From the NCBI RefSeq assembly GCF_013407165.1, contig NZ_CP026994.1, forward strand, positions 1,268,187-1,332,186: a stretch of DNA of 64,000 nt. The letters run 5' to 3'. The position numbers were made by a program, and so were the translations under genes. Positions 1-64,000 of this stretch are shown here, piece by piece; the stretch's first letter is position 1, and every line of letters begins with the position of its first letter. Under the pieces are notes generated by a model. That model saw nothing but the letters and a program-made list of their open reading frames with translations. It was not told the DNA's origin and did not search any database. Source of the DNA: Nitrosopumilus oxyclinae. Its GTDB lineage: Archaea > Thermoproteota > Nitrososphaeria > Nitrososphaerales > Nitrosopumilaceae.

Positions 1-2
1 AT

Positions 3-755
3 TGGAATGCCGATGATAAAACACTAACACCAATTTTGTATGGACTTTGTAGAGGACAAGTAGAAGCTATAGTGGATAGAGAAATAGGAACAAATTCCAG
101 ACCAATAATCATCGTTGAGACAATATCTGATTCCATGTATCTTAATGCATTTGACAAATTCCTACAGGATCCAAACATTTCAATGAATCCTCTTAATGTG
201 ATTGCAGCATATAATAAAAATTCAGTTTTACCATTAGCGATATTTTACAGAAATCACGGGTATAGGACATTTGTTTTACTAGATAATTCTGAAGAATCTA
301 AACAAATCTCAGCCCAATTGGTTTCAAATGAATTTTCATCAATACAGACTATATTTTTTGAAAGAGAAGGGAAAAAATTAGAATCAATTGAAGACTATAT
401 TGCACTTGAAGATTATTTGTACCCAGTAAACCAAACCTATGAAATCAAGCTTAGGCAAGAGGGTTTTTCAAATCTTACACCTCAAGACGTCATATCTAAA
501 GAGGGTAAAGGGATTATAGAAAAATTAAGAAAAATATGGCAAGAACATAGTGATGATGATTGGGAAGAATTTGACAATGAAGAAATAACCAGATACATTT
601 GTGAAAAGATTGCCCTTGAGGAGACAGATTTCTTATCAGATAAAACCAAAGATCAATTTAGATCATTGTATAGACTAATTGCTGAACGAATTAGACAATA
701 TCAAAATGTAGCTACAAAATCAGACTTTGATAAATTTCAGAAGGCCAAGGCTTAA
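3..755 (+). CDS. C-terminal part of an OLD-like nuclease (gene cut by window edge)
   Basis: The frame is open to the left edge, so only about the last 250 residues are present. A TTG at 36 is the first start-like codon inside the window, but codons 3-35 continue in frame without a stop. The stretch IIIVETISDSMYLNAF and the later VLLDNSEES resemble the first strand (VEG..D) and the second acidic motif of the TOPRIM domain of OLD-family ATP-dependent endonucleases, which normally follow an ABC-type ATPase domain that would lie upstream. The usual glycine of VEG is threonine here, so catalysis is uncertain. An acidic helical tail follows. OLD-like proteins often act in phage defence or DNA repair; that role is only inferred. 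Confidence 0.45.
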   Translation, partial: WNADDKTLTPILYGLCRGQVEAIVDREIGTNSRPIIIVETISDSMYLNAFDKFLQDPNISMNPLNVIAAYNKNSVLPLAIFYRNHGYRTFVLLDNSEESKQISAQLVSNEFSSIQTIFFEREGKKLESIEDYIALEDYLYPVNQTYEIKLRQEGFSNLTPQDVISKEGKGIIEKLRKIWQEHSDDDWEEFDNEEITRYICEKIALEETDFLSDKTKDQFRSLYRLIAERIRQYQNVATKSDFDKFQKAKA

Positions 756-837
756 GATTTAAGAAGTTTGCTCATGAAAAACACTAAACTAAGAAATAGA
801 AAACTGGGGAAAAATCTTTAAGGTTTAAGTGAGAGAA

Positions 838-2988
838 ATGAATTTAAAATTTATGAATAGATCCTCTACGGGAGGAATTATCCTTTCATTTGCATTATTA
901 TTTTCCATAACAGTAATTTCACTTCCATCAGAAGCATATGCTGATGAGATATCAATTACAAGTGTTGCATTAGAAGAAACCTCAATATTAGAATTAAAGA
1001 ATGACTCAAAGGAAGAAGTCAATACTTTAAGAATTTGGCTTGGAAGTGATTTTAATTTTAAATCATTTAAAACTGAAAAAGGATGGACAGGGGAAAAAAA
1101 TTCACAAGGAGTAATAATTTTTACATCAACAGAATCCGTTAAACCAGGAGAATCTGTAAAGTTTGGTGTAAAAACCGATAAACCAAATCCTGCCATCAAC
1201 TGGAAAGTTCTTGATAAAAAAAATATTCAAATTGAAACTGGTATATCAGTTGCAAAAGAATTACCAGTAGTTAAAAATCCCAAACCAAATCAAAATACAG
1301 AAAATTCAAGTAAAAGTATGGGAGCAGAATCCACTTTCAGAGTAATTCCAGAGAAACCAAATGTAGGTTCATCAATTAGAGTTACAGGAGATAATTTTGG
1401 AGCATCACAAGAATTTGATTTCTACATAGATTCGAAAAAAATTGGTTCATTTGATACAGATGAAAATGGTCATTTTATGACTACAATGAAAATTCCAGTA
1501 GATCAAAAAGCAGACAGAATAGATTTCAAAATTAAAGATAAAGCAGGAGAAGAAAAGAAACTTAGTCTTAGAATAGGTGAAGTTGAGAATAGAATTCCCA
1601 TATCACAAGATATTCCACTTACAATTCAAGGAATTCCAAGTATCGTCAATAGAGGAGACTTGCTAGAAATATTTGGAACAGGTACTCCAGGTAAAGGAAT
1701 TACAATTACAATTAATTCTCCAGAGGGAGAAGTAATCAGAACAAGAACAGCAGAAGTTGATAGTAAGGGAAACTGGAAATTAGATCCACTTCTCGTTCCC
1801 TTAGATAGACCATTTGGAAAATATACCGGAGTAATTACAGATGGGAAATCAGACAAAACAATTAGTTGGACAGTAGAATCTGATAAAAAAATTATCATCA
1901 CTCCAACCAATTTAAAATTTGAGCCAGGAGAGATAATGAAATTCAACGGAACCGCAATTTCCAACAAATCAATTGAAATTGTATTAGAAGATCCATTAGG
2001 AAAAGAAGTCTTTTCAGATATAATTTCAATTGATGAATCAGGTCTAGTAGAATTTGAATATCCAACAACCCAAACAACCCAAGAAGGAACATATGCATTA
2101 ATTGCCACTCAAGATAAAGAAAAAGAATTTACATATGTGGGTCTAGGTCAATTACCAACGATTCCAGTAAACTTGGAATTTGATAAACTCAATTATAAAA
2201 CAAGTGAAACTGCATTTATAACAATTTCAGGAAAAGCTTCTGAGATAATCAATTTACTGATAATTGATCCTTCAGATAAAACAAAGGGAGATGCTGTTTC
2301 TATTCAGCTTCAACCAGATGGTCGTGGTTCACATACAATTGATCTAAAAGGATTTGCATCTGGAGTATACACCGCAGTAGTTACTAAAGGTTCTGCACAA
2401 AATACAGAAGTATTCACTGTCGGACTAGTGGTAGGTTCAGGAGATATTGAAATCAATACCACTAAAACTGACTATAATCCAGGAGATCCAATATTAGTTT
2501 TAGGTGATACAGGTTCTAATGTTCTTCTCACACTAACTTTGTTAGATCCTAACGGTAAAGAAATTAAGATTAAAGAGACATTTTCAAATAAAAATGGAAA
2601 GATTTCTGAGAGCTCATTTAGAATACCTTCAGATGCAATTCCAGGGATTTGGACCATAAATGCAAAAAGTGGTTCTAACTTTGATAATACTGAAATTGAA
2701 GTGCTTGCATCTTCAATAGAAGGTTTAGTTGTAACAGTAGAAGATGGACCAAATTACGCAGCAGCCGGTAAATCTAAGACCATCAAGGTCCACGGAGGAC
2801 AACAAACAGTAAAAATTGAGATTTTTGATAAAAATGGTGAAAAGATAGAAAATCTTTCATTTCCTGCATCTAGTCAAGGGGAAATTAATCAACCATGGAT
2901 TATTCCTAAAGATGCAGAACCAGGAACATATTCTATTAAAGTTTCAGATGCCTTTAATTTTGCAGAATCAACTTTTGAAATAGAATAA
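838..2988 (+). CDS. Exported multi-domain surface protein with Ig-like repeats
   Basis: A hydrophobic N-terminus ending near AYA-DEIS is a Sec signal peptide. The rest (about 680 residues) is beta-rich and built of repeated modules with recurring phrases such as GDxLEIFGTGTPG, PGEIMKFNGTA, KTSETAFITISGKA and NPGDPILVLGDTG, spaced about 90-100 residues apart. These look like bacterial-Ig/invasin-type folds. No C-terminal membrane helix is visible, so it is probably secreted or attached to the S-layer. An in-frame GTG lies at 829, but the TATA-like AAAATCTTTA at 811-820 is about 25 bp before the ATG at 838, which favours the ATG and a leaderless mRNA. Ligand and function are unknown. Confidence 0.75.
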   Translation: MNLKFMNRSSTGGIILSFALLFSITVISLPSEAYADEISITSVALEETSILELKNDSKEEVNTLRIWLGSDFNFKSFKTEKGWTGEKNSQGVIIFTSTESVKPGESVKFGVKTDKPNPAINWKVLDKKNIQIETGISVAKELPVVKNPKPNQNTENSSKSMGAESTFRVIPEKPNVGSSIRVTGDNFGASQEFDFYIDSKKIGSFDTDENGHFMTTMKIPVDQKADRIDFKIKDKAGEEKKLSLRIGEVENRIPISQDIPLTIQGIPSIVNRGDLLEIFGTGTPGKGITITINSPEGEVIRTRTAEVDSKGNWKLDPLLVPLDRPFGKYTGVITDGKSDKTISWTVESDKKIIITPTNLKFEPGEIMKFNGTAISNKSIEIVLEDPLGKEVFSDIISIDESGLVEFEYPTTQTTQEGTYALIATQDKEKEFTYVGLGQLPTIPVNLEFDKLNYKTSETAFITISGKASEIINLLIIDPSDKTKGDAVSIQLQPDGRGSHTIDLKGFASGVYTAVVTKGSAQNTEVFTVGLVVGSGDIEINTTKTDYNPGDPILVLGDTGSNVLLTLTLLDPNGKEIKIKETFSNKNGKISESSFRIPSDAIPGIWTINAKSGSNFDNTEIEVLASSIEGLVVTVEDGPNYAAAGKSKTIKVHGGQQTVKIEIFDKNGEKIENLSFPASSQGEINQPWIIPKDAEPGTYSIKVSDAFNFAESTFEIE

Positions 2989-3027
2989 TTTCAAACAATT
3001 TTATTTCACCTAGTTAAGCGAAACATA

Positions 3028-3540
3028 ATGAATCTTAAAGAAAAAATTGCAGACTATCCAAATTTTCCCAAGAAAGGAATTTTATTTAGAGACTTTAGTC
3101 CAGTATTAAAAGATCCATCCGCATTATCACATATTGCAGATGAATTTTCAAAGCATTTCCATCCAAAAGATATCGATGTATTTGCTGGAATTGAATCAAG
3201 AGGATTCATACTAGCCTCAATTTTAGCCTCTAGATACAACAAAGGTATGGTTATGATTAGAAAAGCAGGGAAACTACCTGGAAAAACTACAAAATTAGCA
3301 TATACAATTGAATATGGAAAAGACACAATAGAAATTCAAAAAGACATCATAAAAGAAGGTGAAAGAGTGCTCATTTGCGATGATTTGCTTGCAACAGGCG
3401 GAACAGCGAAGGCATCTGCAAAATTAATTGAAAAAGTAGGAGGAGAGATTGTAGGATTTGCATTCATAATTGAACTAGTTGATCTTAATGGAATCAAAGG
3501 GCTTAACAAATACAATTGTAAATCATTGGTGAAATATTGA
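3028..3540 (+). CDS. apt: Adenine phosphoribosyltransferase
   Basis: Converts adenine and PRPP to AMP in purine salvage in the cytoplasm. The 170-residue length is normal for the family. The N-terminal segment with [16 protein letters not shown] is typical of Apt, and the PRPP-binding motif is [14 protein letters not shown] near residue 115. A TATA-like ATTTTATTTC lies about 26 bp before the ATG. Its TGA stop overlaps the ATG of the next gene (TGATG at 3538-3542), so the two are co-transcribed. The neighbour releases adenine from methylthioadenosine, so the pair forms a short salvage route to AMP. Confidence 0.93.
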
Positions 3541-4331
3541 TGGAAAAAGATGTAGAGATTGGAATTTTTGGAGGAACTGGAATTTACGATTCAGGTCTAC
3601 TTGAAAATGCACAAGAGATTGATATAGATACACCATATGGAAAACCTTCAGATACAATTACAGTTGGAATGTTTAAAGGAAGAAAAATTGCATTTCTACC
3701 AAGACACGGTAAAAAACACACCATTCCACCTCATAAAATTAATTTTAAAGCAAATATTTGGGCATTCAAAGAATTAGGAATTACAAGAATTATTGCACCA
3801 TCTGCAGTTGGAAGTCTAAAAGAAGAATTAGCGCCAGGTCACTTTGTATTACCAACTCAATTCATAGACTTTACAAAATCTAGAAACGGTTCATTTTCAG
3901 AAGAAGGCAGAGTAATTCACATCTCAGTAGCTGATCCTTTCTGTCCAGAACTACAATCATCAATTCTTCAAGTAACAGATAATCAAGGTTTAAAAATGCA
4001 TAAAGATTGTACATACGTTTGCATAGAAGGACCACGGTTCTCAACTAAAGCTGAATCAAAATTTTACAGAACAACTGGAGCAGATATTATTGGAATGACC
4101 CTTGTTCCTGAATGCCAACTAGCAAGAGAAGCACAGATGTGTTATGCTTCAATTTCAACGGTTACAGATTATGATGTTTGGGCAGATAAACCAGTTACAG
4201 CTAAAGAAGTTATTGAAACACTAACAAAAAATGTAGAAAAAACAAAAAAAATACTAACAGAGTTAATTGATAAAATTCCTAAAACACGAAGTTGTTCTTG
4301 TGAAAAGGCATTAGCAGAAGCAGAATTTTAA
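3540..4331 (+). CDS. mtnP: S-methyl-5'-thioadenosine phosphorylase
   Basis: Phosphorolyses methylthioadenosine to adenine and methylthioribose-1-phosphate. The protein (about 263 residues) carries the family's N-terminal [12 protein letters not shown], the [15 protein letters not shown] substrate loop, [13 protein letters not shown], and the purine-binding region with [14 protein letters not shown] and [10 protein letters not shown] conserved C-terminal cysteine pair, CSC, is present. A TTG is possible 3 bp upstream, but the ATG overlapping the apt stop is the better start. Translationally coupled to apt, it supplies the adenine that Apt uses. Inosine- or adenosine-specific members look alike, so exact specificity is inferred. 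Confidence 0.9.
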
Positions 4332-4612
4332 TCATCAACAAAGGACTCTTTGGTAAGTCCTTCTGGAAGGGTCAAATCACCTTGAAGTAGATTTCTCTGA
4401 AGTAAATCAATTACTTCATCAACATTATATCCTAATTTTTCTAATTCTTTCTCAGTAATTTGAGAAAGTTTTGCACCAATATTTTGTCCGCCTATCCTAC
4501 CAAATGCAATAGCTGTAAAACGAAATTCATTTTCATCTATTGTAAATTTACCAGTAATCTTTGCAGCCATTTGACTCCCATGTATATTATTTATGTGAAC
4601 TTTAAGATCCAT
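4328..4612 (-). CDS. Conserved small protein of unknown function
   Basis: A 94-residue soluble protein, convergent with mtnP and overlapping its end by 4 bp. The N-terminal half looks beta-rich ([20 protein letters not shown]) and the C-terminal half is helical and acidic. There is no signal peptide, metal motif or catalytic signature. It sits 8 bp after the next minus-strand gene, so the two probably share a transcript. I do not recognise the family. Confidence 0.7.
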
Positions 4613-4620
4613 TTCAAAGA

Positions 4621-5019
4621 CTAAATTTCTACAGCTTTGTTAACATTGTCATCAATTAGAAAACTCCAATGTTTTTCATCTTCAATTTTGAAATTATTTA
4701 TTTTAAGAGGAATCACTTTTTCATCAAGGCATTCGTGTTTGATTTCCCCATTTTCTTTTAATTTTACTAATTTCCATTTGTATTTTCCCTGTTGTAATTT
4801 ACAAATAGTCACTCCCCATTTTGCATCAGGATCAATTTTTGGCATTCCTACCGTTTCAGCAATTTCTTCAATTCCAAGTTGTTTTTCTTCACAGAATTTT
4901 TTCTTACAAACTCCACATCTCCAAACATCAACAGAACCAATAGTTCTTTCATCAATGTTGATATTTACCACACCAAAATAGACTGGTTGATGCTTACAGG
5001 TCTCAGTATCAATGCTCAA
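4621..5019 (-). CDS. Unknown protein with a zinc-binding cysteine knuckle
   Basis: This 132-residue protein has WRCGVCKKKFC near residues 34-44, a CxxC pair plus a further Cys that with Cys8/His10 could bind one zinc. The remainder is charged and beta-rich, with no membrane segment. It is followed 8 bp later by the 94-residue unknown gene and preceded by a winged-helix gene on the same strand, suggesting a three-gene unit. No known function is recognised. Confidence 0.7.
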   Translation of the reverse strand: MSIDTETCKHQPVYFGVVNINIDERTIGSVDVWRCGVCKKKFCEEKQLGIEEIAETVGMPKIDPDAKWGVTICKLQQGKYKWKLVKLKENGEIKHECLDEKVIPLKINNFKIEDEKHWSFLIDDNVNKAVEI

Positions 5020-5041
5020 TGTTGTTCACCAAGTTTTGGTA

Positions 5042-5395
5042 TTATTTAGTTCTTGCATCATCATATGATTTTTCTAAAATTACGCCAATATTATCAACAA
5101 TTTTATTTCGTTTAAATTCAATATTTTCTCTCTCACACATCTTCCTGTACATGTTTACTGCTGTAAATCTAGGATGCATGGCCTCAAATTCTGTAGGAGT
5201 GATATCAATAAAAGCACCAAGAGTCATTAGATCATTTGATGCTTTTTTGGCTTCATCAATGGAAATTTTTAATTTATCAGCAATGGATTGTGATGACATT
5301 TTACCAGAACAGGTCACTAGTAAAAAAACTTGAGCCTGAATATGATCTAAATGTATTTCAGATACTAAATCATGCTCAATTTCAGAATAAGACAT
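5042..5395 (-). CDS. Winged-helix transcriptional regulator (TrmB/MarR-like)
   Basis: The 117 residues contain a helix-turn-helix region: QAQVFLLVTCSGKMSSQSIADKLKISIDEAKKASNDLMTLGAFIDI, where the repeated helix pattern and the small turn before the recognition helix (KISIDEAKKASNDL) fit TrmB-like winged helices. The C-terminal helices (TAVNMYRKMCERENIEFKRNKIV) could form a dimerisation coil. No effector domain is present. It is the first gene of a minus-strand run with two small unknown genes. Target genes cannot be read from the sequence. Confidence 0.7.
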   Translation of the reverse strand: MSYSEIEHDLVSEIHLDHIQAQVFLLVTCSGKMSSQSIADKLKISIDEAKKASNDLMTLGAFIDITPTEFEAMHPRFTAVNMYRKMCERENIEFKRNKIVDNIGVILEKSYDDARTK

Positions 5396-5440
5396 TATTT
5401 CTAAAAGGAATTGTTAAAGCATAAAACATGATCTATGAAA

Positions 5441-5674
5441 CTATTTTTTGGCTAGAATCTTTTTAGAGATTTTCAAAGAAAATCCCATTGCAATAAAATG
5501 AATAATTGCTCCCAATATTGCAGCATATAGTAAATTATCTAAAATTTTCCAAGTTATGATAAAAGATATGATTGATGGAACTGTAACTATGACTGCAATT
5601 ATAGTTCCTCTTAATGCAATTTGAGAAATTGAAAGTTTAGACTTCTTGTTATCAGACAATAGGCAAAATTTCAA
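5441..5674 (-). CDS. Small two-helix membrane protein
   Basis: This 77-residue protein has two hydrophobic segments, around residues 24-44 (GTIIAVIVTVPSIISFIITW) and 49-68, flanked by lysine-rich ends. The start is TTG at 5674. It is divergent from the gene at 5731, and the two appear to share the TATA region at 5691-5710. Small membrane proteins of this kind are common in ammonia-oxidising archaea; the function is unknown. Confidence 0.6.
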   Translation of the reverse strand: MKFCLLSDNKKSKLSISQIALRGTIIAVIVTVPSIISFIITWKILDNLLYAAILGAIIHFIAMGFSLKISKKILAKK

Positions 5675-5690
5675 AAATGGTAATAAAAAC

Positions 5691-5710
5691 CAAAGATACT
5701 TTATATTTGG
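5691..5710. promoter_or_regulatory. Shared divergent promoter (near-palindromic TATA region)
   Basis: CCAAA-N10-TTTGG forms an inverted repeat around ACTTATATT. The TTG starts of the left gene (5674) and right gene (5731) lie about 27 and 30 bp from its centre, as expected for leaderless transcripts from one bidirectional TATA/BRE element. Confidence 0.5.
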
Positions 5711-5730
5711 TAGACATTAATTTTTACTGT

Positions 5731-6189
5731 TTGGCTAGTTATAAGGGAGCATATTCAAATGATCAATCATTAAATTTTGTAATTCCCATCATTGTAATTT
5801 TATTTTTAGGAATTATCTATATCATGACACAAAGAGCAGATTCAGGATTTGTTAGTTTTATTCTTATTGGTGCAGCAGCAGTTACAATGTTTTATTGGGT
5901 CAGAGTTTTAAAGAAAATGGCTAAAGATCAAAAACCAGCATACACACAAGCTAGAGAACAGGAAACAAAGAACTGGGTTTATGATTTGATTAAAGGTGAA
6001 GAAGAATTTGTGTTTGTTGCAGAAGTTCCAGGTCCTGAAGATAAAATTGCCGTTAGATTAGTAGATGGGATTCTGTATATTCGTGGAACAGCAGGATTTT
6101 CAAAAGAAGTTCCAATAGAAGGAGTAAATGAAATGCAAATATTTGATTTTAAATATAGAAATGGTGTATTAACACTACGAATTAAATAA
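5731..6189 (+). CDS. Membrane protein with C-terminal Hsp20/CS-like beta domain
   Basis: Two transmembrane helices (about residues 13-33 and 40-58) are followed by a charged linker and a soluble domain from about residue 75 (EEEFVFVAEVPGPEDKIAVRLVDGILYIRGTAG...FDFKYRNGVLTLRIK). That pattern matches the beta-sandwich of small heat-shock (alpha-crystallin) proteins, including a final I/V-x-I/V-like LTLRI. An ATG at 5677 would place the start ahead of the TATA box at about 5700-5708, so the TTG at 5731 is preferred (152 residues). A membrane-tethered chaperone-like domain is a plausible but unproven reading. Confidence 0.65.
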   Translation: MASYKGAYSNDQSLNFVIPIIVILFLGIIYIMTQRADSGFVSFILIGAAAVTMFYWVRVLKKMAKDQKPAYTQAREQETKNWVYDLIKGEEEFVFVAEVPGPEDKIAVRLVDGILYIRGTAGFSKEVPIEGVNEMQIFDFKYRNGVLTLRIK

Positions 6190-7317
6190 TTAAAGACTTT
6201 TTGCTAATTCTAATTTTTGTGGTAGATACTTGTCAGTAATATTTGTTAGACCATATTTTGAGAAAGCCTCTAATTCAGCTTTTCTTTTTAATTTTAAAAA
6301 TACATCAAGCTCTTTTTTCCAAATCCCATCTTGATATCTAGGATCTTTTTGTAGATCATAGCATCTCTTGATATCAGATTCAGTCATTGGAATTGTGGGT
6401 AGCTTGTATTTTTCAATATCAGTAGCCCATACTCCAACCCATTTTGCATCTGGAACAGTTAATTCTCTAAGATGAGCAGCATTGGCTGAACCAGATTTTA
6501 TAACCATTGCAATATGTTCTCCATACACATCCCCATCAGTTAGGACAATTACAGGTAATTTCATTTCTTCATGTAATCTTTTCAGTAGAGTTCGAGTTGA
6601 ACGAGGTGCTTGTCCACCCGTATTGATAATAATAGATTTGAATTTTTTATCAACTTGTTCCTCAACAAATCTAGTAAAGAGACCACCTTTTTCAATTGCA
6701 ATAACAATTTCTGCACTAGTATCAACTAATTCAGCAGTGGTCAAACTAGGACCAATTGAATATCCATCAGGATGGTTTGATAAATTCATGGTTTTACCCT
6801 CATATCCAGGAATAGTATATTCAATTGTCAAATCTCCAAAAATGGAGCTTCTCTCTTCAGGGAATATGTGAAAATCTTCTCTAGGCTTTGAAGTTACAGC
6901 CTCCAAATCCACAATAATGTTATCAGATTCAGATTGATCTTCAAATTCAATTGCAAAAGCTTGTGATGAATAGTAGACATCTCTTAATGTAGATGACTTT
7001 TTTTCATGAGTTAATCTATTTGCAAAAAATGCCAACCACATTAATTGTGTGAAAGATCTCAACTGTGCAGAGTTTCTTGAACTCCTAACTGCAGCATTAG
7101 TTCCAAGGATGTATTGTCTAAGTTTTTTATCATAAACAATGTTACTTACTGATCTACTTGGAATAGAGAATTTTGGAAATTGTCCGTTATCTAAGTCATC
7201 ATATATTTTTGCACCATGGCTTTTAAGCATCTCAAGAATGTTCTTTTGTTTTGCATCAGCTTTTTTACTTCGTTCTTTAATCCTAGTTTGTTCTTTTTTA
7301 CTTGTTGCCAATTTCAT
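6190..7317 (-). CDS. top6A: DNA topoisomerase VI subunit A
   Basis: The DNA-cleaving subunit of the type IIB topoisomerase, which relaxes and decatenates DNA with ATP. The 375 residues show the 5Y-CAP domain with the catalytic tyrosine in LRDVYYSSQAF (about residues 114-124) and the TOPRIM acidic motif VIVLTDGDVYGEHIA (about 255-270), the metal-binding site. It is Spo11-like. The start overlaps the end of subunit B by 20 bp, so the two are translated from one message. It is the last gene of the minus-strand information-processing cluster. Confidence 0.95.
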   Translation of the reverse strand: MKLATSKKEQTRIKERSKKADAKQKNILEMLKSHGAKIYDDLDNGQFPKFSIPSRSVSNIVYDKKLRQYILGTNAAVRSSRNSAQLRSFTQLMWLAFFANRLTHEKKSSTLRDVYYSSQAFAIEFEDQSESDNIIVDLEAVTSKPREDFHIFPEERSSIFGDLTIEYTIPGYEGKTMNLSNHPDGYSIGPSLTTAELVDTSAEIVIAIEKGGLFTRFVEEQVDKKFKSIIINTGGQAPRSTRTLLKRLHEEMKLPVIVLTDGDVYGEHIAMVIKSGSANAAHLRELTVPDAKWVGVWATDIEKYKLPTIPMTESDIKRCYDLQKDPRYQDGIWKKELDVFLKLKRKAELEAFSKYGLTNITDKYLPQKLELAKSL

Positions 7318-9169
7318 TCTCCTCCTCTACTGATTGTTTAGATTCAACTGCGTTTTCTTCTAATAGTTTCTTGTAATTAGGTTCTTTCTTTTTTCCAGCA
7401 AGCTCTGTACAAAATTCTGCAATTTGTGGTAAATATTTTGCATAAAGATTTGCTCTCTTTTTAGCCATATCAGCTTGGCCACGTTTAGACATGTATGCTG
7501 CCAATTTTCTTGACAATAATTGTAATCCCAGTCTTAACTCTCGCTCAATTTCAGGTCTATCTGCAACATTTTCCTTTCCTGCAGTTTTGTATGGAATTCT
7601 AGTTGAACAAATATGAGATACGATGATGAACGGAGGATCTCCTTTGACTTTGTACCTTCCCCAATCAGTATCATTTACAACTTTTAGTACAACATCACTT
7701 CCTTCATCATAAAGTAATGGAATTCTATTAGCATATCGATAAACATGAGGTCCACCTGATTTGATATCCCCACCATAAGCAATACCCATCTCAATAATGA
7801 ACGGGAATCCCGAATATGCAGATGGTGAACGTTGGACTACAGCAGTAAAATCAGGATTGAAGAATTTTTTAATTCCTTTTTCCAAAGGGTCCTCTCCCAA
7901 TGGGGCTAAACAACTAGAATCAGGCGCCATGAAATCTTCAAATTTTTGAAGTGAGTCACTCAAATTGACTAATTCCTGATTTGATAAAGTTCCCATTCTT
8001 TTTTCAGGTTTAAAACCTGCAAATTCTGCAAATTTTACAGCAGTAGTAGGTCCAATTCTTTGAAATCTTTTTGTAAGAAATGTTGTTAGAGGTTCTCCTT
8101 GTACAGTATTGGTTAATTGTTTGTAATACTGACTTTCAGGATCCATATCCACTGATTTTGATTGTGAATCGCCAAAATCCCAATAAAATAATTTTTTGTT
8201 TGGCATATCAATATCTTCAATTCTAATTTTGTTTAATTTTTCAAAATCCATTTTTAAAAATGACATCAAAGCTATTACAACTCTCACTTGACGTGGAAGT
8301 GTTTTCCATTTTTTCTTTGCTTTATCCATAATTGCAGTGAAACTAAGATTTTTTACCGACAATCCTAAATCCTTTCTAACTTTTTCAATCATTGCATCAT
8401 CAATAGTTGGAATTTCAAATTGAGATTCTACAATCATCCTTCTAATTCGTTCTACATCAATTCCATGTGGATGTGGACGAATAATGGTAGGAGGTGGAGG
8501 AATTTCTTTTACAAATCTTGGATGACTAAATTTTTGATCCTTTGGATCATCAAAAGTAATTGAAGCATATGGAGTGATCAAAGATGTTTCATAAACATAA
8601 TCTCTAATTTTGTTTCCTGCTTTTGAATAGTCACCCTCTAAACAAATACTGACACTAAGACCATGTTTTGAAACTTCTTTAGTTGTGTGTTTTACAATTA
8701 CAGGTTTATTTTTTTGAATATCAAGTAATAATTCAAATGTATCTTGAGTAGCACCATCTACAGAACTTTTTACAATTACAGGTTTGTTAGTAGTAATTTG
8801 TCCATAAAGAATTGCCATAGTTGCACCTAAACCAAACATTCCCCTTGCTTGTTTGAGTCCAAATTTAGAACCATAAAGTACTGTTCCAAAGGCTAATGGA
8901 ATATGTTCTGCATCTATTCCAGGTCCATTATCCTTTACAGTCAATATGTATGGTTTAGGATCGGGTTTTTCAGGATCTACTGCCTTGATGGTTAAATGTA
9001 CGTCTGGAAGAATCCCTTTTTGATCACACGCATCTAAGGCATTTTCAACAAATTCTCTTACTGCAGTATAAAGAGATCTTGTAGGATTACTAAATCCAGC
9101 TAAATCACGATTGCTGTAAAAAAATTCACTAGGAGAGATTTGGTTAAATTTTTCTTTAATAGAAGACAT
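7298..9169 (-). CDS. top6B: DNA topoisomerase VI subunit B (GHKL ATPase)
   Basis: The ATP-binding partner of subunit A. The GHKL fold is visible in EFVENALDACD (N box), VKDNGPGID (G1) and FGLGATMAILYGQ (G2) within the first 120 residues, followed by the helix-two-turn-helix insert and the transducer domain with the switch lysine region near SKRGQADMAKKRANLYAKYL. The length of 623 is a little above average because of a charged C-terminal tail. It overlaps the upstream KH gene by 14 bp and top6A by 20 bp, indicating tight coupling. Confidence 0.95.
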   Translation of the reverse strand: MSSIKEKFNQISPSEFFYSNRDLAGFSNPTRSLYTAVREFVENALDACDQKGILPDVHLTIKAVDPEKPDPKPYILTVKDNGPGIDAEHIPLAFGTVLYGSKFGLKQARGMFGLGATMAILYGQITTNKPVIVKSSVDGATQDTFELLLDIQKNKPVIVKHTTKEVSKHGLSVSICLEGDYSKAGNKIRDYVYETSLITPYASITFDDPKDQKFSHPRFVKEIPPPPTIIRPHPHGIDVERIRRMIVESQFEIPTIDDAMIEKVRKDLGLSVKNLSFTAIMDKAKKKWKTLPRQVRVVIALMSFLKMDFEKLNKIRIEDIDMPNKKLFYWDFGDSQSKSVDMDPESQYYKQLTNTVQGEPLTTFLTKRFQRIGPTTAVKFAEFAGFKPEKRMGTLSNQELVNLSDSLQKFEDFMAPDSSCLAPLGEDPLEKGIKKFFNPDFTAVVQRSPSAYSGFPFIIEMGIAYGGDIKSGGPHVYRYANRIPLLYDEGSDVVLKVVNDTDWGRYKVKGDPPFIIVSHICSTRIPYKTAGKENVADRPEIERELRLGLQLLSRKLAAYMSKRGQADMAKKRANLYAKYLPQIAEFCTELAGKKKEPNYKKLLEENAVESKQSVEEENEIGNK

Positions 9170-9728
9170 CTTGATCTTCCCACAATTTCATTCGTTCCTG
9201 TTTTGCAGTTCTGTTTGCTGCTTCTAATTTTGTATAAACTGCACCATGTATACTTCCACTTGAGATAGAAGATATAGCATCAACTGCCAAACGTAATTTA
9301 CTTGAATCACCAATAATTGAAACAGTTCTTCCATAAACTGAGATATGAGTACCACTAAGATTTTCCATGTTTCGTCTTGCTCTACCACCTTCTCCAATAA
9401 TCCTCCCTTTTATCCTTTCAACATTAGCATTAGATTTTCCTGCAAATTCTCTAAGATCTATTACATGTAATGCATTTTCACCATCAAGCAAAGTCATTGC
9501 ATTTTCAGGAGAAAACCCTCTTCCAATTGCTGTAACTATCTCCATAGCTTTGAATGGTTGAATTTTATCAACATCACCTTGAGTTCTGATAAAAACTTCT
9601 CCAGTGTCACCATCAATTTCTAAAGAAACATAGCAAGTTTCTTCAATTTTGGATTTCACATTTCCAGATTTGCCAATTAAAACTGCTATTCTATCATTTG
9701 GAATACGAATTAATTTTTCAAAGCTCAT
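9156..9728 (-). CDS. Archaeal KH-domain RNA-binding protein (Pno1/Dim2-like)
   Basis: A 190-residue protein with two KH domains. The first has RIAVLIGKSGNVKSKIEE (a GxxG loop near residue 20) and the second has RIKGRIIGEGGRARRNMENL (near residue 105), ending with a basic helix. This is the archaeal relative of Dim2/Pno1, which in eukaryotes works in small-subunit rRNA maturation. It overlaps rio1 by 4 bp, and RIO1 is also a 40S biogenesis factor, so the pairing supports a ribosome-assembly role. Confidence 0.88.
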   Translation of the reverse strand: MSFEKLIRIPNDRIAVLIGKSGNVKSKIEETCYVSLEIDGDTGEVFIRTQGDVDKIQPFKAMEIVTAIGRGFSPENAMTLLDGENALHVIDLREFAGKSNANVERIKGRIIGEGGRARRNMENLSGTHISVYGRTVSIIGDSSKLRLAVDAISSISSGSIHGAVYTKLEAANRTAKQERMKLWEDQDVFY

Positions 9729-10504
9729 TTTACAATATCCTCAAATATTTTATCTGAATCTTCAACAGGAATTCCTCTTTTATTGAAGAATCTTCCGATG
9801 TTATTAATATCACGTTTAAGAAATTCATGGGCGTTTGGATGTCTAAGATCAACACCGGAACCTAGATCAAAAACAACTAAACCTTTTTCAGTTTTGAAAA
9901 TATTATATTCTGAAAAATCACCATGAACTAATTTTGCTTTTTTGTATATATCAGTTAAAATAGATATAGCTTGGGCATAGTCATTTTCATCAACTTCAGA
10001 AGTTAGTAATTGCTTTGCAGGGGCCCCACCATCGCCGATAAATTCCATAGCAAGGACATTATTTGTAACATAATATGGTCTAGGTACTGGAATTCCCGCC
10101 TGATAACATTGAGTTAGATTTCGATGTTCTTTTTTTGCCCATAGATAAACAAGGTTTTTTGTCCCTTTTTTGAGATGAGAGAAACGAGGATCTCCAAGGA
10201 TATAGGGCTCACGTTTTTTAAAATTTGCAGTACTCACCAAATAAATTTTTAATGCAACACTAGCACCATCATCATCAACTCCCCAAAAAAGAACAGATTC
10301 CTTTCCTGCACTAACTGAACCATTAACATAAGCAATAACATGATCAGTGATCATCTTGTAAAGAGTCATGACAGTTGGTTTATCCAAAACTTCATTGACT
10401 ACTTTTCCTTTTTTGAATCCATCTTCTAGAGGAGAGCGTTTTCGTTTTGATCTTAGTTTATTATCTAATTTAGATTCTAATTTTTTGCTAATTGTATCAG
10501 TCAT
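9725..10504 (-). CDS. rio1: RIO1-type serine protein kinase
   Basis: An atypical kinase of ribosome biogenesis. Of 259 residues, the N-terminal 40 are basic. The flexible P-loop is SVSAGKESVLFWG (GxGKES type) with the ATP-binding lysine in VALKIY. The catalytic loop is LVHGDFSEYNI and the metal-binding motif is VVFDLGSGVDLRHPNA, all in the order of the RIO family. The Dxx of the metal loop is FDLG rather than the more usual IDVSQ. Co-transcribed with the KH-domain gene. Confidence 0.92.
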   Translation of the reverse strand: MTDTISKKLESKLDNKLRSKRKRSPLEDGFKKGKVVNEVLDKPTVMTLYKMITDHVIAYVNGSVSAGKESVLFWGVDDDGASVALKIYLVSTANFKKREPYILGDPRFSHLKKGTKNLVYLWAKKEHRNLTQCYQAGIPVPRPYYVTNNVLAMEFIGDGGAPAKQLLTSEVDENDYAQAISILTDIYKKAKLVHGDFSEYNIFKTEKGLVVFDLGSGVDLRHPNAHEFLKRDINNIGRFFNKRGIPVEDSDKIFEDIVK

Positions 10505-10588
10505 TGAAGAGATATACTCCTACTAGATAAAAGGGGTTGCTGTTTAAAACTAAAAAAGTTTGTAAAGTAAAAATCAAATCAAACAAAT

Positions 10589-10885
10589 TTAGATGTTAAA
10601 TATAATTAAAAACGGAACATCTGAAACTATTTTTACCGCATTTTCAGAACCAATACCTAGTTTTAGAGATAATGAAACAGTTTCTTTTCCAGCCATATTA
10701 ATAATGGAAGAGTTTTTCAATAAAGATTCAGCTTCATCTTTTTCAACAAATCTTTCTCCGTAGTAATTTTCACTAATATGCATAGTTAAGTCACCTTCAA
10801 TAATTTTTTTCCCCAATAACTCAGCATCGCAAATATTGAGCATTGATTGATTTTGATAATTCGTAGTTCTTACCGAATATTGCAT
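10589..10885 (-). CDS. DUF424-family protein
   Basis: A 98-residue protein with the DUF424 pattern: an N-terminal strand, ICDAELLGKKIIEGDLTMHIS, then YYGERFVEKDEAESLLKNSSIINMAGKETVSLSLKLGI and a closing hydrophobic strand around VPFLIIF. The family is archaea-wide and usually lies next to translation genes, as here; its biochemical role is unknown. Its start ATG shares one base with the stop of the aIF2-beta gene, implying translational coupling. Confidence 0.8.
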   Translation of the reverse strand: MQYSVRTTNYQNQSMLNICDAELLGKKIIEGDLTMHISENYYGERFVEKDEAESLLKNSSIINMAGKETVSLSLKLGIGSENAVKIVSDVPFLIIFNI

Positions 10886-11322
10886 TACGCATATTTACCT
10901 TTCAAAGTAGATTTTGCTCCACATGCTTCACAGATTAAAAATGAAATTCTATTTTCTTTTAGAATTTTTGTATCAGGACTTTTACATGTTGGACATTCAA
11001 GATAGTCTTTTACATAAATTTGAAATAATCTCGTGAAATCATCAGGTGCCCTTCTACCAACAAACATTGCTTTATCGCCAAGTCTTTCTGCTGGAACTGC
11101 AAATTCTTTTGAAAGATATTGTAAAACTTTGTCAGGATCTCTTCGCAAAACCTTTGGGAATTCTGAAAAATTTCTTAAAAAGGTTTTTTGACCCTCCCAC
11201 ATTACATCAACAACAGGAAGCTCAAATCTAGTTTGAGATTCCTTGTCAGTGTCACCTAGTTTATCCTGAATACGTTTGAGTAGGTTTTCGTAGTCTGATT
11301 TAGTCACTAAAAAATGATGCAT
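10885..11322 (-). CDS. eif2b: Translation initiation factor aIF2, beta subunit
   Basis: Part of the heterotrimer that delivers initiator Met-tRNA to the ribosome. The 145 residues have the core alpha/beta domain with RFELPVVDVMWEGQKTFLRNF and DPDKVLQYLSKEFAVPAE, and a C-terminal zinc ribbon with CPTCKSPDTKI and LICEACGAKS (two CxxC pairs). It heads a minus-strand run through DUF424, RIO1, the KH protein and Top6. Confidence 0.94.
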   Translation of the reverse strand: MHHFLVTKSDYENLLKRIQDKLGDTDKESQTRFELPVVDVMWEGQKTFLRNFSEFPKVLRRDPDKVLQYLSKEFAVPAERLGDKAMFVGRRAPDDFTRLFQIYVKDYLECPTCKSPDTKILKENRISFLICEACGAKSTLKGKYA

Positions 11323-11376
11323 GGTTGACCCTATATGGGTTTTGAAAAAGAGAAATCGTGTGGACCTTGTGTGAGG

Positions 11377-11523
11377 TTATTCCATCTTTCCTATTCGGAA
11401 GACGTTCGTACCACATGTTGGACATGTACCTTTTACTGCAGGACGTCCGTTCTTTAGTGTAGTTTCTTTAGGATCTTTGATATCCCTTTTTGCTCTACAT
11501 TTTACACAATATGCTTGAACCAT
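11377..11523 (-). CDS. DUF5679-type zinc-ribbon mini-protein (48 aa)
   Basis: A short frame beginning MVQAYCVKCRAKRDI and ending with CPTCGTNVFRIGKME. The two CxxC pairs, the basic middle (NGRPAVKG) and the length match DUF5679 zinc ribbons that are common in archaea and bacteria. It lies 54 bp upstream of aIF2-beta on the same strand. Function is unknown; nucleic-acid or ribosome binding is a reasonable guess. Confidence 0.8.
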   Translation of the reverse strand: MVQAYCVKCRAKRDIKDPKETTLKNGRPAVKGTCPTCGTNVFRIGKME

Positions 11524-11773
11524 TATGAAATTTATCAAACTTTGTGGTATTTAGGCAGAGGCTGTGAAAATTATTTCACTATAGACTAGATGTGCGTAAA
11601 TTTTTTTAGGCATCAGAATATCTATTTTGTCATTATTTACAAAAAATATAACCATTTTTAAAAAAAACCTTAACAGTATTCTCAAAAAGTATGTTTTTTC
11701 CAATGTTTGTTTGATAAACATGGATTTCATGAATTATTACCAATTATAAACTCCTTATTAGTAAAATTACAAA
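11524..11773. other. Gene-free AT-rich spacer
   Basis: This 250-bp divergent spacer separates the translation cluster from the next plus-strand gene. It contains long A/T runs and, near its right end, ATTATAAAC (about 11743-11751), which lies 26 bp before the ATG at 11774 and is the likely TATA box. A small inverted repeat, TGTTT...AAACA, is present around 11706-11722. I see no conserved gene in it. Confidence 0.5.
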
Positions 11774-12274
11774 ATGGCATCAAAAAAAGGAGTAGCTGTA
11801 ACTGCAATAATTCTAGCAGCAATTACAGGTGCAAGTTTTTTGTTATGGATTGTTCCTCAAGATGTCGAAACAACTTTTGTCGTATCAGATTATAAAAATT
11901 ATCTAGACGGAGTTAAAAACATCCATGAAGTTTTAGAAGAATCAATTGAGATTGAATATGAGAATTTAAGAACTGGAAAAATCTCACCACAAGACTATAT
12001 TTCAGTAACTGAAGTTACATCGTCTCAAGTAACTACGCAAATAAGTGAATTTGTAACATCTAAACCATCAGAAGAATGGCAAACTAGTTACATCAATTAC
12101 ATGGAGGCTTTGAAATCATTTAATTCCTATATTGTAGAAACTAAGGTTTTAGCCAAAATGATTGAAAATGAAAATAGTGAAGATGAAATGAGAGAGGTTT
12201 TGGAAAAAATAGACATGTTAAAGTCTGAGTCTATAGAATTTGTAAAAATGTCTGATCAATCAAGACCAAGCTAG
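11774..12274 (+). CDS. Membrane-anchored helical protein of unknown function
   Basis: This 166-residue protein starts with a short basic stretch and one transmembrane helix (residues about 6-27). The exported part is acidic and almost wholly helical, suggesting a coiled bundle (DYKNYLDGVKNIHEVLEES, later EDEMREVLEKIDMLKSES). No enzymatic motif is visible. The TATA box 26 bp upstream supports the start and a leaderless mRNA. Not assigned to a family. Confidence 0.7.
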   Translation: MASKKGVAVTAIILAAITGASFLLWIVPQDVETTFVVSDYKNYLDGVKNIHEVLEESIEIEYENLRTGKISPQDYISVTEVTSSQVTTQISEFVTSKPSEEWQTSYINYMEALKSFNSYIVETKVLAKMIENENSEDEMREVLEKIDMLKSESIEFVKMSDQSRPS

Positions 12275-12344
12275 TCTCAAAACCGAATTTTACTATTCAT
12301 AGAAGTTGGAAATCGTTAAAAGGTAATTCTGTGAGAGAAATAGA

Positions 12345-13490
12345 ATGTCTCAACGAACAGGCAAAGTGGAAAAGGACGTAAATGCATCAACTGCTAATAA
12401 ATTACTAGTAATTTGTATTGATAGAGATAATGATGTGGGAGAGAAAGCAGGGATTGTCACACCTGTTGTTGGAAGAGATGCATGTATTGAAGCAGCACAG
12501 AGATTAGCATTAGAAGATCCAGAGGATGCAGATTCAAATTCAATTTTTGCAGCAATTAAAACATATGAAGATTTGATCAGTAAAGGATACCAAGTAGAGG
12601 TAGTAACTGTTGCAGGAGTTAAAGATAGAGGAGTTCAAGCTGATGAAAAAATCCTAGTTGAAACAAGAAAAGTTTTAAAAAAATTTTCTGCAAACGGTGC
12701 AGTAATTGTGTCGGATGGAGAAGATGATGAAAGTGTCATACCAGTAATTCAAAATGTATTACCAGTAGTATCAGTACAGCGAGTAGTAATGAAAGTAAGT
12801 AGAAGTGTAGAATATTCTTATGCAGTTTTTGGAAAATATCTTAAAATGCTTGCATATGATTCAAAATATTCAAAATTCTTTTTAGGTGTTCCAGGAATTC
12901 TATTGTTAATTGGTGGAGTTGCAACAGTATTTGGTTATACTGCAGAAATTTTTGCAGTACTAGTAAGTATTTTGGGTGGTGCATTTTTAATTAGAGCATT
13001 TGATATTGATAGAGTATGGTCAAATTGGTCAAAGCCAACTCCGATGGGTTTTATCAGAATGTTTACAATGGTTGCAGGGGTATTACTAATTCTTTCATCA
13101 GTGCCAGCTGGAATTAGCGCAGTTGATACAGAATTAGTTGAAGCAAATGTACAATTAATTTCAATAATTACAGACAAAATAATTGTAGGGCAGTTCGTAT
13201 CAGGTGTATTACCTATTTTATGGATTGGTTTGGGTTCAATATTTGCAGGTACATTACTAAGTAATTGGATTGGAGGAATTCCAAGACAAATTAGTGATAC
13301 TTTGAGAATTATTGTGTTAGGTGCACTCTACCCAACTGTATTGCAATTTACCAACATTATGATACATGATGAACCTTCTCTCACTCTAATTCCACCATTA
13401 CTAGGAGGATTAGCAGCAACACTAGTCTCAGCCACAATTCTCTTTAAAAAATATAGAAAGCATAAAGATCAAGAGATGATTTCAGACTAA
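12345..13490 (+). CDS. DUF373-family integral membrane protein
   Basis: The first 150 residues form a soluble alpha/beta domain starting with LLVICIDRDNDVGEKAG and containing GVKDRGVQADEKI and VIVSDGEDDESVIPVI, the signature of DUF373. It is followed by about six transmembrane helices from residue 185 to 375. The family is archaeal, of unknown function. It stands alone, with its own promoter region just upstream, and ends about 80 bp before the prenyltransferase frame. Confidence 0.88.
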   Translation: MSQRTGKVEKDVNASTANKLLVICIDRDNDVGEKAGIVTPVVGRDACIEAAQRLALEDPEDADSNSIFAAIKTYEDLISKGYQVEVVTVAGVKDRGVQADEKILVETRKVLKKFSANGAVIVSDGEDDESVIPVIQNVLPVVSVQRVVMKVSRSVEYSYAVFGKYLKMLAYDSKYSKFFLGVPGILLLIGGVATVFGYTAEIFAVLVSILGGAFLIRAFDIDRVWSNWSKPTPMGFIRMFTMVAGVLLILSSVPAGISAVDTELVEANVQLISIITDKIIVGQFVSGVLPILWIGLGSIFAGTLLSNWIGGIPRQISDTLRIIVLGALYPTVLQFTNIMIHDEPSLTLIPPLLGGLAATLVSATILFKKYRKHKDQEMISD

Positions 13491-13571
13491 ATTCATTCAA
13501 AAGTGAATCAATAATTTAAATTTCTGAAAAACACTGATATCTTCTATCAAGTATGAATTATCAAATGGTGA

Positions 13572-14369
13572 GTAGATATTAGTAAAATTAAAGATTTAGT
13601 TTTTCAGCTTTCAGGACTCTATAAGATATACGGTAAAAGATTAGAAAGTGAAATTAAAAATGGAGATATTCCAAATCATGTTGCATTAATTTTAGATGGT
13701 AATAGAAGATGGGCTAAAAGGCATCTTTCAATGCCAAAAAAGGGTCATTGGAAAGGAGCAGATGCCGTAGAAAATCTTCTTGATTGGTGTGAAGAGTTTG
13801 ATATCAAAATTATAACCTTGTATGCACTTTCTGCAGAAAATCTTGATAGGGATGATGATGAATTGAAATATCTCTATGAATTAATTCAAATGAGATTAGA
13901 AAAATTATTGAATGATCCAAGAATTCATAGAAGTAAAATGAGAGTTAAAGGAATTGGAAGAATAGAACTATTACCTGAATCAATTAAAAAAGTTTTACAG
14001 CAATTAGATAATGCTACAAAAGATTATGACAATCATTTTCTAAATATTGCACTTGCATATGGAGGGCAAAATGAATTAGTAGACGCAGTAAAAAAAATTG
14101 GAAGTAAAATAAAAGATGGTTCTCTAAGCGTAGAAGACATTAACAAAAAAGAAATTGAATCAAATCTTTACACATCACATTTACCACAATCATCACCAGA
14201 TATGGTATTAAGGACGTCAGGGGAGAAGAGATTGAGTGGATTTTTGATGTGGCAAAGTGCTTATAGTGAATTAGTCTTTATGGATATTTTTTGGCCAGAA
14301 TTTAGAAAAATAGATTTAATGAGGGCAATTAGAACATATCAAGAAAGGAAGAGACGATTAGGAAAATGA
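13572..14369 (+). CDS. uppS: Cis-prenyltransferase (polyprenyl diphosphate synthase) without an ordinary start codon
   Basis: The enzyme extends prenyl diphosphates in cis to make the lipid carrier for glycosylation. The diphosphate-binding motif ALILDGNRRWAKRH lies at about 13683-13724, upstream of the first in-frame ATG (13731), so the real protein must start earlier. The frame is open from 13572, just after a TGA, but holds no ATG, GTG or TTG before 13731. An upstream ATG at 13553 (MNYQMVSRY) ends at TAG in another frame. Either ATT is used, or one indel or a +1 shift joins the two frames. Downstream motifs (TLYALSAENLDR, LRTSGEKRLSGF) are intact. The stop overlaps the Nudix start. Confidence 0.85.
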   Translation, partial: VDISKIKDLVFQLSGLYKIYGKRLESEIKNGDIPNHVALILDGNRRWAKRHLSMPKKGHWKGADAVENLLDWCEEFDIKIITLYALSAENLDRDDDELKYLYELIQMRLEKLLNDPRIHRSKMRVKGIGRIELLPESIKKVLQQLDNATKDYDNHFLNIALAYGGQNELVDAVKKIGSKIKDGSLSVEDINKKEIESNLYTSHLPQSSPDMVLRTSGEKRLSGFLMWQSAYSELVFMDIFWPEFRKIDLMRAIRTYQERKRRLGK

Positions 14370-14785
14370 TTGAAGAGACATCTGCAGGAATTGTATTATT
14401 TAGAAAAGAAGGAGCTAAAAAATTATTTTTACTATTACATTATCCTTCAGGACATTGGGACTTTGTTAAAGGTAAAATGGAAAAAGGTGAAACAATTCAT
14501 GAAACAGCCATAAGAGAAACAAAAGAAGAGACAGGAATTACAGATGTGAAATTTTTAGATAATTTTGAAGAATGGATTGAATATAATTTTCAATATCAAG
14601 GTGAATTAGTTCAGAAAAAAGTAGTATTTTTCTTGGCTGAAACAAATACTAAAGATGTAGAAATATCTCATGAGCATCTAGACTATATCTGGATGGATTA
14701 TAACACTGCAATGGAAAAAACTACTTTTGATAATGCAAAAACGGTTTTAACAAGAGCACAAATGCTACTTTCCGAAACTCTGTAA
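14366..14785 (+). CDS. Nudix hydrolase (Ap4A-hydrolase-like)
   Basis: The 139 residues contain a complete Nudix box, GKMEKGETIHETAIRETKEE followed by TGI, near residues 34-56, with the catalytic glutamates in place. The N-terminus (ETSAGIVLFRKEG) and WDFVKGKMEKGE resemble diadenosine-tetraphosphate hydrolases. It likely cleaves nucleoside-diphosphate derivatives; exact substrate is inferred. It overlaps the prenyltransferase stop by 4 bp (ATGA) and its own end overlaps convergent pyrF by 21 bp. Confidence 0.88.
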   Translation: MIEETSAGIVLFRKEGAKKLFLLLHYPSGHWDFVKGKMEKGETIHETAIRETKEETGITDVKFLDNFEEWIEYNFQYQGELVQKKVVFFLAETNTKDVEISHEHLDYIWMDYNTAMEKTTFDNAKTVLTRAQMLLSETL

Positions 14786-15505
14786 TTGTAATTCTTTTGC
14801 AACCTGTACTGGGTTTTTAGAATTTAGGATTGTTCTTCCTACAATAAGATAATTAGTTCCAGATGAAATTACTTCATTTGCACTACCTCCTTGAGTACCA
14901 ACACCAGGGGAAAAAATACTCAAATTTTTTCCTGCTTGTTTAGAACAATATTGAATAATTTTTGGAAATGTAGCTCCCACCACAATTCCATCAACCTTTG
15001 CAGTTAAAGCCCAATTCAAAAATAATTGGTACAATTGTTGCTTTTTATCCATTTTAATTTCCATATCATATGATAATTTAGCCTCAGGTGCGCTCATATG
15101 ACATAGTGTGATGACTCCTTTACTATTTTTATGAGCAGATTTTACTAGATTTTTTAGACTATCAAGACCCATAATCGGATTTACGATAACTGCATCAAAT
15201 CCCAAATTCCATAGATGTTCAGCAGTTACTCTGTTGGTATTTCCAATGTCATTTAGTTTGATATCAGCAATAGTTTGTAATCCATATCTATGCGCAGTTT
15301 TGTTAATTTTTTGAATTTCTTTTCCACCTAGGGGTAAAAGTAAATGAAAATTTAGTTTAATACCACATAGAAATGGATGTAATTGCTTTATGTTTTGAAT
15401 TGTTTTTGATTCTAAATTTTTAACAGATAGATCATAATCGTTGGCAAGAATGACTTTGCCATTAGTTTTTGATATATGTGAAAGTCTAGTTTTGAAGGTG
15501 GCCAT
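14765..15505 (-). CDS. pyrF: Orotidine 5'-phosphate decarboxylase
   Basis: Makes UMP in the last step of pyrimidine synthesis. The 246-residue TIM-barrel has VILANDYD at strand 1, IADIKLNDIGNTN (the catalytic DxKxxDI), VNPIMGLDSL, and a phosphate-binding end, SPGVGTQGGSANEVISSGTNYLIVGRTI. It overlaps its upstream neighbour at 15486 by 20 bp, so the two are co-transcribed. The C-terminus converges on the Nudix gene. Confidence 0.92.
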   Translation of the reverse strand: MATFKTRLSHISKTNGKVILANDYDLSVKNLESKTIQNIKQLHPFLCGIKLNFHLLLPLGGKEIQKINKTAHRYGLQTIADIKLNDIGNTNRVTAEHLWNLGFDAVIVNPIMGLDSLKNLVKSAHKNSKGVITLCHMSAPEAKLSYDMEIKMDKKQQLYQLFLNWALTAKVDGIVVGATFPKIIQYCSKQAGKNLSIFSPGVGTQGGSANEVISSGTNYLIVGRTILNSKNPVQVAKELQLQSFGK

Positions 15506-16184
15506 AATCTACTAGTGGATGAGTGTCTTTCAATTTTATTATTTTGATATAAGAATATCCATGTTCAGATGGATTATCTACAAATGTTGGTTCCGTTCCA
15601 TTAACTGTAGAAAATTTCAAAAAGGGTTTTTGTGGATCTGAATCTAACACCACATGACAAAAATAAGATGTTCCTTCATCATTGAAATTCATGAAAACCC
15701 CGACTAACCACTTATCATTATGAGGAAATAAGAACAATGGGAATGGAATCTCTTCAATTCCCCAAGTAAGTTTTGCAAGACTGGACATATCTTCTAATTG
15801 GATTGGTTGATATCTATCCAAAGTGCCATTACCAGGTTGTAATGTTTTAGGTAATGATTTGATCCTAACGATTGGAGAATAAAGTTTGCTTGCATCTGAA
15901 GTTGTATCAACAATTTCTGATTCTTCTTTACCACCTTTTAGCCCATAACAAAGATAGTGGCCATTGTTTTGAAGAGGAGTATAGTATACAATTGGTTTTT
16001 CTTTTAAAACATCCATTTGTACGGATAAAATTTTCTTTCCATTATAATCATGTAAAAATGAAACACGAGGAGCACGCTCTAATGCACAAACGAGCCTAGT
16101 AAATTCTAAAGTTGAATGGACTTGGATGTAACGTGGTAATTTATCAGTAGTTTGTAATTTATCAGTTGTTTGTAACTTGTCCAC
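15486..16184 (-). CDS. Conserved protein of unknown function, co-transcribed with pyrF
   Basis: This 232-residue soluble protein begins at GTG 16184, which is about 25 bp after a TATA-like GTTTAATTT (about 16202-16210), fitting a leaderless start. The N-terminus is an 18-bp tandem repeat in DNA encoding DKLQTT-DKLQTT-DKL, possibly slippage-generated. The body is mixed alpha/beta with KLTWGIEEIPFPLFLFPHNDKWLVGVFMNF, and has no known motif. Its 20-bp overlap with pyrF suggests a link to nucleotide metabolism, but no function can be read. Confidence 0.7.
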   Translation of the reverse strand: MDKLQTTDKLQTTDKLPRYIQVHSTLEFTRLVCALERAPRVSFLHDYNGKKILSVQMDVLKEKPIVYYTPLQNNGHYLCYGLKGGKEESEIVDTTSDASKLYSPIVRIKSLPKTLQPGNGTLDRYQPIQLEDMSSLAKLTWGIEEIPFPLFLFPHNDKWLVGVFMNFNDEGTSYFCHVVLDSDPQKPFLKFSTVNGTEPTFVDNPSEHGYSYIKIIKLKDTHPLVDYGHLQN

Positions 16185-16233
16185 AGGGATTAGCTGTTGG
16201 TTATCAAATTAAACTTATCCAAAACAAAGGAGC

Positions 16234-17235
16234 CTAGTTTCTTCTATCAATAATATCATTGACATCAGGACCAGTTCCAATAATCGTAACAGGCGTGTTT
16301 AATTCTTTTTCAATATTTGTAATGAATGCTTTTGCATCTACAGATAAGTTATCAAAAGAAGTTTCACCTGCACAGTCAGTAAAGAGTACATCTAATTTTG
16401 TTATAGCAATTTGTGTTGCACCATTAAGCATGATTGCACGCCTAGCTAAATCAAAATCAAAATCTGCAGCACGTCTTTGACGACCAGTGACAGTACCAAA
16501 TTCAGACCAGCCTTTTTTTTCTGCATCTTCAAGTGAAAGTTCTTTGTCAAGCGGTCCAGTACCAACACGCGTAACATATGATTTGAAAACAACTAATACT
16601 TCATCTACTTTGGTCGGTCCAAGGCCAATATCAGCACAAATTCCAGAAGCAGTAACATCTTTTGATGTTACAAACGGATATGTTCCGTGCCAGAGAGAAA
16701 GGAATGTTCCTTGCGTACCCTCTACTAAGACATTCTCATTTGCATCAAGTGCAGAATTTACCTCTAAAGGTACATCTACAATTAGTGAAGATAACGAATC
16801 AAAATCTTTTGCAAGTTTTAAAATTCTCATAGCTCGGTCAGCATTTGCAGGTCCAGTACCAGAACCCGTACTTCCAATTTTTTCTTTTAATTCCCCTTTT
16901 GAATCTCTACTCAAATGAGTTTCTTCAATAATTCCACAGTGTTTATCAATAAAAGAACGTCCGGCTACATCAAAATCTTGAATTTCTTTGTTAAGAACAT
17001 CAGGATTAATTACAACACCAGGTCCAATCATTACTTTGGCATTTTTATTGAGAAATCCACTTGGAAGCATTCTAACTTTATACACTTTATCTCCATCTCT
17101 AATTGTATGACCGGCATTTGGACCAGCGCCACCACGTACAATTATTTTTGGATTATCTTTAATTGCCAAATATGAGATGATCTTTCCTTTTCCCTCATCT
17201 CCAAAAAATCCGCCAACAACTACAGTTGATGTCAT
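16234..17235 (-). CDS. purA: Adenylosuccinate synthetase
   Basis: Joins IMP and aspartate with GTP to make adenylosuccinate for AMP synthesis. The P-loop-like GDEGKGK, GGAGPNAGHT and the switch region GSTGSGTGPANADR are present, followed by VEGTQGTFLSLWHGTYPFVTS and TVTGRQRRAADFD. At about 333 residues it is of the short archaeal type. An ATG also occurs at 17247, but a TTAAATAA TATA box centred near 17261 is 26 bp from the ATG at 17235, which is preferred. purB lies elsewhere at 34077. Confidence 0.92.
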   Translation of the reverse strand: MTSTVVVGGFFGDEGKGKIISYLAIKDNPKIIVRGGAGPNAGHTIRDGDKVYKVRMLPSGFLNKNAKVMIGPGVVINPDVLNKEIQDFDVAGRSFIDKHCGIIEETHLSRDSKGELKEKIGSTGSGTGPANADRAMRILKLAKDFDSLSSLIVDVPLEVNSALDANENVLVEGTQGTFLSLWHGTYPFVTSKDVTASGICADIGLGPTKVDEVLVVFKSYVTRVGTGPLDKELSLEDAEKKGWSEFGTVTGRQRRAADFDFDLARRAIMLNGATQIAITKLDVLFTDCAGETSFDNLSVDAKAFITNIEKELNTPVTIIGTGPDVNDIIDRRN

Positions 17236-17314
17236 GTTGTTAAACATCTATTTGGTTTATTTAAGCTAAAGTATTTTCCATGATTTTATATTCAACACTG
17301 AGTAATTTAGATCG

Positions 17315-17776
17315 ATGGTCGGTGAAAATTTTGCAGGAAATATTATTATCAACTTGGCAAATTTACCGGATTTTCTAAGAAACCCAATCTTGAAAAAAAG
17401 AATGATAGAATTTTTTTCATTATCAGATGAAGAAAAAATGGAAGTTATCAACAATGCATTAGAGGCTGGTCCTACAATTCCTTTCCCTAATTTTGCAAAA
17501 CTTTTCAAAACATGGCTCAAAATTTTAACGACATTATCTGAAGAGCAAAGGGAAGGATTATTTTCAGCATATATTACAGAAGTTGCTCATTCTCCACAAA
17601 AATTAATCACTTTCAACGTAGATGGGATTTTAGAGATATTTTTATCATTAGAAGAAAATGAGAGAGAAATTCTTGCAAAAACAATTAAAAAAATAATTAA
17701 TAACTTAGATGAAAATTCAAAAAAACGAATGATGATAATTGTTCCTGAAAATGCTAAAAAACACTTAAAATTTTAG
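17315..17776 (+). CDS. All-helical protein of unknown function
   Basis: A 153-residue protein made of amphipathic helices with two similar halves (FFSLSDEEKMEVINNALE and LSLEENEREILAKTIKKI), suggesting an internal repeat. No membrane segment, cysteine cluster or catalytic motif. It begins divergently from purA and its stop overlaps the convergent iron-trafficking-like gene by 4 bp. I do not recognise it; conserved look and codon use argue that it is real. Confidence 0.65.
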   Translation: MVGENFAGNIIINLANLPDFLRNPILKKRMIEFFSLSDEEKMEVINNALEAGPTIPFPNFAKLFKTWLKILTTLSEEQREGLFSAYITEVAHSPQKLITFNVDGILEIFLSLEENEREILAKTIKKIINNLDENSKKRMMIIVPENAKKHLKF

Positions 17777-18054
17777 GCGCCTGGTCGTTCTTCAGGTTTT
17801 CGGTTATCTTCATTGGTGTAATCAACCACTTCTCCTTCTGGAGACAAAACACCTACAAAGATCTTCTCGTGTTTTTTCAATAATTTTCTATGATCCAGCA
17901 TAGACATGTCAAGTTTCATCTCATTCATAACCATGATTTGATATTCTTTCCATTCAGCCCAGCATTTGTTGCATGTAGGGTATTTTGCTGCAACAACTCC
18001 AAGCTCTTCACTATCCGGAATAGAATTCTTACATTTGGTACAAGTTCTACTCAT
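17773..18054 (-). CDS. YggX-like Fe(II)-trafficking-type protein with CxxC zinc finger
   Basis: The likely start is the ATG at 18054 (93 residues); the open frame upstream is not protein-like. The middle, WAEWKEYQIMVMNEMKLDMS then HRKLLKKHEKIFVG, matches the helical core of YggX proteins (WxEWxxxQxMxxNExxLxM...RKxLxxxMxxF). Unlike bacterial YggX it is preceded by a four-cysteine finger, CTKC and CNKC. A role in protecting or supplying iron for Fe-S clusters is inferred from the family only. Family match is by pattern, so moderately sure. Confidence 0.65.
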   Translation of the reverse strand: MSRTCTKCKNSIPDSEELGVVAAKYPTCNKCWAEWKEYQIMVMNEMKLDMSMLDHRKLLKKHEKIFVGVLSPEGEVVDYTNEDNRKPEERPGA

Positions 18055-18131
18055 AAGAATTAGGAATAATGAACTCCTTTTATCTTTTATTGAATGTAAA
18101 ACAATAATAATTATCAAAGAGATACTTTTGC

Positions 18132-18341
18132 ATGAAGATAAAATGCCCAAAATGCAAAGAAAATGCAGAGTTGGCAATGGATTATTCAGTTGTGAAATGC
18201 GGTTCTTGTGATTTGGATATGAGTTATGGAGAATATGTAAAATTTGTGGCTCATAATGAACCAAAATATTCAGATATTTTAGGAGATTATGCAGCTAGTA
18301 CAGAAGGTCAATCTTCAGGTTCTTTGGATGAATGGGATTAA
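18132..18341 (+). CDS. Small double-CxxC zinc-ribbon protein
   Basis: A 69-residue protein starting MKIKCPKCKENAEL with a second pair, VKCGSCDLD, giving a four-cysteine zinc ribbon in the first 31 residues. The tail is acidic (SLDEWD). It is divergent from the YggX-like gene. Such mini zinc ribbons are frequent in this genome section; target unknown. Confidence 0.72.
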   Translation: MKIKCPKCKENAELAMDYSVVKCGSCDLDMSYGEYVKFVAHNEPKYSDILGDYAASTEGQSSGSLDEWD

Positions 18342-18401
18342 CAAAATAGTGTAATGATTCATCAGATTAAAATAATTAGTTAAACATAATTCTATTCATC
18401 A

Positions 18402-19043
18402 TTGGAGTTTTTATTAGAAAATATTCTGAACTTAGTTGGATTTTTAGTAGGACTTGCTATTGGCATAATGTCATATATTGGATTTAGAAATACAGGGAGT
18501 CCAACATTATTTAGATTAACAATTGCATTTTCTTCAATTAGTTTAGGATTTTTTGTCATATGGACAGGATACATGGTAGAAGACTTTGTTACAAAGACAG
18601 GTAGTGTAGAAAAATGGATTCAAACTTTAGGAATTGCAATTCAAACAGTAGGATATTTTTTTATTGCATTTTCACATAGTATAAAATCATTCTTTCCAAA
18701 ATCTAGTTATTTTAGATCAGTAGGAATATTTCCATTATTTTTAGTGTCATCTGTTCAGTTAGAGCATATTTTCAGATCAATATCATTTATTCTCTTAGCA
18801 TACGGGGCAATTGAAACAATGTTATCATATTTTGAAAATAGGAACAAGGGGGCAATTTCAGTGTCTGTAGGATTAGGGCTTTTAGCATTAGGAGAATTTG
18901 TAGGATGGTATTCATTTGTATTCCCTGAATCAATCCTGTACTCAGCATCAATAATTATCAAAATTGGAGGACTCATAGCATTATTCATTCCAGTGAGCAA
19001 AGTGCCATTAACCAGGATAAAATTTGATAAAGATTTAGAATAA
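18402..19043 (+). CDS. Polytopic membrane protein of unknown function
   Basis: This 213-residue protein starts at TTG and has about seven hydrophobic segments from residue 8 to 200, with short polar loops and an acidic C-terminus. No transporter or redox signature (no conserved His or Cys ligands) is evident. It resembles lineage-specific seven-helix proteins common in ammonia-oxidising archaea, but no function is known to me. Confidence 0.7.
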   Translation: MEFLLENILNLVGFLVGLAIGIMSYIGFRNTGSPTLFRLTIAFSSISLGFFVIWTGYMVEDFVTKTGSVEKWIQTLGIAIQTVGYFFIAFSHSIKSFFPKSSYFRSVGIFPLFLVSSVQLEHIFRSISFILLAYGAIETMLSYFENRNKGAISVSVGLGLLALGEFVGWYSFVFPESILYSASIIIKIGGLIALFIPVSKVPLTRIKFDKDLE

Positions 19044-19163
19044 TTATTCACTAGGCTCAAAATTTTCCAGTATTTTGAATTTGTCAAATTCTTTTATCTT
19101 TTTAGTATATTGGAAAATATCAGTGCCCTCTCATAGAAATTATAACAATTGTAAAGTGTACAA

Positions 19164-19451
19164 ATGGCTGAATATAGAACACATATGAAAATTATTGGAG
19201 ATATTTTAGCAACAACAAGAGATGACTTACAAGATGAAGATGGAGCATCAGTTACATATCTAATTAGAAAAGCTAACATTTCACATTCTAGAATTTCAAC
19301 CATATTGAAAACTCTAGTATCTCAAGGACTTTTAGAAAAAGTTGATAATCAAGGTTCAAATAAATATAAAATTAGTGAACCAGGTAGAGAATTCTTGCAA
19401 GCATATTACAAATTTACAAACTTTGCAGATAATTTTGGATTAAGCATCTAA
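19164..19451 (+). CDS. Winged-helix DNA-binding protein (PhiH1/HTH_45-like)
   Basis: A 95-residue one-domain winged helix: YLIRKANISHSRISTILKTLVSQGLLEKV is helix-turn-helix plus the start of the wing, and NKYKISEPGREFLQAYYKF is the wing and C-terminal helix. A paralogue with the same layout lies at 26350-26631 (SHSRLSKFLENLTGAGLINKI). These proteins probably act as dimeric transcription regulators; targets unknown. Its stop overlaps a tiny opposite-strand frame. Confidence 0.82.
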   Translation: MAEYRTHMKIIGDILATTRDDLQDEDGASVTYLIRKANISHSRISTILKTLVSQGLLEKVDNQGSNKYKISEPGREFLQAYYKFTNFADNFGLSI

Positions 19452-19531
19452 CCTGTAACTTCTTCAGATTCAGCTAAATTATCATCAAAATCATCTTCAA
19501 AATCATTATCTTCATAATCAGTACTGGACAT
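19448..19531 (-). CDS. Possible acidic 27-aa peptide
   Basis: An ATG frame reading MSSTDYEDNDFEDDFDDN and ending SEEVTG, with more than half of residues acidic. A TTTTTAAC element lies about 29 bp upstream of its ATG. It overlaps the convergent winged-helix stop by 4 bp. The composition is non-random but the frame is very short, so this is tentative. Confidence 0.4.
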   Translation of the reverse strand: MSSTDYEDNDFEDDFDDNLAESEEVTG

Positions 19532-19572
19532 ACTTTTCAAAGAAGTGTGTAAACTGTTAAAAACTTATTCAA

Positions 19573-20208
19573 ATGAAAATGATAATTAAAGAAAAAAATG
19601 GTGATTGTGTATTGAAAGTAAATTGTAACAAAGAAGGCATAGAGAAAGCTTCAGAAATAATCAGTAAAGGTGGAATTGTGATTTTCCCAACAGACACAGT
19701 TTATGGGATAGGTTGTGATCCATACAACAAAGAATCAGTAGAGAGAATCTATAAAATTAAATCCAGAGATATCAGCAAATCAGTTCCAGTTTTAACATAT
19801 TCAATAGAAACTGCTGAAAAAATAGTTGAATTTGATCAATTAACTAAAAAAATTGTTGAAAAATTTTGGCCTGGCCCACTAACAGTGATTTTAAAAGTTA
19901 CAGATAAAAAAATCAAAGAATCATTGAACTTGAAAAATAAAATTGCAATTAGAGTTCCTGATCATAAATGTACATTAGAATTATTAAAAAAATGTAATTT
20001 TCTTGTAGGAACTAGTGCAAATATTTCTGGAGATTTGCCATATACAAATCCAGAAAAATGTTTGGAAAATTTAGAAAACTATGATATTTTTGTTGATGGT
20101 GGAATTATTACAAGTAAAGGAGAATCAACAATTATAGAAATAGAAAATAAGCAGATCAAAATAATCCGGGAAGGTTCTTTAACTAAAGATGAAATTTTAC
20201 AATCATGA
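19573..20208 (+). CDS. tsaC: Threonylcarbamoyl-AMP synthase (Sua5/YrdC family)
   Basis: Makes threonylcarbamoyl-AMP, the donor for the t6A modification of ANN-decoding tRNAs. The YrdC fold is shown by GGIVIFPTDTVYGIGCDP, IKSRDISKSVPVL and LVGTSANISGD. At 211 residues it has only the YrdC domain and lacks the Sua5 C-terminal domain. The KEOPS complex uses the product, and a Cgi121-containing gene lies about 500 bp downstream on the other strand. It overlaps the next gene by 4 bp. Confidence 0.92.
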   Translation: MKMIIKEKNGDCVLKVNCNKEGIEKASEIISKGGIVIFPTDTVYGIGCDPYNKESVERIYKIKSRDISKSVPVLTYSIETAEKIVEFDQLTKKIVEKFWPGPLTVILKVTDKKIKESLNLKNKIAIRVPDHKCTLELLKKCNFLVGTSANISGDLPYTNPEKCLENLENYDIFVDGGIITSKGESTIIEIENKQIKIIREGSLTKDEILQS

Positions 20209-20726
20209 ATCTAATAATTACTTGTCCTAGGCACCTTGAACCAGAAACGGAAGAAGAATTAATCGATATTTTAGGAGAATTAGGGGATTCTGATGTCAAG
20301 ATTACAATTACCAACATGTCAGGAATATTGACTGCCGAAACAAAACTTGATCCCATAGAAGTTGTAAGGAAAATTAAAGAAATGCTTCTAGATGAACCAT
20401 GGAGTGTAAGGTATTGTAAAAGAATCATTCCAATACAGAAAGTTATTGAATCAAAAATTGAAGAAATTGAAAAAAGTGTTGCAGAATTATCAAATCAAAT
20501 TTTAGATGAGGAAACATATAGAATATCAATTGAAAAAAGAAATTCAGATTTATCAAGTAAAGAGATTATCACAAAAATTGCTAACAATATAAAAAACAAA
20601 GTCTCTCTAGAATTCCCAGATAAAGTTCTATTAATTGAAATTTTAGGCAATAAAACAGGAGTGTCTATCCTAAAAAAATCAGATATTCTAAGTACAGAGA
20701 AAACTAAGCGAAGTATGTCAGAGTAA
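20205..20726 (+). CDS. THUMP-domain protein (Tan1-like)
   Basis: The 173 residues start with LIITCPRHLEPETEEELIDIL and contain DPIEVVRKIKEMLLDEP and later YRISIEKRNSDLSSKEIITKIANNI, the pattern of the archaeal THUMP proteins related to Tan1, which bind tRNA and support N4-acetylcytidine formation in eukaryotes. No catalytic domain is attached, so it is probably an adaptor. It is translationally coupled to tsaC (ATGA), supporting a role in tRNA modification, and its end overlaps the convergent Cgi121 fusion. Confidence 0.82.
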   Translation: MNLIITCPRHLEPETEEELIDILGELGDSDVKITITNMSGILTAETKLDPIEVVRKIKEMLLDEPWSVRYCKRIIPIQKVIESKIEEIEKSVAELSNQILDEETYRISIEKRNSDLSSKEIITKIANNIKNKVSLEFPDKVLLIEILGNKTGVSILKKSDILSTEKTKRSMSE

Positions 20727-21491
20727 TACAGCAGCTTTTTCAACTAAAATATCTGCCAAAGGATTTTTTGAAATAATTGAATCAGTATGTTTTGTTGTTA
20801 TTTTAAATCGTTTTTTTAGAAAAGATTCATTATTTTTTGAAAACATTGGAATTGATATTGACTTTAATTCAAGATGTAGTGAATTTAGAGTTTTTTTATT
20901 TCCAATTGCAATAATTGTAAAATTTGTATTAGGTTTTATTCCAACATTTTTAATTGCATCAGAAATTTGTGTAGTTAAAGCAAATCTCATTAAAATATCA
21001 GTTTCAAGTTTGTTTGAAAGTAAAATATTATTTTTTTCAGATTCAATAGACAAAGAAACAATTTTTTTTAAATGATAGTTGTTTAGAATATAATTACTAG
21101 ATACGGCCTGAATTATAATTTTAGGATATTTTTTTCTTATGTTATCGATGAATTTCATATCAATTGTTTTTTGACCTTTAATTTCGATAGCATAGATTAT
21201 TTTTTTAGAAAATTCAAAATTTATTTTTTTTGATGCTCCTCCATGAATTACAGGGATAATACTTACAAGATCATTTTCTTTTATTATTGTAGATTTTCCA
21301 TCCATTGCAGAAGAATCAGCACCATTAATTGCAATCAATACATTATCAGTGTCAAGTTCAGGTGTGTCTGCAGGTTTTAGTTTTAATAATAAATTGATCA
21401 ATTCCTGAATGCTCAGATTAGATTGTTCAATTTTCAATTGTTCTATTGGAAAAGATTTTTTTGCACCACCTACAAATTTTACAGTAAACAT
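20718..21491 (-). CDS. Ubiquitin-like (MoaD/ThiS/SAMP) domain fused to KEOPS subunit Cgi121
   Basis: Residues 1-85 form a beta-grasp ubiquitin-like domain: VLIAINGADSSAMDGKST then LVSIIPVIHGG is the classical MoaD/ThiS/SAMP ending, with the diglycine at residues 84-85 lying inside the chain instead of at the C-terminus. Residues about 92-257 match Cgi121: KIIIQAVSSNYILNNYHL, then MRFALTTQISDAIKNVGI and NFTIIAIGN. Cgi121 helps KEOPS make t6A in tRNA. The fusion joins sulfur-carrier/protein-modifier chemistry to a tRNA-modification subunit. It converges on tsaC and the THUMP gene. Whether it is cleaved after Gly-Gly is unknown. Confidence 0.82.
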   Translation of the reverse strand: MFTVKFVGGAKKSFPIEQLKIEQSNLSIQELINLLLKLKPADTPELDTDNVLIAINGADSSAMDGKSTIIKENDLVSIIPVIHGGASKKINFEFSKKIIYAIEIKGQKTIDMKFIDNIRKKYPKIIIQAVSSNYILNNYHLKKIVSLSIESEKNNILLSNKLETDILMRFALTTQISDAIKNVGIKPNTNFTIIAIGNKKTLNSLHLELKSISIPMFSKNNESFLKKRFKITTKHTDSIISKNPLADILVEKAAVLL

Positions 21492-21530
21492 ATCTATCTA
21501 ATTTAAAATTGAGAAATTATATTTAATGTA

Positions 21531-21893
21531 TTATTCTGTTTTTTCTTCAGCAGTCTCAGAAGGTATTTCTTCAGGAGTTGATTCAACTACTGTCTCTGTT
21601 GCTTCAACAGTTTCTACTCCTTCTACCACAACATCTTCAGTCATTTCTATTTCAGATTTTTCTTCTGCTTGTTGTTCAGCTTTTGATGCTGTAATTCTAG
21701 CCTGTTTGGCTTTTTCTTCACGAACTTCTTTTTTAATAAATTTAGTAATATAACCTGCAATTTCATTTTTCAAACCTTTAGAACGTACAATAGATACTTG
21801 ATCTAAGGCTTTTTTATTATCTGCAAAATCTTCACCAAATTTGGTTTTGTGATCTACTAGAACTTCATATGAAAGTCGCTTTATTCTATCCAC
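21531..21893 (-). CDS. rps17e: 30S ribosomal protein S17e with acidic C-terminal tail
   Basis: A small-subunit protein found in archaea and eukaryotes. The core (MDRIKRLSYEVLVDHKTKFG, then DQVSIVRSKGLKNEIAGYITKFIKK) is complete in about 65 residues; a further 55-residue E/T/V-rich acidic tail follows, which typical archaeal S17e lacks. The frame opens to 21935, but the TATA box TATTTTATA at 21915-21923 lies inside that extension, and the GTG at 21893 is 26 bp downstream of it and matches the usual N-terminus, so a leaderless GTG start is chosen. Confidence 0.9.
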   Translation of the reverse strand: MDRIKRLSYEVLVDHKTKFGEDFADNKKALDQVSIVRSKGLKNEIAGYITKFIKKEVREEKAKQARITASKAEQQAEEKSEIEMTEDVVVEGVETVEATETVVESTPEEIPSETAEEKTE

Positions 21894-21914
21894 TAATCGA
21901 TTACATGAGGGGGG

Positions 21915-21923
21915 TATTTTATA
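21915..21923 (-). promoter_or_regulatory. TATA box of rps17e
   Basis: TATAAAATA on the minus strand, centred 26 bp before the GTG at 21893. It overlaps the 3' end of the upstream tatD frame, so S17e can be transcribed separately from within that gene. Confidence 0.65.
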
Positions 21924-21924
21924 C

Positions 21925-22680
21925 CTATATTCCAAGAAATGAGTTTGAATTTGATTCTAACAAGGTTGCCATATCATCAAAAGATTTACCTAAAATTTTT
22001 GAAGCACAAAAAATCACACTAGGTATAAAGCTGATTTGTCCGGATTTCATATCAAAACATCTAGAAAATCTCACAGGCCCATCGGTTTCAACAAGGATTT
22101 GAGATTCATCAGTTTTTGACAATAAAGTTTGCTTATCATTTGCATAAATCATTACTGGTCCAAAAGATACAAAAAATCCCATGTCCATGGCTTTTTGAAG
22201 TTGTTTTTTACTTCCATCAAACCAATGCAATAATGCATGTTTTGTATCATACGAAGTCATAATTTCAAAAACATCATCAAGACTTTTTCTTGAATGGATG
22301 GATACAGGTTTGTTGAATTTTTCAGCAAATGATAATAATGTTTCAAATACATTATTTTGTTTTATTGCATCTTCATTTTTGGTAACATAAGTTGGATCTA
22401 ATCCAATTTCACCTATCCCAGAAATATGATCATGATTATCTTCAATTAATTTGGAAATATTTTCTAGTTCTTCATTTGCACATTCAGGATGAATTCCTAT
22501 GAATGGTAAAATTAGATTGCTTTTTTTAGCAAGTTCTAATGTCTGTATTGAATTATTGTAATCCATAGACACACAACATGCTTTAATTTTTAAAAATTCC
22601 ATTTGTTTTAAGATAAATTCCATATCAGAAACATATTCTGGATCAGACAAATGTATGTGAGAATCAAAATACCAAGTCAT
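21925..22680 (-). CDS. TatD-family metal-dependent hydrolase
   Basis: A TIM-barrel metalloenzyme of the TatD DNase family. The metal ligands appear in order: DSHIHLSD (HxH), SGIGEIGLD (Glu), KPVSIHSRKS (His), ALLHWFDGS (His) and LVETDGPV (Asp). At 251 residues it is of normal length. TatD proteins show 3'-5' exonuclease activity, but the physiological role in archaea is open. The gene ends within the promoter of rps17e. Confidence 0.87.
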   Translation of the reverse strand: MTWYFDSHIHLSDPEYVSDMEFILKQMEFLKIKACCVSMDYNNSIQTLELAKKSNLILPFIGIHPECANEELENISKLIEDNHDHISGIGEIGLDPTYVTKNEDAIKQNNVFETLLSFAEKFNKPVSIHSRKSLDDVFEIMTSYDTKHALLHWFDGSKKQLQKAMDMGFFVSFGPVMIYANDKQTLLSKTDESQILVETDGPVRFSRCFDMKSGQISFIPSVIFCASKILGKSFDDMATLLESNSNSFLGI

Positions 22681-22776
22681 TTCTTTAAAAATTATTCAAA
22701 TAGTCTGTATAAATCGATTCCTTAGTGATATTTTTTCACTCATTATCTTTTTTCGGAAAAAATTAAAACTAAATTC

Positions 22777-22998
22777 ATGAAATCATCAGAATTAGGGTTA
22801 TCTGCAATGTATAGAATTCTAAAAAAAGCAGGTGCAGAGAGGGTTAGTGATGAGTCTGCAGAAGAATTAAGAAGGACAATTGAAGAAATTGCAGATGGTA
22901 TTGCTAAAAGTGCAGTAGATATGGCTTCCCATGCTAGTAGAAAAACGGTAAAAGGGGAAGATGTGAAGTTGGCTTCTAAACCATTTAACAAATTCTAA
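22777..22998 (+). CDS. Archaeal histone
   Basis: A 73-residue histone fold without tails: [20 protein letters not shown] as helix 1 to loop, then a long helix 2 ([24 protein letters not shown]) and [12 protein letters not shown] as loop 2 to helix 3, including the conserved R-T/D-type loop and RKT DNA contact. It would form dimers that wrap DNA. It is the only histone gene in the window and is transcribed away from tatD. Confidence 0.94.
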
Positions 22999-23037
22999 TC
23001 TAAAGAGTTTAATTGTTCATTTTGTGTTTTTTAAAAC

Positions 23038-23109
23038 GGTACTCTGGCAGAACGGTTATGCGTGAGCCTGCAAAGCTTATACAAGGGGGTTCGACTCCCT
23101 CGGGTACCT
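23038..23109 (+). tRNA. tRNA-Cys (GCA)
   Basis: Full cloverleaf: acceptor GGTACTC/GGGTACC, D stem GCA/TGC, anticodon stem TGAGC/GCTTA with loop CTGCAAA (anticodon GCA), and T arm GGGGG-TTCGACT-CCCTC. CCA is not encoded and no intron is present. It ends one base before the stop of the convergent cupredoxin gene. Confidence 0.95.
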
Positions 23110-23520
23110 TTATCCTACTACGACCTGTCCCTGCATCCAAGGATGAAGAGTACAAAAATAATCATAAGTGCCTTCTTCATTAAAATCAAAAGTAAATGAT
23201 TCGTATGGATCTAAATGCCCACTATCAAATAGATCAGAAGGCTCACCATAAAATCCCGAAGTAACACTATGAAATGCAGAATCTTCATTTAACCAAGTAA
23301 CTTGATTTCCAGAATCAATGGTAATTATAGATGGAATGTAACATCTGTCAAACTCCTCACATCCAGGACGAGAAGATTTTGTTGACATTATAACATCCCC
23401 TGTAACAACTACTTCAGGTTCTTGAGGGATTTTCTCCATAGAAGAATCAAAAGTAACTAAACCAATTATGATAATTACAAAAACAATTACAATTCCAGTT
23501 AAGATTATTTTTTTTAGCAA
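23110..23520 (-). CDS. Membrane-anchored blue copper protein (plastocyanin-like)
   Basis: A small exported cupredoxin. An uncleaved or signal-anchor helix (residues 4-24) precedes a beta-sandwich with all type 1 copper ligands: His in AFHSVTSG, then Cys, His and Met in FCTLHPWMQGQ. A C-rich insert, PGCEEFDRCYIPS, may form a disulfide. Ammonia-oxidising archaea carry many such proteins as probable extracellular electron carriers in place of c-type cytochromes; the partner is unknown. Its stop codon directly abuts tRNA-Cys. Confidence 0.9.
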   Translation of the reverse strand: MLKKIILTGIVIVFVIIIIGLVTFDSSMEKIPQEPEVVVTGDVIMSTKSSRPGCEEFDRCYIPSIITIDSGNQVTWLNEDSAFHSVTSGFYGEPSDLFDSGHLDPYESFTFDFNEEGTYDYFCTLHPWMQGQVVVG

Positions 23521-23595
23521 ATCACATCATTTCCTTTTCAGAGTTATTACATAATTACCCAATTCTCTAAATATATAACATATTAGAAGACATAA

Positions 23596-25347
23596 TTGGC
23601 TCAAAACGGAAATGGATTGTTAGAATACATACCTGGCTCTCACACATTATTAGTTCAAAAGAATTCCAGTCCACCTCTGGAAGGATTTGCAGAGAACATA
23701 CAAGAAAGTATTCATGAATATGCTGAAAATTCAAAAAGCGAAGTAGAGAAAGGAAACAATTTTCTTCAATGGATTCTAACAAGAGTTTTTGAGGCTACTG
23801 AAGACGATGCTGCAGATGCAATTGTAGATGGAGCAAATGATCTTGGAATTGATGCCTACCTTCCAGTAGATTTTTCAGATAACACTATTAGATTATTCCA
23901 ATCAAAATATGGAACCTCGCATTCTCTAGAAGCTATAGCTAAATTCAAAGAAGATGCAAAAAGATTACTTGCAAAAGATGTAGTAAACATGAGACCTGAA
24001 CTTGCCCAACTTGTTACTAAAATTAAAGAAAAAAATCTAAAGATAAAATGCTGTTATGTTACAGATCAAGATGTAGATTATTCAGATGATTTGGTAGAAA
24101 TCATTGATCAAAAAGTAATAATTCAAAAATTATGGGATAGAATAAAAAAACCAGCAGCAGGAAAAAAATCATCAATTAAATTAGAAAGGATGTTAAGACA
24201 CGAAAACACCATACTAGGAATTTTAAAGCTACGTGAATTGACAGAATTTGTAAGTAAGAATAGAGATTATGTCTTTGAATCCAACATTAGACAATGGATG
24301 CAATTTAAAACTACAGTTAACAAAGGGTTAAGAGAAACATTGCAAAGTAATCCAGGCAAATTTTTCTTTTACAACAATGGAATAACTATTGTAGTTAGTG
24401 ATTTTTCAGAATTAGGAGAAAATTTGATTGAACTACATGCACCCCAAATTGTTAACGGAGCACAAACATCAAATTCCATCCTTGATCATTCTAAGAGAAC
24501 AAAAAATATGGATGGTTCAATGACTGTTACAATAATCAAAGCAGACGATGAACAAGAACAAAATAACATTACAAAGTATAGAAATTCCCAAAACTCAGTT
24601 AGAGGAAAAGATTTAGTTTCATTAATGGATTTTCATAAATCAGTTAAATCGCAGTTGAAAAGTTGTGGTTATTTTTATGAAATTCAAGCAGGTTCTTTTG
24701 ATACTAAAACAAAATCAAAACAATGTGAATATGTGGGAGACGCAATATACAATAGTTATCTTCCAGATAATCATAAGAAAGTTATTGTTGCAAAAGATGC
24801 AATTCAATCTTTAGTTGCAGGAATTGAACAAAGACCTACAGAAGCATATAGTTCACCAGCGCAATTTCTTCCAAGAGGAAGTAAGTATGATGATATATTC
24901 AATGATAATCTCAAAGACGATTATCGAATTTTGCTATATCCGTATCTTGTAAAAGAATATGCAAAAAAGTCATTAAAATATGGAAAACAAGGCGGGCATA
25001 AAACAAAAAGATATGCAACTTTATTTTTTGTTGCAGTGTATTTTAGAATTCTTCATAAAAAAATTCTAGAATCAAATGGTGATTTTAAAGGAGACATTAG
25101 GAAATTAGAACCTATTTTTCGTAGTTTCAAACTAAATTCTAGAATTTTAAAGATTACAGATGTAGTAGTAACTAAATTTCTTGAAGATACAGTAGTTGAT
25201 GATGAGATTGAATTGGCAAATACCAAGCATAACTTCTTCTCACAACATGTATGGAATGATGCAATGCTTCGTGTAATTGATAAAAAAATCAGACAAGGGG
25301 AAGATGAAATCTTAGCATTGAAAAAACTCACAACTAGTTTATTCTAA
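23596..25347 (+). CDS. AIPR-family protein (abortive-infection type)
   Basis: A 583-residue soluble protein. The N-terminal 130 residues include NDLGIDAYLPVDF then IRLFQSKYG, a D...QxK pattern like a PD-(D/E)xK nuclease core. The middle, FFFYNNGITIVVSDF and HAPQIVNGAQTSNSI, is the hallmark of the AIPR domain, linked to abortive-infection phage resistance. No partner methylase or second toxin gene adjoins it. The start is TTG 23596, 25 bp after TATA-like AAATATATAA (about 23568-23577), so it is leaderless. A defence role is inferred from the family. Confidence 0.85.
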   Translation: MAQNGNGLLEYIPGSHTLLVQKNSSPPLEGFAENIQESIHEYAENSKSEVEKGNNFLQWILTRVFEATEDDAADAIVDGANDLGIDAYLPVDFSDNTIRLFQSKYGTSHSLEAIAKFKEDAKRLLAKDVVNMRPELAQLVTKIKEKNLKIKCCYVTDQDVDYSDDLVEIIDQKVIIQKLWDRIKKPAAGKKSSIKLERMLRHENTILGILKLRELTEFVSKNRDYVFESNIRQWMQFKTTVNKGLRETLQSNPGKFFFYNNGITIVVSDFSELGENLIELHAPQIVNGAQTSNSILDHSKRTKNMDGSMTVTIIKADDEQEQNNITKYRNSQNSVRGKDLVSLMDFHKSVKSQLKSCGYFYEIQAGSFDTKTKSKQCEYVGDAIYNSYLPDNHKKVIVAKDAIQSLVAGIEQRPTEAYSSPAQFLPRGSKYDDIFNDNLKDDYRILLYPYLVKEYAKKSLKYGKQGGHKTKRYATLFFVAVYFRILHKKILESNGDFKGDIRKLEPIFRSFKLNSRILKITDVVVTKFLEDTVVDDEIELANTKHNFFSQHVWNDAMLRVIDKKIRQGEDEILALKKLTTSLF

Positions 25348-25354
25348 TTTCAAA

Positions 25355-25414
25355 GGTAGAAGCCCAACCAAGTAAAAATCTTGCAGGAGGTTTACATTGG
25401 TCAGACTGCCTACC
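25355..25414. ncRNA. Candidate small structured RNA, H/ACA-like hairpin
   Basis: A 60-nt foldable element in the spacer after the AIPR gene. The outer stem is GGTAG/CTACC, then a 7x8 internal loop, then ACCAA-GTAAA pairing TTTAC-(A)-TTGGT, closed by a 14-nt loop. This resembles the pocket of an H/ACA guide. No clear ACA box follows on either strand. On the minus strand a TATA-like GTTAAATATT centred near 25440 would place transcription start at 25414. Confidence 0.35.
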
Positions 25415-25510
25415 TAAATTGAATATAAAGCAGTAATATTTAACATAATTTTTTCAAGTATGATTTAATCGGGAATGTTTTTTATATCGAGTTAAAAAAG
25501 CAATGTCACT

Positions 25511-25678
25511 TTGGGTAAAAAAGAAAAATGTGTGATTTGTAGTGAAACCATAGAATTGCACTTTAAAGCAATGGAAGAATGGAAAATTGACGGTACATTA
25601 TGTGGTAAATGTTATTCAAAACAACTCAATGAATATTATCCAGGGGAACACGTTAGAGTAAACAAGCATTTAGATTAA
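25511..25678 (+). CDS. Zinc-ribbon mini-protein (55 aa)
   Basis: A TTG-started frame with two cysteine pairs, CVICSETIELH and LCGKCYSKQL, typical of a small zinc finger, with WKIDG between them. TTTTTATA at about 25479-25486 is 26 bp upstream of the TTG, matching a leaderless start; an ATG at 25503 in another frame stops after ten codons. Its end lies 2 bp from the convergent 194-residue gene. Function unknown. Confidence 0.72.
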   Translation: MGKKEKCVICSETIELHFKAMEEWKIDGTLCGKCYSKQLNEYYPGEHVRVNKHLD

Positions 25679-25680
25679 TT

Positions 25681-26265
25681 TTATTCTAATTTTGAAAGTT
25701 TATTTGTATTAATACAATTCCAAACAAGAGGATCATTTTTTAGATCTTTCTCTTCTAAAAATTTGATGTCAGTGATTGTTTTTTTCTTTTTTAGTAAATT
25801 AACTTGAAAACTTGAAAATTTCTTACAATCACATGAATTAAACAAGCAAACATCACCGTCACCTTCATCATGATCTTGAGCTTCATGACTACAATTGCAT
25901 ACTGCATCTTTTTTTACATCATCTAAAGATTTGTCTGCATACACTCCTAATCGTAAATATGCTTCACCTGCATGGCCTTTTTTGAATCGTTCATAATTTT
26001 CTGATTTTGGTAATTCTTTAAAAAAAGATAGATTCGTATCAGGTTTCTGAGAGTCTGATCCCATGATAAACCAATAATTGTCATCAATCTCTAAAAATCG
26101 GATTTTAATTGATGGATCAACCCAAGAATGAATTGTATCATGCCAAATAGATGCTGCTTCTTTTCTATCAGTAAATAATGGGACTACATTCATTCTCAAA
26201 TCATAATATCTATACGCAACACCTACAAAGTCATCAAACCAAGGGATAGGGGATTGGGAAGACAT
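25681..26265 (-). CDS. Unknown protein with compact Cys/His metal motif
   Basis: This 194-residue protein has an alpha/beta body (PWFDDFVGVAYRYYDLR..., WFIMGSDS) and, at about residues 122-150, CNCSHEAQDHD followed by CLFNSCDCKKF. The spacing C-x-C-x-H-x4-H-...-C-x4-C-x-C could hold one or two metal ions. No recognised family. It is divergent from a winged-helix gene and may share regulation. Confidence 0.7.
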   Translation of the reverse strand: MSSQSPIPWFDDFVGVAYRYYDLRMNVVPLFTDRKEAASIWHDTIHSWVDPSIKIRFLEIDDNYWFIMGSDSQKPDTNLSFFKELPKSENYERFKKGHAGEAYLRLGVYADKSLDDVKKDAVCNCSHEAQDHDEGDGDVCLFNSCDCKKFSSFQVNLLKKKKTITDIKFLEEKDLKNDPLVWNCINTNKLSKLE

Positions 26266-26349
26266 TGCACGGAAATCATTCCAGAGCTTATTTATCTGAT
26301 CTGAATTAATGGTAATACCCTTATATCATAGTTTTAGAATTAGTTACGT

Positions 26350-26631
26350 ATGGCTTCCTATAGAACCAGTATGCAAATTGTTGCAGATTTACTAGATGCT
26401 ACTCAGCAGTCTGGCCAAGAAGGCATCAAAACAACATCATTACTTACAAAGGCAAATCTATCACATTCAAGATTATCAAAATTCTTGGAAAATTTGACAG
26501 GAGCCGGTCTAATCAACAAGATAGAATTTGATGGTAAGAATACTTTTGTAATTACTTCCAAAGGCAGACAATACTTGGACTCTTACATGAATTTCTCAAG
26601 TATTGCAGGTTCATTTGGATTAGAACTTTAA
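26350..26631 (+). CDS. Winged-helix DNA-binding protein, paralogue of 19164-19451
   Basis: 93 residues with TTSLLTKANLSHSRLSKFLENLTGAGLINKI as the helix-turn-helix core and a wing ending TSKGRQYLDSY. It shares the overall plan, an ASYRTSMQI/AEYRTHMKI start and a SFGLEL/NFGLSI end with the protein at 19164, so the two are paralogues. CTTATATC at about 26320-26327 is 26 bp before the ATG, giving a leaderless start. A transcription regulator of unknown targets. Confidence 0.82.
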   Translation: MASYRTSMQIVADLLDATQQSGQEGIKTTSLLTKANLSHSRLSKFLENLTGAGLINKIEFDGKNTFVITSKGRQYLDSYMNFSSIAGSFGLEL

Positions 26632-26634
26632 AAT

Positions 26635-26847
26635 CTATTTTCTAGATCTTCTTTTTGCATTAGCTGCATGTCTTTCTTTTCTTTCTTTGAATGTGCTGTA
26701 CGCAAAAATAATTATGATTCCTGCAATGGCAGCATAAAATAATGGAATAATTGGAGGATCACGGAATTCTCCAGACGAGGGTTCAACAAATGCAATGGGT
26801 ATAGTCACAACCATGAAAATTAAAATAACTAATAGATATTTATCCAC
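26635..26847 (-). CDS. Small membrane protein, two helices, basic tail
   Basis: A 70-residue protein with hydrophobic segments at residues 4-21 and 34-52, then a strongly basic C-terminus (KERKERHAANAKRRSRK) expected to be cytoplasmic. Convergent with the winged-helix gene, 3 bp between ends. No family recognised. Confidence 0.6.
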   Translation of the reverse strand: MDKYLLVILIFMVVTIPIAFVEPSSGEFRDPPIIPLFYAAIAGIIIIFAYSTFKERKERHAANAKRRSRK

Positions 26848-26904
26848 AAATTTCTTGATTTACAAAACCATATATCTTTTTGATTTAGAAAAATCAATAG
26901 AGAA

Positions 26905-27096
26905 ATGGCAAAATTACTTGAAATGATAGGGTTGGCCCTTGTTGCAATTATGACATTAGGTTTTGTAGGTGTATTCATACCATATGGGATACAAAATGGA
27001 ACATCTGAATTATTTTGGGGTTGTGCAGGTGCTACACTAATGATAATCATCTATAGAAAGATGAAAAACAAGAAAGAAGAACAAAAAGAAAATTAG
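26905..27096 (+). CDS. Small membrane protein, two helices
   Basis: A 63-residue protein with two hydrophobic spans (residues 6-27 and 35-51) and a lysine/glutamate tail (KNKKEEQKEN). It is divergent from the 70-residue membrane protein, whose design it mirrors. Function unknown. Confidence 0.6.
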   Translation: MAKLLEMIGLALVAIMTLGFVGVFIPYGIQNGTSELFWGCAGATLMIIIYRKMKNKKEEQKEN

Positions 27097-27187
27097 TATA
27101 TTTTAAAAAATTATCAGTAATTACTCAATGGTAAATCAACCGACAGATCTATAAAGGACAATTCTAAGTTAATTGTGAGGGGAATAT

Positions 27188-27271
27188 TTGGTAGATCAAA
27201 CAAAACAATGGTGGGAAGGTTTAGGAAAAGAACTAGAAACAGATATTGAAACCTTCGAAGAATCAGATTAA
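27188..27271 (+). CDS. Possible 27-aa acidic peptide
   Basis: A TTG frame reading MVDQTKQWWEGLGKELETD and ending FEESD. TCTATAAAG at about 27148-27156 is a good TATA box, and GAGGGGAA just before the TTG could act as a ribosome-binding site on a short leader. A GTG at 27175 in another frame is an alternative. Tentative because of its size. Confidence 0.35.
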   Translation: MVDQTKQWWEGLGKELETDIETFEESD

Positions 27272-27303
27272 CAATTATCTAGACATTTTTAAAAAATTAT
27301 CAA

Positions 27304-27377
27304 AGCCTTGAACGGGGTACGAACCCGCGACCTAACGCTTACGAGGCGTTCGCTCTACCAGGCTGAGCTACCAAGGC
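27304..27377 (-). tRNA. tRNA-Thr (CGT)
   Basis: Reads on the minus strand: acceptor GCCTTGG/TCAAGGC, anticodon stem AACGC/GCGTT with loop CTCGTAA (anticodon CGT) and T arm CGGGT-TCGT-type pairing. No intron and no encoded CCA. A second tRNA-Thr with anticodon GGT lies at 62058. Confidence 0.93.
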
Positions 27378-27430
27378 ACGTTTGGGTAAATCCATCAGAG
27401 TTAATAAAAAGCCTTTCCGAAATGGACTAA

Positions 27431-28729
27431 ATGAAAAAAACAATTTCAGGGATTAGAGGAATATTTGGAGAAGATCTTAACCTAAAAGATGTATTAGAAT
27501 TTTGCAATAATTTTTCATCATTAATAAAATCAAAAAAATGTGTTATTGGAAAAGATACTAGACCTTCAGGTTCAATGGTAAAAAACTCAGCAACTGCAGC
27601 ATTGATGAAAAATGGGATTGATGTTTTTAATTTAGGAACAGTTCCAACTCCAGTAGTTTTCAGAGAAGCAAGAAATTACGGAGCAGGTTTAGTAATTTCT
27701 TCATCTCACAATCCATTAGAATGGAATGGGATGAAATTCATCATTGAGGGCAGAGGGATAAACGAGGATGAACTTCCACAAATCATCCAACATCAGGATA
27801 TTGTAAAAACAAAAATCGGTATTGAAACTGAAATTACCACATCATACATAGAAGATGCAAAAAAAATCATAGGAAAATTGGAAAACAGGCCAAAAATTGC
27901 AGTAGATATTGGAGGAGGAGCTGCTAAAGATTTTGCTCCATTATTACTAAGAGAAATTGGATGTGATGTTCAAGTAATTAATGAAAATATTTCTGGGTGC
28001 TCAAGAGGACCTGATCCAACATCAGATAATTTATCAGAATTAATTACTACGACTAATAAAAAAGACATCGGATTTGCATTTGATTTAGACGGAGATCGAT
28101 TGGTAGTTGTTAAAGACGGAAAAAAACAAACACCAGACGTGACACTGGGTTTAGGCGTAGCAAAATCATTGGAGTTAGGCTACAAAAAATTCGTTCTAAG
28201 TATTGATACTAGTGTATCAGTTGAAAAATTCATCAAAGAGAAAGGAGGAACTGTACAAAGATCCAAAGTAGGAGAAGCAAACGTAATAGATCTCATGCTA
28301 GAGAATAATGCACAAGCTGGAGGGGAAGGCAGTAGTGGAGGTTTTATTTTACCAGAATTCAATTATTGCAGAGAAGGGATTCTTACAAGCGGTCTAATTG
28401 CATCCATGCTAGATGGTTCAAAATTTAACGAGATACTAAATTTTATGGAAAGTTATAATCAGATTAGAGATAAAACTGACATTGATTCAGAATTTCATGA
28501 CAAAGTTATCGAAGAAGTGAAATCAAATTTTTCAAAAGATTATTCTGAAATAATTACATTAGATGGAATCAAAGGAATTATCGATGAAGATAGTTGGGTG
28601 CTAATTAGAAAATCAAATACAGAAGACATCATTAGAGTTTCAGCAGAATCAAATAATAAAGAAAAATGCAAAGAGATAGTCAAGGATACGATAAAAATGG
28701 TAAATCAAAGTTATGAAAAAATTAGATGA
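27431..28729 (+). CDS. Phosphohexomutase (phosphoglucosamine/phosphomannomutase type)
   Basis: Interconverts hexose-6- and hexose-1-phosphates for sugar-nucleotide synthesis. The 432 residues have ISGIRGIFGEDL at the N-terminus, the phosphoserine loop VISSSHNPLEWNGMKF (about residue 97), the metal-binding DLDGDRL (about 218) and the sugar loop GEGSSGGF (about 301). Archaeal members can act on GlcN, Man or Glc, so specificity is open. A TATA-like element near 27400 gives a leaderless start. It overlaps thiL by 17 bp, an unusual partner. Confidence 0.87.
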   Translation: MKKTISGIRGIFGEDLNLKDVLEFCNNFSSLIKSKKCVIGKDTRPSGSMVKNSATAALMKNGIDVFNLGTVPTPVVFREARNYGAGLVISSSHNPLEWNGMKFIIEGRGINEDELPQIIQHQDIVKTKIGIETEITTSYIEDAKKIIGKLENRPKIAVDIGGGAAKDFAPLLLREIGCDVQVINENISGCSRGPDPTSDNLSELITTTNKKDIGFAFDLDGDRLVVVKDGKKQTPDVTLGLGVAKSLELGYKKFVLSIDTSVSVEKFIKEKGGTVQRSKVGEANVIDLMLENNAQAGGEGSSGGFILPEFNYCREGILTSGLIASMLDGSKFNEILNFMESYNQIRDKTDIDSEFHDKVIEEVKSNFSKDYSEIITLDGIKGIIDEDSWVLIRKSNTEDIIRVSAESNNKEKCKEIVKDTIKMVNQSYEKIR

Positions 28730-29663
28730 AACATCAATAATTGAAATTTTTCAGAAGGGATTAGGTAAAAAAAAATTCGAATCAGAAGATGTAGAAGTTT
28801 TTAATTTAGGTAAAAATAAAATTGTGGCAAAAACTGACACGCTAGTACAAAGTACAGATATTCCATCTAAAATGAAATTATCTGACGCTGCAAGGAAAAG
28901 TATAGTGGCATGTGTAAGTGATTTTGCCTCAAAGGGGGTCAAACCATCATATGGAATGATTTCAATAAATCTTCCAAATACTATTTCACGCTCAAAAATT
29001 AACGAAATTGTTTCTGGTTTTAGAAAAGCATCAAAAGAATTCAATATTTCAATTTTAGGAGGGGATACAAACGGAGGCAAGGAAATTGTATTCAACGTAT
29101 GTCTTTTTGGAATTGTAGACAAAATAGTTTCAAGAAGGAATTCAAAGAAAAAAGATCTGATATTTGTTACTGGTCCATTCGGATATACAGCAGCTGGATT
29201 GAATATGATTCTAGGTAAAAAAAGAGGAAAGCCAGATTTTGTGAAAAAATCAATTAATTCAGTAATTAAACCAAAACCTAGACTCAATTTTGGAATAAAA
29301 AACAAGAAATATTTTTCATCATCAATGGATTCCAGTGATGGTTTATCTACTACATTAAATGAAATGGCAAAACAAAGCAAAAATAAATTCATCATAACTA
29401 AAATTCCAGCATCAAAAGATTTGGAGAATTTTGTAAAAGCTCATAAATTGAATTTGAATAATTTTGTATTCAATGGTGGAGAAGAATATGAATTTGTTTT
29501 CACCGCATCTCAAAACCATAAAAAAACTATTGTAAAGAATGCAAAATTATTGAAAATACCAATTATAGAGATAGGTTTTGTCACTTCAGGAAAAGGTGTG
29601 TATCTTAAAAATGATAATAATTTAGTTCAATTACAAGATAAAGGTTGGAAGCATTTCAAATAA
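28713..29663 (+). CDS. thiL: Thiamine-monophosphate kinase
   Basis: Phosphorylates thiamine phosphate to the active cofactor thiamine diphosphate. Typical ThiL signatures are KTDTLVQSTD near the N-terminus, ASKGVKPSYGMISI, SILGGDTNGG, the glycine-rich VTGPFGYTAAGLNM, SMDSSDGLSTTL and FNGGEEYEFVF. The length of 316 is normal. The start lies inside the mutase gene, so the two are co-translated. Its end abuts a convergent gene with no gap. Confidence 0.9.
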   Translation: MKKLDETSIIEIFQKGLGKKKFESEDVEVFNLGKNKIVAKTDTLVQSTDIPSKMKLSDAARKSIVACVSDFASKGVKPSYGMISINLPNTISRSKINEIVSGFRKASKEFNISILGGDTNGGKEIVFNVCLFGIVDKIVSRRNSKKKDLIFVTGPFGYTAAGLNMILGKKRGKPDFVKKSINSVIKPKPRLNFGIKNKKYFSSSMDSSDGLSTTLNEMAKQSKNKFIITKIPASKDLENFVKAHKLNLNNFVFNGGEEYEFVFTASQNHKKTIVKNAKLLKIPIIEIGFVTSGKGVYLKNDNNLVQLQDKGWKHFK

Positions 29664-29984
29664 TTATTCCCCATATGAGAAATCACGTTCAACATTATTT
29701 ACAATACTAAAAATAGATTCTGCAGGTAAAACGTTAACACATTCAGTAATCCATATTTCATCTAGATACATCAAGCGTTTAAAATCATCATTAGGAAGTT
29801 CATCAGGGGTAGAATCAGGATACGTAGCATGAATTCTATATCCTTCATTAGCAATCAGTTGACAGCTTTGTTCTTGAGGGGATAAACCAGAATCGCCGAT
29901 CGGGGTCAAAAAATGAATTGCCACTGAAGCCATTAATGCAGTTGCAACTGCTATACCAATTGCCAAAAACAGAATTGATGCCAT
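29664..29984 (-). CDS. Short membrane-anchored protein of unknown function
   Basis: 106 residues with an N-terminal transmembrane helix (residues 3-27) and an exported domain containing two cysteines (SCQLIANEGY and TECVNVL) that could form a disulfide. Acidic C-terminus. Lies back to back with thiL's stop. No family recognised. Confidence 0.65.
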   Translation of the reverse strand: MASILFLAIGIAVATALMASVAIHFLTPIGDSGLSPQEQSCQLIANEGYRIHATYPDSTPDELPNDDFKRLMYLDEIWITECVNVLPAESIFSIVNNVERDFSYGE

Positions 29985-30100
29985 TTAATGCATCCAGATG
30001 ATTACAGTATATGAATAGTCATTGGATATCTAATAGTGCCTAAATTATGATAGTTTTGAAAAATCAATGTATTTTAAACCCTTTAAGGCCTGATTAGACA

Positions 30101-30625
30101 TTGTCAGAAACAGAAGCTGAGATTCAAGAAGCACCAGTAGAAAAGACTGAGGCTGTAGTTGAAGAGACTGAAGCTGCAGAAGAAGTAAAAACCGAATCTG
30201 CTCAAGAATCAAAAGCTCAACCAGAGACAAAAAAAGAAGGTCCTGAAAAATGGGGAATTGCCCATATTTACAGTAGTTATAATAATACAATTATTCACAT
30301 GACCGACCTTACAGGTGCAGAAACAGTATCAATTAGTTCTGGTGGAATTCATGTAACTGCAGATAGATACGAATCATCACCATTTGCCGCAATGAAAGCA
30401 GCAAATGCAGTTGTAGAATCTGCAAGAACAAAAGGATTTACGGGATTTCATATCAGAGTTCGTGCTGTAGGTGGAGTTGGTTCCAGAGTTCCTGGTCCAG
30501 GTGCACAAGCAGCAATTAGAGCATTAGCAAGAGGCGGATTTAAAATTGGAAGAATTGATGATGTAACACCAATTCCTCATGACACCACTAGAAAGAAAGG
30601 TGGAAAAAGAGGAAGAAGAGTTTAG
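30101..30625 (+). CDS. rps11: 30S ribosomal protein S11 with acidic N-terminal extension
   Basis: The S11 core starts at about residue 47 ([20 protein letters not shown]) and runs through [36 protein letters not shown] to the basic end [10 protein letters not shown]. The first 45 residues are an E/A/T/V-rich low-complexity extension not found in standard S11. The start is TTG 30101, 26 bp after TTTTAAA at 30072-30078, giving a leaderless mRNA. It stands alone, away from other ribosomal genes in the window. Confidence 0.93.
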
Positions 30626-30933
30626 TCAGATATTTTTATTTTAATATCACAACCTTTAGAAACAAAATAATCTGTCATAAATTTTGCAAATTTTCCTGCT
30701 TGATCATTTGCCTGATATTTATTAATCATATCAGAAAACTTTTCTTCAATTCCACTTTGTAAATTAGGTTTAATTGCTAATTTAAAAAATGTCCATCCAA
30801 ATTTTGGTAAAGGATCACTTAGAACATATCCATTATAACCCGATACAAGACTTTCCATATGAGATAATGCTTTTTTGATTGTTAGTAGATCATCTGCATA
30901 ATTTTTTGTTCCAATTTCTAAAACAATATTCAT
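30622..30933 (-). CDS. Conserved small protein after PDCD5
   Basis: 103 residues with alpha/beta character ([23 protein letters not shown], later [16 protein letters not shown]) and no motif I recognise. Its ATG shares a base with the stop of the PDCD5-like gene, so it is the third gene of an rtcB-led operon. Convergent with rps11, overlapping by 4 bp. Confidence 0.65.
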
Positions 30934-31349
30934 TACTCATCACCATCATCAGAGGGTTGATTACTAAGTTTATCAGTTAAAGAAACAAATTTTCCATCTT
31001 GTTCTACATTAATTTTTGTAGCCATTCTAACATTGATACCAACTGATCTAAACAATGTCAATAACTTTCCCCCATCAATACTCTCATTAATTTCTCCAGT
31101 TTTAATTAATTCAGATAATTTTTCAATTATCATTTTTGTTTCATTGGGGAATTGAGATTCTGCATTTTGTAAAACTTCTAGTCCTCTAAATCCAAGTATT
31201 TTGATAAGAGAATCCCTCGGATTTTCAGTAACTTTTTCTTTTTCAGCATCAGGAGTTGGCTCTACGTTTTGTTTTGTAGAAATATTTTTTTGCATTTCAG
31301 CTAGTCGTTTAGCCTTTAGTCTTTCTAGTTCAGAATCTTCTTCGCTCAA
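30933..31349 (-). CDS. PDCD5-family DNA-binding protein
   Basis: 138 residues. The N-terminus SEEDSELERLKAKRLAEMQKN is the classic charged helix of PDCD5/TFAR19 proteins, followed by a variable linker and a helical bundle (SLIKILGFRGLEVLQNAESQ, IIEKLSELIKTGEINESIDG). Archaeal members are reported to bind double-stranded DNA. It overlaps rtcB by 4 bp, so it may be linked to RNA processing. Confidence 0.82.
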   Translation of the reverse strand: MSEEDSELERLKAKRLAEMQKNISTKQNVEPTPDAEKEKVTENPRDSLIKILGFRGLEVLQNAESQFPNETKMIIEKLSELIKTGEINESIDGGKLLTLFRSVGINVRMATKINVEQDGKFVSLTDKLSNQPSDDGDE

Positions 31350-32794
31350 CCTTTAATCACACCAATAGGCACTAATTTTGCAACTTTTGTGGCAATTCCC
31401 AAATTATGAGAGACATTAACTACAGAATCAACATCTTTGTAGGCTTGAGGGGTTTCTTCAACAACTCCATCTCTAGTTAAGGCTTTGATGAATATGCCTT
31501 TGTCATTTAGTGATTTTTTAACATCATCCTCAGTAAAATTTCTTCTAGCCTTTGAACGAGACATTGTTCTTCCTGCACCATGAGCAGTAGATCCAAAACT
31601 CAAATTCATTGAATTTGGTTTCCCAAGTAAAATCCAGCTAGAAGTACCCATAGAGCCTGGAACTAAAACAGGTTGTCCTAAATCACGGTATTTTAACGGA
31701 ATTTCATTTCGATTTGCAGGAAACGCTCTTGTTGCACCTTTTCTATGAACTACCAAATTACGTTCTGCTCCATCAACTTTGTGTTTTTCAACTTTAGCAA
31801 TATTATGAGCAACATCATAAACTAGTTTCATATCAAGATCAGACTCTGATTGATTAAATACACGTTGAAAAGAATTTCTCGTCCAATGAGTTAGCATTTG
31901 TCTATTACTCCAAGCAAAATTTAATGCAGAAAACATTGCTTTTCTATAAGATTCACCTTCTTCAGAACTATTTGGGACACATGCAAGTTCTCTATCAGGT
32001 AAATTGATATTATATTTTTCCATAGCTTGCTCTGCCACTCGGAGATAATCACTACACACCTGATGACCAAATCCTCTAGAGCCACAATGAATTAAAACTG
32101 TAATTGTTCCTTCTTCTATTCCCATTCTCTTTGCTGCTTCTTCATCATGAATTTCTGCAACTTTTTGTACTTCTAAAAAATGATTTCCAGAACCTAAACT
32201 TCCAAGTTGAGGTGCACCTCTTTTTCTTGCTTTATCAGAAACTTTGTCTGGATCAGCATTTTGAATTTTTCCATTCTCTTCACAAACATCTGAATCATCA
32301 GATGAGCCATAACCATGATCAATTGCCCAGTCCACTCCTCTTACCAAAACTTCATCAAGTTCCGAAGGAGTTAGTTTTACTGCACCTTTAGATCCTACAC
32401 CAGATGGTATAGAGCTAAAAAGATCTGTTACCAATTCTTTTAGTTTTGAACGAACTAAATCTTCAGATAAATTAGAACGAAGTAAACGTACTCCACAATT
32501 AATATCATAACCAACACCTCCAGGACTAATCATTCCTTCTTCTGCATCCATAGCTGCGACCCCACCTACTGGAAAACCATAGCCTTCATGCCCGTCAGGT
32601 AAAACTGTACTATGACTAACTATACCAGGAATACAGGCTACATTTTTTGCCTGCATTATTGTCCTATCAGAGAGCATTTTTTGCATTAATGGCTCATCAG
32701 CATAGATTCTCACAGGAACTTTCATGCCAAGATTTGAATCAGCATCAATTTGGTATTGGTTCTCTCCAATTTTTCTTGGTGTACTAGAAGACAT
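31346..32794 (-). CDS. rtcB: RNA-splicing ligase RtcB
   Basis: Joins tRNA exons after intron removal by the splicing endonuclease, using GTP and Mn. The metal and guanylylation residues are visible: DINCGVRLLRS (Cys), TVLIHCGSRGFGHQ (His), VYDVAHNIAKVEKH and AHGAGRTMSRSKA (the His-GMP site). At 482 residues it has no intein. The window contains a tRNA-Leu with two introns that needs this activity. It leads an operon with PDCD5 and a small unknown gene. Confidence 0.95.
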   Translation of the reverse strand: MSSSTPRKIGENQYQIDADSNLGMKVPVRIYADEPLMQKMLSDRTIMQAKNVACIPGIVSHSTVLPDGHEGYGFPVGGVAAMDAEEGMISPGGVGYDINCGVRLLRSNLSEDLVRSKLKELVTDLFSSIPSGVGSKGAVKLTPSELDEVLVRGVDWAIDHGYGSSDDSDVCEENGKIQNADPDKVSDKARKRGAPQLGSLGSGNHFLEVQKVAEIHDEEAAKRMGIEEGTITVLIHCGSRGFGHQVCSDYLRVAEQAMEKYNINLPDRELACVPNSSEEGESYRKAMFSALNFAWSNRQMLTHWTRNSFQRVFNQSESDLDMKLVYDVAHNIAKVEKHKVDGAERNLVVHRKGATRAFPANRNEIPLKYRDLGQPVLVPGSMGTSSWILLGKPNSMNLSFGSTAHGAGRTMSRSKARRNFTEDDVKKSLNDKGIFIKALTRDGVVEETPQAYKDVDSVVNVSHNLGIATKVAKLVPIGVIKG

Positions 32795-32936
32795 GAGTAT
32801 TGGTGAAAATTCCCTTCAATCCAATTTAAATCATCAGAAGATTTGTAAAATAATTTCAAAACAATCCAATTAATTAGAAAAACCATTCATGAAATTGATG
32901 ATCTGGTTTATCTATGATTAAATCATTTCATTATTT

Positions 32937-33137
32937 GTGGTAAGAAAACAATTAACAGAAAAGGAAAAGGAAAAACAAAAAGAAGAGCAATCATTGAGAG
33001 CTAAAGCTTCTCGAGCAGCTAGAAGAAGCGGTAAAAGTATGAAAACTGAAGGTAAAGTAAGTAAATCAACTGCAAAGACAAAAGAAGCTAGATCATCAAA
33101 GAAAGTAGCAACTGTAAGAAAGAGAACAAGAAGTTAA
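32937..33137 (+). CDS. Small highly basic protein, possible nucleoid or RNA-binding factor
   Basis: 66 residues from a GTG start. The first 20 are a charged helix (LTEKEKEKQKEEQ) and the rest is a Lys/Arg/Ser/Ala-rich tail (RAARRSGKSMKTEGKVSKST ... VRKRTRS) like eukaryotic linker-histone tails. No folded domain is predicted by eye. It could bind DNA or rRNA; this is inference from composition only. Confidence 0.6.
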   Translation: MVRKQLTEKEKEKQKEEQSLRAKASRAARRSGKSMKTEGKVSKSTAKTKEARSSKKVATVRKRTRS

Positions 33138-33223
33138 AGTCAATTTAGATTATCTGAGATGATTTTCATCTTTGGTATTTGAGTAGACCATATAAAATGG
33201 AATTAGTGGTACAGTAACTTAAG

Positions 33224-33685
33224 ATGGCAGATGCTAAAACAATTACTATCTCAGATGTGATGACCAAATCAGTGATCTCTGTTGATGCAAAATTAACAGT
33301 AAATGAAACTGCAAAAATGATGGAAGATGCAAAAGTTGGAGCAGTTATCGTAATGGAAGATAACTTACCAATAGGAATTGTCACAGATAGAGACTTTGCA
33401 ATTAAAATTGCAGCTCATGCATATCAAATTTCTACTCCAATCAAAAAAATAATGTCAACTCCATTATTTTCAATCAATCCAGATGAAACTGTAAGAACTG
33501 CAGCAGATTTAATGCATGACAGAGGAATAAGAAAATTACCAGTCATCGATGACGGTAAAGTGATTGGGATTATCACATCAACTGATATTGTTAATTTGTT
33601 AGCTGTTTGCGTGGAAGAAGATATGAGAGATATGTATTTTCATTCAGTAGCAAAAATCTATACCAATTACAGCCCATATAATTAA
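33224..33685 (+). CDS. Two-CBS-domain protein
   Basis: 153 residues consisting of a tandem CBS pair: ISDVMTKSVISVDAKLTVNE with GAVIVMEDNLPIGIVTDRDF, then IMSTPLFSINPDETVRTAA with IRKLPVIDDGKVIGIITSTD. Both carry the G-x-[IV]-T-x-x-D ribose-binding motif, so the pair likely senses an adenine nucleotide. No effector domain is fused. The next two small genes follow within 8 bp and 2 bp. Confidence 0.9.
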   Translation: MADAKTITISDVMTKSVISVDAKLTVNETAKMMEDAKVGAVIVMEDNLPIGIVTDRDFAIKIAAHAYQISTPIKKIMSTPLFSINPDETVRTAADLMHDRGIRKLPVIDDGKVIGIITSTDIVNLLAVCVEEDMRDMYFHSVAKIYTNYSPYN

Positions 33686-33692
33686 CAAAATC

Positions 33693-33914
33693 ATGGTAGT
33701 GCCAATAATTGTATTATTAGGAATTCCAATTCTACTTGGAATTGTATACATGCCTCCATATGATATGCCAGTAAAGGAAGAATCAAGTGAAATTCCAGAG
33801 GAACCGGATGTAAGTATTTTGTACTATATCTTAATGGGAATTTGGACTTTGTATTTGATTAAAATTCTTCTTCAAGTGAAAAAAGGAACTTTCAAGGCAA
33901 CACAGAGGTATTAG
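33693..33914 (+). CDS. Small membrane protein after the CBS gene
   Basis: 73 residues with hydrophobic spans at residues 3-19 and 43-62 separated by an acidic, proline-rich loop (PYDMPVKEESSEIPEEPD). The basic tail would be cytoplasmic. Likely in one transcript with the CBS gene (8 bp gap). Unknown function. Confidence 0.6.
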   Translation: MVVPIIVLLGIPILLGIVYMPPYDMPVKEESSEIPEEPDVSILYYILMGIWTLYLIKILLQVKKGTFKATQRY

Positions 33915-33915
33915 T

Positions 33916-34026
33916 ATGAACACGGCACCATACTGGAGAAAAAATATTTGTTCTGATTGCAAGCGAGTTAATTGTGAAAAAGGTTGCTTGTGTGATTGTC
34001 ACCAATTAAGAGATAGAGTGGATTAA
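33916..34026 (+). CDS. Cysteine-rich 36-aa protein
   Basis: An ATG frame beginning one base after the previous stop. It reads MNTAPYWRKNICSDCKRVN then CEKGCLCDCHQ and has six cysteines and a histidine in 22 residues (CxxC, C-x3-C-x-C-x-C-H), suitable for one or two metal ions. Spacing and composition support a real gene; function unknown. Confidence 0.6.
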   Translation: MNTAPYWRKNICSDCKRVNCEKGCLCDCHQLRDRVD

Positions 34027-34076
34027 GTTCAAAATTCATAAGTAGATTTATTTTCGATGTGTACCGATTAGAAATA

Positions 34077-35438
34077 TTGGCAATTTTACCTATTGATAAT
34101 GGTCGTTATGGTACCAAAGAAATGATGGATATTTTCAGTGAGCAAAAAAAAGTAGACTATCAATTAGAGATCGAGGGGGCTGCTGCCATTTCTCAAAGTG
34201 AAATAGGTATGATCTCAAAAAGCATAGGTAAAGAAATTCACAGAGCTGCAATGTCTGGAAAAATTACTGCAAAAAGAATTAAACAATTAGAGGCAAAAAG
34301 TGATCACGATACTGCAGCACTAGTAGAATCACTAAGTGAGAAATGTAGTAAAAATGCAAGACCTTGGATACATTATGGATTAACAAGTAATGATTTAGTT
34401 GATACAAGTAACTCAATGCAAATGAGGGATGCATTACAAATTATTGAACCTAAAGTCGCAAAGATGGCATCAATTCTTGCAAAAAAAGCTGTAAAACATG
34501 GAAAGATTCCAGCAGTCGGTCGAACACATGGTCAGCATGCAAGTATCATTTCATTTGGATTAAAGTTTGCAAATTGGGCTGCAGAGATGGCAAAACATGT
34601 AGAACGAATTGAAGAAATTAAGAAAAGAATTCTAATTTGCAAGACACTAGGTGTTGTAGGAACTGGTTCTCTCATGGGTGCAAAGTCACTTGAAGTACAA
34701 AAAAGAGCTGCTAAACGATTAAAATTATTCCCAGCAGAAGTTACAACACAAGTTGTCCCTAGAGAAAGATATGCAGAATATGTGTTTGAACTGGCATTAA
34801 TTGGGGCCACTTTGGAAAAAATTGCAATAGAGATTAGAAATTTACAAAGAACTGAGATTGGAGAAGTTGCAGAACAATTCAAGAAAGGACAGATGGGCAG
34901 TAGTGCAGTTCCAGTTAAAAGAAATCCAATTAAAAGTGAACGAGTGTCATCATTATCAAAACTAGTAAGGAGTCAAGTTGCAGTTGCATTTGAAAATATT
35001 CCACTATGGCATGAGCGAGATCTTTCAAATTCAGCAAATGAGAGATTTATTCTTCCAACTGTTTCAATTCTAGTTGATGAAATGCTTGAAACTATGACTA
35101 GAATTATTTCAAACTTGATGGTAAATGAGAAAAGAATTGTAGATAACCTATACATCACAAAGGGGCAAATCTTTGCAGAGTTTGTTTTGGAAGCTCTAAT
35201 CAAAAAAGGAATTCCAAGATTTGAGGCATACAGAGATGTTCAAAGAGTTGCATTTGAGGCAAATGACAAAGGAATGTTCTACAAAGATGCAATAAAAAAC
35301 GACAAAGCATTCAATTCAAAATTAACTGAAAAAGAAATTGATTCTATCTTCTCACCGGAGAAACACCTTGGTGCATCTCCTGCAATCATAAAAAATGTAG
35401 AAAGATCAGTACAAAATACAGTTAAGAAATTTCTTTAA
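34077..35438 (+). CDS. purB: Adenylosuccinate lyase
   Basis: Cleaves SAICAR and adenylosuccinate in purine synthesis. The fumarase-superfamily signature GSSAVPVKRNPIKSE is at about residue 277; other landmarks are HYGLTSNDLVDTSNSMQ and GRTHGQHASII. A GTG at 34059 keeps the frame open, but TTG 34077 gives the family-typical N-terminus MAILPIDNGRYGT and lies about 27 bp after TTTATTTT near 34049, so it is preferred (453 residues). Partner of purA at 16234. Confidence 0.92.
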   Translation: MAILPIDNGRYGTKEMMDIFSEQKKVDYQLEIEGAAAISQSEIGMISKSIGKEIHRAAMSGKITAKRIKQLEAKSDHDTAALVESLSEKCSKNARPWIHYGLTSNDLVDTSNSMQMRDALQIIEPKVAKMASILAKKAVKHGKIPAVGRTHGQHASIISFGLKFANWAAEMAKHVERIEEIKKRILICKTLGVVGTGSLMGAKSLEVQKRAAKRLKLFPAEVTTQVVPRERYAEYVFELALIGATLEKIAIEIRNLQRTEIGEVAEQFKKGQMGSSAVPVKRNPIKSERVSSLSKLVRSQVAVAFENIPLWHERDLSNSANERFILPTVSILVDEMLETMTRIISNLMVNEKRIVDNLYITKGQIFAEFVLEALIKKGIPRFEAYRDVQRVAFEANDKGMFYKDAIKNDKAFNSKLTEKEIDSIFSPEKHLGASPAIIKNVERSVQNTVKKFL

Positions 35439-35636
35439 GAGATTTTAGAACTACCATATCTTAAGAGTTGAATTCACCTGCCATTTTGGGGATGAAAATG
35501 GACGCAGATAGGCGTGAAATATAGAAAGTCTAGTTTTCATTTCTATGAGAGCCGTACTCGTCACAGGCAAAATCTTTTGATTTTAGTCAGTTAAAGAGTC
35601 TTAGTGTTTTAGTTCAGGACTCTAATCCTGTATAGA
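35439..35636. ncRNA. Structured intergenic region, candidate non-coding RNA
   Basis: A 198-bp convergent spacer with no reading frame but a chain of hairpins: CCATTTT/AAAATGG (35481-35501), ACGC/GCGT (35502-35515), ATAGAAA/TTTCTAT (35521-35546), AAAATC/GATTTT (35569-35584), AGAGTC/GACTCT (35595-35623). It contains local G+C-richer stretches such as GAGAGCCGTACTCGTCACAGG. The last hairpin belongs to a dispersed repeat. Strand and boundaries cannot be told. Confidence 0.45.
35591..35623. repeat. Dispersed hairpin repeat, copy A
   Basis: TTAAAGAGTC...GTGTTTTAGTTCAGGACTCT. The stem AGAGTC/GACTCT encloses a 17-nt loop containing the shared TGTTTTAGTTCAG. It lies 13 bp past the stop of the minus-strand gene that ends at 35637. 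Confidence 0.55.
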
Positions 35637-36068
35637 TTATGGAATAGAATTTAATTCATTTTCAATTATTTCAATACCTGATACAAAAATTGCAGCAGAA
35701 TCAGGATCTCCTCCAAATGCCATTCCTAATGTCTCAAGTTGAAAATCAACATAACTTTCAATTAATTTTCCAGTAACTGTTACTTTCTTATCGTGTAGTG
35801 ATGGACTTAATTTTTCACCATATAGAAAAATTCTACCATTATTCATATTGACATTCATTTCTTCTTCAGGAATAACTGCGTATGATGGTCCATCAATTGG
35901 TTTCCAATGTTGTAGAATTCCAGTGACGGTAACCGTGGATGCATTTTCTATGTATTCAGTACGTTTACTTTTGTATTCTGCATTCTCACTATAGTTATTT
36001 GTCTGCGATATTACAAAAATCACCATTACTGTGATGCTGATAATTATTGCAATAGATGATTTTTTCAT
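35637..36068 (-). CDS. Exported or membrane-anchored protein with an OB-like domain
   Basis: 143 residues. A hydrophobic N-terminal helix (residues 5-21) is followed by a beta-rich segment, STVTVTGILQHWKPIDGPSY, then KKVTVTGKLIES, two similar VTVTGxL strands that suggest an OB-type barrel. No catalytic motif. It sits downstream of the signal peptidase on the same strand with a 100-bp gap. Unknown function. Confidence 0.65.
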   Translation of the reverse strand: MKKSSIAIIISITVMVIFVISQTNNYSENAEYKSKRTEYIENASTVTVTGILQHWKPIDGPSYAVIPEEEMNVNMNNGRIFLYGEKLSPSLHDKKVTVTGKLIESYVDFQLETLGMAFGGDPDSAAIFVSGIEIIENELNSIP

Positions 36069-36144
36069 GATATTTTGATCAATAATAACCTCATAAAGTT
36101 TCTAATCTTGGTAATTACAAATCCAAATTTCAATGAAATAATCC

Positions 36145-36185
36145 TAGGCTTTCAAAGGGAATTGTTGTTTTAGTTTGAAACCCTA
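36145..36185. repeat. Dispersed hairpin repeat, copy C
   Basis: TAGG-c-TTTCAAA pairs TTTGAAA-c-CCTA (11 bp with one mismatch) around a 17-nt loop with GTTGTTTTAG. It overlaps the last codons and stop of the signal peptidase gene. Confidence 0.6.
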
Positions 36186-36790
36186 TTTTCTCTTCTAAAT
36201 TTAATATGAAGGATTATTGGGATTAAAAAAACTACAAATTCAATTAGATAAATTATCAAATTAGTAGGAGGGCGAAGAATTTGGGTAATCCCTCCAACAT
36301 CAGGAATGATATTATTGATTTTTCCTACATATTCTGATTCAGTGATTGGAAAATCAGTACCTGGAATTGATGCAGGATTTGCATCACCTTTAGTTTTGAA
36401 GGTAAGTGGATTATCATTTAGTACCTCCACAATTCTATGTAAAATTATTCTATTATGATCAGAAGGTCTATCAAATACAATGATATCACCCACTGACAAA
36501 TTTTCAAATGGGAAATTTTTATCAGCAGTAACTACATCATAAACTTCTAATTCAGGCATCATACTACCACTTGAAACAACATAAAATGCTCCCCCTAAAC
36601 TAAACAAAAACATACCAATTGAAAAGAGGATTGGGAGTGAAAATACTATTCCTACAATTATACATCGTTTAGCCTTGATGGGATCGTCTTTTCGAATTGC
36701 AAAGTAAGAGATCAATCCTCCAAGAATAGAAAACAATATCGGTAATTCATACCATAAGGGACTACGTTTTTTTCTATTTTCTAATGTCAT
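36170..36790 (-). CDS. Signal peptidase I (archaeal/ER Ser-His type)
   Basis: Removes signal peptides from exported proteins at the outer face of the membrane. The catalytic serine is in VVSSGSMMPEL (about residue 77) and, in place of the bacterial lysine, HRIVEV carries the histidine of Sec11-type enzymes; DIIVFDRPSDHN and KTKGDANPASIPG are the other conserved boxes. Membrane helices lie at residues 14-28, 44-65 and 180-198. At 206 residues it is normal. It overlaps the upstream membrane gene by 4 bp. Confidence 0.9.
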   Translation of the reverse strand: MTLENRKKRSPLWYELPILFSILGGLISYFAIRKDDPIKAKRCIIVGIVFSLPILFSIGMFLFSLGGAFYVVSSGSMMPELEVYDVVTADKNFPFENLSVGDIIVFDRPSDHNRIILHRIVEVLNDNPLTFKTKGDANPASIPGTDFPITESEYVGKINNIIPDVGGITQILRPPTNLIIYLIEFVVFLIPIILHIKFRRENRVSN

Positions 36791-37335
36791 TGAATAGCAC
36801 TACTCCGTGATTGTTTCATAAAGTCATCGTTCCATTTCTTTGACCATTTCCTAATTAGATAAATTGCAACAGGTAGTACAATACTTTCTACAAGGAGATA
36901 ATTATATTGAGAATCTGGTAAAAATGACACCAAGATCATTGCAGGAATTGCAATTCCAAAGATTACGAGGATATAGATTGTTAATTTTTTTACTTTGTAA
37001 GAAGCATACAAATCCAATCCAGGGATAAATGCAAAAATTGTTTGTCGAGTTATATCAACTGGTCTGTTTGGGACAGAAAAATAACTAACCGTCCCTGTTC
37101 GTTTGTCTTGTAAATATATTGCAATTCCTGCTATCAAAGAGCCAAATCCAGCTAAATTAGTAATAATCTTAACAATAAACAAGAGATATGAAGATAGATT
37201 TTGAAATATTGTAGAATCATTTCCACTAAAATCAACATTCATTGAAGATGATACAGTTGGGAAGAAAAATGCCAAAACCGTATTTGCAATCAATAAGACT
37301 ATTCCAATACGGATTAGGAATGTACTACGTCTCAA
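36787..37335 (-). CDS. Multi-helix membrane protein coupled to signal peptidase
   Basis: 182 residues with about four transmembrane segments (residues 8-26, 48-73, 118-138, 148-162) and a basic C-terminus. The middle region DITRQTIFAFIPGLDLYASYKVKK resembles cytosolic loops of small thaumarchaeal membrane proteins. Translational coupling to the signal peptidase suggests a role in export or a substrate, but no motif is known. Confidence 0.65.
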   Translation of the reverse strand: MRRSTFLIRIGIVLLIANTVLAFFFPTVSSSMNVDFSGNDSTIFQNLSSYLLFIVKIITNLAGFGSLIAGIAIYLQDKRTGTVSYFSVPNRPVDITRQTIFAFIPGLDLYASYKVKKLTIYILVIFGIAIPAMILVSFLPDSQYNYLLVESIVLPVAIYLIRKWSKKWNDDFMKQSRSSAIQ

Positions 37336-37404
37336 TGAATTTTAATTATGATTTTCATACATTAGGTACTGTATGTTATTTCAAATAACATAGGCACAAA
37401 TCAT

Positions 37405-37467
37405 ATGATTCAAGTCCGTCAAAGGGAATCATTGTTTTAGTTCAGGGCCCAAAAAGGCTTGAATCAT
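37405..37467. repeat. Dispersed hairpin repeat, copy B, inside a 10-bp perfect inverted repeat
   Basis: ATGATTCAAG (37405-37414) and CTTGAATCAT (37458-37467) are perfect inverted repeats. Between them, GTCAAAGGGAATCATTGTTTT then AGTTCAGGGCCC matches copy C on its left half and copy A on its right half. It lies just past the 3' end of the asparagine-synthase-like gene (37487). Confidence 0.6.
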
Positions 37468-37486
37468 TCTCAAGAACTCTATTTCA

Positions 37487-38242
37487 TTATCGAGTTTTTA
37501 ACAAAGCTTTGTGAATTTTAGTACCATACTGTAATGCCTTTTTTCGTTTTGTACAAGAAAGTTCTGGAACGTTGACTTCACTTGCTAATTTACGAATAAT
37601 GTGTTTACGATATAGATCTTCAGAGTCATGAATTTTTTCAGATATAGGAACAGTTTTTGCATATTTGATGAATTTTTCTGAGAGTAATGGCTGGAGTATG
37701 GTCACTCCAAATTCAGATGCAACTTGATTTACAGCCTTCATCATTTTTAGTTCATTATCTAATTTAGCCAGCATCACTTCATTGATTTGCGATTCTCCAC
37801 CAGAATATGCTTCTCTATACGCATTGTAGCCGCAAAATAATTCATCTATACCATTTGCAGTAATTACAGTATCAAGATCTAAAGAGTTTGCAAGTTTTGA
37901 AACATAATGAAAAGCAATACAATTTTCATTCCAAGATAGATTGTCTGTTTTTATTGTTTGATTAATTTTTGAAGAAATAGATGAAAATTTGTCTGGATCA
38001 ATTTCTAAAACATGATGAGGATATTTTAGAAATTCATTGACATGTTTTGCAAATAAAATATCATGGGATTCTGAAAATCCAATCGTAAGTAATGATATAT
38101 CAAAATCCATATCGGAGCAAATTTTTGATATTAATGTACTATCAACACCACCAGAAAAAGCGATTCCAATTTTCTTTACTTGGACAGTTTCAGAAATAGA
38201 ATTCTTAATATTCTCAAGTAACTCTTTGTTCATATCATCCAT
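37487..38242 (-). CDS. Stand-alone asparagine-synthase-like ATP-pyrophosphatase
   Basis: 251 residues with the PP-loop GIAFSGGVDSTLISKIC (about residue 27), TANGIDELFCGYNAYREAY and a basic end, the pattern of the asparagine-synthetase synthase domain. The N-terminal glutaminase half is missing, so it probably uses ammonia or acts on another substrate by adenylation. Ammonia-fed amidation would be plausible in this organism but is not shown. ATG codons at 38242 and 38233 are both possible starts. Confidence 0.8.
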   Translation of the reverse strand: MDDMNKELLENIKNSISETVQVKKIGIAFSGGVDSTLISKICSDMDFDISLLTIGFSESHDILFAKHVNEFLKYPHHVLEIDPDKFSSISSKINQTIKTDNLSWNENCIAFHYVSKLANSLDLDTVITANGIDELFCGYNAYREAYSGGESQINEVMLAKLDNELKMMKAVNQVASEFGVTILQPLLSEKFIKYAKTVPISEKIHDSEDLYRKHIIRKLASEVNVPELSCTKRKKALQYGTKIHKALLKTR

Positions 38243-38314
38243 TTTGACTTACTCCCCATTTCCCATAAAGGGTAATGAATCAATCTTTTAATTTAAGATT
38301 AAATGTGATACAGT

Positions 38315-38593
38315 ATGATGCGATTATCACAACTAGACATCGAGGAGCAATTAAAGAATCTCTCCGGCTGGAGTGTTGTAAATGAAAAACTACACAAGGA
38401 ATTTCAATTTGAGAGCTTCAATCAAGCATTTGGTTTTATGACCAGGGCAGCAATGGAAATTGAAAAAATGAATCATCATCCAGAGTGGTTTAACGTGTAT
38501 AATAGAATCACCATAGAATTAACAACTCATGATGCAGGAGGCATAACAAAAAACGATGTCAATCTGGCTAAAATTCTAAATTCTTTGGAATAG
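38315..38593 (+). CDS. Pterin-4a-carbinolamine dehydratase
   Basis: A 92-residue DCoH/PCD protein. [17 protein letters not shown], then [18 protein letters not shown] and [17 protein letters not shown] cover the whole fold, including the active-site His pair in NHHPEW. It dehydrates 4a-hydroxytetrahydropterin produced by pterin-dependent hydroxylases; some members instead assist molybdopterin or folate paths. A QueD/PTPS-type gene follows 69 bp later, supporting a pterin pathway. Confidence 0.9.
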
Positions 38594-38662
38594 CTGTAAA
38601 TGAAGAATTTTAGGCACAATCATTACAGAATTTATATTATATCCAAAGTCAGTTGACTTCAC

Positions 38663-39478
38663 ATGGCTTCAAGTCCTACAATATTAGATTCAGATTTTCG
38701 ATATATCGACAAGAAAGGAAACTTGCTCAAAACTCGAACTGAGTTAACAGTAGCACAGATGCTTACATTTCTTGAACAAGATTATGAATACAATCACAAA
38801 ATTACACTAAAGAATGGAACAGATGTTGTAATTGATTTCAAAACTGAAAAGGGATTGATAGAAGTAATTGATACAGATGAGGATATTGAAAAATACAAAC
38901 AAGTCAAAGAAGATTTTCCTGAAGATAAAGTAATGGCAATAGGACATGCAAAATATGTTGCACAGATTAAAGAATTACAAGATGTTGTATTTTATGATAA
39001 GACTCCACAGACAGGTTCCATATTCTTAGAGGATGCATCATTCTCATTTGATTATGCACATATTCTTCCCCTAGTTGAAAAATGCTCCATCCTACATGGA
39101 CATACATCATCAGTAATGGTTGAACTTGTAGGACAAATGAAAGACAATCTTCTTTTAGATTTTGGCGAAGCTAAAAGAATCATCAAAGAAGTAGTCAATG
39201 TATTTGATCATAAATTTTTCATAAACAGAAAATATCTAAAGAAAGAAGATGACTCACATTATCAAATTCAATTTGAAGGACCTAAAGGAATGTTTGAATT
39301 ACAAGTTCCAAAAAATACAACATATCTGTTAGAAGGTGAGGCCACAGTTGAAAACCTTTCAAGTGAAATTATTAAATTGCTAGTACCAAAAATGCCATCA
39401 AATGTAGAGGCAGTAGGTGTTTACATCTATGAAGGTTACAACAAAGGATCTCATATTATTTCAAACATAGAAAGATAA
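38663..39478 (+). CDS. 6-pyruvoyl-tetrahydropterin synthase/QueD domain with extra N-terminal domain
   Basis: Residues about 118-271 are a PTPS/QueD domain: FSFDYAHIL and CSILHGHT give the three zinc histidines and catalytic cysteine, LLDFGEAKRIIKEV and FDHKFF follow, and GEATVENLSSEI carries the pterin-binding glutamate. The first ~115 residues (ELTVAQMLTFLEQDYEYNHK, VVIDFKTEKGLIEVIDTDED) form a separate alpha/beta domain resembling a PD-(D/E)xK nuclease-like core. That fusion is unusual for QueD (normally 120-150 residues). A TTATATTAT TATA box sits about 28 bp upstream. Confidence 0.82.
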   Translation: MASSPTILDSDFRYIDKKGNLLKTRTELTVAQMLTFLEQDYEYNHKITLKNGTDVVIDFKTEKGLIEVIDTDEDIEKYKQVKEDFPEDKVMAIGHAKYVAQIKELQDVVFYDKTPQTGSIFLEDASFSFDYAHILPLVEKCSILHGHTSSVMVELVGQMKDNLLLDFGEAKRIIKEVVNVFDHKFFINRKYLKKEDDSHYQIQFEGPKGMFELQVPKNTTYLLEGEATVENLSSEIIKLLVPKMPSNVEAVGVYIYEGYNKGSHIISNIER

Positions 39479-39485
39479 TTAGAAA

Positions 39486-41804
39486 ATGGAACCTAAAATA
39501 TCAGAGAAAGCATGGAACCCAGAATTAGAAAAAGGAATTCTAAAACAATGGGAAGAAGAAAAAATTTATGATTTTATACCACAAGAGGACAATTTTACAA
39601 TAGATACGCCTCCTCCATATCCATCAGGTAGGCCTTGGCATATTGGTGCTGCAGCACATTATTCACAGATCGACATGATTGCAAGAACTGCAAGGATGGC
39701 AGGCAAAAATGTCTATTTCCCTATAGGAATTGACAGGAATGGACTTCCAGTAGAACTCTACACTGAAAAAAAACACAAAATTAGAATGAGGGAAACAGAA
39801 AGAGGTGAATTTCTGAATCTATGTAGAGAAGCACTAGATGATTTGGAAGCAGAGATGATTCTCATTATGAAAAGTTTAGGGCTTAGTGGAGATTTTGCAA
39901 ATTACTATAGAACAGATTCACAAGAATACAGGACACTAACTCAATCAACATTTATTGATTTATGGAAAAAAGGACAAGTGTATCTTGCAAACAGACCAAA
40001 CAATTACGATTGGGTATCAGGTACAACAATAGCAGATGCAGAAATAATCTATGAAGATTTATCTACAAAACTAGTTTACATGAAATTCAAAATTAAAGAT
40101 ACAGATAAAGAGATAATCATTGCAAGTACAAGGCCAGAATTACTATGTGCATGTAGAACCATCATTGTAAATCCTGAAGATGAAAGATATGCACAATACA
40201 TTGGAAAGAAAATAATTGTTCCAATTACTAATGCAGAAGTTGAATTAAGAACACATCATTCAGCCCAACAAGAATTTGGTTCAGGTGCTGTAATGGTGTG
40301 TAGTTATGGTGATCAAAACGATGTTGCATTATTTAGAGAATTAGAGTTAGAAGAAATTGTTGCAATAGGGTTAGATGGAAGAATGACTGAAGCTGCAGGT
40401 GAATATACAGGATTAAAACCAAAACAAGCAAGAACAAAAATTATAGAAGATTTGGAAACCAAAGGATTTCTAGAAAAAACTGAAGATATTGTTCACCGAA
40501 CTCCAGTATCAGAGAGAAGTAAAACACCAATTGAAATTATTCCAATGGAGGAATATTATCTAAAACAAAAAGAAGCAGTTCCAAAAATTAAGAGTTTAGG
40601 AGAAGAAATAGAATTTCATCCGCCAATGCATAAGCAAATCCTGATGAATTGGCTGGAATCCATCAACATTGACTGGCCAATTTCAAGACGAAGGTACTAT
40701 GGCACTGAAATTCCAATATGGTACTGTAAAAAATGCTCAGAACCTCATGTTCCTGAGCCTGGAAAATACTATAAACCCTGGAATGAGAAATGTCCAATCA
40801 ATAATTGTACCAAGTGTGATTCCACAGAATTTGTTGGGGAAGAGCGAACATTTGACACATGGATGGATTCTAGCGTATCTCCACTTTTCATTAGTAAATT
40901 TAACAGAGATGAGGAATTTTTCAAAAAAGTATATCCTGCATCAATTAGACCTCAAGCAAAAGATATTGTCAGAACGTGGTTGTACTATACACTTCTTAGA
41001 TGTGAACAGTTAACAGGAAAGAAACCATGGTCTGAAGCTTGGATCATGGGTTATGGTCTAGATGAAAAAGGAATGAAGATGAGTAAAAGTAAAGGCAATG
41101 CAATAGATCCTCTACCTGTAATTGAGAAATTAGGTGCAGATACTTTTAGATTTTGGAGTGCAAGTGAAATTAACCACGGATATGATTTTAGATGTAACGA
41201 GCAAAAAATTGAATCAACAAAAAAATTCCTCAGTAAGTTGTGGAATGTGTCAAGATTTTTGTCTAATTTTCCAGTAATTGAATCAGGAAAACCTTCTGCA
41301 ACAGATGAATGGATTTTATCAGAGCTTGACAAGTTAGTTAAAGAATGTAAAAAAGGATATGAAGAATATAACTTTTTTATTCCAGCAATTGCAATTAGAG
41401 AATTTACTTGGAATGTATTTGCGGCTCACTACATTGAAATGGTAAAAGCAAGAGCTTATGGAATTGAATTCTCAGATGAAGAAAGAGATGGTGCAATCTT
41501 CACATTACATAAAACATTATCAACAATTTTAAAATTATTAGCACCAATTACTCCATTTATTACAGAACATCTTTGGAAAGAACTGTATTCAAAAGATAGC
41601 ATTCACAAACAAAAACATGTTGAACCTGAAAATATTGAAGAGCAAAGTAATGTTACAAAAGAAATTTCAGAATTCAATTCCAAAGTATGGAATGAGAAGA
41701 AATCTCAAAATCTATCATTAAAAGATTCAATCAAAATTGAAATTCCAAAATCTTTAGAACCATTCAAGAAAGATTTGAAATCCATGCATAATTTGTTGGG
41801 TTGA
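39486..41804 (+). CDS. valS: Valyl-tRNA synthetase
   Basis: A 772-residue class Ia synthetase. The HIGH-type motif is PSGRPWHIGAAAHYSQ (about residue 45) and the KMSKS motif is GMKMSKSKGN (about 528). The editing domain is present (STRPELLCACRTIIVNPED). GIDRNGLPVE and INIDWPISRRRYYGTEIPIW are typical of archaeal ValRS. A four-cysteine zinc knuckle (CKKC, CPINNCTKC) follows. Gap to the PTPS gene is 7 bp, so they may be co-transcribed. Confidence 0.92.
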   Translation: MEPKISEKAWNPELEKGILKQWEEEKIYDFIPQEDNFTIDTPPPYPSGRPWHIGAAAHYSQIDMIARTARMAGKNVYFPIGIDRNGLPVELYTEKKHKIRMRETERGEFLNLCREALDDLEAEMILIMKSLGLSGDFANYYRTDSQEYRTLTQSTFIDLWKKGQVYLANRPNNYDWVSGTTIADAEIIYEDLSTKLVYMKFKIKDTDKEIIIASTRPELLCACRTIIVNPEDERYAQYIGKKIIVPITNAEVELRTHHSAQQEFGSGAVMVCSYGDQNDVALFRELELEEIVAIGLDGRMTEAAGEYTGLKPKQARTKIIEDLETKGFLEKTEDIVHRTPVSERSKTPIEIIPMEEYYLKQKEAVPKIKSLGEEIEFHPPMHKQILMNWLESINIDWPISRRRYYGTEIPIWYCKKCSEPHVPEPGKYYKPWNEKCPINNCTKCDSTEFVGEERTFDTWMDSSVSPLFISKFNRDEEFFKKVYPASIRPQAKDIVRTWLYYTLLRCEQLTGKKPWSEAWIMGYGLDEKGMKMSKSKGNAIDPLPVIEKLGADTFRFWSASEINHGYDFRCNEQKIESTKKFLSKLWNVSRFLSNFPVIESGKPSATDEWILSELDKLVKECKKGYEEYNFFIPAIAIREFTWNVFAAHYIEMVKARAYGIEFSDEERDGAIFTLHKTLSTILKLLAPITPFITEHLWKELYSKDSIHKQKHVEPENIEEQSNVTKEISEFNSKVWNEKKSQNLSLKDSIKIEIPKSLEPFKKDLKSMHNLLG

Positions 41805-41810
41805 GCCTGA

Positions 41811-42497
41811 TTATACCTGCAAAATACCATTTGTGATCAAATACTGAATTCCTTGAATGAACGCAGTGTCATCTATTTGACCATCTGCCCACCAGCCAGC
41901 ATTATTCTTAATCCAAGGTGGAATTTCATTTCCAGATATCTCACCAGACTCGGTTTGAGGAATATTCATTATTTCCTCAGTTATCAAATACTGAATTCCT
42001 TGAATGAACGCAGTGTCATCTATTTGACCATCTGCCCACCAGCCAGCATTATTCTTAATCCAAGGTGGAATTTCAGGTTCTAGAGAAAAAGGATTGAGTG
42101 CATCGGTTCCAATAATATCAATAAAAGAATCACCTCCAAAGAATGGAATTACAAGAGTTCTAGATTCTGATGTAGAATCTATTTCAGCATAATCTGTTTC
42201 AAAACCATCAACTAAAATAAAAAATTCATCGTCAAATGTGTCAAATTTTGCATCCAATAGTGATCTTGGAATTGTGATCTCAACTGTCCCATCAGAAGAA
42301 GTATCCATTGTGAGAATTAATTCAACAAAATCAGGATCCAAAAAAATTGTATCAAGAATTCCATTTTCAATATTATAATCTACATCAAATGAATTAACAG
42401 AAACGGTTCCAACATCCCCATATGAGAATGGAAACGATGTAAAAAGAATCAAAACAAATAGAGAACTCAAAAGATATAATGAGTTTTTATGGTTCAT
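41811..42497 (-). CDS. Exported protein with two WIKNNAGWW repeats
   Basis: 228 residues: a signal peptide (ends near FSYG), a beta-rich domain, then two copies of a 49-residue module centred on PPWIKNNAGWWADGQIDD followed by TAFIQGIQYLI. Their coding DNA is identical over 93 bp (41836-41928 and 41983-42075). The same module occurs twice in the protein at 57498. Modules of this kind cap many exported proteins of ammonia-oxidising archaea and may bind the cell surface; this is inferred. It lies 3 bp downstream of the next minus-strand gene. Confidence 0.8.
   Translation of the reverse strand: MNHKNSLYLLSSLFVLILFTSFPFSYGDVGTVSVNSFDVDYNIENGILDTIFLDPDFVELILTMDTSSDGTVEITIPRSLLDAKFDTFDDEFFILVDGFETDYAEIDSTSESRTLVIPFFGGDSFIDIIGTDALNPFSLEPEIPPWIKNNAGWWADGQIDDTAFIQGIQYLITEEIMNIPQTESGEISGNEIPPWIKNNAGWWADGQIDDTAFIQGIQYLITNGILQV
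41836..42075. repeat. 93-bp perfect tandem duplication inside a surface-protein gene
   Basis: Copies at 41836-41928 and 41983-42075 with a 147-bp offset and no base differences, including synonymous sites. They encode the WIKNNAGWW module. Confidence 0.85.
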
Positions 42498-42499
42498 CT

Positions 42500-43678
42500 T
42501 TAGTTCCCAGCAATAGTTAGATCTTCTGTTAATTCTACAGAAATATCATTTCCTGCTGAATTGTCATCTGTTGTGTCATCTGTTGTGTCATCTGTTGTGT
42601 CATCTGTTGTGTCATCTGTTGTGTCATCTGTTGTTGAAACAGTTTTTGTTAGTGTACCAGTTCCATCAAGAAACCACATACCAGAAATTTTACTTTGAGG
42701 ATTCAAAATCGAAACTTGAGTTGAATCAGTAATTTCATTTATAGGAGAATCAGCATTTAATGAAATTTTGAGCGTAGAATAAACTTCCGCAAGCACATCA
42801 TCTTCTAAAAAGGCTAAGACTACCAAAGAATCCTTTAAGCCAGAATCACCTGATGAAGTTGTTCGAGCTTTTCCAAATCCACAGTTGAAAGGTATACTAT
42901 CCACAGTAATTCCGCATTCTTCTAATTCCAATTTTAGATTAGATTTACTTTTGTCAAAAGTATTGAAAATCATAAAACCTTCAAGCGTAGATAATTGGGT
43001 TTTATCACGAATTCCAGTAAGGGTTACTGAATCAAATTTTAATTCGTATGTTTCAAATGAATTTAAAGTGGAAATTTTATCACCCAAGTAATCATCATTG
43101 TTGATTTTATCAAGAATTTTTTGAGTTCTAGAATCTAATTTTTCTTGTTTTTCTAATAATTTTTTACGAATTTGATCTGTTTTTTTAGCAATTTTATCTT
43201 CTAGTTTTGCAGTTTTGTCAGAAAGTTTTTCAACATCCCCTGTAAAACCAGATTCAATCTTATTTTGATATTTTAATTTAATTTCTTTTAATTTTTCTTC
43301 ATATTTGTTTATTTTTTTGGATAATTTTTCTTCAAGTTTTTTTCTATCAGAATCTAATTTTGCTTTTTTGTCTTCTAGTTTTTGTTTTTGTTCATCATCT
43401 TTTTTGATTTCTTTTTCTTGTTTATCTTCTAGTTTTTGTTTTCGTTCATCAGCTTTTTTGATTTCTTTTTCTTGTTTATCTTCTAGTTTTTGTTTTCGTT
43501 CATCAGCTTTTTTGATTTCTTTTTCTTGTTTATCTAACTGTTTTTGATATGCCTTTGAGTTTTCTTGATTTTCAGAAAAATCTTCTTCTGCAAATGAATT
43601 TTCAATTGAAAATAGTCCAAAAGAACTACCAATCAAAATTGAGGCTAAAATTCCAAAGAAAATAAAATTTTTGTTCAT
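42500..43678 (-). CDS. Exported coiled-coil protein with low-complexity repeats
   Basis: 392 residues: a signal peptide (to about SFAEE), then a 150-residue charged coiled coil that includes three 18-residue repeats of KEIKKADERKQKLEDKQE type (54-bp DNA period), then a globular beta domain (FETYELKFDSVTLTGIRDK ... GKARTTSSGDSG) and a TTDD tandem tail encoded by a 12-bp repeat. No membrane anchor at the end. It is likely an envelope or extracellular protein and is co-transcribed with the WIKNNAGWW protein. Confidence 0.75.
   Translation of the reverse strand: MNKNFIFFGILASILIGSSFGLFSIENSFAEEDFSENQENSKAYQKQLDKQEKEIKKADERKQKLEDKQEKEIKKADERKQKLEDKQEKEIKKDDEQKQKLEDKKAKLDSDRKKLEEKLSKKINKYEEKLKEIKLKYQNKIESGFTGDVEKLSDKTAKLEDKIAKKTDQIRKKLLEKQEKLDSRTQKILDKINNDDYLGDKISTLNSFETYELKFDSVTLTGIRDKTQLSTLEGFMIFNTFDKSKSNLKLELEECGITVDSIPFNCGFGKARTTSSGDSGLKDSLVVLAFLEDDVLAEVYSTLKISLNADSPINEITDSTQVSILNPQSKISGMWFLDGTGTLTKTVSTTDDTTDDTTDDTTDDTTDDTTDDNSAGNDISVELTEDLTIAGN
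42562..42634. repeat. 12-bp tandem repeat (six copies) encoding TTDD
   Basis: GTCATCTGTTGT repeated about six times without change, near the 3' end of the coiled-coil protein gene. Such repeats change length by slippage. Confidence 0.85.
43391..43552. repeat. 54-bp tandem repeat (three copies) in the coiled-coil gene
   Basis: Units starting TCATCAGCTTTTTTGATT are spaced 54 bp apart, with only one or two base differences, and encode an 18-residue charged helical unit. Confidence 0.8.
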
Positions 43679-43736
43679 TTAACAGCTCGACTAAACTATA
43701 CTTAAAAAGAATTGCTCAGCATTCATCTTATACGAA

Positions 43737-44354
43737 TTAATTTTTTGATGTATTCACAAGATTAATGAAATACTTGTGCAATGCTGTATCTTTAGTTAAT
43801 TCAGGATGAAAAGCAGTACCAATTACATTGCCTTTTTTGACTGCAACTATTCGTTCGTTAAATTTTGATAAAACTTCTACATCAGATCCTACATCAGATA
43901 CCGATGGTGCTCTGATGAATACTCCATTAAACTTTGGAATGTTGATAGAATCCATGGAGATATTAGATTCAAATGATTCTTTTTGTCTTCCAAATGAATT
44001 TCTCTCCAATTTAATATCCAAAATATCTAAAAGTGGCTGATCAGTTTTACCAACTATCCTATCTTTTGCAGTATTTGATAACATAATCATTCCTGCACAA
44101 ATTCCAAGAACAGGCATGCCACTTTGAATTTTTTCTTTCATCACCTTTTGAGAGCCATTTACCAAAGACAAGTGACCAATTGTAGTACTTTCTCCACCAG
44201 GAATGATCAAACCATCCAATTGAGAAATTTCTTCAGGAGTTCTAACATCAACAACATTTCCATCTAGTCCTAATTCATCAATTGCAGATTTAGCTGACAA
44301 AACATTCTCTTGTACATCTCCTTGAATGGATAATACACCAACAGTAAGACTCAT
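43737..44354 (-). CDS. pdxT: Pyridoxal 5'-phosphate synthase, glutaminase subunit
   Basis: Releases ammonia from glutamine for PdxS. The 205 residues have [15 protein letters not shown] (oxyanion region), the nucleophile GICAGMIML and the His-Glu pair in [10 protein letters not shown], plus [13 protein letters not shown] at the start. Its ATG overlaps the pdxS stop by 4 bp, so both subunits are made together. Confidence 0.95.
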
Positions 44355-45319
44355 GCTGAGCCACCACGATCTTGCATACGTAATTCTAAAGTGTTAACAT
44401 CTAATCCTATCATAGATTGTCTTTCATCAATCATTTTTTGTGCTTCTTTGACTTTGTCTGATTCATTCCAGAAAGTGGTAGCCAAAACTATTGCTCTTGC
44501 TCTTTCTTTTGCATCATCTGAATTGAAGATTCCAGAGCCAACAAAGATACCATCACAGCCTAAAGACATCAAATATGCAGCATCAGCAGGTGTTGCAATT
44601 CCACCTGCAGCAAAATTAACAACAGGTAACCGTCCAAGTTTTGCAGTTTGTTCAACAATATCATAAGAGACTTTGAATTCTCTTGCCATTCTAACTAATT
44701 CTTGATTATCTCCAGAATCATAAATTGATTTGATGGTTCTCAACTCGTCATTTACTTTTTTGATATGCTTGATAGCTTCTGCAACATTTCCAGTTCCAGG
44801 TTCTCCTTTTGTTCTAATCATGGATGCACCCTCTTCAATTCGTCTTAGTGCTTCTGCCAAAGATCTTGCACCATTAACAACTGGAGTAGTAAAGTCCCAT
44901 TTCCAAATATGACGAAGTTCATCTGCAGGTGTTAAAACTTCAGATTCATCAATCATATCTACATCAGTTTCTTGTAAAACTAATGCCTCATTGACATGAC
45001 CAATTCTACATTTAGCCATCACAGGAATTGTAACAGAATCCATAATTTCTTCAATTATTCTAATACTTGCAGTTCGTGCAACACCGCCAGCTTTTCTAAC
45101 TTCAGATGGTAGTTTATCTAATACCATAACAGAGACAGCCCCAGCTTCTTCAGCAATTTGAGCTTGTTCTACATTTGTAACATCCATTACAACTCCATTT
45201 TTAAGCATGTGAGCAAACCCACGTTTAACAGTGGAAGAACCGCGTAAAGTATCAATTGAATTTATTTTATCTGAAACTATTCCTTTAGCATCAAGTCGTT
45301 CACCAGATAAGGGAAGCAT
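44351..45319 (-). CDS. pdxS: Pyridoxal 5'-phosphate synthase, lyase subunit
   Basis: Builds PLP from ribose 5-phosphate, glyceraldehyde 3-phosphate and ammonia. Visible are [18 protein letters not shown] (Schiff-base lysine region is next: VMDV), [31 protein letters not shown] and [20 protein letters not shown]. At 322 residues it has a short N-terminal extension. It precedes pdxT in a two-gene operon. Confidence 0.95.
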
Positions 45320-45349
45320 GTGTTAATTTTTCCTAAAGACTATTTGTAT

Positions 45350-45883
45350 CTATTCACTAAATTCAGACATAATCAAATCTAATTCAGATTCAACCATAGT
45401 GATTATTGGTGGAATAAAATCTTCAGTTACATTTTGTTGTGGCCAATGGATTTGATTGACACGACCGTTTAGTGTAACTTTAACATTTGATTTTTGGTAT
45501 TCAGTTGCATTTTCCATTATCTTAAAAGACTCAGAAGGAATTGAAATAAAACCAGTTTCTTTAATGAGTGCTTTAATTTTGTTAAGTTTGTTTTCGTCCA
45601 GTTTTGAGCTAACGTCAGGTCTTAGATACCCTTGTTCAGTTACAGAATATTTTATGTCACCATTATTTTTGATATAAAGAATTTCAGTTTTTTGTGCACC
45701 AACACGCTCCGTTACACCATAAGAAATTTTTTTTAACTGATGTTTAGTATATTCAATTTCAACATTATCGGTATAATTAGCAGCTGATGTAGGGATTTCA
45801 TTTTTGAGTAATAAGGGAGTAGAAAGCAAAAGAGCAACAATAACTGGAATTGCACCCAATGCAATGTAAATTGGTTTTACCAT
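45350..45883 (-). CDS. Membrane-anchored protein of unknown function
   Basis: The ATG at 45883 is chosen because a TATA-like AAATAAAT near 45912 precedes it by about 29 bp; the frame is open to 45910. The N-terminal helix (residues 4-23) anchors a beta-rich exported domain with VTERVGAQKTEILYIKNNGDI and VTLNGRVNQIHWPQQN. A Pep-like pattern of a small lipocalin-type fold is possible, but I recognise no family. Confidence 0.65.
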   Translation of the reverse strand: MVKPIYIALGAIPVIVALLLSTPLLLKNEIPTSAANYTDNVEIEYTKHQLKKISYGVTERVGAQKTEILYIKNNGDIKYSVTEQGYLRPDVSSKLDENKLNKIKALIKETGFISIPSESFKIMENATEYQKSNVKVTLNGRVNQIHWPQQNVTEDFIPPIITMVESELDLIMSEFSE

Positions 45884-45959
45884 TTCACTGCAAATACTGC
45901 CAATTTGCAAATAAATCTTAGTAATGGTTAAAATTCAAGCAAAATATTTCGGTTCTTGT

Positions 45960-46033
45960 GGGTTCGTAGCCTAGCCTGGTAGGGCGATGGTCTCCAAAAC
46001 CATCGATCGTCGGTTCAAATCCGATCGGGCCCA
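45960..46033 (+). tRNA. tRNA-Trp (CCA)
   Basis: Acceptor GGGTTCG/CGGGCCC, anticodon stem GATGGT/ACCATC with loop CTCCAAA (anticodon CCA), T arm GTCGG-TTCAAAT-CCGAT. No intron is present, in contrast to many archaeal tRNA-Trp genes. CCA end is not encoded. Confidence 0.95.
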
Positions 46034-46045
46034 CTTTAGAAAATT

Positions 46046-48313
46046 CTATTGATTATTTCTCAATACATTTAGTGCAGATCCAGACTTGAACCATTCAATT
46101 TGTGATTTATTGTATGAATGATTTAGAAGAATTTCATCTTTCTCTCCAGTAGGATGAGAAATGACACATCGTACTTGTTTATCTGGAGCTAATTCATTTA
46201 GTTCAAGTAAACTAATTTTATCATCTTCTAGAATTTTTTCGTAATCTTCTGGATTACTAAATGTTAATGCCAAGATGCCTTGCTTTTTCAAATTTGTTTC
46301 ATGAATTCTTGCTAAACTTTTTGTGATAACTGCTGCACATCCCAAGAAGCGAGGAGTCATTGCAGCATGTTCTCTACTACTTCCTTCACCATAATTATTA
46401 TCAGCAACAATTACCCATCTCATTTGTTTTTCTTTGTATTGTCTAGCAATTTGTGAAAATGATTCTTGTTTATTATTTAGAATATTCTTGCCCTGTCCAA
46501 CTTGATCATTGAAAGCATTTACTGCTCCCAAAAGCATGTTATCACTAAGATTATCCAAGTGTCCTCGTAAAGAAAGCCAAGCTCCTGCAGGAGAAATATG
46601 ATCAGTAGTGCATTTACCTTTAGCCTTTACCATAATCGGAAGGTTTTCAAAATCATTACCATCCCATTTTGAGAATGGCTCTAAACGCTGTAATCTTTTA
46701 CTGTTAGGATCAATGATGACTTCAATATCATCAGAATTACTTGGTGGTGCAATGAAAATCCCTTCAGGTCTCATAAAACCTTCTTCAGGAACTTCTGGTG
46801 CAGGTTTAGGAGGTTCAAGTTTGAACTTTGTTCCATCAGATGCAATTAGATCATCCTTTAAGGGATTAAATGAAAGTCTACCACCTAACGCTAAAGCAAT
46901 AATCATTTCAGGACTACCAATAAAATTCAGAGTATTTCTCTTACCGTCATTTCGTCCTGGGAAATTTCTGTTAAATGTGGTAACAATAGTATTTTGTTGA
47001 TCTTTTTCAAGTTCGGGTCTATTCCATTGACCAATGCATGGACCACATGCATTTGCTAAAACAGTTGCACCTATGTCCAATAGAGAATTCATTTGTCCAT
47101 CTCTTTCTATAGTACCACGAATTTGTTCAGAACCAGGAGTTACCAATAGAGGGATTTTTGCTTTGATGCCTTTAGATTTAGCTTGTTCAGCTAAACTTGC
47201 AGCTCGAGACATATCCTCGTAAGAAGAATTTGTACAACTACCAATTAATGCAACAGAAATTGGATCAGTGTAATCATTAGATTTTACATCATCAGATAAT
47301 TCAGATATAGTTCTTGCCAAATCAGGAGTATGAGGACCAACAATATGTGGTTCTAATGTTGAAAGATTGATTTCAATAACTCTGTCAAAGAATTTTTCTG
47401 GATTTGATTCTATTTCAGGATCTGCAATAAGAGATTCTTTGTTTTGATTTGCTAGTTGAGCAATACCTTCTCTGTTTGTATATTTGAGATAGGTCTCCAT
47501 TCTTTCATCATATGGGAATACCGAACAAGTAGCACCAATTTCAGCTCCCATATTAGTAATAGTAGCTTTGCCTGTACAACTGATAGATTTTGTTCCAGGT
47601 CCAAAATATTCTACGATTGCGTTTGTACCTCCAGAGACTGTTAGCTCCTCAGCAACTTTTAAAATAATATCTTTTGGAGCAGTCCATCCAGTAAGTGCTC
47701 CAGTTAATTTTACACCAATTTTTTTAGGATAAAGTAATTCCCAAGGCAAGCCAGCCATGGTCTCTGCTGCATCTAATCCGCCAACACCAATTGCAATCAT
47801 TCCAAGACCTCCAGCATTAGGAGTATGAGAATCAGTACCAATCATCAATCCACCAGGGAATGCATAATTTTCAAGAACTACTTGATGAATAATTCCTGCA
47901 CCAGGTTTCCAAAAACCACATCCATATTTTGCAGATGCAGATTGTAAAAATTTAAAAACTTCACTATTTTCATCAAGGGAAACTTTCATGTCAACATCAC
48001 CTTGAACTTCGGCTCTGATGAGATGGTCACAATGTACAGTTGTAGGCAATGCGGTTTGTTTTAATCCTGCTTGCATAAATTGAAGCATTACCATTTGGCC
48101 TGTAACATCTTGTAATGCAACTCTATCAGGTTTTAAAAAGACATAGTCTTTTCCACCTGTGAAAACAGTATCGTCAATTTCATTTAGATGTCCAGATAAA
48201 ATTTTTTCAGAAAGTGTTAATGGTCTCCCAACTAGATTTCTATATTTTACAATATTATTTTTTAATTTCAAATAAACATTAGAAACAAGTTCTTCAGTAG
48301 TGTCAGTTTCCAC
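46046..48313 (-). CDS. acn: Aconitate hydratase (mitochondrial-type)
   Basis: Isomerises citrate and isocitrate in the TCA cycle with a 4Fe-4S cluster. Cluster cysteines are in IGSCTNSSYEDMS and ANACGPCIGQW; other landmarks are HCDHLIRAEVQGD, GTDSHTPNAGGLG and GEGSSREHAAMTPRF. The frame extends to 48364, but GTG 48313 is 27 bp after AAATTTAATATT (48335-48346) and matches the usual N-terminus VETDTTEELV, so a leaderless 755-residue protein is favoured. Confidence 0.92.
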   Translation of the reverse strand: METDTTEELVSNVYLKLKNNIVKYRNLVGRPLTLSEKILSGHLNEIDDTVFTGGKDYVFLKPDRVALQDVTGQMVMLQFMQAGLKQTALPTTVHCDHLIRAEVQGDVDMKVSLDENSEVFKFLQSASAKYGCGFWKPGAGIIHQVVLENYAFPGGLMIGTDSHTPNAGGLGMIAIGVGGLDAAETMAGLPWELLYPKKIGVKLTGALTGWTAPKDIILKVAEELTVSGGTNAIVEYFGPGTKSISCTGKATITNMGAEIGATCSVFPYDERMETYLKYTNREGIAQLANQNKESLIADPEIESNPEKFFDRVIEINLSTLEPHIVGPHTPDLARTISELSDDVKSNDYTDPISVALIGSCTNSSYEDMSRAASLAEQAKSKGIKAKIPLLVTPGSEQIRGTIERDGQMNSLLDIGATVLANACGPCIGQWNRPELEKDQQNTIVTTFNRNFPGRNDGKRNTLNFIGSPEMIIALALGGRLSFNPLKDDLIASDGTKFKLEPPKPAPEVPEEGFMRPEGIFIAPPSNSDDIEVIIDPNSKRLQRLEPFSKWDGNDFENLPIMVKAKGKCTTDHISPAGAWLSLRGHLDNLSDNMLLGAVNAFNDQVGQGKNILNNKQESFSQIARQYKEKQMRWVIVADNNYGEGSSREHAAMTPRFLGCAAVITKSLARIHETNLKKQGILALTFSNPEDYEKILEDDKISLLELNELAPDKQVRCVISHPTGEKDEILLNHSYNKSQIEWFKSGSALNVLRNNQ

Positions 48314-48468
48314 AAAACATGATAAATTAATCCCAAATTTAATATTTGCAATTGAAAAATTCAAAAAATTCTTTCAATAGGCATACAAATTCTCAACAAT
48401 TATAAGCCAAATACTGCTTTTTAATACAGTGCTGAGTAGTAGTAAATTTTCTAAATTGAGGTATAATT

Positions 48469-49101
48469 ATGGTCAATAAAGGATTCCCAAAATTTGGCAT
48501 GTCGCAAGCAGGGGCATTTGTTGCAGCTCTCAAAAATTACAATTTACCTGATTTTATTTTAGTTTTAATTGCAAAAGAATGCAAATCAGAATTGCTTGAA
48601 AGAGGAAGAATAGATGACAGATTGCAAAGTATGAATGATGATGCTTTAGAATTATTACACAAAGTTTTTGTCGGATGTGAAGAAGATTCTGCAGGAAAAT
48701 ATGCTCAATATCGATTCTTCGCATATGTTTCAAGTATGTATCATAAATGTGAGGTCATAGTCAACGATACTATTCCAGGTGCTTCAGGTAAAAATCATAA
48801 AGTTCCTATCGCAGTAAAAAACAATGGAATGTACATTGCAGTTGCATTTAACAAAGCAAAAGGAAATCCAGTAAACAAAAAAGAGACAGCCAGATTTTAT
48901 GAGATGGTAGATGATATCAAAAAAGGAGATCACGGTACTATGTTAACTGATGGAATTTATGGTTCTTCAATAGGATTTAGAGCAGATGCTCTTGTAGAAC
49001 TTGAAACATTAAGTAAATCAAGAAACAATGATCCAGAAAACAAATTAGATTTTAAAACTGCAAATTTTGAAAACAACATTTACTCAGTAACCAAATGTTA
49101 A
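48469..49101 (+). CDS. Conserved protein of unknown function
   Basis: 210 residues, soluble, starting MVNKGFPKFGMSQAGAFVAA. There is a helical N-terminal half and an alpha/beta C-terminal half (GKNHKVPIAVKNNGMYIAVA then KKETARFYEMVDDIKKGDHG). KVPIAVKNNGMYIAVAFNK followed by charged residues is reminiscent of a restriction-endonuclease-like core, but key residues cannot be assigned. Divergent from aconitase. Not recognised. Confidence 0.6.
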   Translation: MVNKGFPKFGMSQAGAFVAALKNYNLPDFILVLIAKECKSELLERGRIDDRLQSMNDDALELLHKVFVGCEEDSAGKYAQYRFFAYVSSMYHKCEVIVNDTIPGASGKNHKVPIAVKNNGMYIAVAFNKAKGNPVNKKETARFYEMVDDIKKGDHGTMLTDGIYGSSIGFRADALVELETLSKSRNNDPENKLDFKTANFENNIYSVTKC

Positions 49102-49113
49102 TTGTAAATATTT

Positions 49114-49683
49114 TTATTTTAAATTAAATTGAGAAGTATCCATTGCTAAAAACATCGGCTTACCATTAGTTTTTTTAAAATCTTCACCATACTGTTCAAA
49201 TTCTAACTGTTCAAAAAGATGTTTGGTCCACACATCATGTACATCCTGAATGAATTTTTTATGTCCAGTAATTCTTAACATTTCATGAAGTAATTCATGT
49301 GATACAGTAGTACAATTTTTTTCTGCAAGGAATAAAGTGTCATTAGATTCTTTCGGAGATTGCCAAAAAGCCATTCCAAAATTTTCTGCATGGTATCCAT
49401 CACAAGTGCAATCAGTCCACCAAGGTTTGAAATGAGTTAGATAGAAATGGTATATGTCATCCCCTCGTTGGTGATGATCTCGTACTAACGTATGTGTATC
49501 AAGTCGTTGAAGAATGCTTCTAGGAGATGTGATCATTTCATCACATTGAATTTCAAAATCTTGATCAAATTTTTCTTTTAACCAAACCTGAAAAAATTTG
49601 CTCATTTTTTTAACATATTCAAATTCAAATTGTCGTTTCTCACGATCTTCCTCAGGCACCACAAAAATGAAATGCAGAATCAT
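49114..49683 (-). CDS. Putative zinc metalloprotease (HELLH motif)
   Basis: 189 residues. VSHELLHEML at residues 127-136 supplies an HExxH zincin motif; H141 or H149 (GHKKFIQDVHDVW) could be the third ligand. A two-cysteine cluster, CTCDGYH, precedes it. No signal peptide, so it would be intracellular. Family is not one I can name, so catalysis is inferred from the motif alone. Confidence 0.55.
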   Translation of the reverse strand: MILHFIFVVPEEDREKRQFEFEYVKKMSKFFQVWLKEKFDQDFEIQCDEMITSPRSILQRLDTHTLVRDHHQRGDDIYHFYLTHFKPWWTDCTCDGYHAENFGMAFWQSPKESNDTLFLAEKNCTTVSHELLHEMLRITGHKKFIQDVHDVWTKHLFEQLEFEQYGEDFKKTNGKPMFLAMDTSQFNLK

Positions 49684-49701
49684 AATAAGAAAAAAAGGTG
49701 T

Positions 49702-49941
49702 TTATGTTTGACCTTCAATACCCATCAAGGTAAGAGTTGAACGAATCTTTTCAATTTTCCTGATTTTCCAGGTAATTGTTTCTCTAAGTTTTTCAACAGT
49801 GTCAGATTCGATCTTGGCCAAAATATCATATGCACCAAAAGTTCCATGAACTTCTTTTACACCTTCTAAGCCCTTTAGTTGCTTGATAATAGCTTCTTCA
49901 GAACCTAGTTCACAGTTTATTAAAACATAAGCTGTTGCCAT
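49702..49941 (-). CDS. Lrp/AsnC ligand-binding (RAM) domain protein
   Basis: 79 residues consisting only of the RAM domain: TAYVLINCELGSEEAIIKQL, VKEVHGTFGAYDILAKIES, and a closing strand STLTLMGIEG. The DNA-binding half is absent, so it probably binds amino acids or partners with full-length Lrp proteins. Such stand-alone RAM proteins are common in archaea. Lies 19 bp from the metalloprotease gene. Confidence 0.88.
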   Translation of the reverse strand: MATAYVLINCELGSEEAIIKQLKGLEGVKEVHGTFGAYDILAKIESDTVEKLRETITWKIRKIEKIRSTLTLMGIEGQT

Positions 49942-49984
49942 ACAGAAATTAGATAAATCGACTATATCAATAAAGCGATTTTTG

Positions 49985-50404
49985 TTAGGTTTGAGACATC
50001 TTTACAATTGCATCCCAGATGGGCTTGGGTACTGGCATAACAGATAATCTTGAAATTCTAATTAACTCCCAATCTTTGAATTTTTTCTCTTTTTTCATTT
50101 CATCAAGGGTTACTGGACGTTTCAATGTTTTTTTATATTTCACATCAACTACAATGAATCTCTCTACATCTTCTTTAGGATTGGAATATGGTTTTGAAGT
50201 AATTTGCATAATTCCAACGGCTTGTCTTTCATCCCCTGTATGATAAAAAAATACTAAATCGCCTGATTTCATTTCCCGCATATGCTTTAATGCCAAATTA
50301 TTATGAACGCCATCCCATACGGTTGTTTTTTCTTTTTTGAGTTGTTCAAAATTATAGCCTCTTGGCCCACTAGGCTCTTGTTTTGCTAACCAATAATTCA
50401 CCAT
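49985..50404 (-). CDS. EVE-domain protein
   Basis: 139 residues with the PUA-like EVE fold: YWLAKQEPSGPRGYNFEQL, WDGVHNNLALKHMREMKSGD, FFYHTGDERQAVGIMQI and the end VMPVPKPIWDAIV. EVE domains recognise modified bases in DNA or RNA. The gene stands alone after the RAM gene; the bound modification is unknown. Confidence 0.9.
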   Translation of the reverse strand: MVNYWLAKQEPSGPRGYNFEQLKKEKTTVWDGVHNNLALKHMREMKSGDLVFFYHTGDERQAVGIMQITSKPYSNPKEDVERFIVVDVKYKKTLKRPVTLDEMKKEKKFKDWELIRISRLSVMPVPKPIWDAIVKMSQT

Positions 50405-50446
50405 TTCATTTTATCATATTATATCGGTGTTTAATGGTTTTTAAAA

Positions 50447-50625
50447 AAAGATATGTTCCCCGGTTCTGACTCGCACAAACTCATTGGTCATAGCCATACG
50501 CCTCCTCGCGTTCTGAAACCGGGGTTGCCCATAATGTAGCACGCCTGGGTGAATTAGAAATCACTGGTATCATTACGATCGACTCATCCTAATCCGTCTG
50601 CATGCTTGCTCTTGGGCGATTAATT
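50447..50625. ncRNA. Unassigned structured non-coding RNA
   Basis: A G+C-rich island in an AT-rich 287-bp gap. CCCCGGTT (from 50458) pairs AACCGGGG about 50 bp later, GCCCA/TGGGC pairs close a second part, and GTTCTGA occurs twice symmetrically. The minus strand ends in CCGGGG-AACATATC-TTTTTTT, a hairpin plus U-run terminator, and has CTATAATT (about 50622-50629) upstream. The plus strand also has a TATA-like TTTTTAAA 25 bp before 50460. It is not a tRNA, 5S, SRP or recognisable RNase P RNA. Confidence 0.55.
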
Positions 50626-50691
50626 ATAGAATTACTCCTACTAAAAACCATTGAAGGAATAATATCAAAAAATATTCTGAATAAAATAATT

Positions 50692-52332
50692 TTAATTTTT
50701 AAGAATAGAGTCAGTCAATGAAATTTCAAATCCAACTACAGGAACACGTATTTTGTAATTTTCAATAATCTTTGAATCAATTTTTCCAACGATTCCAATT
50801 GGAATGTTATTTAGAAGAATAGATGCACAATGACCTTCTTCAAATGTAGAATTAGTTGCAGTCTTTGTTTCAATTTTAATTCCAAATCCAATGTTTAATG
50901 CAGATTGTATTATTGATTTTATTTCTGTGAAATTTGCATCTTTATGAGCACTAATTCCAGAAAAACTAATTTTTTCAGATATAGGATTTTCAGTTGCAAA
51001 CACTGTTCCAGTTTCAAACATTTTTTGAGGATAAGACTCATGGATATTTCTTGAAAGATTTTCTAATAATCCTGGAAGTACTGAGTCTCGTAAAATAGTA
51101 TGTTCTCTACTTTTTGAATCAAGTACTGAGAGGAGTTTAGTCGAATCCCTGTTGGTCATATCATATAACACACGCTTACTAGTCAAACTAGAATTCAATG
51201 CTTCAAGATATCCAAGTCCAATCATCGTTTGATCTAGTGATTTTAGTTTCAATGAAATAGAATTTGTTTGTCCAATAGTTTGAGAAGGAGATATTGTAGG
51301 TTCAAGATTTTGAATTCCATATCCTAAAGCAACTTCTTCTACCAAATCCATAGGACCAAAAATATCAAATCTATATGCAGGTATTGTGCAAACAATGTTT
51401 GTTCCTTTAGATGATGCATCTAATCTAGATTTTTTCAAGGATGAAATAATTTTTGAAGATGTAAGATTCAAACCTAAAATTTGATTAATCAATGAAGAAT
51501 TGACAGACATTTTTCTATATTCTAATTTCGGTGAAGAATTTTTAGCGCCAGTAATTTTTACTGATTCTAAGGTAAACCCAGCACTTTGTAAAACAGTGGC
51601 TACTACTGATAACATATCTTCAGCATCGTCTTTATTGAGACCAGTTACCTCTACAAAGAGATTTTTTGTTTTAGTCGTGACAGTTGTAACTGAAGCGTTG
51701 ATAATTGGAGGAAATGATACCGTATTTTGTTTTGCATCTAAAATGATAGGAACTTGTGGAGACTGTCCAAGTAAAGATCCATAATCTTTTCCAACATCAG
51801 TAGTATCAAGTATTTCAGATATACTCAATTCTTTTTCAGAGTTTAATGGAATGAATTTGTGACTTCTAGTAGTTGTAGTGTAAACTAATGGGAATGAGAT
51901 TTTATCTAAATCATGTATTCCTATAGAAGATTTTTTTCTTTTTCTTCCAATTCCGAAATGAAGATCTTCTTGCATCGTCATTAATTGTTTAATTGTTTTA
52001 TCGTCAATTTTTCCATTTTTTGCAATAATTCCAGTTACAAATGGTCTAATTCTTGAGACAGTTGATTTAACAGAAATTGGATATTTGTTTGATTTTTTTA
52101 CATTTAGTTTGATTGGACCAGTCTTAATTCCAAGCAATCCTTGCAAACCAAGTGCAATTCCAAAATCAGTTGAATAATCAGGTCTGTTTGGACTATATTC
52201 AACCCTCACAAGATCTTTATCTTCTGATTCAATATCCAATCCAAGAAAAGGTAAAGAATCAGAAATTTGTTTTTTAGATACTTTTCCAATTAATTTTTGG
52301 AGACGCGAATAAGATAATTCAACTACTGGCAT
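50692..52332 (-). CDS. pheT: Phenylalanyl-tRNA synthetase, beta subunit
   Basis: The 546-residue archaeal-length beta chain with B3/B4 editing region and B5 domain: VEVTGLNKDDAEDMLS, then YRFDIFGPMDLVEEVALGYG and TILRDSVLPGLLENLSRNI. The N-terminus (PVVELSYSRLQKLIGK, then VRVEYSPNRPDY) is intact. It overlaps pheS by 10 bp and follows it in the operon. Confidence 0.93.
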   Translation of the reverse strand: MPVVELSYSRLQKLIGKVSKKQISDSLPFLGLDIESEDKDLVRVEYSPNRPDYSTDFGIALGLQGLLGIKTGPIKLNVKKSNKYPISVKSTVSRIRPFVTGIIAKNGKIDDKTIKQLMTMQEDLHFGIGRKRKKSSIGIHDLDKISFPLVYTTTTRSHKFIPLNSEKELSISEILDTTDVGKDYGSLLGQSPQVPIILDAKQNTVSFPPIINASVTTVTTKTKNLFVEVTGLNKDDAEDMLSVVATVLQSAGFTLESVKITGAKNSSPKLEYRKMSVNSSLINQILGLNLTSSKIISSLKKSRLDASSKGTNIVCTIPAYRFDIFGPMDLVEEVALGYGIQNLEPTISPSQTIGQTNSISLKLKSLDQTMIGLGYLEALNSSLTSKRVLYDMTNRDSTKLLSVLDSKSREHTILRDSVLPGLLENLSRNIHESYPQKMFETGTVFATENPISEKISFSGISAHKDANFTEIKSIIQSALNIGFGIKIETKTATNSTFEEGHCASILLNNIPIGIVGKIDSKIIENYKIRVPVVGFEISLTDSILKN

Positions 52333-53714
52333 TTTTTAGCACTCCTTAACCATCCAAGATTATTGTTGTAAAACTCTCTTACATCATCTAGATCATATTT
52401 TAGCATTGCAATTCTTTCAATCCCACCTCCCCAAGCTAAAACAGGTTGTGTAATTCCAAGGGGTTTAGTTACTTCAGGTCTAAAAATACCCATTCCAAAT
52501 AACTCAATCCATTTTCCTAATTTTTCATTATAAACCATAGTCTGAAGTGATGGTTCAGTGTATGGGAAAAATGTTGGCCAGAATTTTATCTTAGTTATTC
52601 CAATTCGTTTGTAAAACTCTCTTTGAATTCCCATTAAATTTTTCAAAGATGCATCTTTTCCAACAACAACACCTTCTATTTGATTAAATTCCACAAGGTG
52701 TTTGTAACTAACTTTTTCATTTCTAAATACACGTCCTAAAGAGAAAATTCGTGCCTCATCAGGCTTATTTTCAGCTAAATGTTTGATAGTTACACAAGTA
52801 GTGTGAGTTCTAAGAACCATTTTTCTTGCTTCATTAATGTCCCATTGATATCTCCAATTCTTTTTGTGGGATTCAGAAACTTTTTTAATTTGTTCAGGGG
52901 TTCCAATTTTTTTAGCATTTATTCTATCAAGATAAAATGTATCCTGTAATTCTCTAGCCGGATGATCTTGTGGAGTAAAAAGAGCATCAAAATTCCAAAA
53001 GCTTGATTGCGTCATGTTGCCTAAAATTTCAGAAAAACCAAGTGTGACAAATATTTCACGGATTTCATCAATTGTATCTTTTAGTGGATGAGTTCTTGCA
53101 ACAAAAACTTCTGGAACTTTAGCTTCAACATCAATTGCATCTGAAGAATTAGATAGTTCTATTTTCATCGCTGTGTCAGTTAGAGAGATTTCTTTTGTCT
53201 TTTTAGGAGTATCAATAATAAAATCCGGACGATTCAATAATGATGCTAGATCATTTTCATCAACAAGACTTTTAGGAATTTGTTTGGTTCCAATTTGTTT
53301 GAGAGTTTTTTCTCCTGGAAGTTCATCTGCAGAAACAAAAATGGGCGAAATTTGATTATCTGTTATTTCAATCCAATTATTTTTTTTACATAATCCCATA
53401 GCTGGTCCAAAAATTGTTCCCAATTCTTTTTGTAAATCAGATAATTTTCTAGGCCCGTCTTTTAGTAAATCTAACAAACGTCGTTCAGGTAAATTCATCT
53501 TCAAAGATTCGATTCCATTTTTACCTAAACTTAGAATACTTACAGAGGATTCATCAACAATAGCTAAATCTTTTAGTTTCAACCATTCAATTCCTCGTCT
53601 AATCTGATCTAGTGAAAGTCCTGTAGAATTTTGAAGCATTTCAGGAGATTGTTTTAGATCAGCTCTTAATGAGGTGATAATTTTTTTTTCAATATCATGA
53701 AAAACTTGCGACAA
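52323..53714 (-). CDS. pheS: Phenylalanyl-tRNA synthetase, alpha subunit
   Basis: The catalytic class II subunit. An N-terminal winged-helix region (about residues 1-80) is followed by HPLKDTIDEIREIFVTLGF (motif 1), RTHTTCVTIKHLAENKPDE with FRNEKVSYKHLVEFNQIEG (motif 2) and GGGIERIAMLKYDLDD (motif 3). TTG codons at 53720 and 53714 are both possible; 53714 is better spaced (about 27 bp) from the TATA element shared with trpS. Confidence 0.93.
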   Translation of the reverse strand: MSQVFHDIEKKIITSLRADLKQSPEMLQNSTGLSLDQIRRGIEWLKLKDLAIVDESSVSILSLGKNGIESLKMNLPERRLLDLLKDGPRKLSDLQKELGTIFGPAMGLCKKNNWIEITDNQISPIFVSADELPGEKTLKQIGTKQIPKSLVDENDLASLLNRPDFIIDTPKKTKEISLTDTAMKIELSNSSDAIDVEAKVPEVFVARTHPLKDTIDEIREIFVTLGFSEILGNMTQSSFWNFDALFTPQDHPARELQDTFYLDRINAKKIGTPEQIKKVSESHKKNWRYQWDINEARKMVLRTHTTCVTIKHLAENKPDEARIFSLGRVFRNEKVSYKHLVEFNQIEGVVVGKDASLKNLMGIQREFYKRIGITKIKFWPTFFPYTEPSLQTMVYNEKLGKWIELFGMGIFRPEVTKPLGITQPVLAWGGGIERIAMLKYDLDDVREFYNNNLGWLRSAKKCQ

Positions 53715-53734
53715 CAGCAAAGAATCCGAAAAAG

Positions 53735-53746
53735 ACTTTTTAAACC
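53735..53746. promoter_or_regulatory. Shared TATA element of divergent pheS and trpS
   Basis: TTTTTAAACC contains the palindrome TTTAAA (53739-53744). The pheS TTG (53714) and trpS ATG (53766) lie about 25-27 bp to either side, so one element can direct leaderless transcription both ways. Confidence 0.6.
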
Positions 53747-53765
53747 TTAACCTAAGTCAAGATGA

Positions 53766-54878
53766 ATGTCAGCTGATGACTTTATTGTAACACCTTGGCA
53801 TGTTGAGGGTGATATTGACTATGATAAACTAATCAAACAGTTTGGAACTGAGAAAATTTCTTCAGAATTACTCGAGAGAATCAAGAAAATTACAGGTGAG
53901 GATCATTTCATGCTCAGAAGGGGTATTTTCTTCTCACATAGAGAACTAAATAGAATTCTTGATGAATATGAAAAAGGAAATAAATTCTTTCTATATACTG
54001 GAAGGGGTCCATCAGGACATACCCACATAGGACATTTGGTACCATGGATGTTTGCAAAATGGTTACAAGAAAAATTTGATGTGAACATGTATTTTCAACT
54101 TACCGATGATGAAAAATTTTTTTCAAAACCTAATCTTACTTTAGAAGATACAAAAAAATTTGCTTATGAAAATGCATTAGATTTTATTGCATTAGGTTTC
54201 AATCCAGAAAAAACAAAAATTATCATCAATACAAGAAATATTCAAACATTATATCCAATTGCAGCTCAGGTAGCAAAAAAAATTAATTTTTCAAATACAA
54301 AGGCAACATTTGGTTTTACAAATGAAACAAATCTTGGAATGATATTTTATACATCGTTACAGTCAGCTCCATGTTTTATTGAAGATAAACCAGTTCTAAT
54401 TCCATTAGGTGTTGATCAAGATCCTCATTTTAGATTAACAAGAGACATTGCACCAAAAATTGGAAAACAAAAACCAGCGTTGGTTCACAATATTATGATT
54501 CCTAGTTTAGAAGGGCCAGGTGGAAAAATGTCAGCATCAGATGAAAAAGGTACAATATACACAACTGATTCACCATCCGAAGTAAAAAAGAAAATTAACA
54601 AACATGCATTTTCAGGAGGCCAACCAGATATTGAACAACATAGAAAACTTGGTGGAAATCCAGATATCGATGTATCTTATCAATACCTAAGAATATTTTT
54701 TGAACCAGATGATGATAAATTAAAAACAATTTATGAAGATTACAAATCAGGTAAACTACTTTCAGGTGAACTAAAAGCTATTTTGATTGAGAAAATTAAT
54801 GCATTTCTTGCAGTCCATCAAGAAAATAGAGAAAAAGCTAAAAACCAAATAGAACAATTTCTTTTTGAGAATAAATGA
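53766..54878 (+). CDS. trpS: Tryptophanyl-tRNA synthetase
   Basis: 370-residue archaeal TrpRS (class Ic). GRGPSGHTHIGHLVPW has the HIGH motif (about residue 85) and GGKMSASDEKGT the KMSAS variant (about 255). The ligand region VLIPLGVDQDPHFRLTRDIA is complete. Its start is 25 bp from the shared TATA. It overlaps the next small gene by 4 bp. Confidence 0.94.
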   Translation: MSADDFIVTPWHVEGDIDYDKLIKQFGTEKISSELLERIKKITGEDHFMLRRGIFFSHRELNRILDEYEKGNKFFLYTGRGPSGHTHIGHLVPWMFAKWLQEKFDVNMYFQLTDDEKFFSKPNLTLEDTKKFAYENALDFIALGFNPEKTKIIINTRNIQTLYPIAAQVAKKINFSNTKATFGFTNETNLGMIFYTSLQSAPCFIEDKPVLIPLGVDQDPHFRLTRDIAPKIGKQKPALVHNIMIPSLEGPGGKMSASDEKGTIYTTDSPSEVKKKINKHAFSGGQPDIEQHRKLGGNPDIDVSYQYLRIFFEPDDDKLKTIYEDYKSGKLLSGELKAILIEKINAFLAVHQENREKAKNQIEQFLFENK

Positions 54879-55156
54879 AGATCAGTATTACTTGTGATGA
54901 TGAATATGAGGCACAAAAATTAGCTAGTCTTATTTTCATAAAGGATGGAAAAGAAACTTTCATTACAGGAATTCTAAACATTGTGAAAAATGAATTGGTT
55001 ATTTCATTAAAAGACAAATCTGCTCACAGCATATTACTCAAAGATGAAGAAACAGTAGAGAATTTTGCAGACTTTATTCAATCAGTATTGGACAAAGAAC
55101 ATACGTTAATTTCAACGAAAATTATTGAACATGTTGTAGAATTAGTCAAAGAGTGA
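54875..55156 (+). CDS. Small protein downstream of trpS
   Basis: 93 residues, overlapping trpS by 4 bp, so co-translated. Strand-helix arrangement (KISITCDDEYEAQKLASLIF, then ELVISLKDKSAHSILLKDEE) faintly recalls KEOPS subunit Pcc1, but the usual RASLNS helix is not seen, so I leave it unassigned. Confidence 0.6.
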   Translation: MKISITCDDEYEAQKLASLIFIKDGKETFITGILNIVKNELVISLKDKSAHSILLKDEETVENFADFIQSVLDKEHTLISTKIIEHVVELVKE

Positions 55157-55158
55157 TT

Positions 55159-55242
55159 CTAGAGACCAAATACAGCATATGCAGTTACAATTCCAACAAC
55201 AACAATTAGAGAGATCCCTAATGCTTTGAAATCACTATTCAT
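55159..55242 (-). CDS. Single-helix membrane mini-protein (27 aa)
   Basis: Reads MNSDFKALGISLIVVVGIVT and ends AYAVFGL, one transmembrane helix with a short polar N-terminus. TTAATTATAATT about 26 bp upstream of its ATG supports a leaderless transcript. It converges on the gene after trpS with 2 bp between stops. Possibly a small subunit of a membrane complex; not identified. Confidence 0.6.
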   Translation of the reverse strand: MNSDFKALGISLIVVVGIVTAYAVFGL

Positions 55243-55304
55243 AGATTAATTTGAAAATAATTATAATTAAAGTGTTAATAAATTCTCAAAAATGATTCTA
55301 TTAA

Positions 55305-56486
55305 TTATCTAGGAAAATATTTGCTCTTTTTTGATTTTGGTCTTGAACTGACTTCAGAACGTTTTGCGGTAGGTTCTCTGATTTGATTGCAATTTAAACA
55401 AAATACCTTTAATTCCTCTCTAGCAACATCTGGTGCGGAGATATATTTGCCCCATGAGGCAACATCACCACCACGGCCAGAATTATCAGAAGTGACATTT
55501 TCAGAAATTGGACTAATTCCTAAAGCTCTTTCATCACTAAAACCACAATTAGAACAGACTTTTCCACCTAGAATTTCATATAGTTTTTCTTTAATTGTTT
55601 CAAAAAATTTGTCTGAACCACCGGAAAAGAAACTCTCTTGTTTTCTCAAAAATTTATCACTTCGTGGTTTTCTAGATCTGTTATCATCTCTACTAGATTC
55701 TCGTCTAGATGAAGAACGTGAACCTCTATCATCTCTGGAATATCTTGAGCCTCTATCATCCCGTGAAGAACGTGAACCTCTATCATCTCTGGAATATCTA
55801 TCATTTCCTGAATCCTGTGGTTTGTTTTGTCTGAAACAATCACTACAGTAGACTGGTTTGTTACTTCTTGGAACAAATGGAACTGTACATTGATTTCCAC
55901 AATCAGCACAAGTTACCTCGGTATCTTCTCTATCATTATCTCTTGAACCTCTATCATCTCTGGAATATCTTGAGCCTCTATCATCTCGTGAAGAACGTGA
56001 ACCTCTATCATCTCTGGAATATCTATCATTTCCTGAATCCTGTGGTTTGTTTTGTCTGAAACAATCACTACAGTAGACTGGTTTGTTAGTTCTTGGAACA
56101 AATGGAACTGTACATTCAGTACCGCAATCAGAGCAAGTTACAGTTGTAGATTCATCTCGTGAACCTCTATCATCTCTGGAATATCTTGAGCCTCTATCAT
56201 CTCGTGAAGAACGTGAACCTCTATCATCTCTGGAATATCTATCATTTCCTGAATCCTGTGGTTTGTTTTGTCTGAAACAATCACTACAGTAGACTGGTTT
56301 GTTAGTTCTTGGAACAAATGGAACTGTACATTCAGTACCGCAATCAGAGCAAGTTACAGTTGTAGATTCATCTCGTGAACCTCTTGTATCTCCAGAATTT
56401 CTAAAAGAACGAGATGTATTATTTTCTCGTCTGGAATTTCTTCCATCTGTTTTTCCATCGGAATACTTTGATTTGTATAAGTCCAT
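55305..56486 (-). CDS. Zinc-ribbon and RG/RS-rich repeat protein
   Basis: 393 residues from ATG 56486, chosen because TATAAC lies about 29 bp upstream. Three zinc fingers (TCSDCGTECTVPFVP...YCSDCF) are separated by low-complexity DDRGSRSSR/YSR tracts; the 72-residue unit repeats with 216-bp DNA copies nearly identical. The C-terminal part has another metal site, CSNCGFSD...CLNCNQ, with a GKYISAP loop, similar to an HNH-like or treble-clef domain. RG/RS tracts favour RNA binding or condensate formation; no function is known. Confidence 0.8.
   Translation of the reverse strand: MDLYKSKYSDGKTDGRNSRRENNTSRSFRNSGDTRGSRDESTTVTCSDCGTECTVPFVPRTNKPVYCSDCFRQNKPQDSGNDRYSRDDRGSRSSRDDRGSRYSRDDRGSRDESTTVTCSDCGTECTVPFVPRTNKPVYCSDCFRQNKPQDSGNDRYSRDDRGSRSSRDDRGSRYSRDDRGSRDNDREDTEVTCADCGNQCTVPFVPRSNKPVYCSDCFRQNKPQDSGNDRYSRDDRGSRSSRDDRGSRYSRDDRGSRSSSRRESSRDDNRSRKPRSDKFLRKQESFFSGGSDKFFETIKEKLYEILGGKVCSNCGFSDERALGISPISENVTSDNSGRGGDVASWGKYISAPDVAREELKVFCLNCNQIREPTAKRSEVSSRPKSKKSKYFPR
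55684..56384. repeat. 216-bp tandem repeats in the zinc-ribbon gene
   Basis: Three repeat units (about 72 codons each); the copies starting near 56083 and 56299 are almost identical, and the first differs mainly by NDREDTE/CGNQC changes. Shorter 42-54-bp DRGSRYSRD repeats lie inside each unit. Confidence 0.8.
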
Positions 56487-56559
56487 TAATAGAGAAATTA
56501 AGATCAATTGGTTATAGATACTTAGAGCTTTGATTTGTGCCTAGAATAAAAAAATCTAA

Positions 56560-56889
56560 TTAAACTAAAGATTTGTCCATTTCAGTCGACATTATTTCTT
56601 GTACTTTAAGGAAATAGAGTTTTGTAGAATATGGCATATCATCTAAATTATTATCAACTACAATCATAAAATATCTTACAGCACGTTTTGAGATATCTAA
56701 ATTAAATTTCATTGGAAGAACAGGATCTTGATGTACTTTGATTTTATCTTGTAGCCATGGAGGTGCCATATCAATAGTTTCTTTGATAATTTTATCATAC
56801 CAATATGAAAGATTTTGAGGATGTAATCCTTGTTTGAGATTTGTTACATCAGTATCTATTTTTTTCATCATGTGGTTAATGATTGCCAT
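56560..56889 (-). CDS. Conserved helical protein of unknown function
   Basis: About 109 residues from ATG 56889 (a TTG lies 9 bp upstream). Helix-rich with conserved-looking MAPPWLQDKIKVHQDPVLPMKF and DISKRAVRYFMIVVDNNLDDMP. No membrane segment or metal motif. It lies 53 bp before coaD on the same strand, but the gap prevents a firm operon claim. Confidence 0.65.
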   Translation of the reverse strand: MAIINHMMKKIDTDVTNLKQGLHPQNLSYWYDKIIKETIDMAPPWLQDKIKVHQDPVLPMKFNLDISKRAVRYFMIVVDNNLDDMPYSTKLYFLKVQEIMSTEMDKSLV

Positions 56890-56941
56890 AAGGCTCAATC
56901 CAAGAATTTTGTTTTATTCCAATTACTCAAAGTTCGATAAG

Positions 56942-57418
56942 CTACTTGTCAATTGATAGCAAGTTTCCATCAATATCGATTTCAGAATTCTTAATTCTAG
57001 TCGTAGATATTCTAGTACCGTCTTTTGCTAATAACATTGGAACCGTAACAACTTGAACTGGTGGAAGATTCTTTTTTGCTCTCAATTCATTAAGAATGGT
57101 TCCCTGAATACTAGTTTCATCACTAACAACTAATGCCTCAACTTCCTTTTCTAGAACTGCCGGACCAAAATCATTTTCTAATTTACTAATTTCAAAAGAA
57201 GCATTAGGAAATTCTTTGGTTAAAACAGATGTTAAATTTTCAAAACGTTGATCATATTTGTTTATAGGAATTTTTCCTTTTTTTGCAGCAAATTCATCAC
57301 TGGTAATTCCGATGATAACTTTATCAGAAATATCAAATGCATTGGATAGTAAAGTAAGATGACCTTTATGGATAATATCAAAAGTTCCACCCATTGCTAC
57401 AAGAGAGAATTGAGACAT
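56942..57418 (-). CDS. coaD: Phosphopantetheine adenylyltransferase
   Basis: Makes dephospho-CoA in coenzyme A synthesis. The nucleotidyl-transferase motif MGGTFDIIHKGHL (GxFDxxHxGH) is near residue 9 and the second motif, ISTTRIKN, near residue 142; VIIGITSDEFAAKK lies between. At 158 residues it is the archaeal/eukaryotic type. No neighbouring CoA genes are seen. Confidence 0.92.
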   Translation of the reverse strand: MSQFSLVAMGGTFDIIHKGHLTLLSNAFDISDKVIIGITSDEFAAKKGKIPINKYDQRFENLTSVLTKEFPNASFEISKLENDFGPAVLEKEVEALVVSDETSIQGTILNELRAKKNLPPVQVVTVPMLLAKDGTRISTTRIKNSEIDIDGNLLSIDK

Positions 57419-57497
57419 GTAATATGATAATTTTCTTTGAAAATAAATCTACTAGTTTTTTTATTGATTTTTACTCTAAATTATTTAGAAATTCAGT

Positions 57498-58190
57498 TTA
57501 TTTTGATAATTTCATAAATCCTTCTTTGATTAAGAATTGAATTCCTTCAACAAATGAATTGTCATCTATTTGTCCATCTGCCCACCATCCAGCGTTATTC
57601 TTAATCCAACTAGGAATTTTATTATCTTGAGAAGCTGAACCTTGTTCAGTAATTGGAATTTGCATAAATCCTTCTTTGATTAAGAATTGAATTCCTTCAA
57701 CAAATGAATTGTCATCTATTTGTCCATCTGCCCACCATCCAGCGTTATTCTTAATCCAACTAGGAATTTTATTATCTTGAGAAACAACATTGCTAGAAAT
57801 TACTTCAAATGCAATAATTGCAATTGTTGCCTTTGAATTACCATATTGGGCTTTAACTGTAAATTTACCATCACTAAATTTTTCATTAAGATTTACTTCA
57901 TGTAAGAAAGTACCATCCATATTTACAGGAGTTTTTTGAGATACAATTAGACTATTTCCAGTACCAAAAATTGTAATTCGTAAATTTCTGTCTTCATCAT
58001 ATTTGTTTACGCTACCAGAAAATACTACAGATTCTCCAAGTGCATATGATGTATTGTCAGTAATAATATCTACAGTGTAATTGTTAGAGCTACTCTGTTC
58101 AGGAGGTCCACCATAACCCAAAACTGACTGTCCAGATGAAGATATTAGAATTAAAGAGATTATTGAAATAGTGAAAATTTTCTTATTCAT
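57498..58190 (-). CDS. Exported protein with two WIKNNAGWW repeats (paralogue)
   Basis: 230 residues: a signal peptide (ends near LGYG), one Ig-like domain (NTSYALGESVVFSGSVNKYD), and two 50-residue modules centred on PSWIKNNAGWWADGQIDDNS. The module DNA is identical over 121 bp (57513-57633 and 57663-57783). It resembles 41811-42497 in module order but not in its N-terminal domain, so modules appear to be shuffled or copied. Confidence 0.8.
   Translation of the reverse strand: MNKKIFTISIISLILISSSGQSVLGYGGPPEQSSSNNYTVDIITDNTSYALGESVVFSGSVNKYDEDRNLRITIFGTGNSLIVSQKTPVNMDGTFLHEVNLNEKFSDGKFTVKAQYGNSKATIAIIAFEVISSNVVSQDNKIPSWIKNNAGWWADGQIDDNSFVEGIQFLIKEGFMQIPITEQGSASQDNKIPSWIKNNAGWWADGQIDDNSFVEGIQFLIKEGFMKLSK
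57513..57783. repeat. 121-bp perfect tandem duplication inside a surface-protein gene
   Basis: Copies at 57513-57633 and 57663-57783, offset 150 bp, with no base changes. They encode the same module as 41836-42075 but the DNA of the two loci differs. Confidence 0.85.
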
Positions 58191-58244
58191 AATTACGATT
58201 GTACATACCTTTCTGCATTTAAACGGTGAGGAATGATAGTGGAT

Positions 58245-59318
58245 TTAGTTTACGATTATTAGAATAAATGGACCCTGCTCAGCAATTGGAATATTATTTC
58301 TATCCCAAACAAATGTTTCAATGAAATACAAACCAGGTTTTTCTGGAATCCAATCTATGACTTGTGTTTCTTGACCAGTTCCAATGAATCGCCCATCATA
58401 TGATCCAATATATTCCACATATGGTAATTTACCAGATTCCTTTACTTGCACATAGTATGTGTAAGCAGTTTCATTAGATTCTTTGTCTGCAGCAAATTCA
58501 ATTTGAGTTTCACTTTTTATGTTCACTTGAGAACCTACACTTAGTTCAGATAAGTTATTTCCATTAGTATCTTCTACAGATACATTTGAGATTGTAATTA
58601 GCTTGTCAGGAATTTGAGATTTAGGAATTTGAATATCTACCCAGTCAGAGATGAAAACACTAGATTCTGCAAATAAGAAAAACCCAATTGCTCTTGAGTT
58701 AATTTCTTCGTTCAACTCAAAGGATACATCAGTGTTCAGAGGTACATTTCCTAGTTCTATTGTTGATACGCTAAGAATTCTAGGGGGTTCAAATCCATCA
58801 TAAAATGCAAGATAAACATTGGTATCATTACTTGGAGCTCCTCCATTTTGTAAAACTCCTGAAAATCTAAAAGATGTATCTAAAAATACATCAGTGGAAT
58901 AAACTGTGAGTCCTGAAAATTTTTGGGGTGACGGATCAAATCCTACAAGGGAGATAGATGCATCCGTGATTTCAGGATTGGCAGTTTTTGAGCTTATTGA
59001 AAATGTAGATTTACCATTTTTTGCAATTACATCAAGGGTAGTATTTCCTGTAACAACCTCTAAAGGAGAAGGGTCAAATTCATCAAAAAATTTGACTTGA
59101 ATTCTAACATTTTCTATAGCTGTTTGGGAATTATTGTTTTCAGCAATTCCAACCACAACAGTGTATCCGGCTGAATCTCGATAAACATGAATATTTTCTT
59201 CGTTAAGAATTACGGTTAGAGTAGATGGGGTATCAGTAACTTCTGCTGAAAATGCTTGTGAAAAAGGAATTAGCAGTAATATCAAAAACGAACATAAAAT
59301 GACTTTGAACATATTCAT
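58245..59318 (-). CDS. Exported beta-rich surface protein
   Basis: 357 residues with a Sec signal (ends near AFSAEV). The rest resembles tandem Ig/FxLYD-like domains: VVVGIAENNNSQTAIENVRIQVKFFDEFDP, then SFRFSGVLQNGGAPSNDTNV, and a closing YFIETFVWDRNNIPIA. ATG also at 59312. Probably envelope-associated; no catalytic motif. Confidence 0.72.
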   Translation of the reverse strand: MNMFKVILCSFLILLLIPFSQAFSAEVTDTPSTLTVILNEENIHVYRDSAGYTVVVGIAENNNSQTAIENVRIQVKFFDEFDPSPLEVVTGNTTLDVIAKNGKSTFSISSKTANPEITDASISLVGFDPSPQKFSGLTVYSTDVFLDTSFRFSGVLQNGGAPSNDTNVYLAFYDGFEPPRILSVSTIELGNVPLNTDVSFELNEEINSRAIGFFLFAESSVFISDWVDIQIPKSQIPDKLITISNVSVEDTNGNNLSELSVGSQVNIKSETQIEFAADKESNETAYTYYVQVKESGKLPYVEYIGSYDGRFIGTGQETQVIDWIPEKPGLYFIETFVWDRNNIPIAEQGPFILIIVN

Positions 59319-59443
59319 CCAAGAGATTAGGGATTAATTTCAGGTAGCATAACAAATAGTGAACAAGAAAGGTAACAACGTTAAACCCAGTTTACACTAA
59401 AAGTTAGGAGAATAAAAATAAATTAAAAATAGATGTAATTATT

Positions 59444-59545
59444 TTATTTTCTCTTTGCGGTAATTGCTAACCAGTAAATTAAACCTGGAGCTAAACCAAC
59501 AATGAGTGGAATCCATACAGGCCATCCATCGACTACACTTGCCAT
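59444..59545 (-). CDS. Single-helix membrane mini-protein (33 aa)
   Basis: Reads MASVVDGWPVWIPLIVGLAP and ends with a hydrophobic LIYWLAITAKRK. ATTTAAATAG about 26 bp upstream of the ATG supports a leaderless transcript. Trp/Pro-rich small helices of this kind occur as accessory subunits of membrane enzyme complexes; no assignment is possible. Confidence 0.68.
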   Translation of the reverse strand: MASVVDGWPVWIPLIVGLAPGLIYWLAITAKRK

Positions 59546-59621
59546 AAGAGAAAACCAAAACTTATCCTATTTAAATCCATCCTGAAGTCTGAATTTCAGT
59601 ATTGATCGGATACTTAGAAAG

Positions 59622-59695
59622 TGGACCGGACGGAATTTGAATCCGTGACCCCCCGCGTGCAAGGCGGGTATACTACCAGGCTATACTACCGGCCC
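59622..59695 (-). tRNA. tRNA-Ala (TGC)
   Basis: Minus-strand cloverleaf: acceptor GGGCCGG/CCGGTCC, anticodon stem CCCGC/GCGGG with loop CTTGCAC (anticodon TGC), T arm ACGGA-TTCAAAT-TCCGT. No intron. Confidence 0.94.
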
Positions 59696-59775
59696 ACAAA
59701 AAGAATGGATAAAGTGTGGATTTTAATTGTTGTCTTCTTGGCAAGAATTTTATTTGAAAACACTATATTTTCAAT

Positions 59776-60324
59776 ATGGTACTTTTAGAATCACAAATCA
59801 AACTAAAAACAGGAGATATTGCACCAGATTTTGAATTAATGGGAATTGATGATAAAATGCATTCATTAAATGATTATGGAAGCTACAAAGGAATTCTAAT
59901 AATTTTCATGTGTAATCATTGTCCGTATGTAAAAGCAAAAGTAGATGCACTCAATGAATTATTTGAAAAATGCGGTAAGGATATTGCAATAATTGGAATC
60001 AACAGTAATGATTCCACAGATTATCCTGAAGATAGTTTTGAAGCTATGAAAGAGACAGCAAAAGAGAAAGGATTTGAATTTGATTATCTAGTAGATGAAA
60101 CACAAGAAATTGCCAAAAAATATGGTGCCATGTGTACACCAGATCCTTTCTTGTTTAATGCACAAAAACAACTAGTTTTTCATGGAAAAATAGACAACGC
60201 CATGAAACCAGATGATGAGGCAACTGAAAAAACCATGATTGTTAATATGAAGAAATTGATAGCTGGAGAAAAAATTGAAAAAGATTTTGACCCATCAATT
60301 GGTTGTTCAATCAAATGGAAATAA
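59776..60324 (+). CDS. Thioredoxin-fold redox protein (AhpC/TlpA-like)
   Basis: 182 residues with KTGDIAPDFELMGIDDKMHSL at the N-terminus and an active-site CNHCPYVKAKV (CxxC, residues about 49-52). GMCTPDPFLFNAQKQLVFHGKI is the cis-proline region (residues near 123). Peroxiredoxin-like thiol-disulfide or peroxide reduction is likely. No signal peptide, so cytoplasmic. Confidence 0.88.
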   Translation: MVLLESQIKLKTGDIAPDFELMGIDDKMHSLNDYGSYKGILIIFMCNHCPYVKAKVDALNELFEKCGKDIAIIGINSNDSTDYPEDSFEAMKETAKEKGFEFDYLVDETQEIAKKYGAMCTPDPFLFNAQKQLVFHGKIDNAMKPDDEATEKTMIVNMKKLIAGEKIEKDFDPSIGCSIKWK

Positions 60325-60363
60325 AATTAAACTTAAATGAGTCTAGCCTAGAGATTTCTTCGT

Positions 60364-60438
60364 GGGCTCGTAGCTCAGCTTGGCTGGAGCGTTCGACTGA
60401 TAATCGAAAGGTCATGTGTTCGAATCACATCGGGCCCA
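60364..60438 (+). tRNA. tRNA-Ile (GAT)
   Basis: Acceptor GGGCTCG/CGGGCCC, anticodon stem TTCGA/TCGAA with loop CTGATAA (anticodon GAT), T arm ATGTG-TTCGAAT-CACAT. No intron; no encoded CCA. Confidence 0.94.
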
Positions 60439-60445
60439 TTTTTTA

Positions 60446-61339
60446 TCATTTTAAATTTTGAGAAATTGTTTGAGACCATTGTAAAATATCACCTATTTTT
60501 TCAGATGTCAAATCGGATTGAATTTTAGTTTTTTTAGATACTTTTCCACAAAGTGCTAATTTCATTTGTTTTCCAGATTTTTCTTTTATTGGATTTATAG
60601 AATCTGCAAAAAAGTTTAGGCCTTCATAAGTTTGAGCGAAAACTGTTATTATCAAAACGCCAGGTTTCTGTTTCCAAATTTTTCCTATTAATTTTTGAAG
60701 ATCAAGATCAAACAATATATTGATTGAAGAAGACATATCTCCCAAATGAGAAACCTTCCATCCATCAGAATGGTAAACTGCAGAAGCTGCTTCAGAATAT
60801 AATACACTTTGAGCATCAGCAGCAATTACAATTACGTTCTTTTTTGGATCAGAGACAACTTGAATTTGGTTAAAAATTTGAAGGGATTTTGAAATAGTAT
60901 TCATCAAGAGATTTTGTTCAGAGGTCCCGATTTTTCCATCATCAAATAATTTCTTGATATGATCAATGGATGGAAAAATAACTTCCAATACCAATCTATT
61001 CACTGTACCCCCAGAATGAATACAATTACGAATCAAAGAATAAACTTGATCCTCCGTACCTTTTACCAAATAATCAAGATATTCCGGAATCACTTTGAAA
61101 TAATCATCAGGAAATTTGAAAGATTTCTGACCAGGTTCTAAAAACCACAAAGTGACATTTCCAATATTTTTTTGTCGGAGCAATCCTTCGGCTGCAAAAA
61201 CCTTGAGATATTTTGACATTGTAATTCTACTGATACCTATTTTTTCAGAAATTTCAACTCCAGACATTCCAGATACTGCACCACCCAAAACTGAAATTAA
61301 TTTTTCTCTAATCTCTTCAGTTGAATAGCCTCTTCCCAT
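60446..61339 (-). CDS. Transcription regulator: winged HTH plus B12-binding-like module
   Basis: 297 residues. The N-terminal 65 form a winged HTH (SGVEISEKIGISRITMSKYL...EGLLRQ). Residues about 95-160 match the four-helix B12_binding_2 cap, and 165-290 a Rossmann domain (NVIVIAADAQSVLYSEAASA, WKVSHLGDMSSSINI, VLIITVFAQ). This is the layout of CarH/LitR photoreceptors, but the cobalt-ligating DxHxxG is here DAQSVL, lacking the histidine. It starts leaderless from TATAAAG near 61361-61369, divergent from 61457. Confidence 0.8.
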   Translation of the reverse strand: MGRGYSTEEIREKLISVLGGAVSGMSGVEISEKIGISRITMSKYLKVFAAEGLLRQKNIGNVTLWFLEPGQKSFKFPDDYFKVIPEYLDYLVKGTEDQVYSLIRNCIHSGGTVNRLVLEVIFPSIDHIKKLFDDGKIGTSEQNLLMNTISKSLQIFNQIQVVSDPKKNVIVIAADAQSVLYSEAASAVYHSDGWKVSHLGDMSSSINILFDLDLQKLIGKIWKQKPGVLIITVFAQTYEGLNFFADSINPIKEKSGKQMKLALCGKVSKKTKIQSDLTSEKIGDILQWSQTISQNLK

Positions 61340-61380
61340 AGTGCTCTTGGACTATAGTATTCTATAAAGACTAATTTTCA

Positions 61381-61440
61381 TTTAGAATAACAGGTATTAT
61401 TTTAGAATAAAACATTATATACTTGGGTACTGTATAGTAC
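61381..61440. promoter_or_regulatory. Operator-like repeats in the divergent promoter region
   Basis: TTTAGAATAA occurs at 61381-61390 and 61401-61410, exactly 20 bp apart, on one DNA face. The TATA box TTATATA of the right gene is at 61414-61420. A perfect palindrome, GTACT-GTAT-AGTAC (61427-61440), covers its start region. These are candidate binding sites for the adjoining regulator. Confidence 0.55.
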
Positions 61441-61456
61441 GGTAAGGAAAAGTAAA

Positions 61457-61843
61457 TTGCCAAAAGCCGGATTCAAATCAATCACTGTTTCAGAAACTGT
61501 TTATGATAAATTCCATGAAGTTTATCAAAAGAGTAAAGACGACCTAACAATGAAAGGGGTCAACAGTTTTGCCGGTTATGTAACTTACATGTTAGAGGAG
61601 ATGATGCAAAAAGACAAGACCTTTGCAAGATATGCTCCAAAGATTGAAAAAATTTCAGTTGATGATGATCGTGTTGTTCTAAAAGATAATATCAAAAATA
61701 GGATTGCAGAAGTTGCAATTCAAAAAGGCGAATTATTTTGTCAGCTCTGTGATGAGAAAGATTGTGTCCATGTTGGATTTGTGTTCTCATTGCCAGATGT
61801 TTATGAAGTTCTAAATTCTAGAGGAATCAAAAATCCAAGATAA
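61457..61843 (+). CDS. Small protein with a CxxC...CxH metal motif
   Basis: 128 residues from a TTG start. The N-terminus (KAGFKSITVSETVYDKFHEVY) resembles ribbon-helix-helix-type entry, and LFCQLCDEKDCVHVGF gives a C-x2-C-x4-C-x-H zinc/SWIM-like motif near residue 95. It is divergent from, and may be regulated by, the B12-like protein. It may be a DNA-binding protein; function unknown. Confidence 0.65.
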   Translation: MPKAGFKSITVSETVYDKFHEVYQKSKDDLTMKGVNSFAGYVTYMLEEMMQKDKTFARYAPKIEKISVDDDRVVLKDNIKNRIAEVAIQKGELFCQLCDEKDCVHVGFVFSLPDVYEVLNSRGIKNPR

Positions 61844-61844
61844 G

Positions 61845-61966
61845 TGGAGGAGGTGGGATTTGAACCCACGAACTCCTGAGAGACAGGATCACCCATTATT
61901 TGATCTTAAGTCCTGCATGTCCAAAAGCACATAGTGCTTACTTTGGCCAGGCTTGATTACTCCTCC
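61845..61966 (-). tRNA. tRNA-Leu (TAA) with two introns
   Basis: Minus-strand class II tRNA, 85 nt after splicing. Acceptor GGAGGAG/CTCCTCC, T arm GTGGG-TTCAAAT-CCCAC, anticodon stem CAGGA/TCCTG with loop CTTAAGA. A 15-nt canonical intron lies at 37/38 (61890-61904). A second, 22-nt intron lies in the D arm (61919-61940) with bulge-helix-bulge: CCAA/TTGG helix between bulges AG^T and AC^A. Removing both restores the D stem ATC/GAT. It abuts the preceding gene by 1 bp. Confidence 0.85.
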
Positions 61967-62057
61967 AAAAGGATAAAAATCTGAGTGAAATTTAACAGTT
62001 TAGAGTGAATTGGCCCAGAATCAAGAATTATAAGGATTTTCTACAGGGTGAATTTGT

Positions 62058-62131
62058 GCTTCGGTAGCTCAGTCTGGTAGAGCGTTACATTGGTAATGTA
62101 AAGGTCACGGGTTCAGATCCCGTTCGAAGCT
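62058..62131 (+). tRNA. tRNA-Thr (GGT)
   Basis: Acceptor GCTTCGG/TCGAAGC, anticodon stem TTACA/TGTAA with loop TTGGTAA (anticodon GGT), T arm ACGGG-TTCAGAT-CCCGT. No intron. Confidence 0.95.
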
Positions 62132-62250
62132 TTCTATTTTCTAAATCACAGATTTTGGTAATTTACGAAATTTCTATTTAAGCTATTTCAGGACTAGGAA
62201 AAAGTTAGTTCCAGATCAAATTATTTTATGTATAGCACTGTTAATGATTT

Positions 62251-63129
62251 TTGCAATTACAACTATTGAAACAAGAATACAGTCAAATTTCAACTGTAAC
62301 CCCAAAGCCATTTGTAAAATGGGCTGGTGGAAAACGTCAACTAATTCCTATACTAAATGAAAATTTACCCAAAACCTTTGGTACATATTATGAACCATTT
62401 TTAGGTGGAGGTGCATTACTGTTCCATATTCTTACTGAGAGAAATGCTCAAAAATGCAGCATCTCAGATTTGAACTCTGATTTAGTTTTGACATATACTG
62501 CAATTCGAAATAGAATTGATGAGTTAATTTCATCTTTAAAAAATCACGAAAAAAACTATCAAAAGGATTCTAAAACATACTATTATTCAGTTAGAGAATC
62601 AAATCCAAGAAGTGAGATTGAAAAGACATCAAGATTGCTCTTTTTGAATAGAACCTGTTTTAATGGATTATACAGAGTAAACAGTAAGGGAAAATTCAAT
62701 GTCCCTCTAGGCAGTTACACAAATCCCAATATAGTAAATGAAGAAAATTTACGCTCAGTTAGTGCTATTTTACAATCAAGTAAGGTTGCTATAAAATGTA
62801 GAGATTTTGAATCAGTACTTCGAGATGCAAAAAAAGGAGATCTAGTATACTTTGATCCTCCATATCAGCCAGTTAGTGAAACTGCCAATTTTACAAGTTA
62901 TACCAACAAGAGTTTCACATATGAGGATCTAAACAGACTTGCTGAACTTTGTATGAAATTAGATTCCAAAGGATGCAAAGTTCTATTGTCAAATTCAGAC
63001 TCTAAAGAAGTTGCAGAAATATTCTCAAACAAATCTTGGAAAATTAATAAAATCCGAGCAAACCGTTCTATCAATTCAAACTCCAAAAAACGAACTGGAC
63101 ACTTTGAATTATTAATTAAAAATTATTAA
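62251..63129 (+). CDS. D12-class DNA adenine-N6 methyltransferase (Dam-type)
   Basis: Methylates adenine in a short DNA motif using AdoMet. KWAGGKR (residues 23-29), FLGGGALLFHI (50-60), NSDLVLTYTAIRN and the catalytic DPPY (about 202-205) are in the Dam order. At 292 residues it is complete. TTG 62251 lies 25 bp after TTATTTTATG, favouring a leaderless start. No cognate restriction gene is adjacent. Its position just after tRNA-Thr and just before amoA may reflect later insertion. Confidence 0.9.
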   Translation: MQLQLLKQEYSQISTVTPKPFVKWAGGKRQLIPILNENLPKTFGTYYEPFLGGGALLFHILTERNAQKCSISDLNSDLVLTYTAIRNRIDELISSLKNHEKNYQKDSKTYYYSVRESNPRSEIEKTSRLLFLNRTCFNGLYRVNSKGKFNVPLGSYTNPNIVNEENLRSVSAILQSSKVAIKCRDFESVLRDAKKGDLVYFDPPYQPVSETANFTSYTNKSFTYEDLNRLAELCMKLDSKGCKVLLSNSDSKEVAEIFSNKSWKINKIRANRSINSNSKKRTGHFELLIKNY

Positions 63130-63200
63130 AAAAATTAAATCAAATTTTTTAAAATTTTTAAAATCAAAAATTTTTGTAGAGAATCATCTAAGGGATAAAT
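63130..63200. terminator. AT-only bidirectional terminator between the methylase and amoA
   Basis: AAATTTTTTAAAATTTTTAAAATC and similar runs give T-tracts in both directions, expected to end transcription of the convergent methylase and amoA genes. Confidence 0.55.
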
Positions 63201-63223
63201 AATAAAATGAAAAGGTTGGAGTG

Positions 63224-63874
63224 TTAGTCCCACTTTGACCAAGCGGCCATCCATCTGTATGTCCAAGTGTTCAATTTACAACCTAAAGCTGCAAATGTAC
63301 ATGCCAATACTGCACCTGCACCTGCACCGAGAGCAACTGGGCTGTTATAGAATTTGCCGACTTGCGGTTCGATTGGTGTCATATATGGTGGCAATGTTGG
63401 TCTTGGATATTTGAATGCCGTTTCTAGTGGGTCTGCTACTGTTATCAGGTTTACCATGTTGAACAATGGTAATGACATTCCTACCAGTACGCCGCCAAAC
63501 AGTATCAAGGAGTGCTTGTTCTTCTTTGTTGCCCAGTAAACCAAATCCAACAGCATTGCTGAAGGTAGCCAAACTGGAGTTACAATGAAGTCATATGGAT
63601 ATCCGAGTGCAAACCATGCACCTTTTGCAATCCATGTGTATACTGTCATAATTAGAGCGTAGTACGTTGCTGTGCCTGGAACGCCTGTAAATGTAAGATA
63701 GTATGTAGCACCTACAATAAGCATCAACGTTTGCGATATTGAAAATACCGTGTACGAAGTCCAAGCCCAGTCAGTGTAGAAGATGTAGTCTCCTGCATTA
63801 ATTGTTAACAGTGTTGAGTTAACTGCAACAACTACTATGAATAAGTAGTGTGTACATCGTCTTAACCAGACCAT
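63224..63874 (-). CDS. amoA: Ammonia monooxygenase subunit A
   Basis: A membrane subunit of the copper enzyme that oxidises ammonia to hydroxylamine. The 216 residues run VWLRRCTHYLFIVVVAVNST to TYRWMAAWSKWD with about six transmembrane helices; WTSYTVFSISQTLML, IAKGAWFALGYPYDFIVTP and YPRPTLPPYMTPIEPQVGKF are standard archaeal AmoA segments. The start ATG 63874 is 26 bp after the TATA box at 63897-63904. In related genomes the amoB/amoC/amoX genes are nearby; here none lies within the window, so they would be beyond its right edge or further away. Confidence 0.97.
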   Translation of the reverse strand: MVWLRRCTHYLFIVVVAVNSTLLTINAGDYIFYTDWAWTSYTVFSISQTLMLIVGATYYLTFTGVPGTATYYALIMTVYTWIAKGAWFALGYPYDFIVTPVWLPSAMLLDLVYWATKKNKHSLILFGGVLVGMSLPLFNMVNLITVADPLETAFKYPRPTLPPYMTPIEPQVGKFYNSPVALGAGAGAVLACTFAALGCKLNTWTYRWMAAWSKWD

Positions 63875-63894
63875 AAGAAGGTGAAGAAATGGTC

Positions 63895-63908
63895 TGTATA
63901 TAAAATTT
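63895..63908 (-). promoter_or_regulatory. amoA promoter (TATA box)
   Basis: TTTATATA (minus strand) within AAATTTTATATACAG is centred 26 bp before the amoA ATG, a strong consensus box consistent with heavy, leaderless or nearly leaderless transcription. Confidence 0.7.
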
Positions 63909-63937
63909 TAGAGTGTGATGAAGATCGTTAACTAAAA

Positions 63938-63981
63938 CTAAAAAGGAAAATGAAAAAGAAGTGTCTGAAGGGGTTTCCTTC
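63938..63981 (-). terminator. Hairpin plus T-rich terminator of an upstream minus-strand gene
   Basis: On the minus strand GAAGG-AAACC-CCTTC is followed by CTTCTTTTTCATTTTCCTTTTT, a stem-loop with a U-rich tail. It ends the transcript of a gene lying beyond the right edge of the window. Confidence 0.55.
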
Positions 63982-64000
63982 TAGTTACCAACGAATAGAG

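What the first reader, a model, noticed from the sequence alone, without database searches (positions are those of the whole stretch)
20718..21491. Ubiquitin-like domain fused to KEOPS subunit Cgi121, with an internal diglycine
Residues 1-85 end in the MoaD/ThiS/SAMP pattern LVSIIPVIHGG, yet Gly84-Gly85 is followed by a full Cgi121 domain. Ubiquitin-like precursors in eukaryotes are cut after such a Gly-Gly, so the protein may be processed to release a modifier, or the modifier may be held in cis with the tRNA-modifying complex. The neighbours tsaC and THUMP add to a tRNA-modification context. The domains are seen in sequence; processing is inference. The fusion may be known in related genomes.
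Basis: partly seen in the sequence, partly recalled or inferred. Interest (0 to 1): 0.82.

Follow-up and report, generated by a model that had tools for sequence, protein, structure and literature searches.

The report
Ubiquitin-like modifier fused to Cgi121
In marine ammonia-oxidising archaea a small ubiquitin-like protein is made joined to a part of a tRNA-modifying complex, and the cutting signal between the two is the best-preserved spot in the whole protein, so the pair is probably made as one chain and cut apart, although nobody has yet shown the cut.

Summary
ORF 20718-21491(-), 257 aa, has an N-terminal Urm1/MoaD-type β-grasp domain ending H83-G84-G85 and a C-terminal KEOPS Cgi121 domain. 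Profiles, PDB sequence search, an AlphaFold model and Foldseek agree. The fusion itself was published in 2010 (Makarova & Koonin, PMC2948915). New here:

(1) HGG is the only run of three invariant residues, 82/82 GG-bearing fusions, with all four Gly codons in use, beside one of the most variable stretches.
(2) The Ubl gene ends at or within a few residues of HGG and sits directly upstream of cgi121 in about 20 families. Fusion occurred in Nitrosopumilaceae, one genus of a related family (f3) and one further family. Two re-splits fall at the junction.
(3) The host genome has one E1, only two detected Ubls (both internal-GG fusions: Ubl-Cgi121, Ubl-E1), two JAMM proteases with intact motifs, and NcsA.
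(4) JAMM is found in 159/161 genomes of the order. In JAMM-less G310 both Ubls are separate genes ending exactly at GG. The one GG-less fusion (G311) has no detected JAMM.

Best explanation: a pro-protein cut by JAMM after Gly85, releasing a Urm1-like modifier/sulfur carrier and Cgi121. JAMM cleavage is proven for SAMP1-MoaE, not for this fusion.

The parts
20718..21491 (-). Ubl-Cgi121 fusion gene, 257 aa
   Evidence: open frame; Pfam/NCBIfam matches; AlphaFold2 and Foldseek
21237..21491 (-). residues 1-85: Urm1-like ubiquitin-like (beta-grasp) domain
   Evidence: PF02597 aa 5-85 E 3.8e-8; family profile matches Urm1 2k9x 1.9e-6 and 4wwm 1.8e-5; Foldseek 2k9x, 6yuc
21237..21245 (-). His83-Gly84-Gly85, predicted cleavage/activation motif (cut after Gly85)
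   Evidence: invariant in 82 of 82 GG-bearing fusions, all four Gly codons used, only run of three invariant residues; C-terminus or near C-terminus of the unfused Ubl genes
21204..21236 (-). residues 86-96: variable stretch after the GG; AF2 shows coil at 81-88 and the first Cgi121 strand at 89-94
   Evidence: mean entropy 2.24 bits, highest of the segments compared; pLDDT mean 70 at 81-90; both natural re-splits lie here
20721..21236 (-). residues 86-257: KEOPS subunit Cgi121 domain
   Evidence: PF08617 8.4e-7, NF011465 7.5e-46; Gln175-Ile176 align with tRNA CCA-binding Gln71-Ile72 of M. jannaschii Cgi121 and are invariant
21531..21935 (-). ribosomal protein S17e, upstream neighbour on the same strand (39 bp gap)
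   Evidence: PF00833 2.5e-17; gap; same order in f2 and f3 genomes
21925..22680 (-). TatD-family hydrolase, upstream of S17e
   Evidence: PF01026 2.4e-49; order kept in L055 and L060
20205..20726 (+). THUMP-domain protein, convergent neighbour
   Evidence: PF02926 8.8e-9; convergent order kept in L055, L057-L059
19573..20208 (+). TsaC/Sua5 threonylcarbamoyl-AMP synthase (t6A pathway)
   Evidence: TIGR00057 4e-52, PF01300 2e-54; also next to the cluster in f2 genomes L057-L059

Best explanation
The gene encodes a pro-protein: a Urm1-like ubiquitin-fold sulfur carrier/modifier joined head to tail to the KEOPS subunit Cgi121. A JAMM metalloprotease (two are encoded) most likely cuts after Gly85. 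That frees a Ubl with a C-terminal HGG that the single E1 can adenylate, for tRNA U34 thiolation through NcsA and/or protein conjugation, and it frees Cgi121 to join KEOPS for t6A37 synthesis. Fusion replaces an ancient, closely spaced gene pair and fixes equal output of a U34-thiolation carrier and an A37-modification subunit. Shown here: domains, HGG constraint, gene-pair ancestry, repeated fusion and fission, parts list. Inferred: the cut, the protease, and what the freed Ubl does.
For: HGG invariant in 82/82 GG-bearing fusions with synonymous codons saturated, next to the variable segment 86-96. Unfused Ubls end at or near HGG directly upstream of cgi121 in about 20 families. The tree needs at least 8 state changes (at least 4 forced by strongly supported branches), so the state changed repeatedly. 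Two re-splits in Nitrosopumilaceae lie just after HGG. Own genome: one E1; only two detected ThiS-fold Ubls, both internal-GG fusions; two JAMM proteins similar to PfJAMM1 and AfJAMM with HSHP...PSxxD motifs; NcsA-family protein. JAMM in 159/161 genomes of the order. JAMM-less G310 has both Ubls as separate genes ending exactly in GG, and the GG-less fusion G311 has no detected JAMM. Flexible inter-domain linker. Precedents: HvJAMM1 cuts linear SAMP1-MoaE after Gly-Gly and this activates it in vivo (PMC4443979); DRJAMM cuts MoaD-MoaE (PMC8832034); CsJAMM cuts SAMP precursors (PMC6043591).
Against: No protein-level evidence of cleavage. JAMM also occurs where the Ubl is unfused and can serve to remove conjugates, so its presence is not specific. 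The JAMM/GG concordance rests on a few related or incomplete genomes (G311 is 82% complete). PMC8832034, citing Hepowit 2012, says the GG of SAMP1 is not strictly required for HvJAMM1 to cut linear fusions, so GG conservation may reflect use by E1 rather than the cut.
Confidence: 0.62

Rival explanations
1. The Ubl stays attached for good. It serves as a docking domain of KEOPS, recruiting E1 or NcsA to tRNA already held by Cgi121, so that U34 and A37 of the same anticodon loop are modified together. HGG is kept for docking in an E1-like groove.
For: Long-term gene pairing and repeated fusion; fusion G311 lost GG yet keeps both domains; in G310 another Ubl without GG is fused to the t6A methylthiotransferase, so permanent Ubl-tRNA-enzyme fusions exist.
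Against: An internal GG cannot be adenylated, and docking alone gives no reason for strict HGG identity. The two permanent-looking fusions have lost GG. No free-GG Ubl would then remain in this genome for its E1.
Confidence: 0.2
2. Regulated partial processing: the uncut fusion is an active KEOPS form that links t6A synthesis to the sulfur or conjugation state, and JAMM cutting switches it.
For: SAMP1-MoaE linkage inactivates MPT synthase and JAMM reactivates it (PMC4443979); Makarova & Koonin suggested KEOPS regulation by SAMPylation.
Against: The same families work with two separate genes, and re-splits are tolerated, so a regulated uncut form is not generally needed.
Confidence: 0.1
3. Internal translation initiation after HGG makes free Cgi121; the fusion is a by-product of coupled translation.
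For: Unfused genes overlap or are separated by a few bases; start codons lie near the junction in 29 of 82 fusions.
Against: 53 of 82 fusions have no ATG/GTG/TTG in that interval and only 10 have ATG. It would not free the Ubl C-terminus, so HGG invariance is unexplained.
Confidence: 0.05
4. [quoted passage not shown]
For: HGG was the ancestral C-terminus, so it pre-dates the fusion.
Against: All four Gly codons are used at both sites without one amino-acid change in 82 fusions, although fusions in the alignment are only 27-87% identical to this one; the adjacent linker has diverged freely.
Confidence: 0.03

Closest known systems
Thaumarchaeal Ubl-Cgi121 fusion of Makarova & Koonin 2010 (PMC2948915)
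   Same: Same fusion, next to S17, in Nitrosopumilus and relatives.
   Different: Passages read there do not discuss the internal GG of this fusion or its cutting. It was called conserved in all Thaumarchaea; here it is split in f2 and most f3 genera, and fused again in genus g163 and in f67.
MoaD-MoaE / SAMP1-MoaE linear fusions cut by JAMM (HvJAMM1, DRJAMM)
   Same: N-terminal Ubl with internal GG, C-terminal partner enzyme, JAMM in the genome.
   Different: Partner is a KEOPS subunit, not MoaE; the Ubl is Urm1-like (HGG), not MoaD-like; cutting is unproven.
Archaeal Urm1 (Sulfolobus/Saccharolobus) and eukaryotic Urm1
   Same: HGG end, beta-grasp fold; Sulfolobales Urm1 also neighbours S17.
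   Different: Stand-alone protein there; Sulfolobales are reported to lack Cgi121.
Caldiarchaeum ubiquitin and SAMP precursors (CsRpn11, CsJAMM)
   Same: Modifier made as a precursor extended past GG and trimmed by a JAMM-type protease.
   Different: Short tail, not a whole functional protein domain.
Eukaryotic ubiquitin-ribosomal protein fusions (general knowledge)
   Same: Modifier fused N-terminally to a translation-related protein, released after GG.
   Different: Cut by deubiquitinases; the partner is a ribosomal protein.

Membership tests
Urm1 (archaeal/eukaryotic) | beta-grasp fold | tested here: met
   PF02597 above cut-off; Foldseek best Ubl match 2k9x Urm1, also 6yuc. Pfam Urm1 itself is below cut-off (17.7 vs 21.8 bits).
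Urm1 (archaeal/eukaryotic) | C-terminal His-Gly-Gly | tested here: inconclusive
   HGG present and invariant, but internal in the encoded chain; terminal or near-terminal in unfused relatives.
Urm1 (archaeal/eukaryotic) | cognate E1-like activating enzyme in the genome | tested here: met
   one ThiF/UbaA-type E1, 251.7 bits; cognate activity not tested.
Urm1 (archaeal/eukaryotic) | thiocarboxylation and/or lysine conjugation | not testable with these tools
   needs biochemistry.
KEOPS subunit Cgi121 | Cgi121 fold and profile | tested here: met
   PF08617 and NF011465 above cut-off; Foldseek 4ww7 3.9e-9.
KEOPS subunit Cgi121 | CCA-tail binding residues (Met60, Gln71, Ile72 of M. jannaschii) | tested here: met
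   Gln71-Ile72 align with invariant Gln175-Ile176; the Met60 position is Thr164. Two of the three residues are kept.
KEOPS subunit Cgi121 | binding to Bud32 | not testable with these tools
   needs biochemistry.
JAMM-processed Ubl-partner fusion | GG at the domain junction in a flexible linker | tested here: met
JAMM-processed Ubl-partner fusion | JAMM protease with intact metal-binding motif in the same genome | tested here: met
   two, HSHPQSDAYPSNTD and HSHPSGSAEPSVTD
JAMM-processed Ubl-partner fusion | absence of JAMM goes with free-ended Ubl or loss of GG | tested here: inconclusive
   fits in G310, G328 and G311, but few and related or incomplete genomes
JAMM-processed Ubl-partner fusion | cleavage exactly after the second Gly | not testable with these tools
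   needs mass spectrometry.

The most novel reading that the evidence does not exclude
In Nitrosopumilaceae the detected ubiquitin-like modifiers are made as inactive N-terminal fusions to their own pathway partners (Cgi121, the E1 itself, in some MoaE), and one or two JAMM proteases are the obligatory gate that starts sulfur transfer and conjugation, tying U34 thiolation and A37 threonylcarbamoylation to one cut.
Probability: 0.4. Interest if true: 0.8.

Novelty: new member of a known kind. Interest (0 to 1): 0.6.

Why it matters
If right, a dominant group of marine archaea makes its ubiquitin-like modifiers only as fusions that must be cut to work, and couples two anticodon-loop modifications through one gene product. 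This parallels ubiquitin's own synthesis as a fusion with ribosomal proteins, and gives a JAMM protease an essential job in making a modifier rather than only removing it. It is directly testable with existing proteomes. It also corrects the published view that the fusion is general in Thaumarchaeota.

Tried and rejected
Assembly or reading-frame artefact: rejected, 82 distinct fusions. Misread of a MoaD: the fused Ubl carries HGG and matches Urm1 structures; the genome's MoaD/SAMP1-like Ubl is the one fused to E1. Fusion universal in Thaumarchaeota: rejected. JAMM presence as a specific marker of fusion: rejected, it is nearly universal in the order. Internal translation start: not conserved. 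G311's GG loss as a frameshift: the three frames at the junction show no hidden HGG. Kae1, Bud32 and Pcc1 were not searched for. Deep branches of the tree are weakly supported and long branches meet, so the exact number of fusions is uncertain.

Full report
Observation. The ORF at 20718-21491 on the minus strand is real. Pfam and NCBIfam place a ThiS/MoaD-type domain at residues 5-85 and a Cgi121 domain behind it. A profile of 60 fusions reaches Urm1 structures (2k9x, 4wwm) and Cgi121 structures (1zd0, 2k8y, 8up5) in the PDB. AlphaFold2 gives two well-formed domains, with residues 81-90 as the least certain block, and Foldseek finds KEOPS Cgi121 and Urm1 as the two fold matches. In M. jannaschii Cgi121 the CCA tail of tRNA is bound with Met60, Gln71 and Ile72. 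Gln71-Ile72 align with Gln175-Ile176, which do not vary; Met60 aligns with Thr164.

Prior knowledge. The fusion is not new. Makarova & Koonin (PMC2948915) reported it as conserved in all thaumarchaeal genomes then known, noted S17 next to it, and also noted a Ubl-E1 fusion. They suggested KEOPS regulation by SAMPylation. In the passages read they do not discuss the internal GG of this fusion. Only that paper in the held library contains both 'Cgi121' and 'sampylation'.

Constraint on the diglycine. In 82 GG-bearing fusions His-Gly-Gly never varies, while the Gly codons are GGA, GGT, GGC and GGG at both sites. In a thinned set of 60 sequences (27-87% identity to the window protein) it is the only run of three invariant residues. 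The segment just after it (86-96) has the highest mean entropy of the segments compared, 2.24 bits. The residue after GG is Ala, Ser or Thr in 67 of 82. This is the pattern of a short functional motif at a domain boundary.

History. Outside Nitrosopumilaceae (f1) the Ubl is usually a separate gene that ends at HGG, or within a few residues of it, directly upstream of cgi121. This holds in f2, f3, f11, f32, f56-f62, f64-f66 and f68; in f30 and f63 a Ubl-phosphoribosyltransferase gene sits directly upstream of cgi121. In f3 genome L055 the order TatD - S17e - Ubl - Cgi121 is the same as in the window. A tree of both domains needs at least eight state changes, of which strongly supported branches force four. 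Fusion is found in f1, in genus g163 of f3 (8 fused, 3 split) and in f67. Two f1 genomes are split again: G061 by a TGA right after HGGA, and G464 by a frame change with the Ubl ending HGGGKNKRKL. Both breaks fall within about ten residues after HGG, as expected if free Ubl and free Cgi121 are the working forms.

Parts list of the genome. There is one E1. ThiS and MoaD profiles find only two Ubls, this one and the one fused in front of the E1. The Ubl-E1 junction is PAVAGG, followed by Ser or Ala, in the fused sequences whose junction is displayed; one relative (L184) is split there. So no Ubl detected in this genome has a free diglycine end as encoded. Two JAMM proteins with intact motifs are present, one like PfJAMM1 and one like AfJAMM. 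An NcsA-family thiolase is present, although it is below the curated NcsA cut-off.

JAMM concordance. JAMM is present in 159 of 161 genomes of the order at 95% completeness or more. The two without it belong to f66, and three further f66 genomes and f67 genome G311 lack it too. In f66 genome G310 both Ubls are separate genes ending exactly at GG: HGG followed by cgi121, and AVSGG followed by E1. In G328 the second Ubl likewise ends AVSGG. G311 has a Ubl-Cgi121 fusion in which HGG is replaced by HCS. This is what obligatory JAMM cutting predicts, but the genomes are few and G311 is 82% complete.

Mechanism. Direct precedents exist. HvJAMM1 cuts linear SAMP1-MoaE precisely after Gly-Gly, and the cut is needed for activity in vivo (PMC4443979). 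DRJAMM does so for MoaD-MoaE (PMC8832034). CsJAMM trims SAMP precursors (PMC6043591). In Haloferax, SAMP2, UbaA and NcsA serve U34 thiolation of tRNA-Lys (PMC4048286). I therefore propose a pro-protein cut after Gly85. Steps shown: domains, HGG constraint, gene-pair ancestry, repeated fusion and fission, parts list. Steps inferred: cutting, which JAMM does it, activation by the Ubl-E1, and use in thiolation or conjugation. The main rival is a permanent docking domain, for which HGG invariance has no clear reason.

Novelty. The architecture is known since 2010 and the proposed mechanism is of a known kind, so I rate it a new member of a known kind. The interest lies in the strength of the HGG constraint and in the possibility that this family encodes its modifiers only as fusions to be cut.

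Noticed in passing
G000:C1:1381352-1382683(-) (L002:445-1776): The only E1 of the genome carries its own N-terminal SAMP1/MoaD-like domain with internal PAVAGG; the junction motif recurs in fused relatives of f1, f2, f3 and f56.
   Followed up: yes
L202:1030-2553(-) (genome G310): A ubiquitin-like domain that has lost its GG is fused to the t6A-specific tRNA methylthiotransferase (TIGR01578, 442 bits, cut-off 315) in a genome without a detected JAMM: another Ubl link to the t6A pathway.
   Followed up: partly
L121:561-1400(+), L173:1394-2308(+), L174:1504-2424(+): In families f30 and f63 the HGG ubiquitin-like domain is fused to a phosphoribosyltransferase-like domain (Pfam match in L121 and L174; L173 is L174's neighbour in the tree), GG internal, directly upstream of cgi121.
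   Followed up: partly
L166, L167, L168 (family f16): Ubiquitin-like domain with internal AGG in a 180-aa protein; L166 has a MraZ-like match behind it.
   Followed up: no
L205:1092-1763(-) (genome G499): A third Ubl in this Nitrosopumilaceae genome is a MoaD-MoaE fusion with internal VSGG.
   Followed up: partly
L060 (genome G209): The Ubl after S17e is followed by a KH-domain-like protein (own reading, no profile run) instead of Cgi121, which lies elsewhere on the chromosome.
   Followed up: no
window 21531-21935(-): S17e carries a long acidic C-terminal tail rich in Glu and Thr; relatives in f2 and f3 have tails of other lengths.
   Followed up: no
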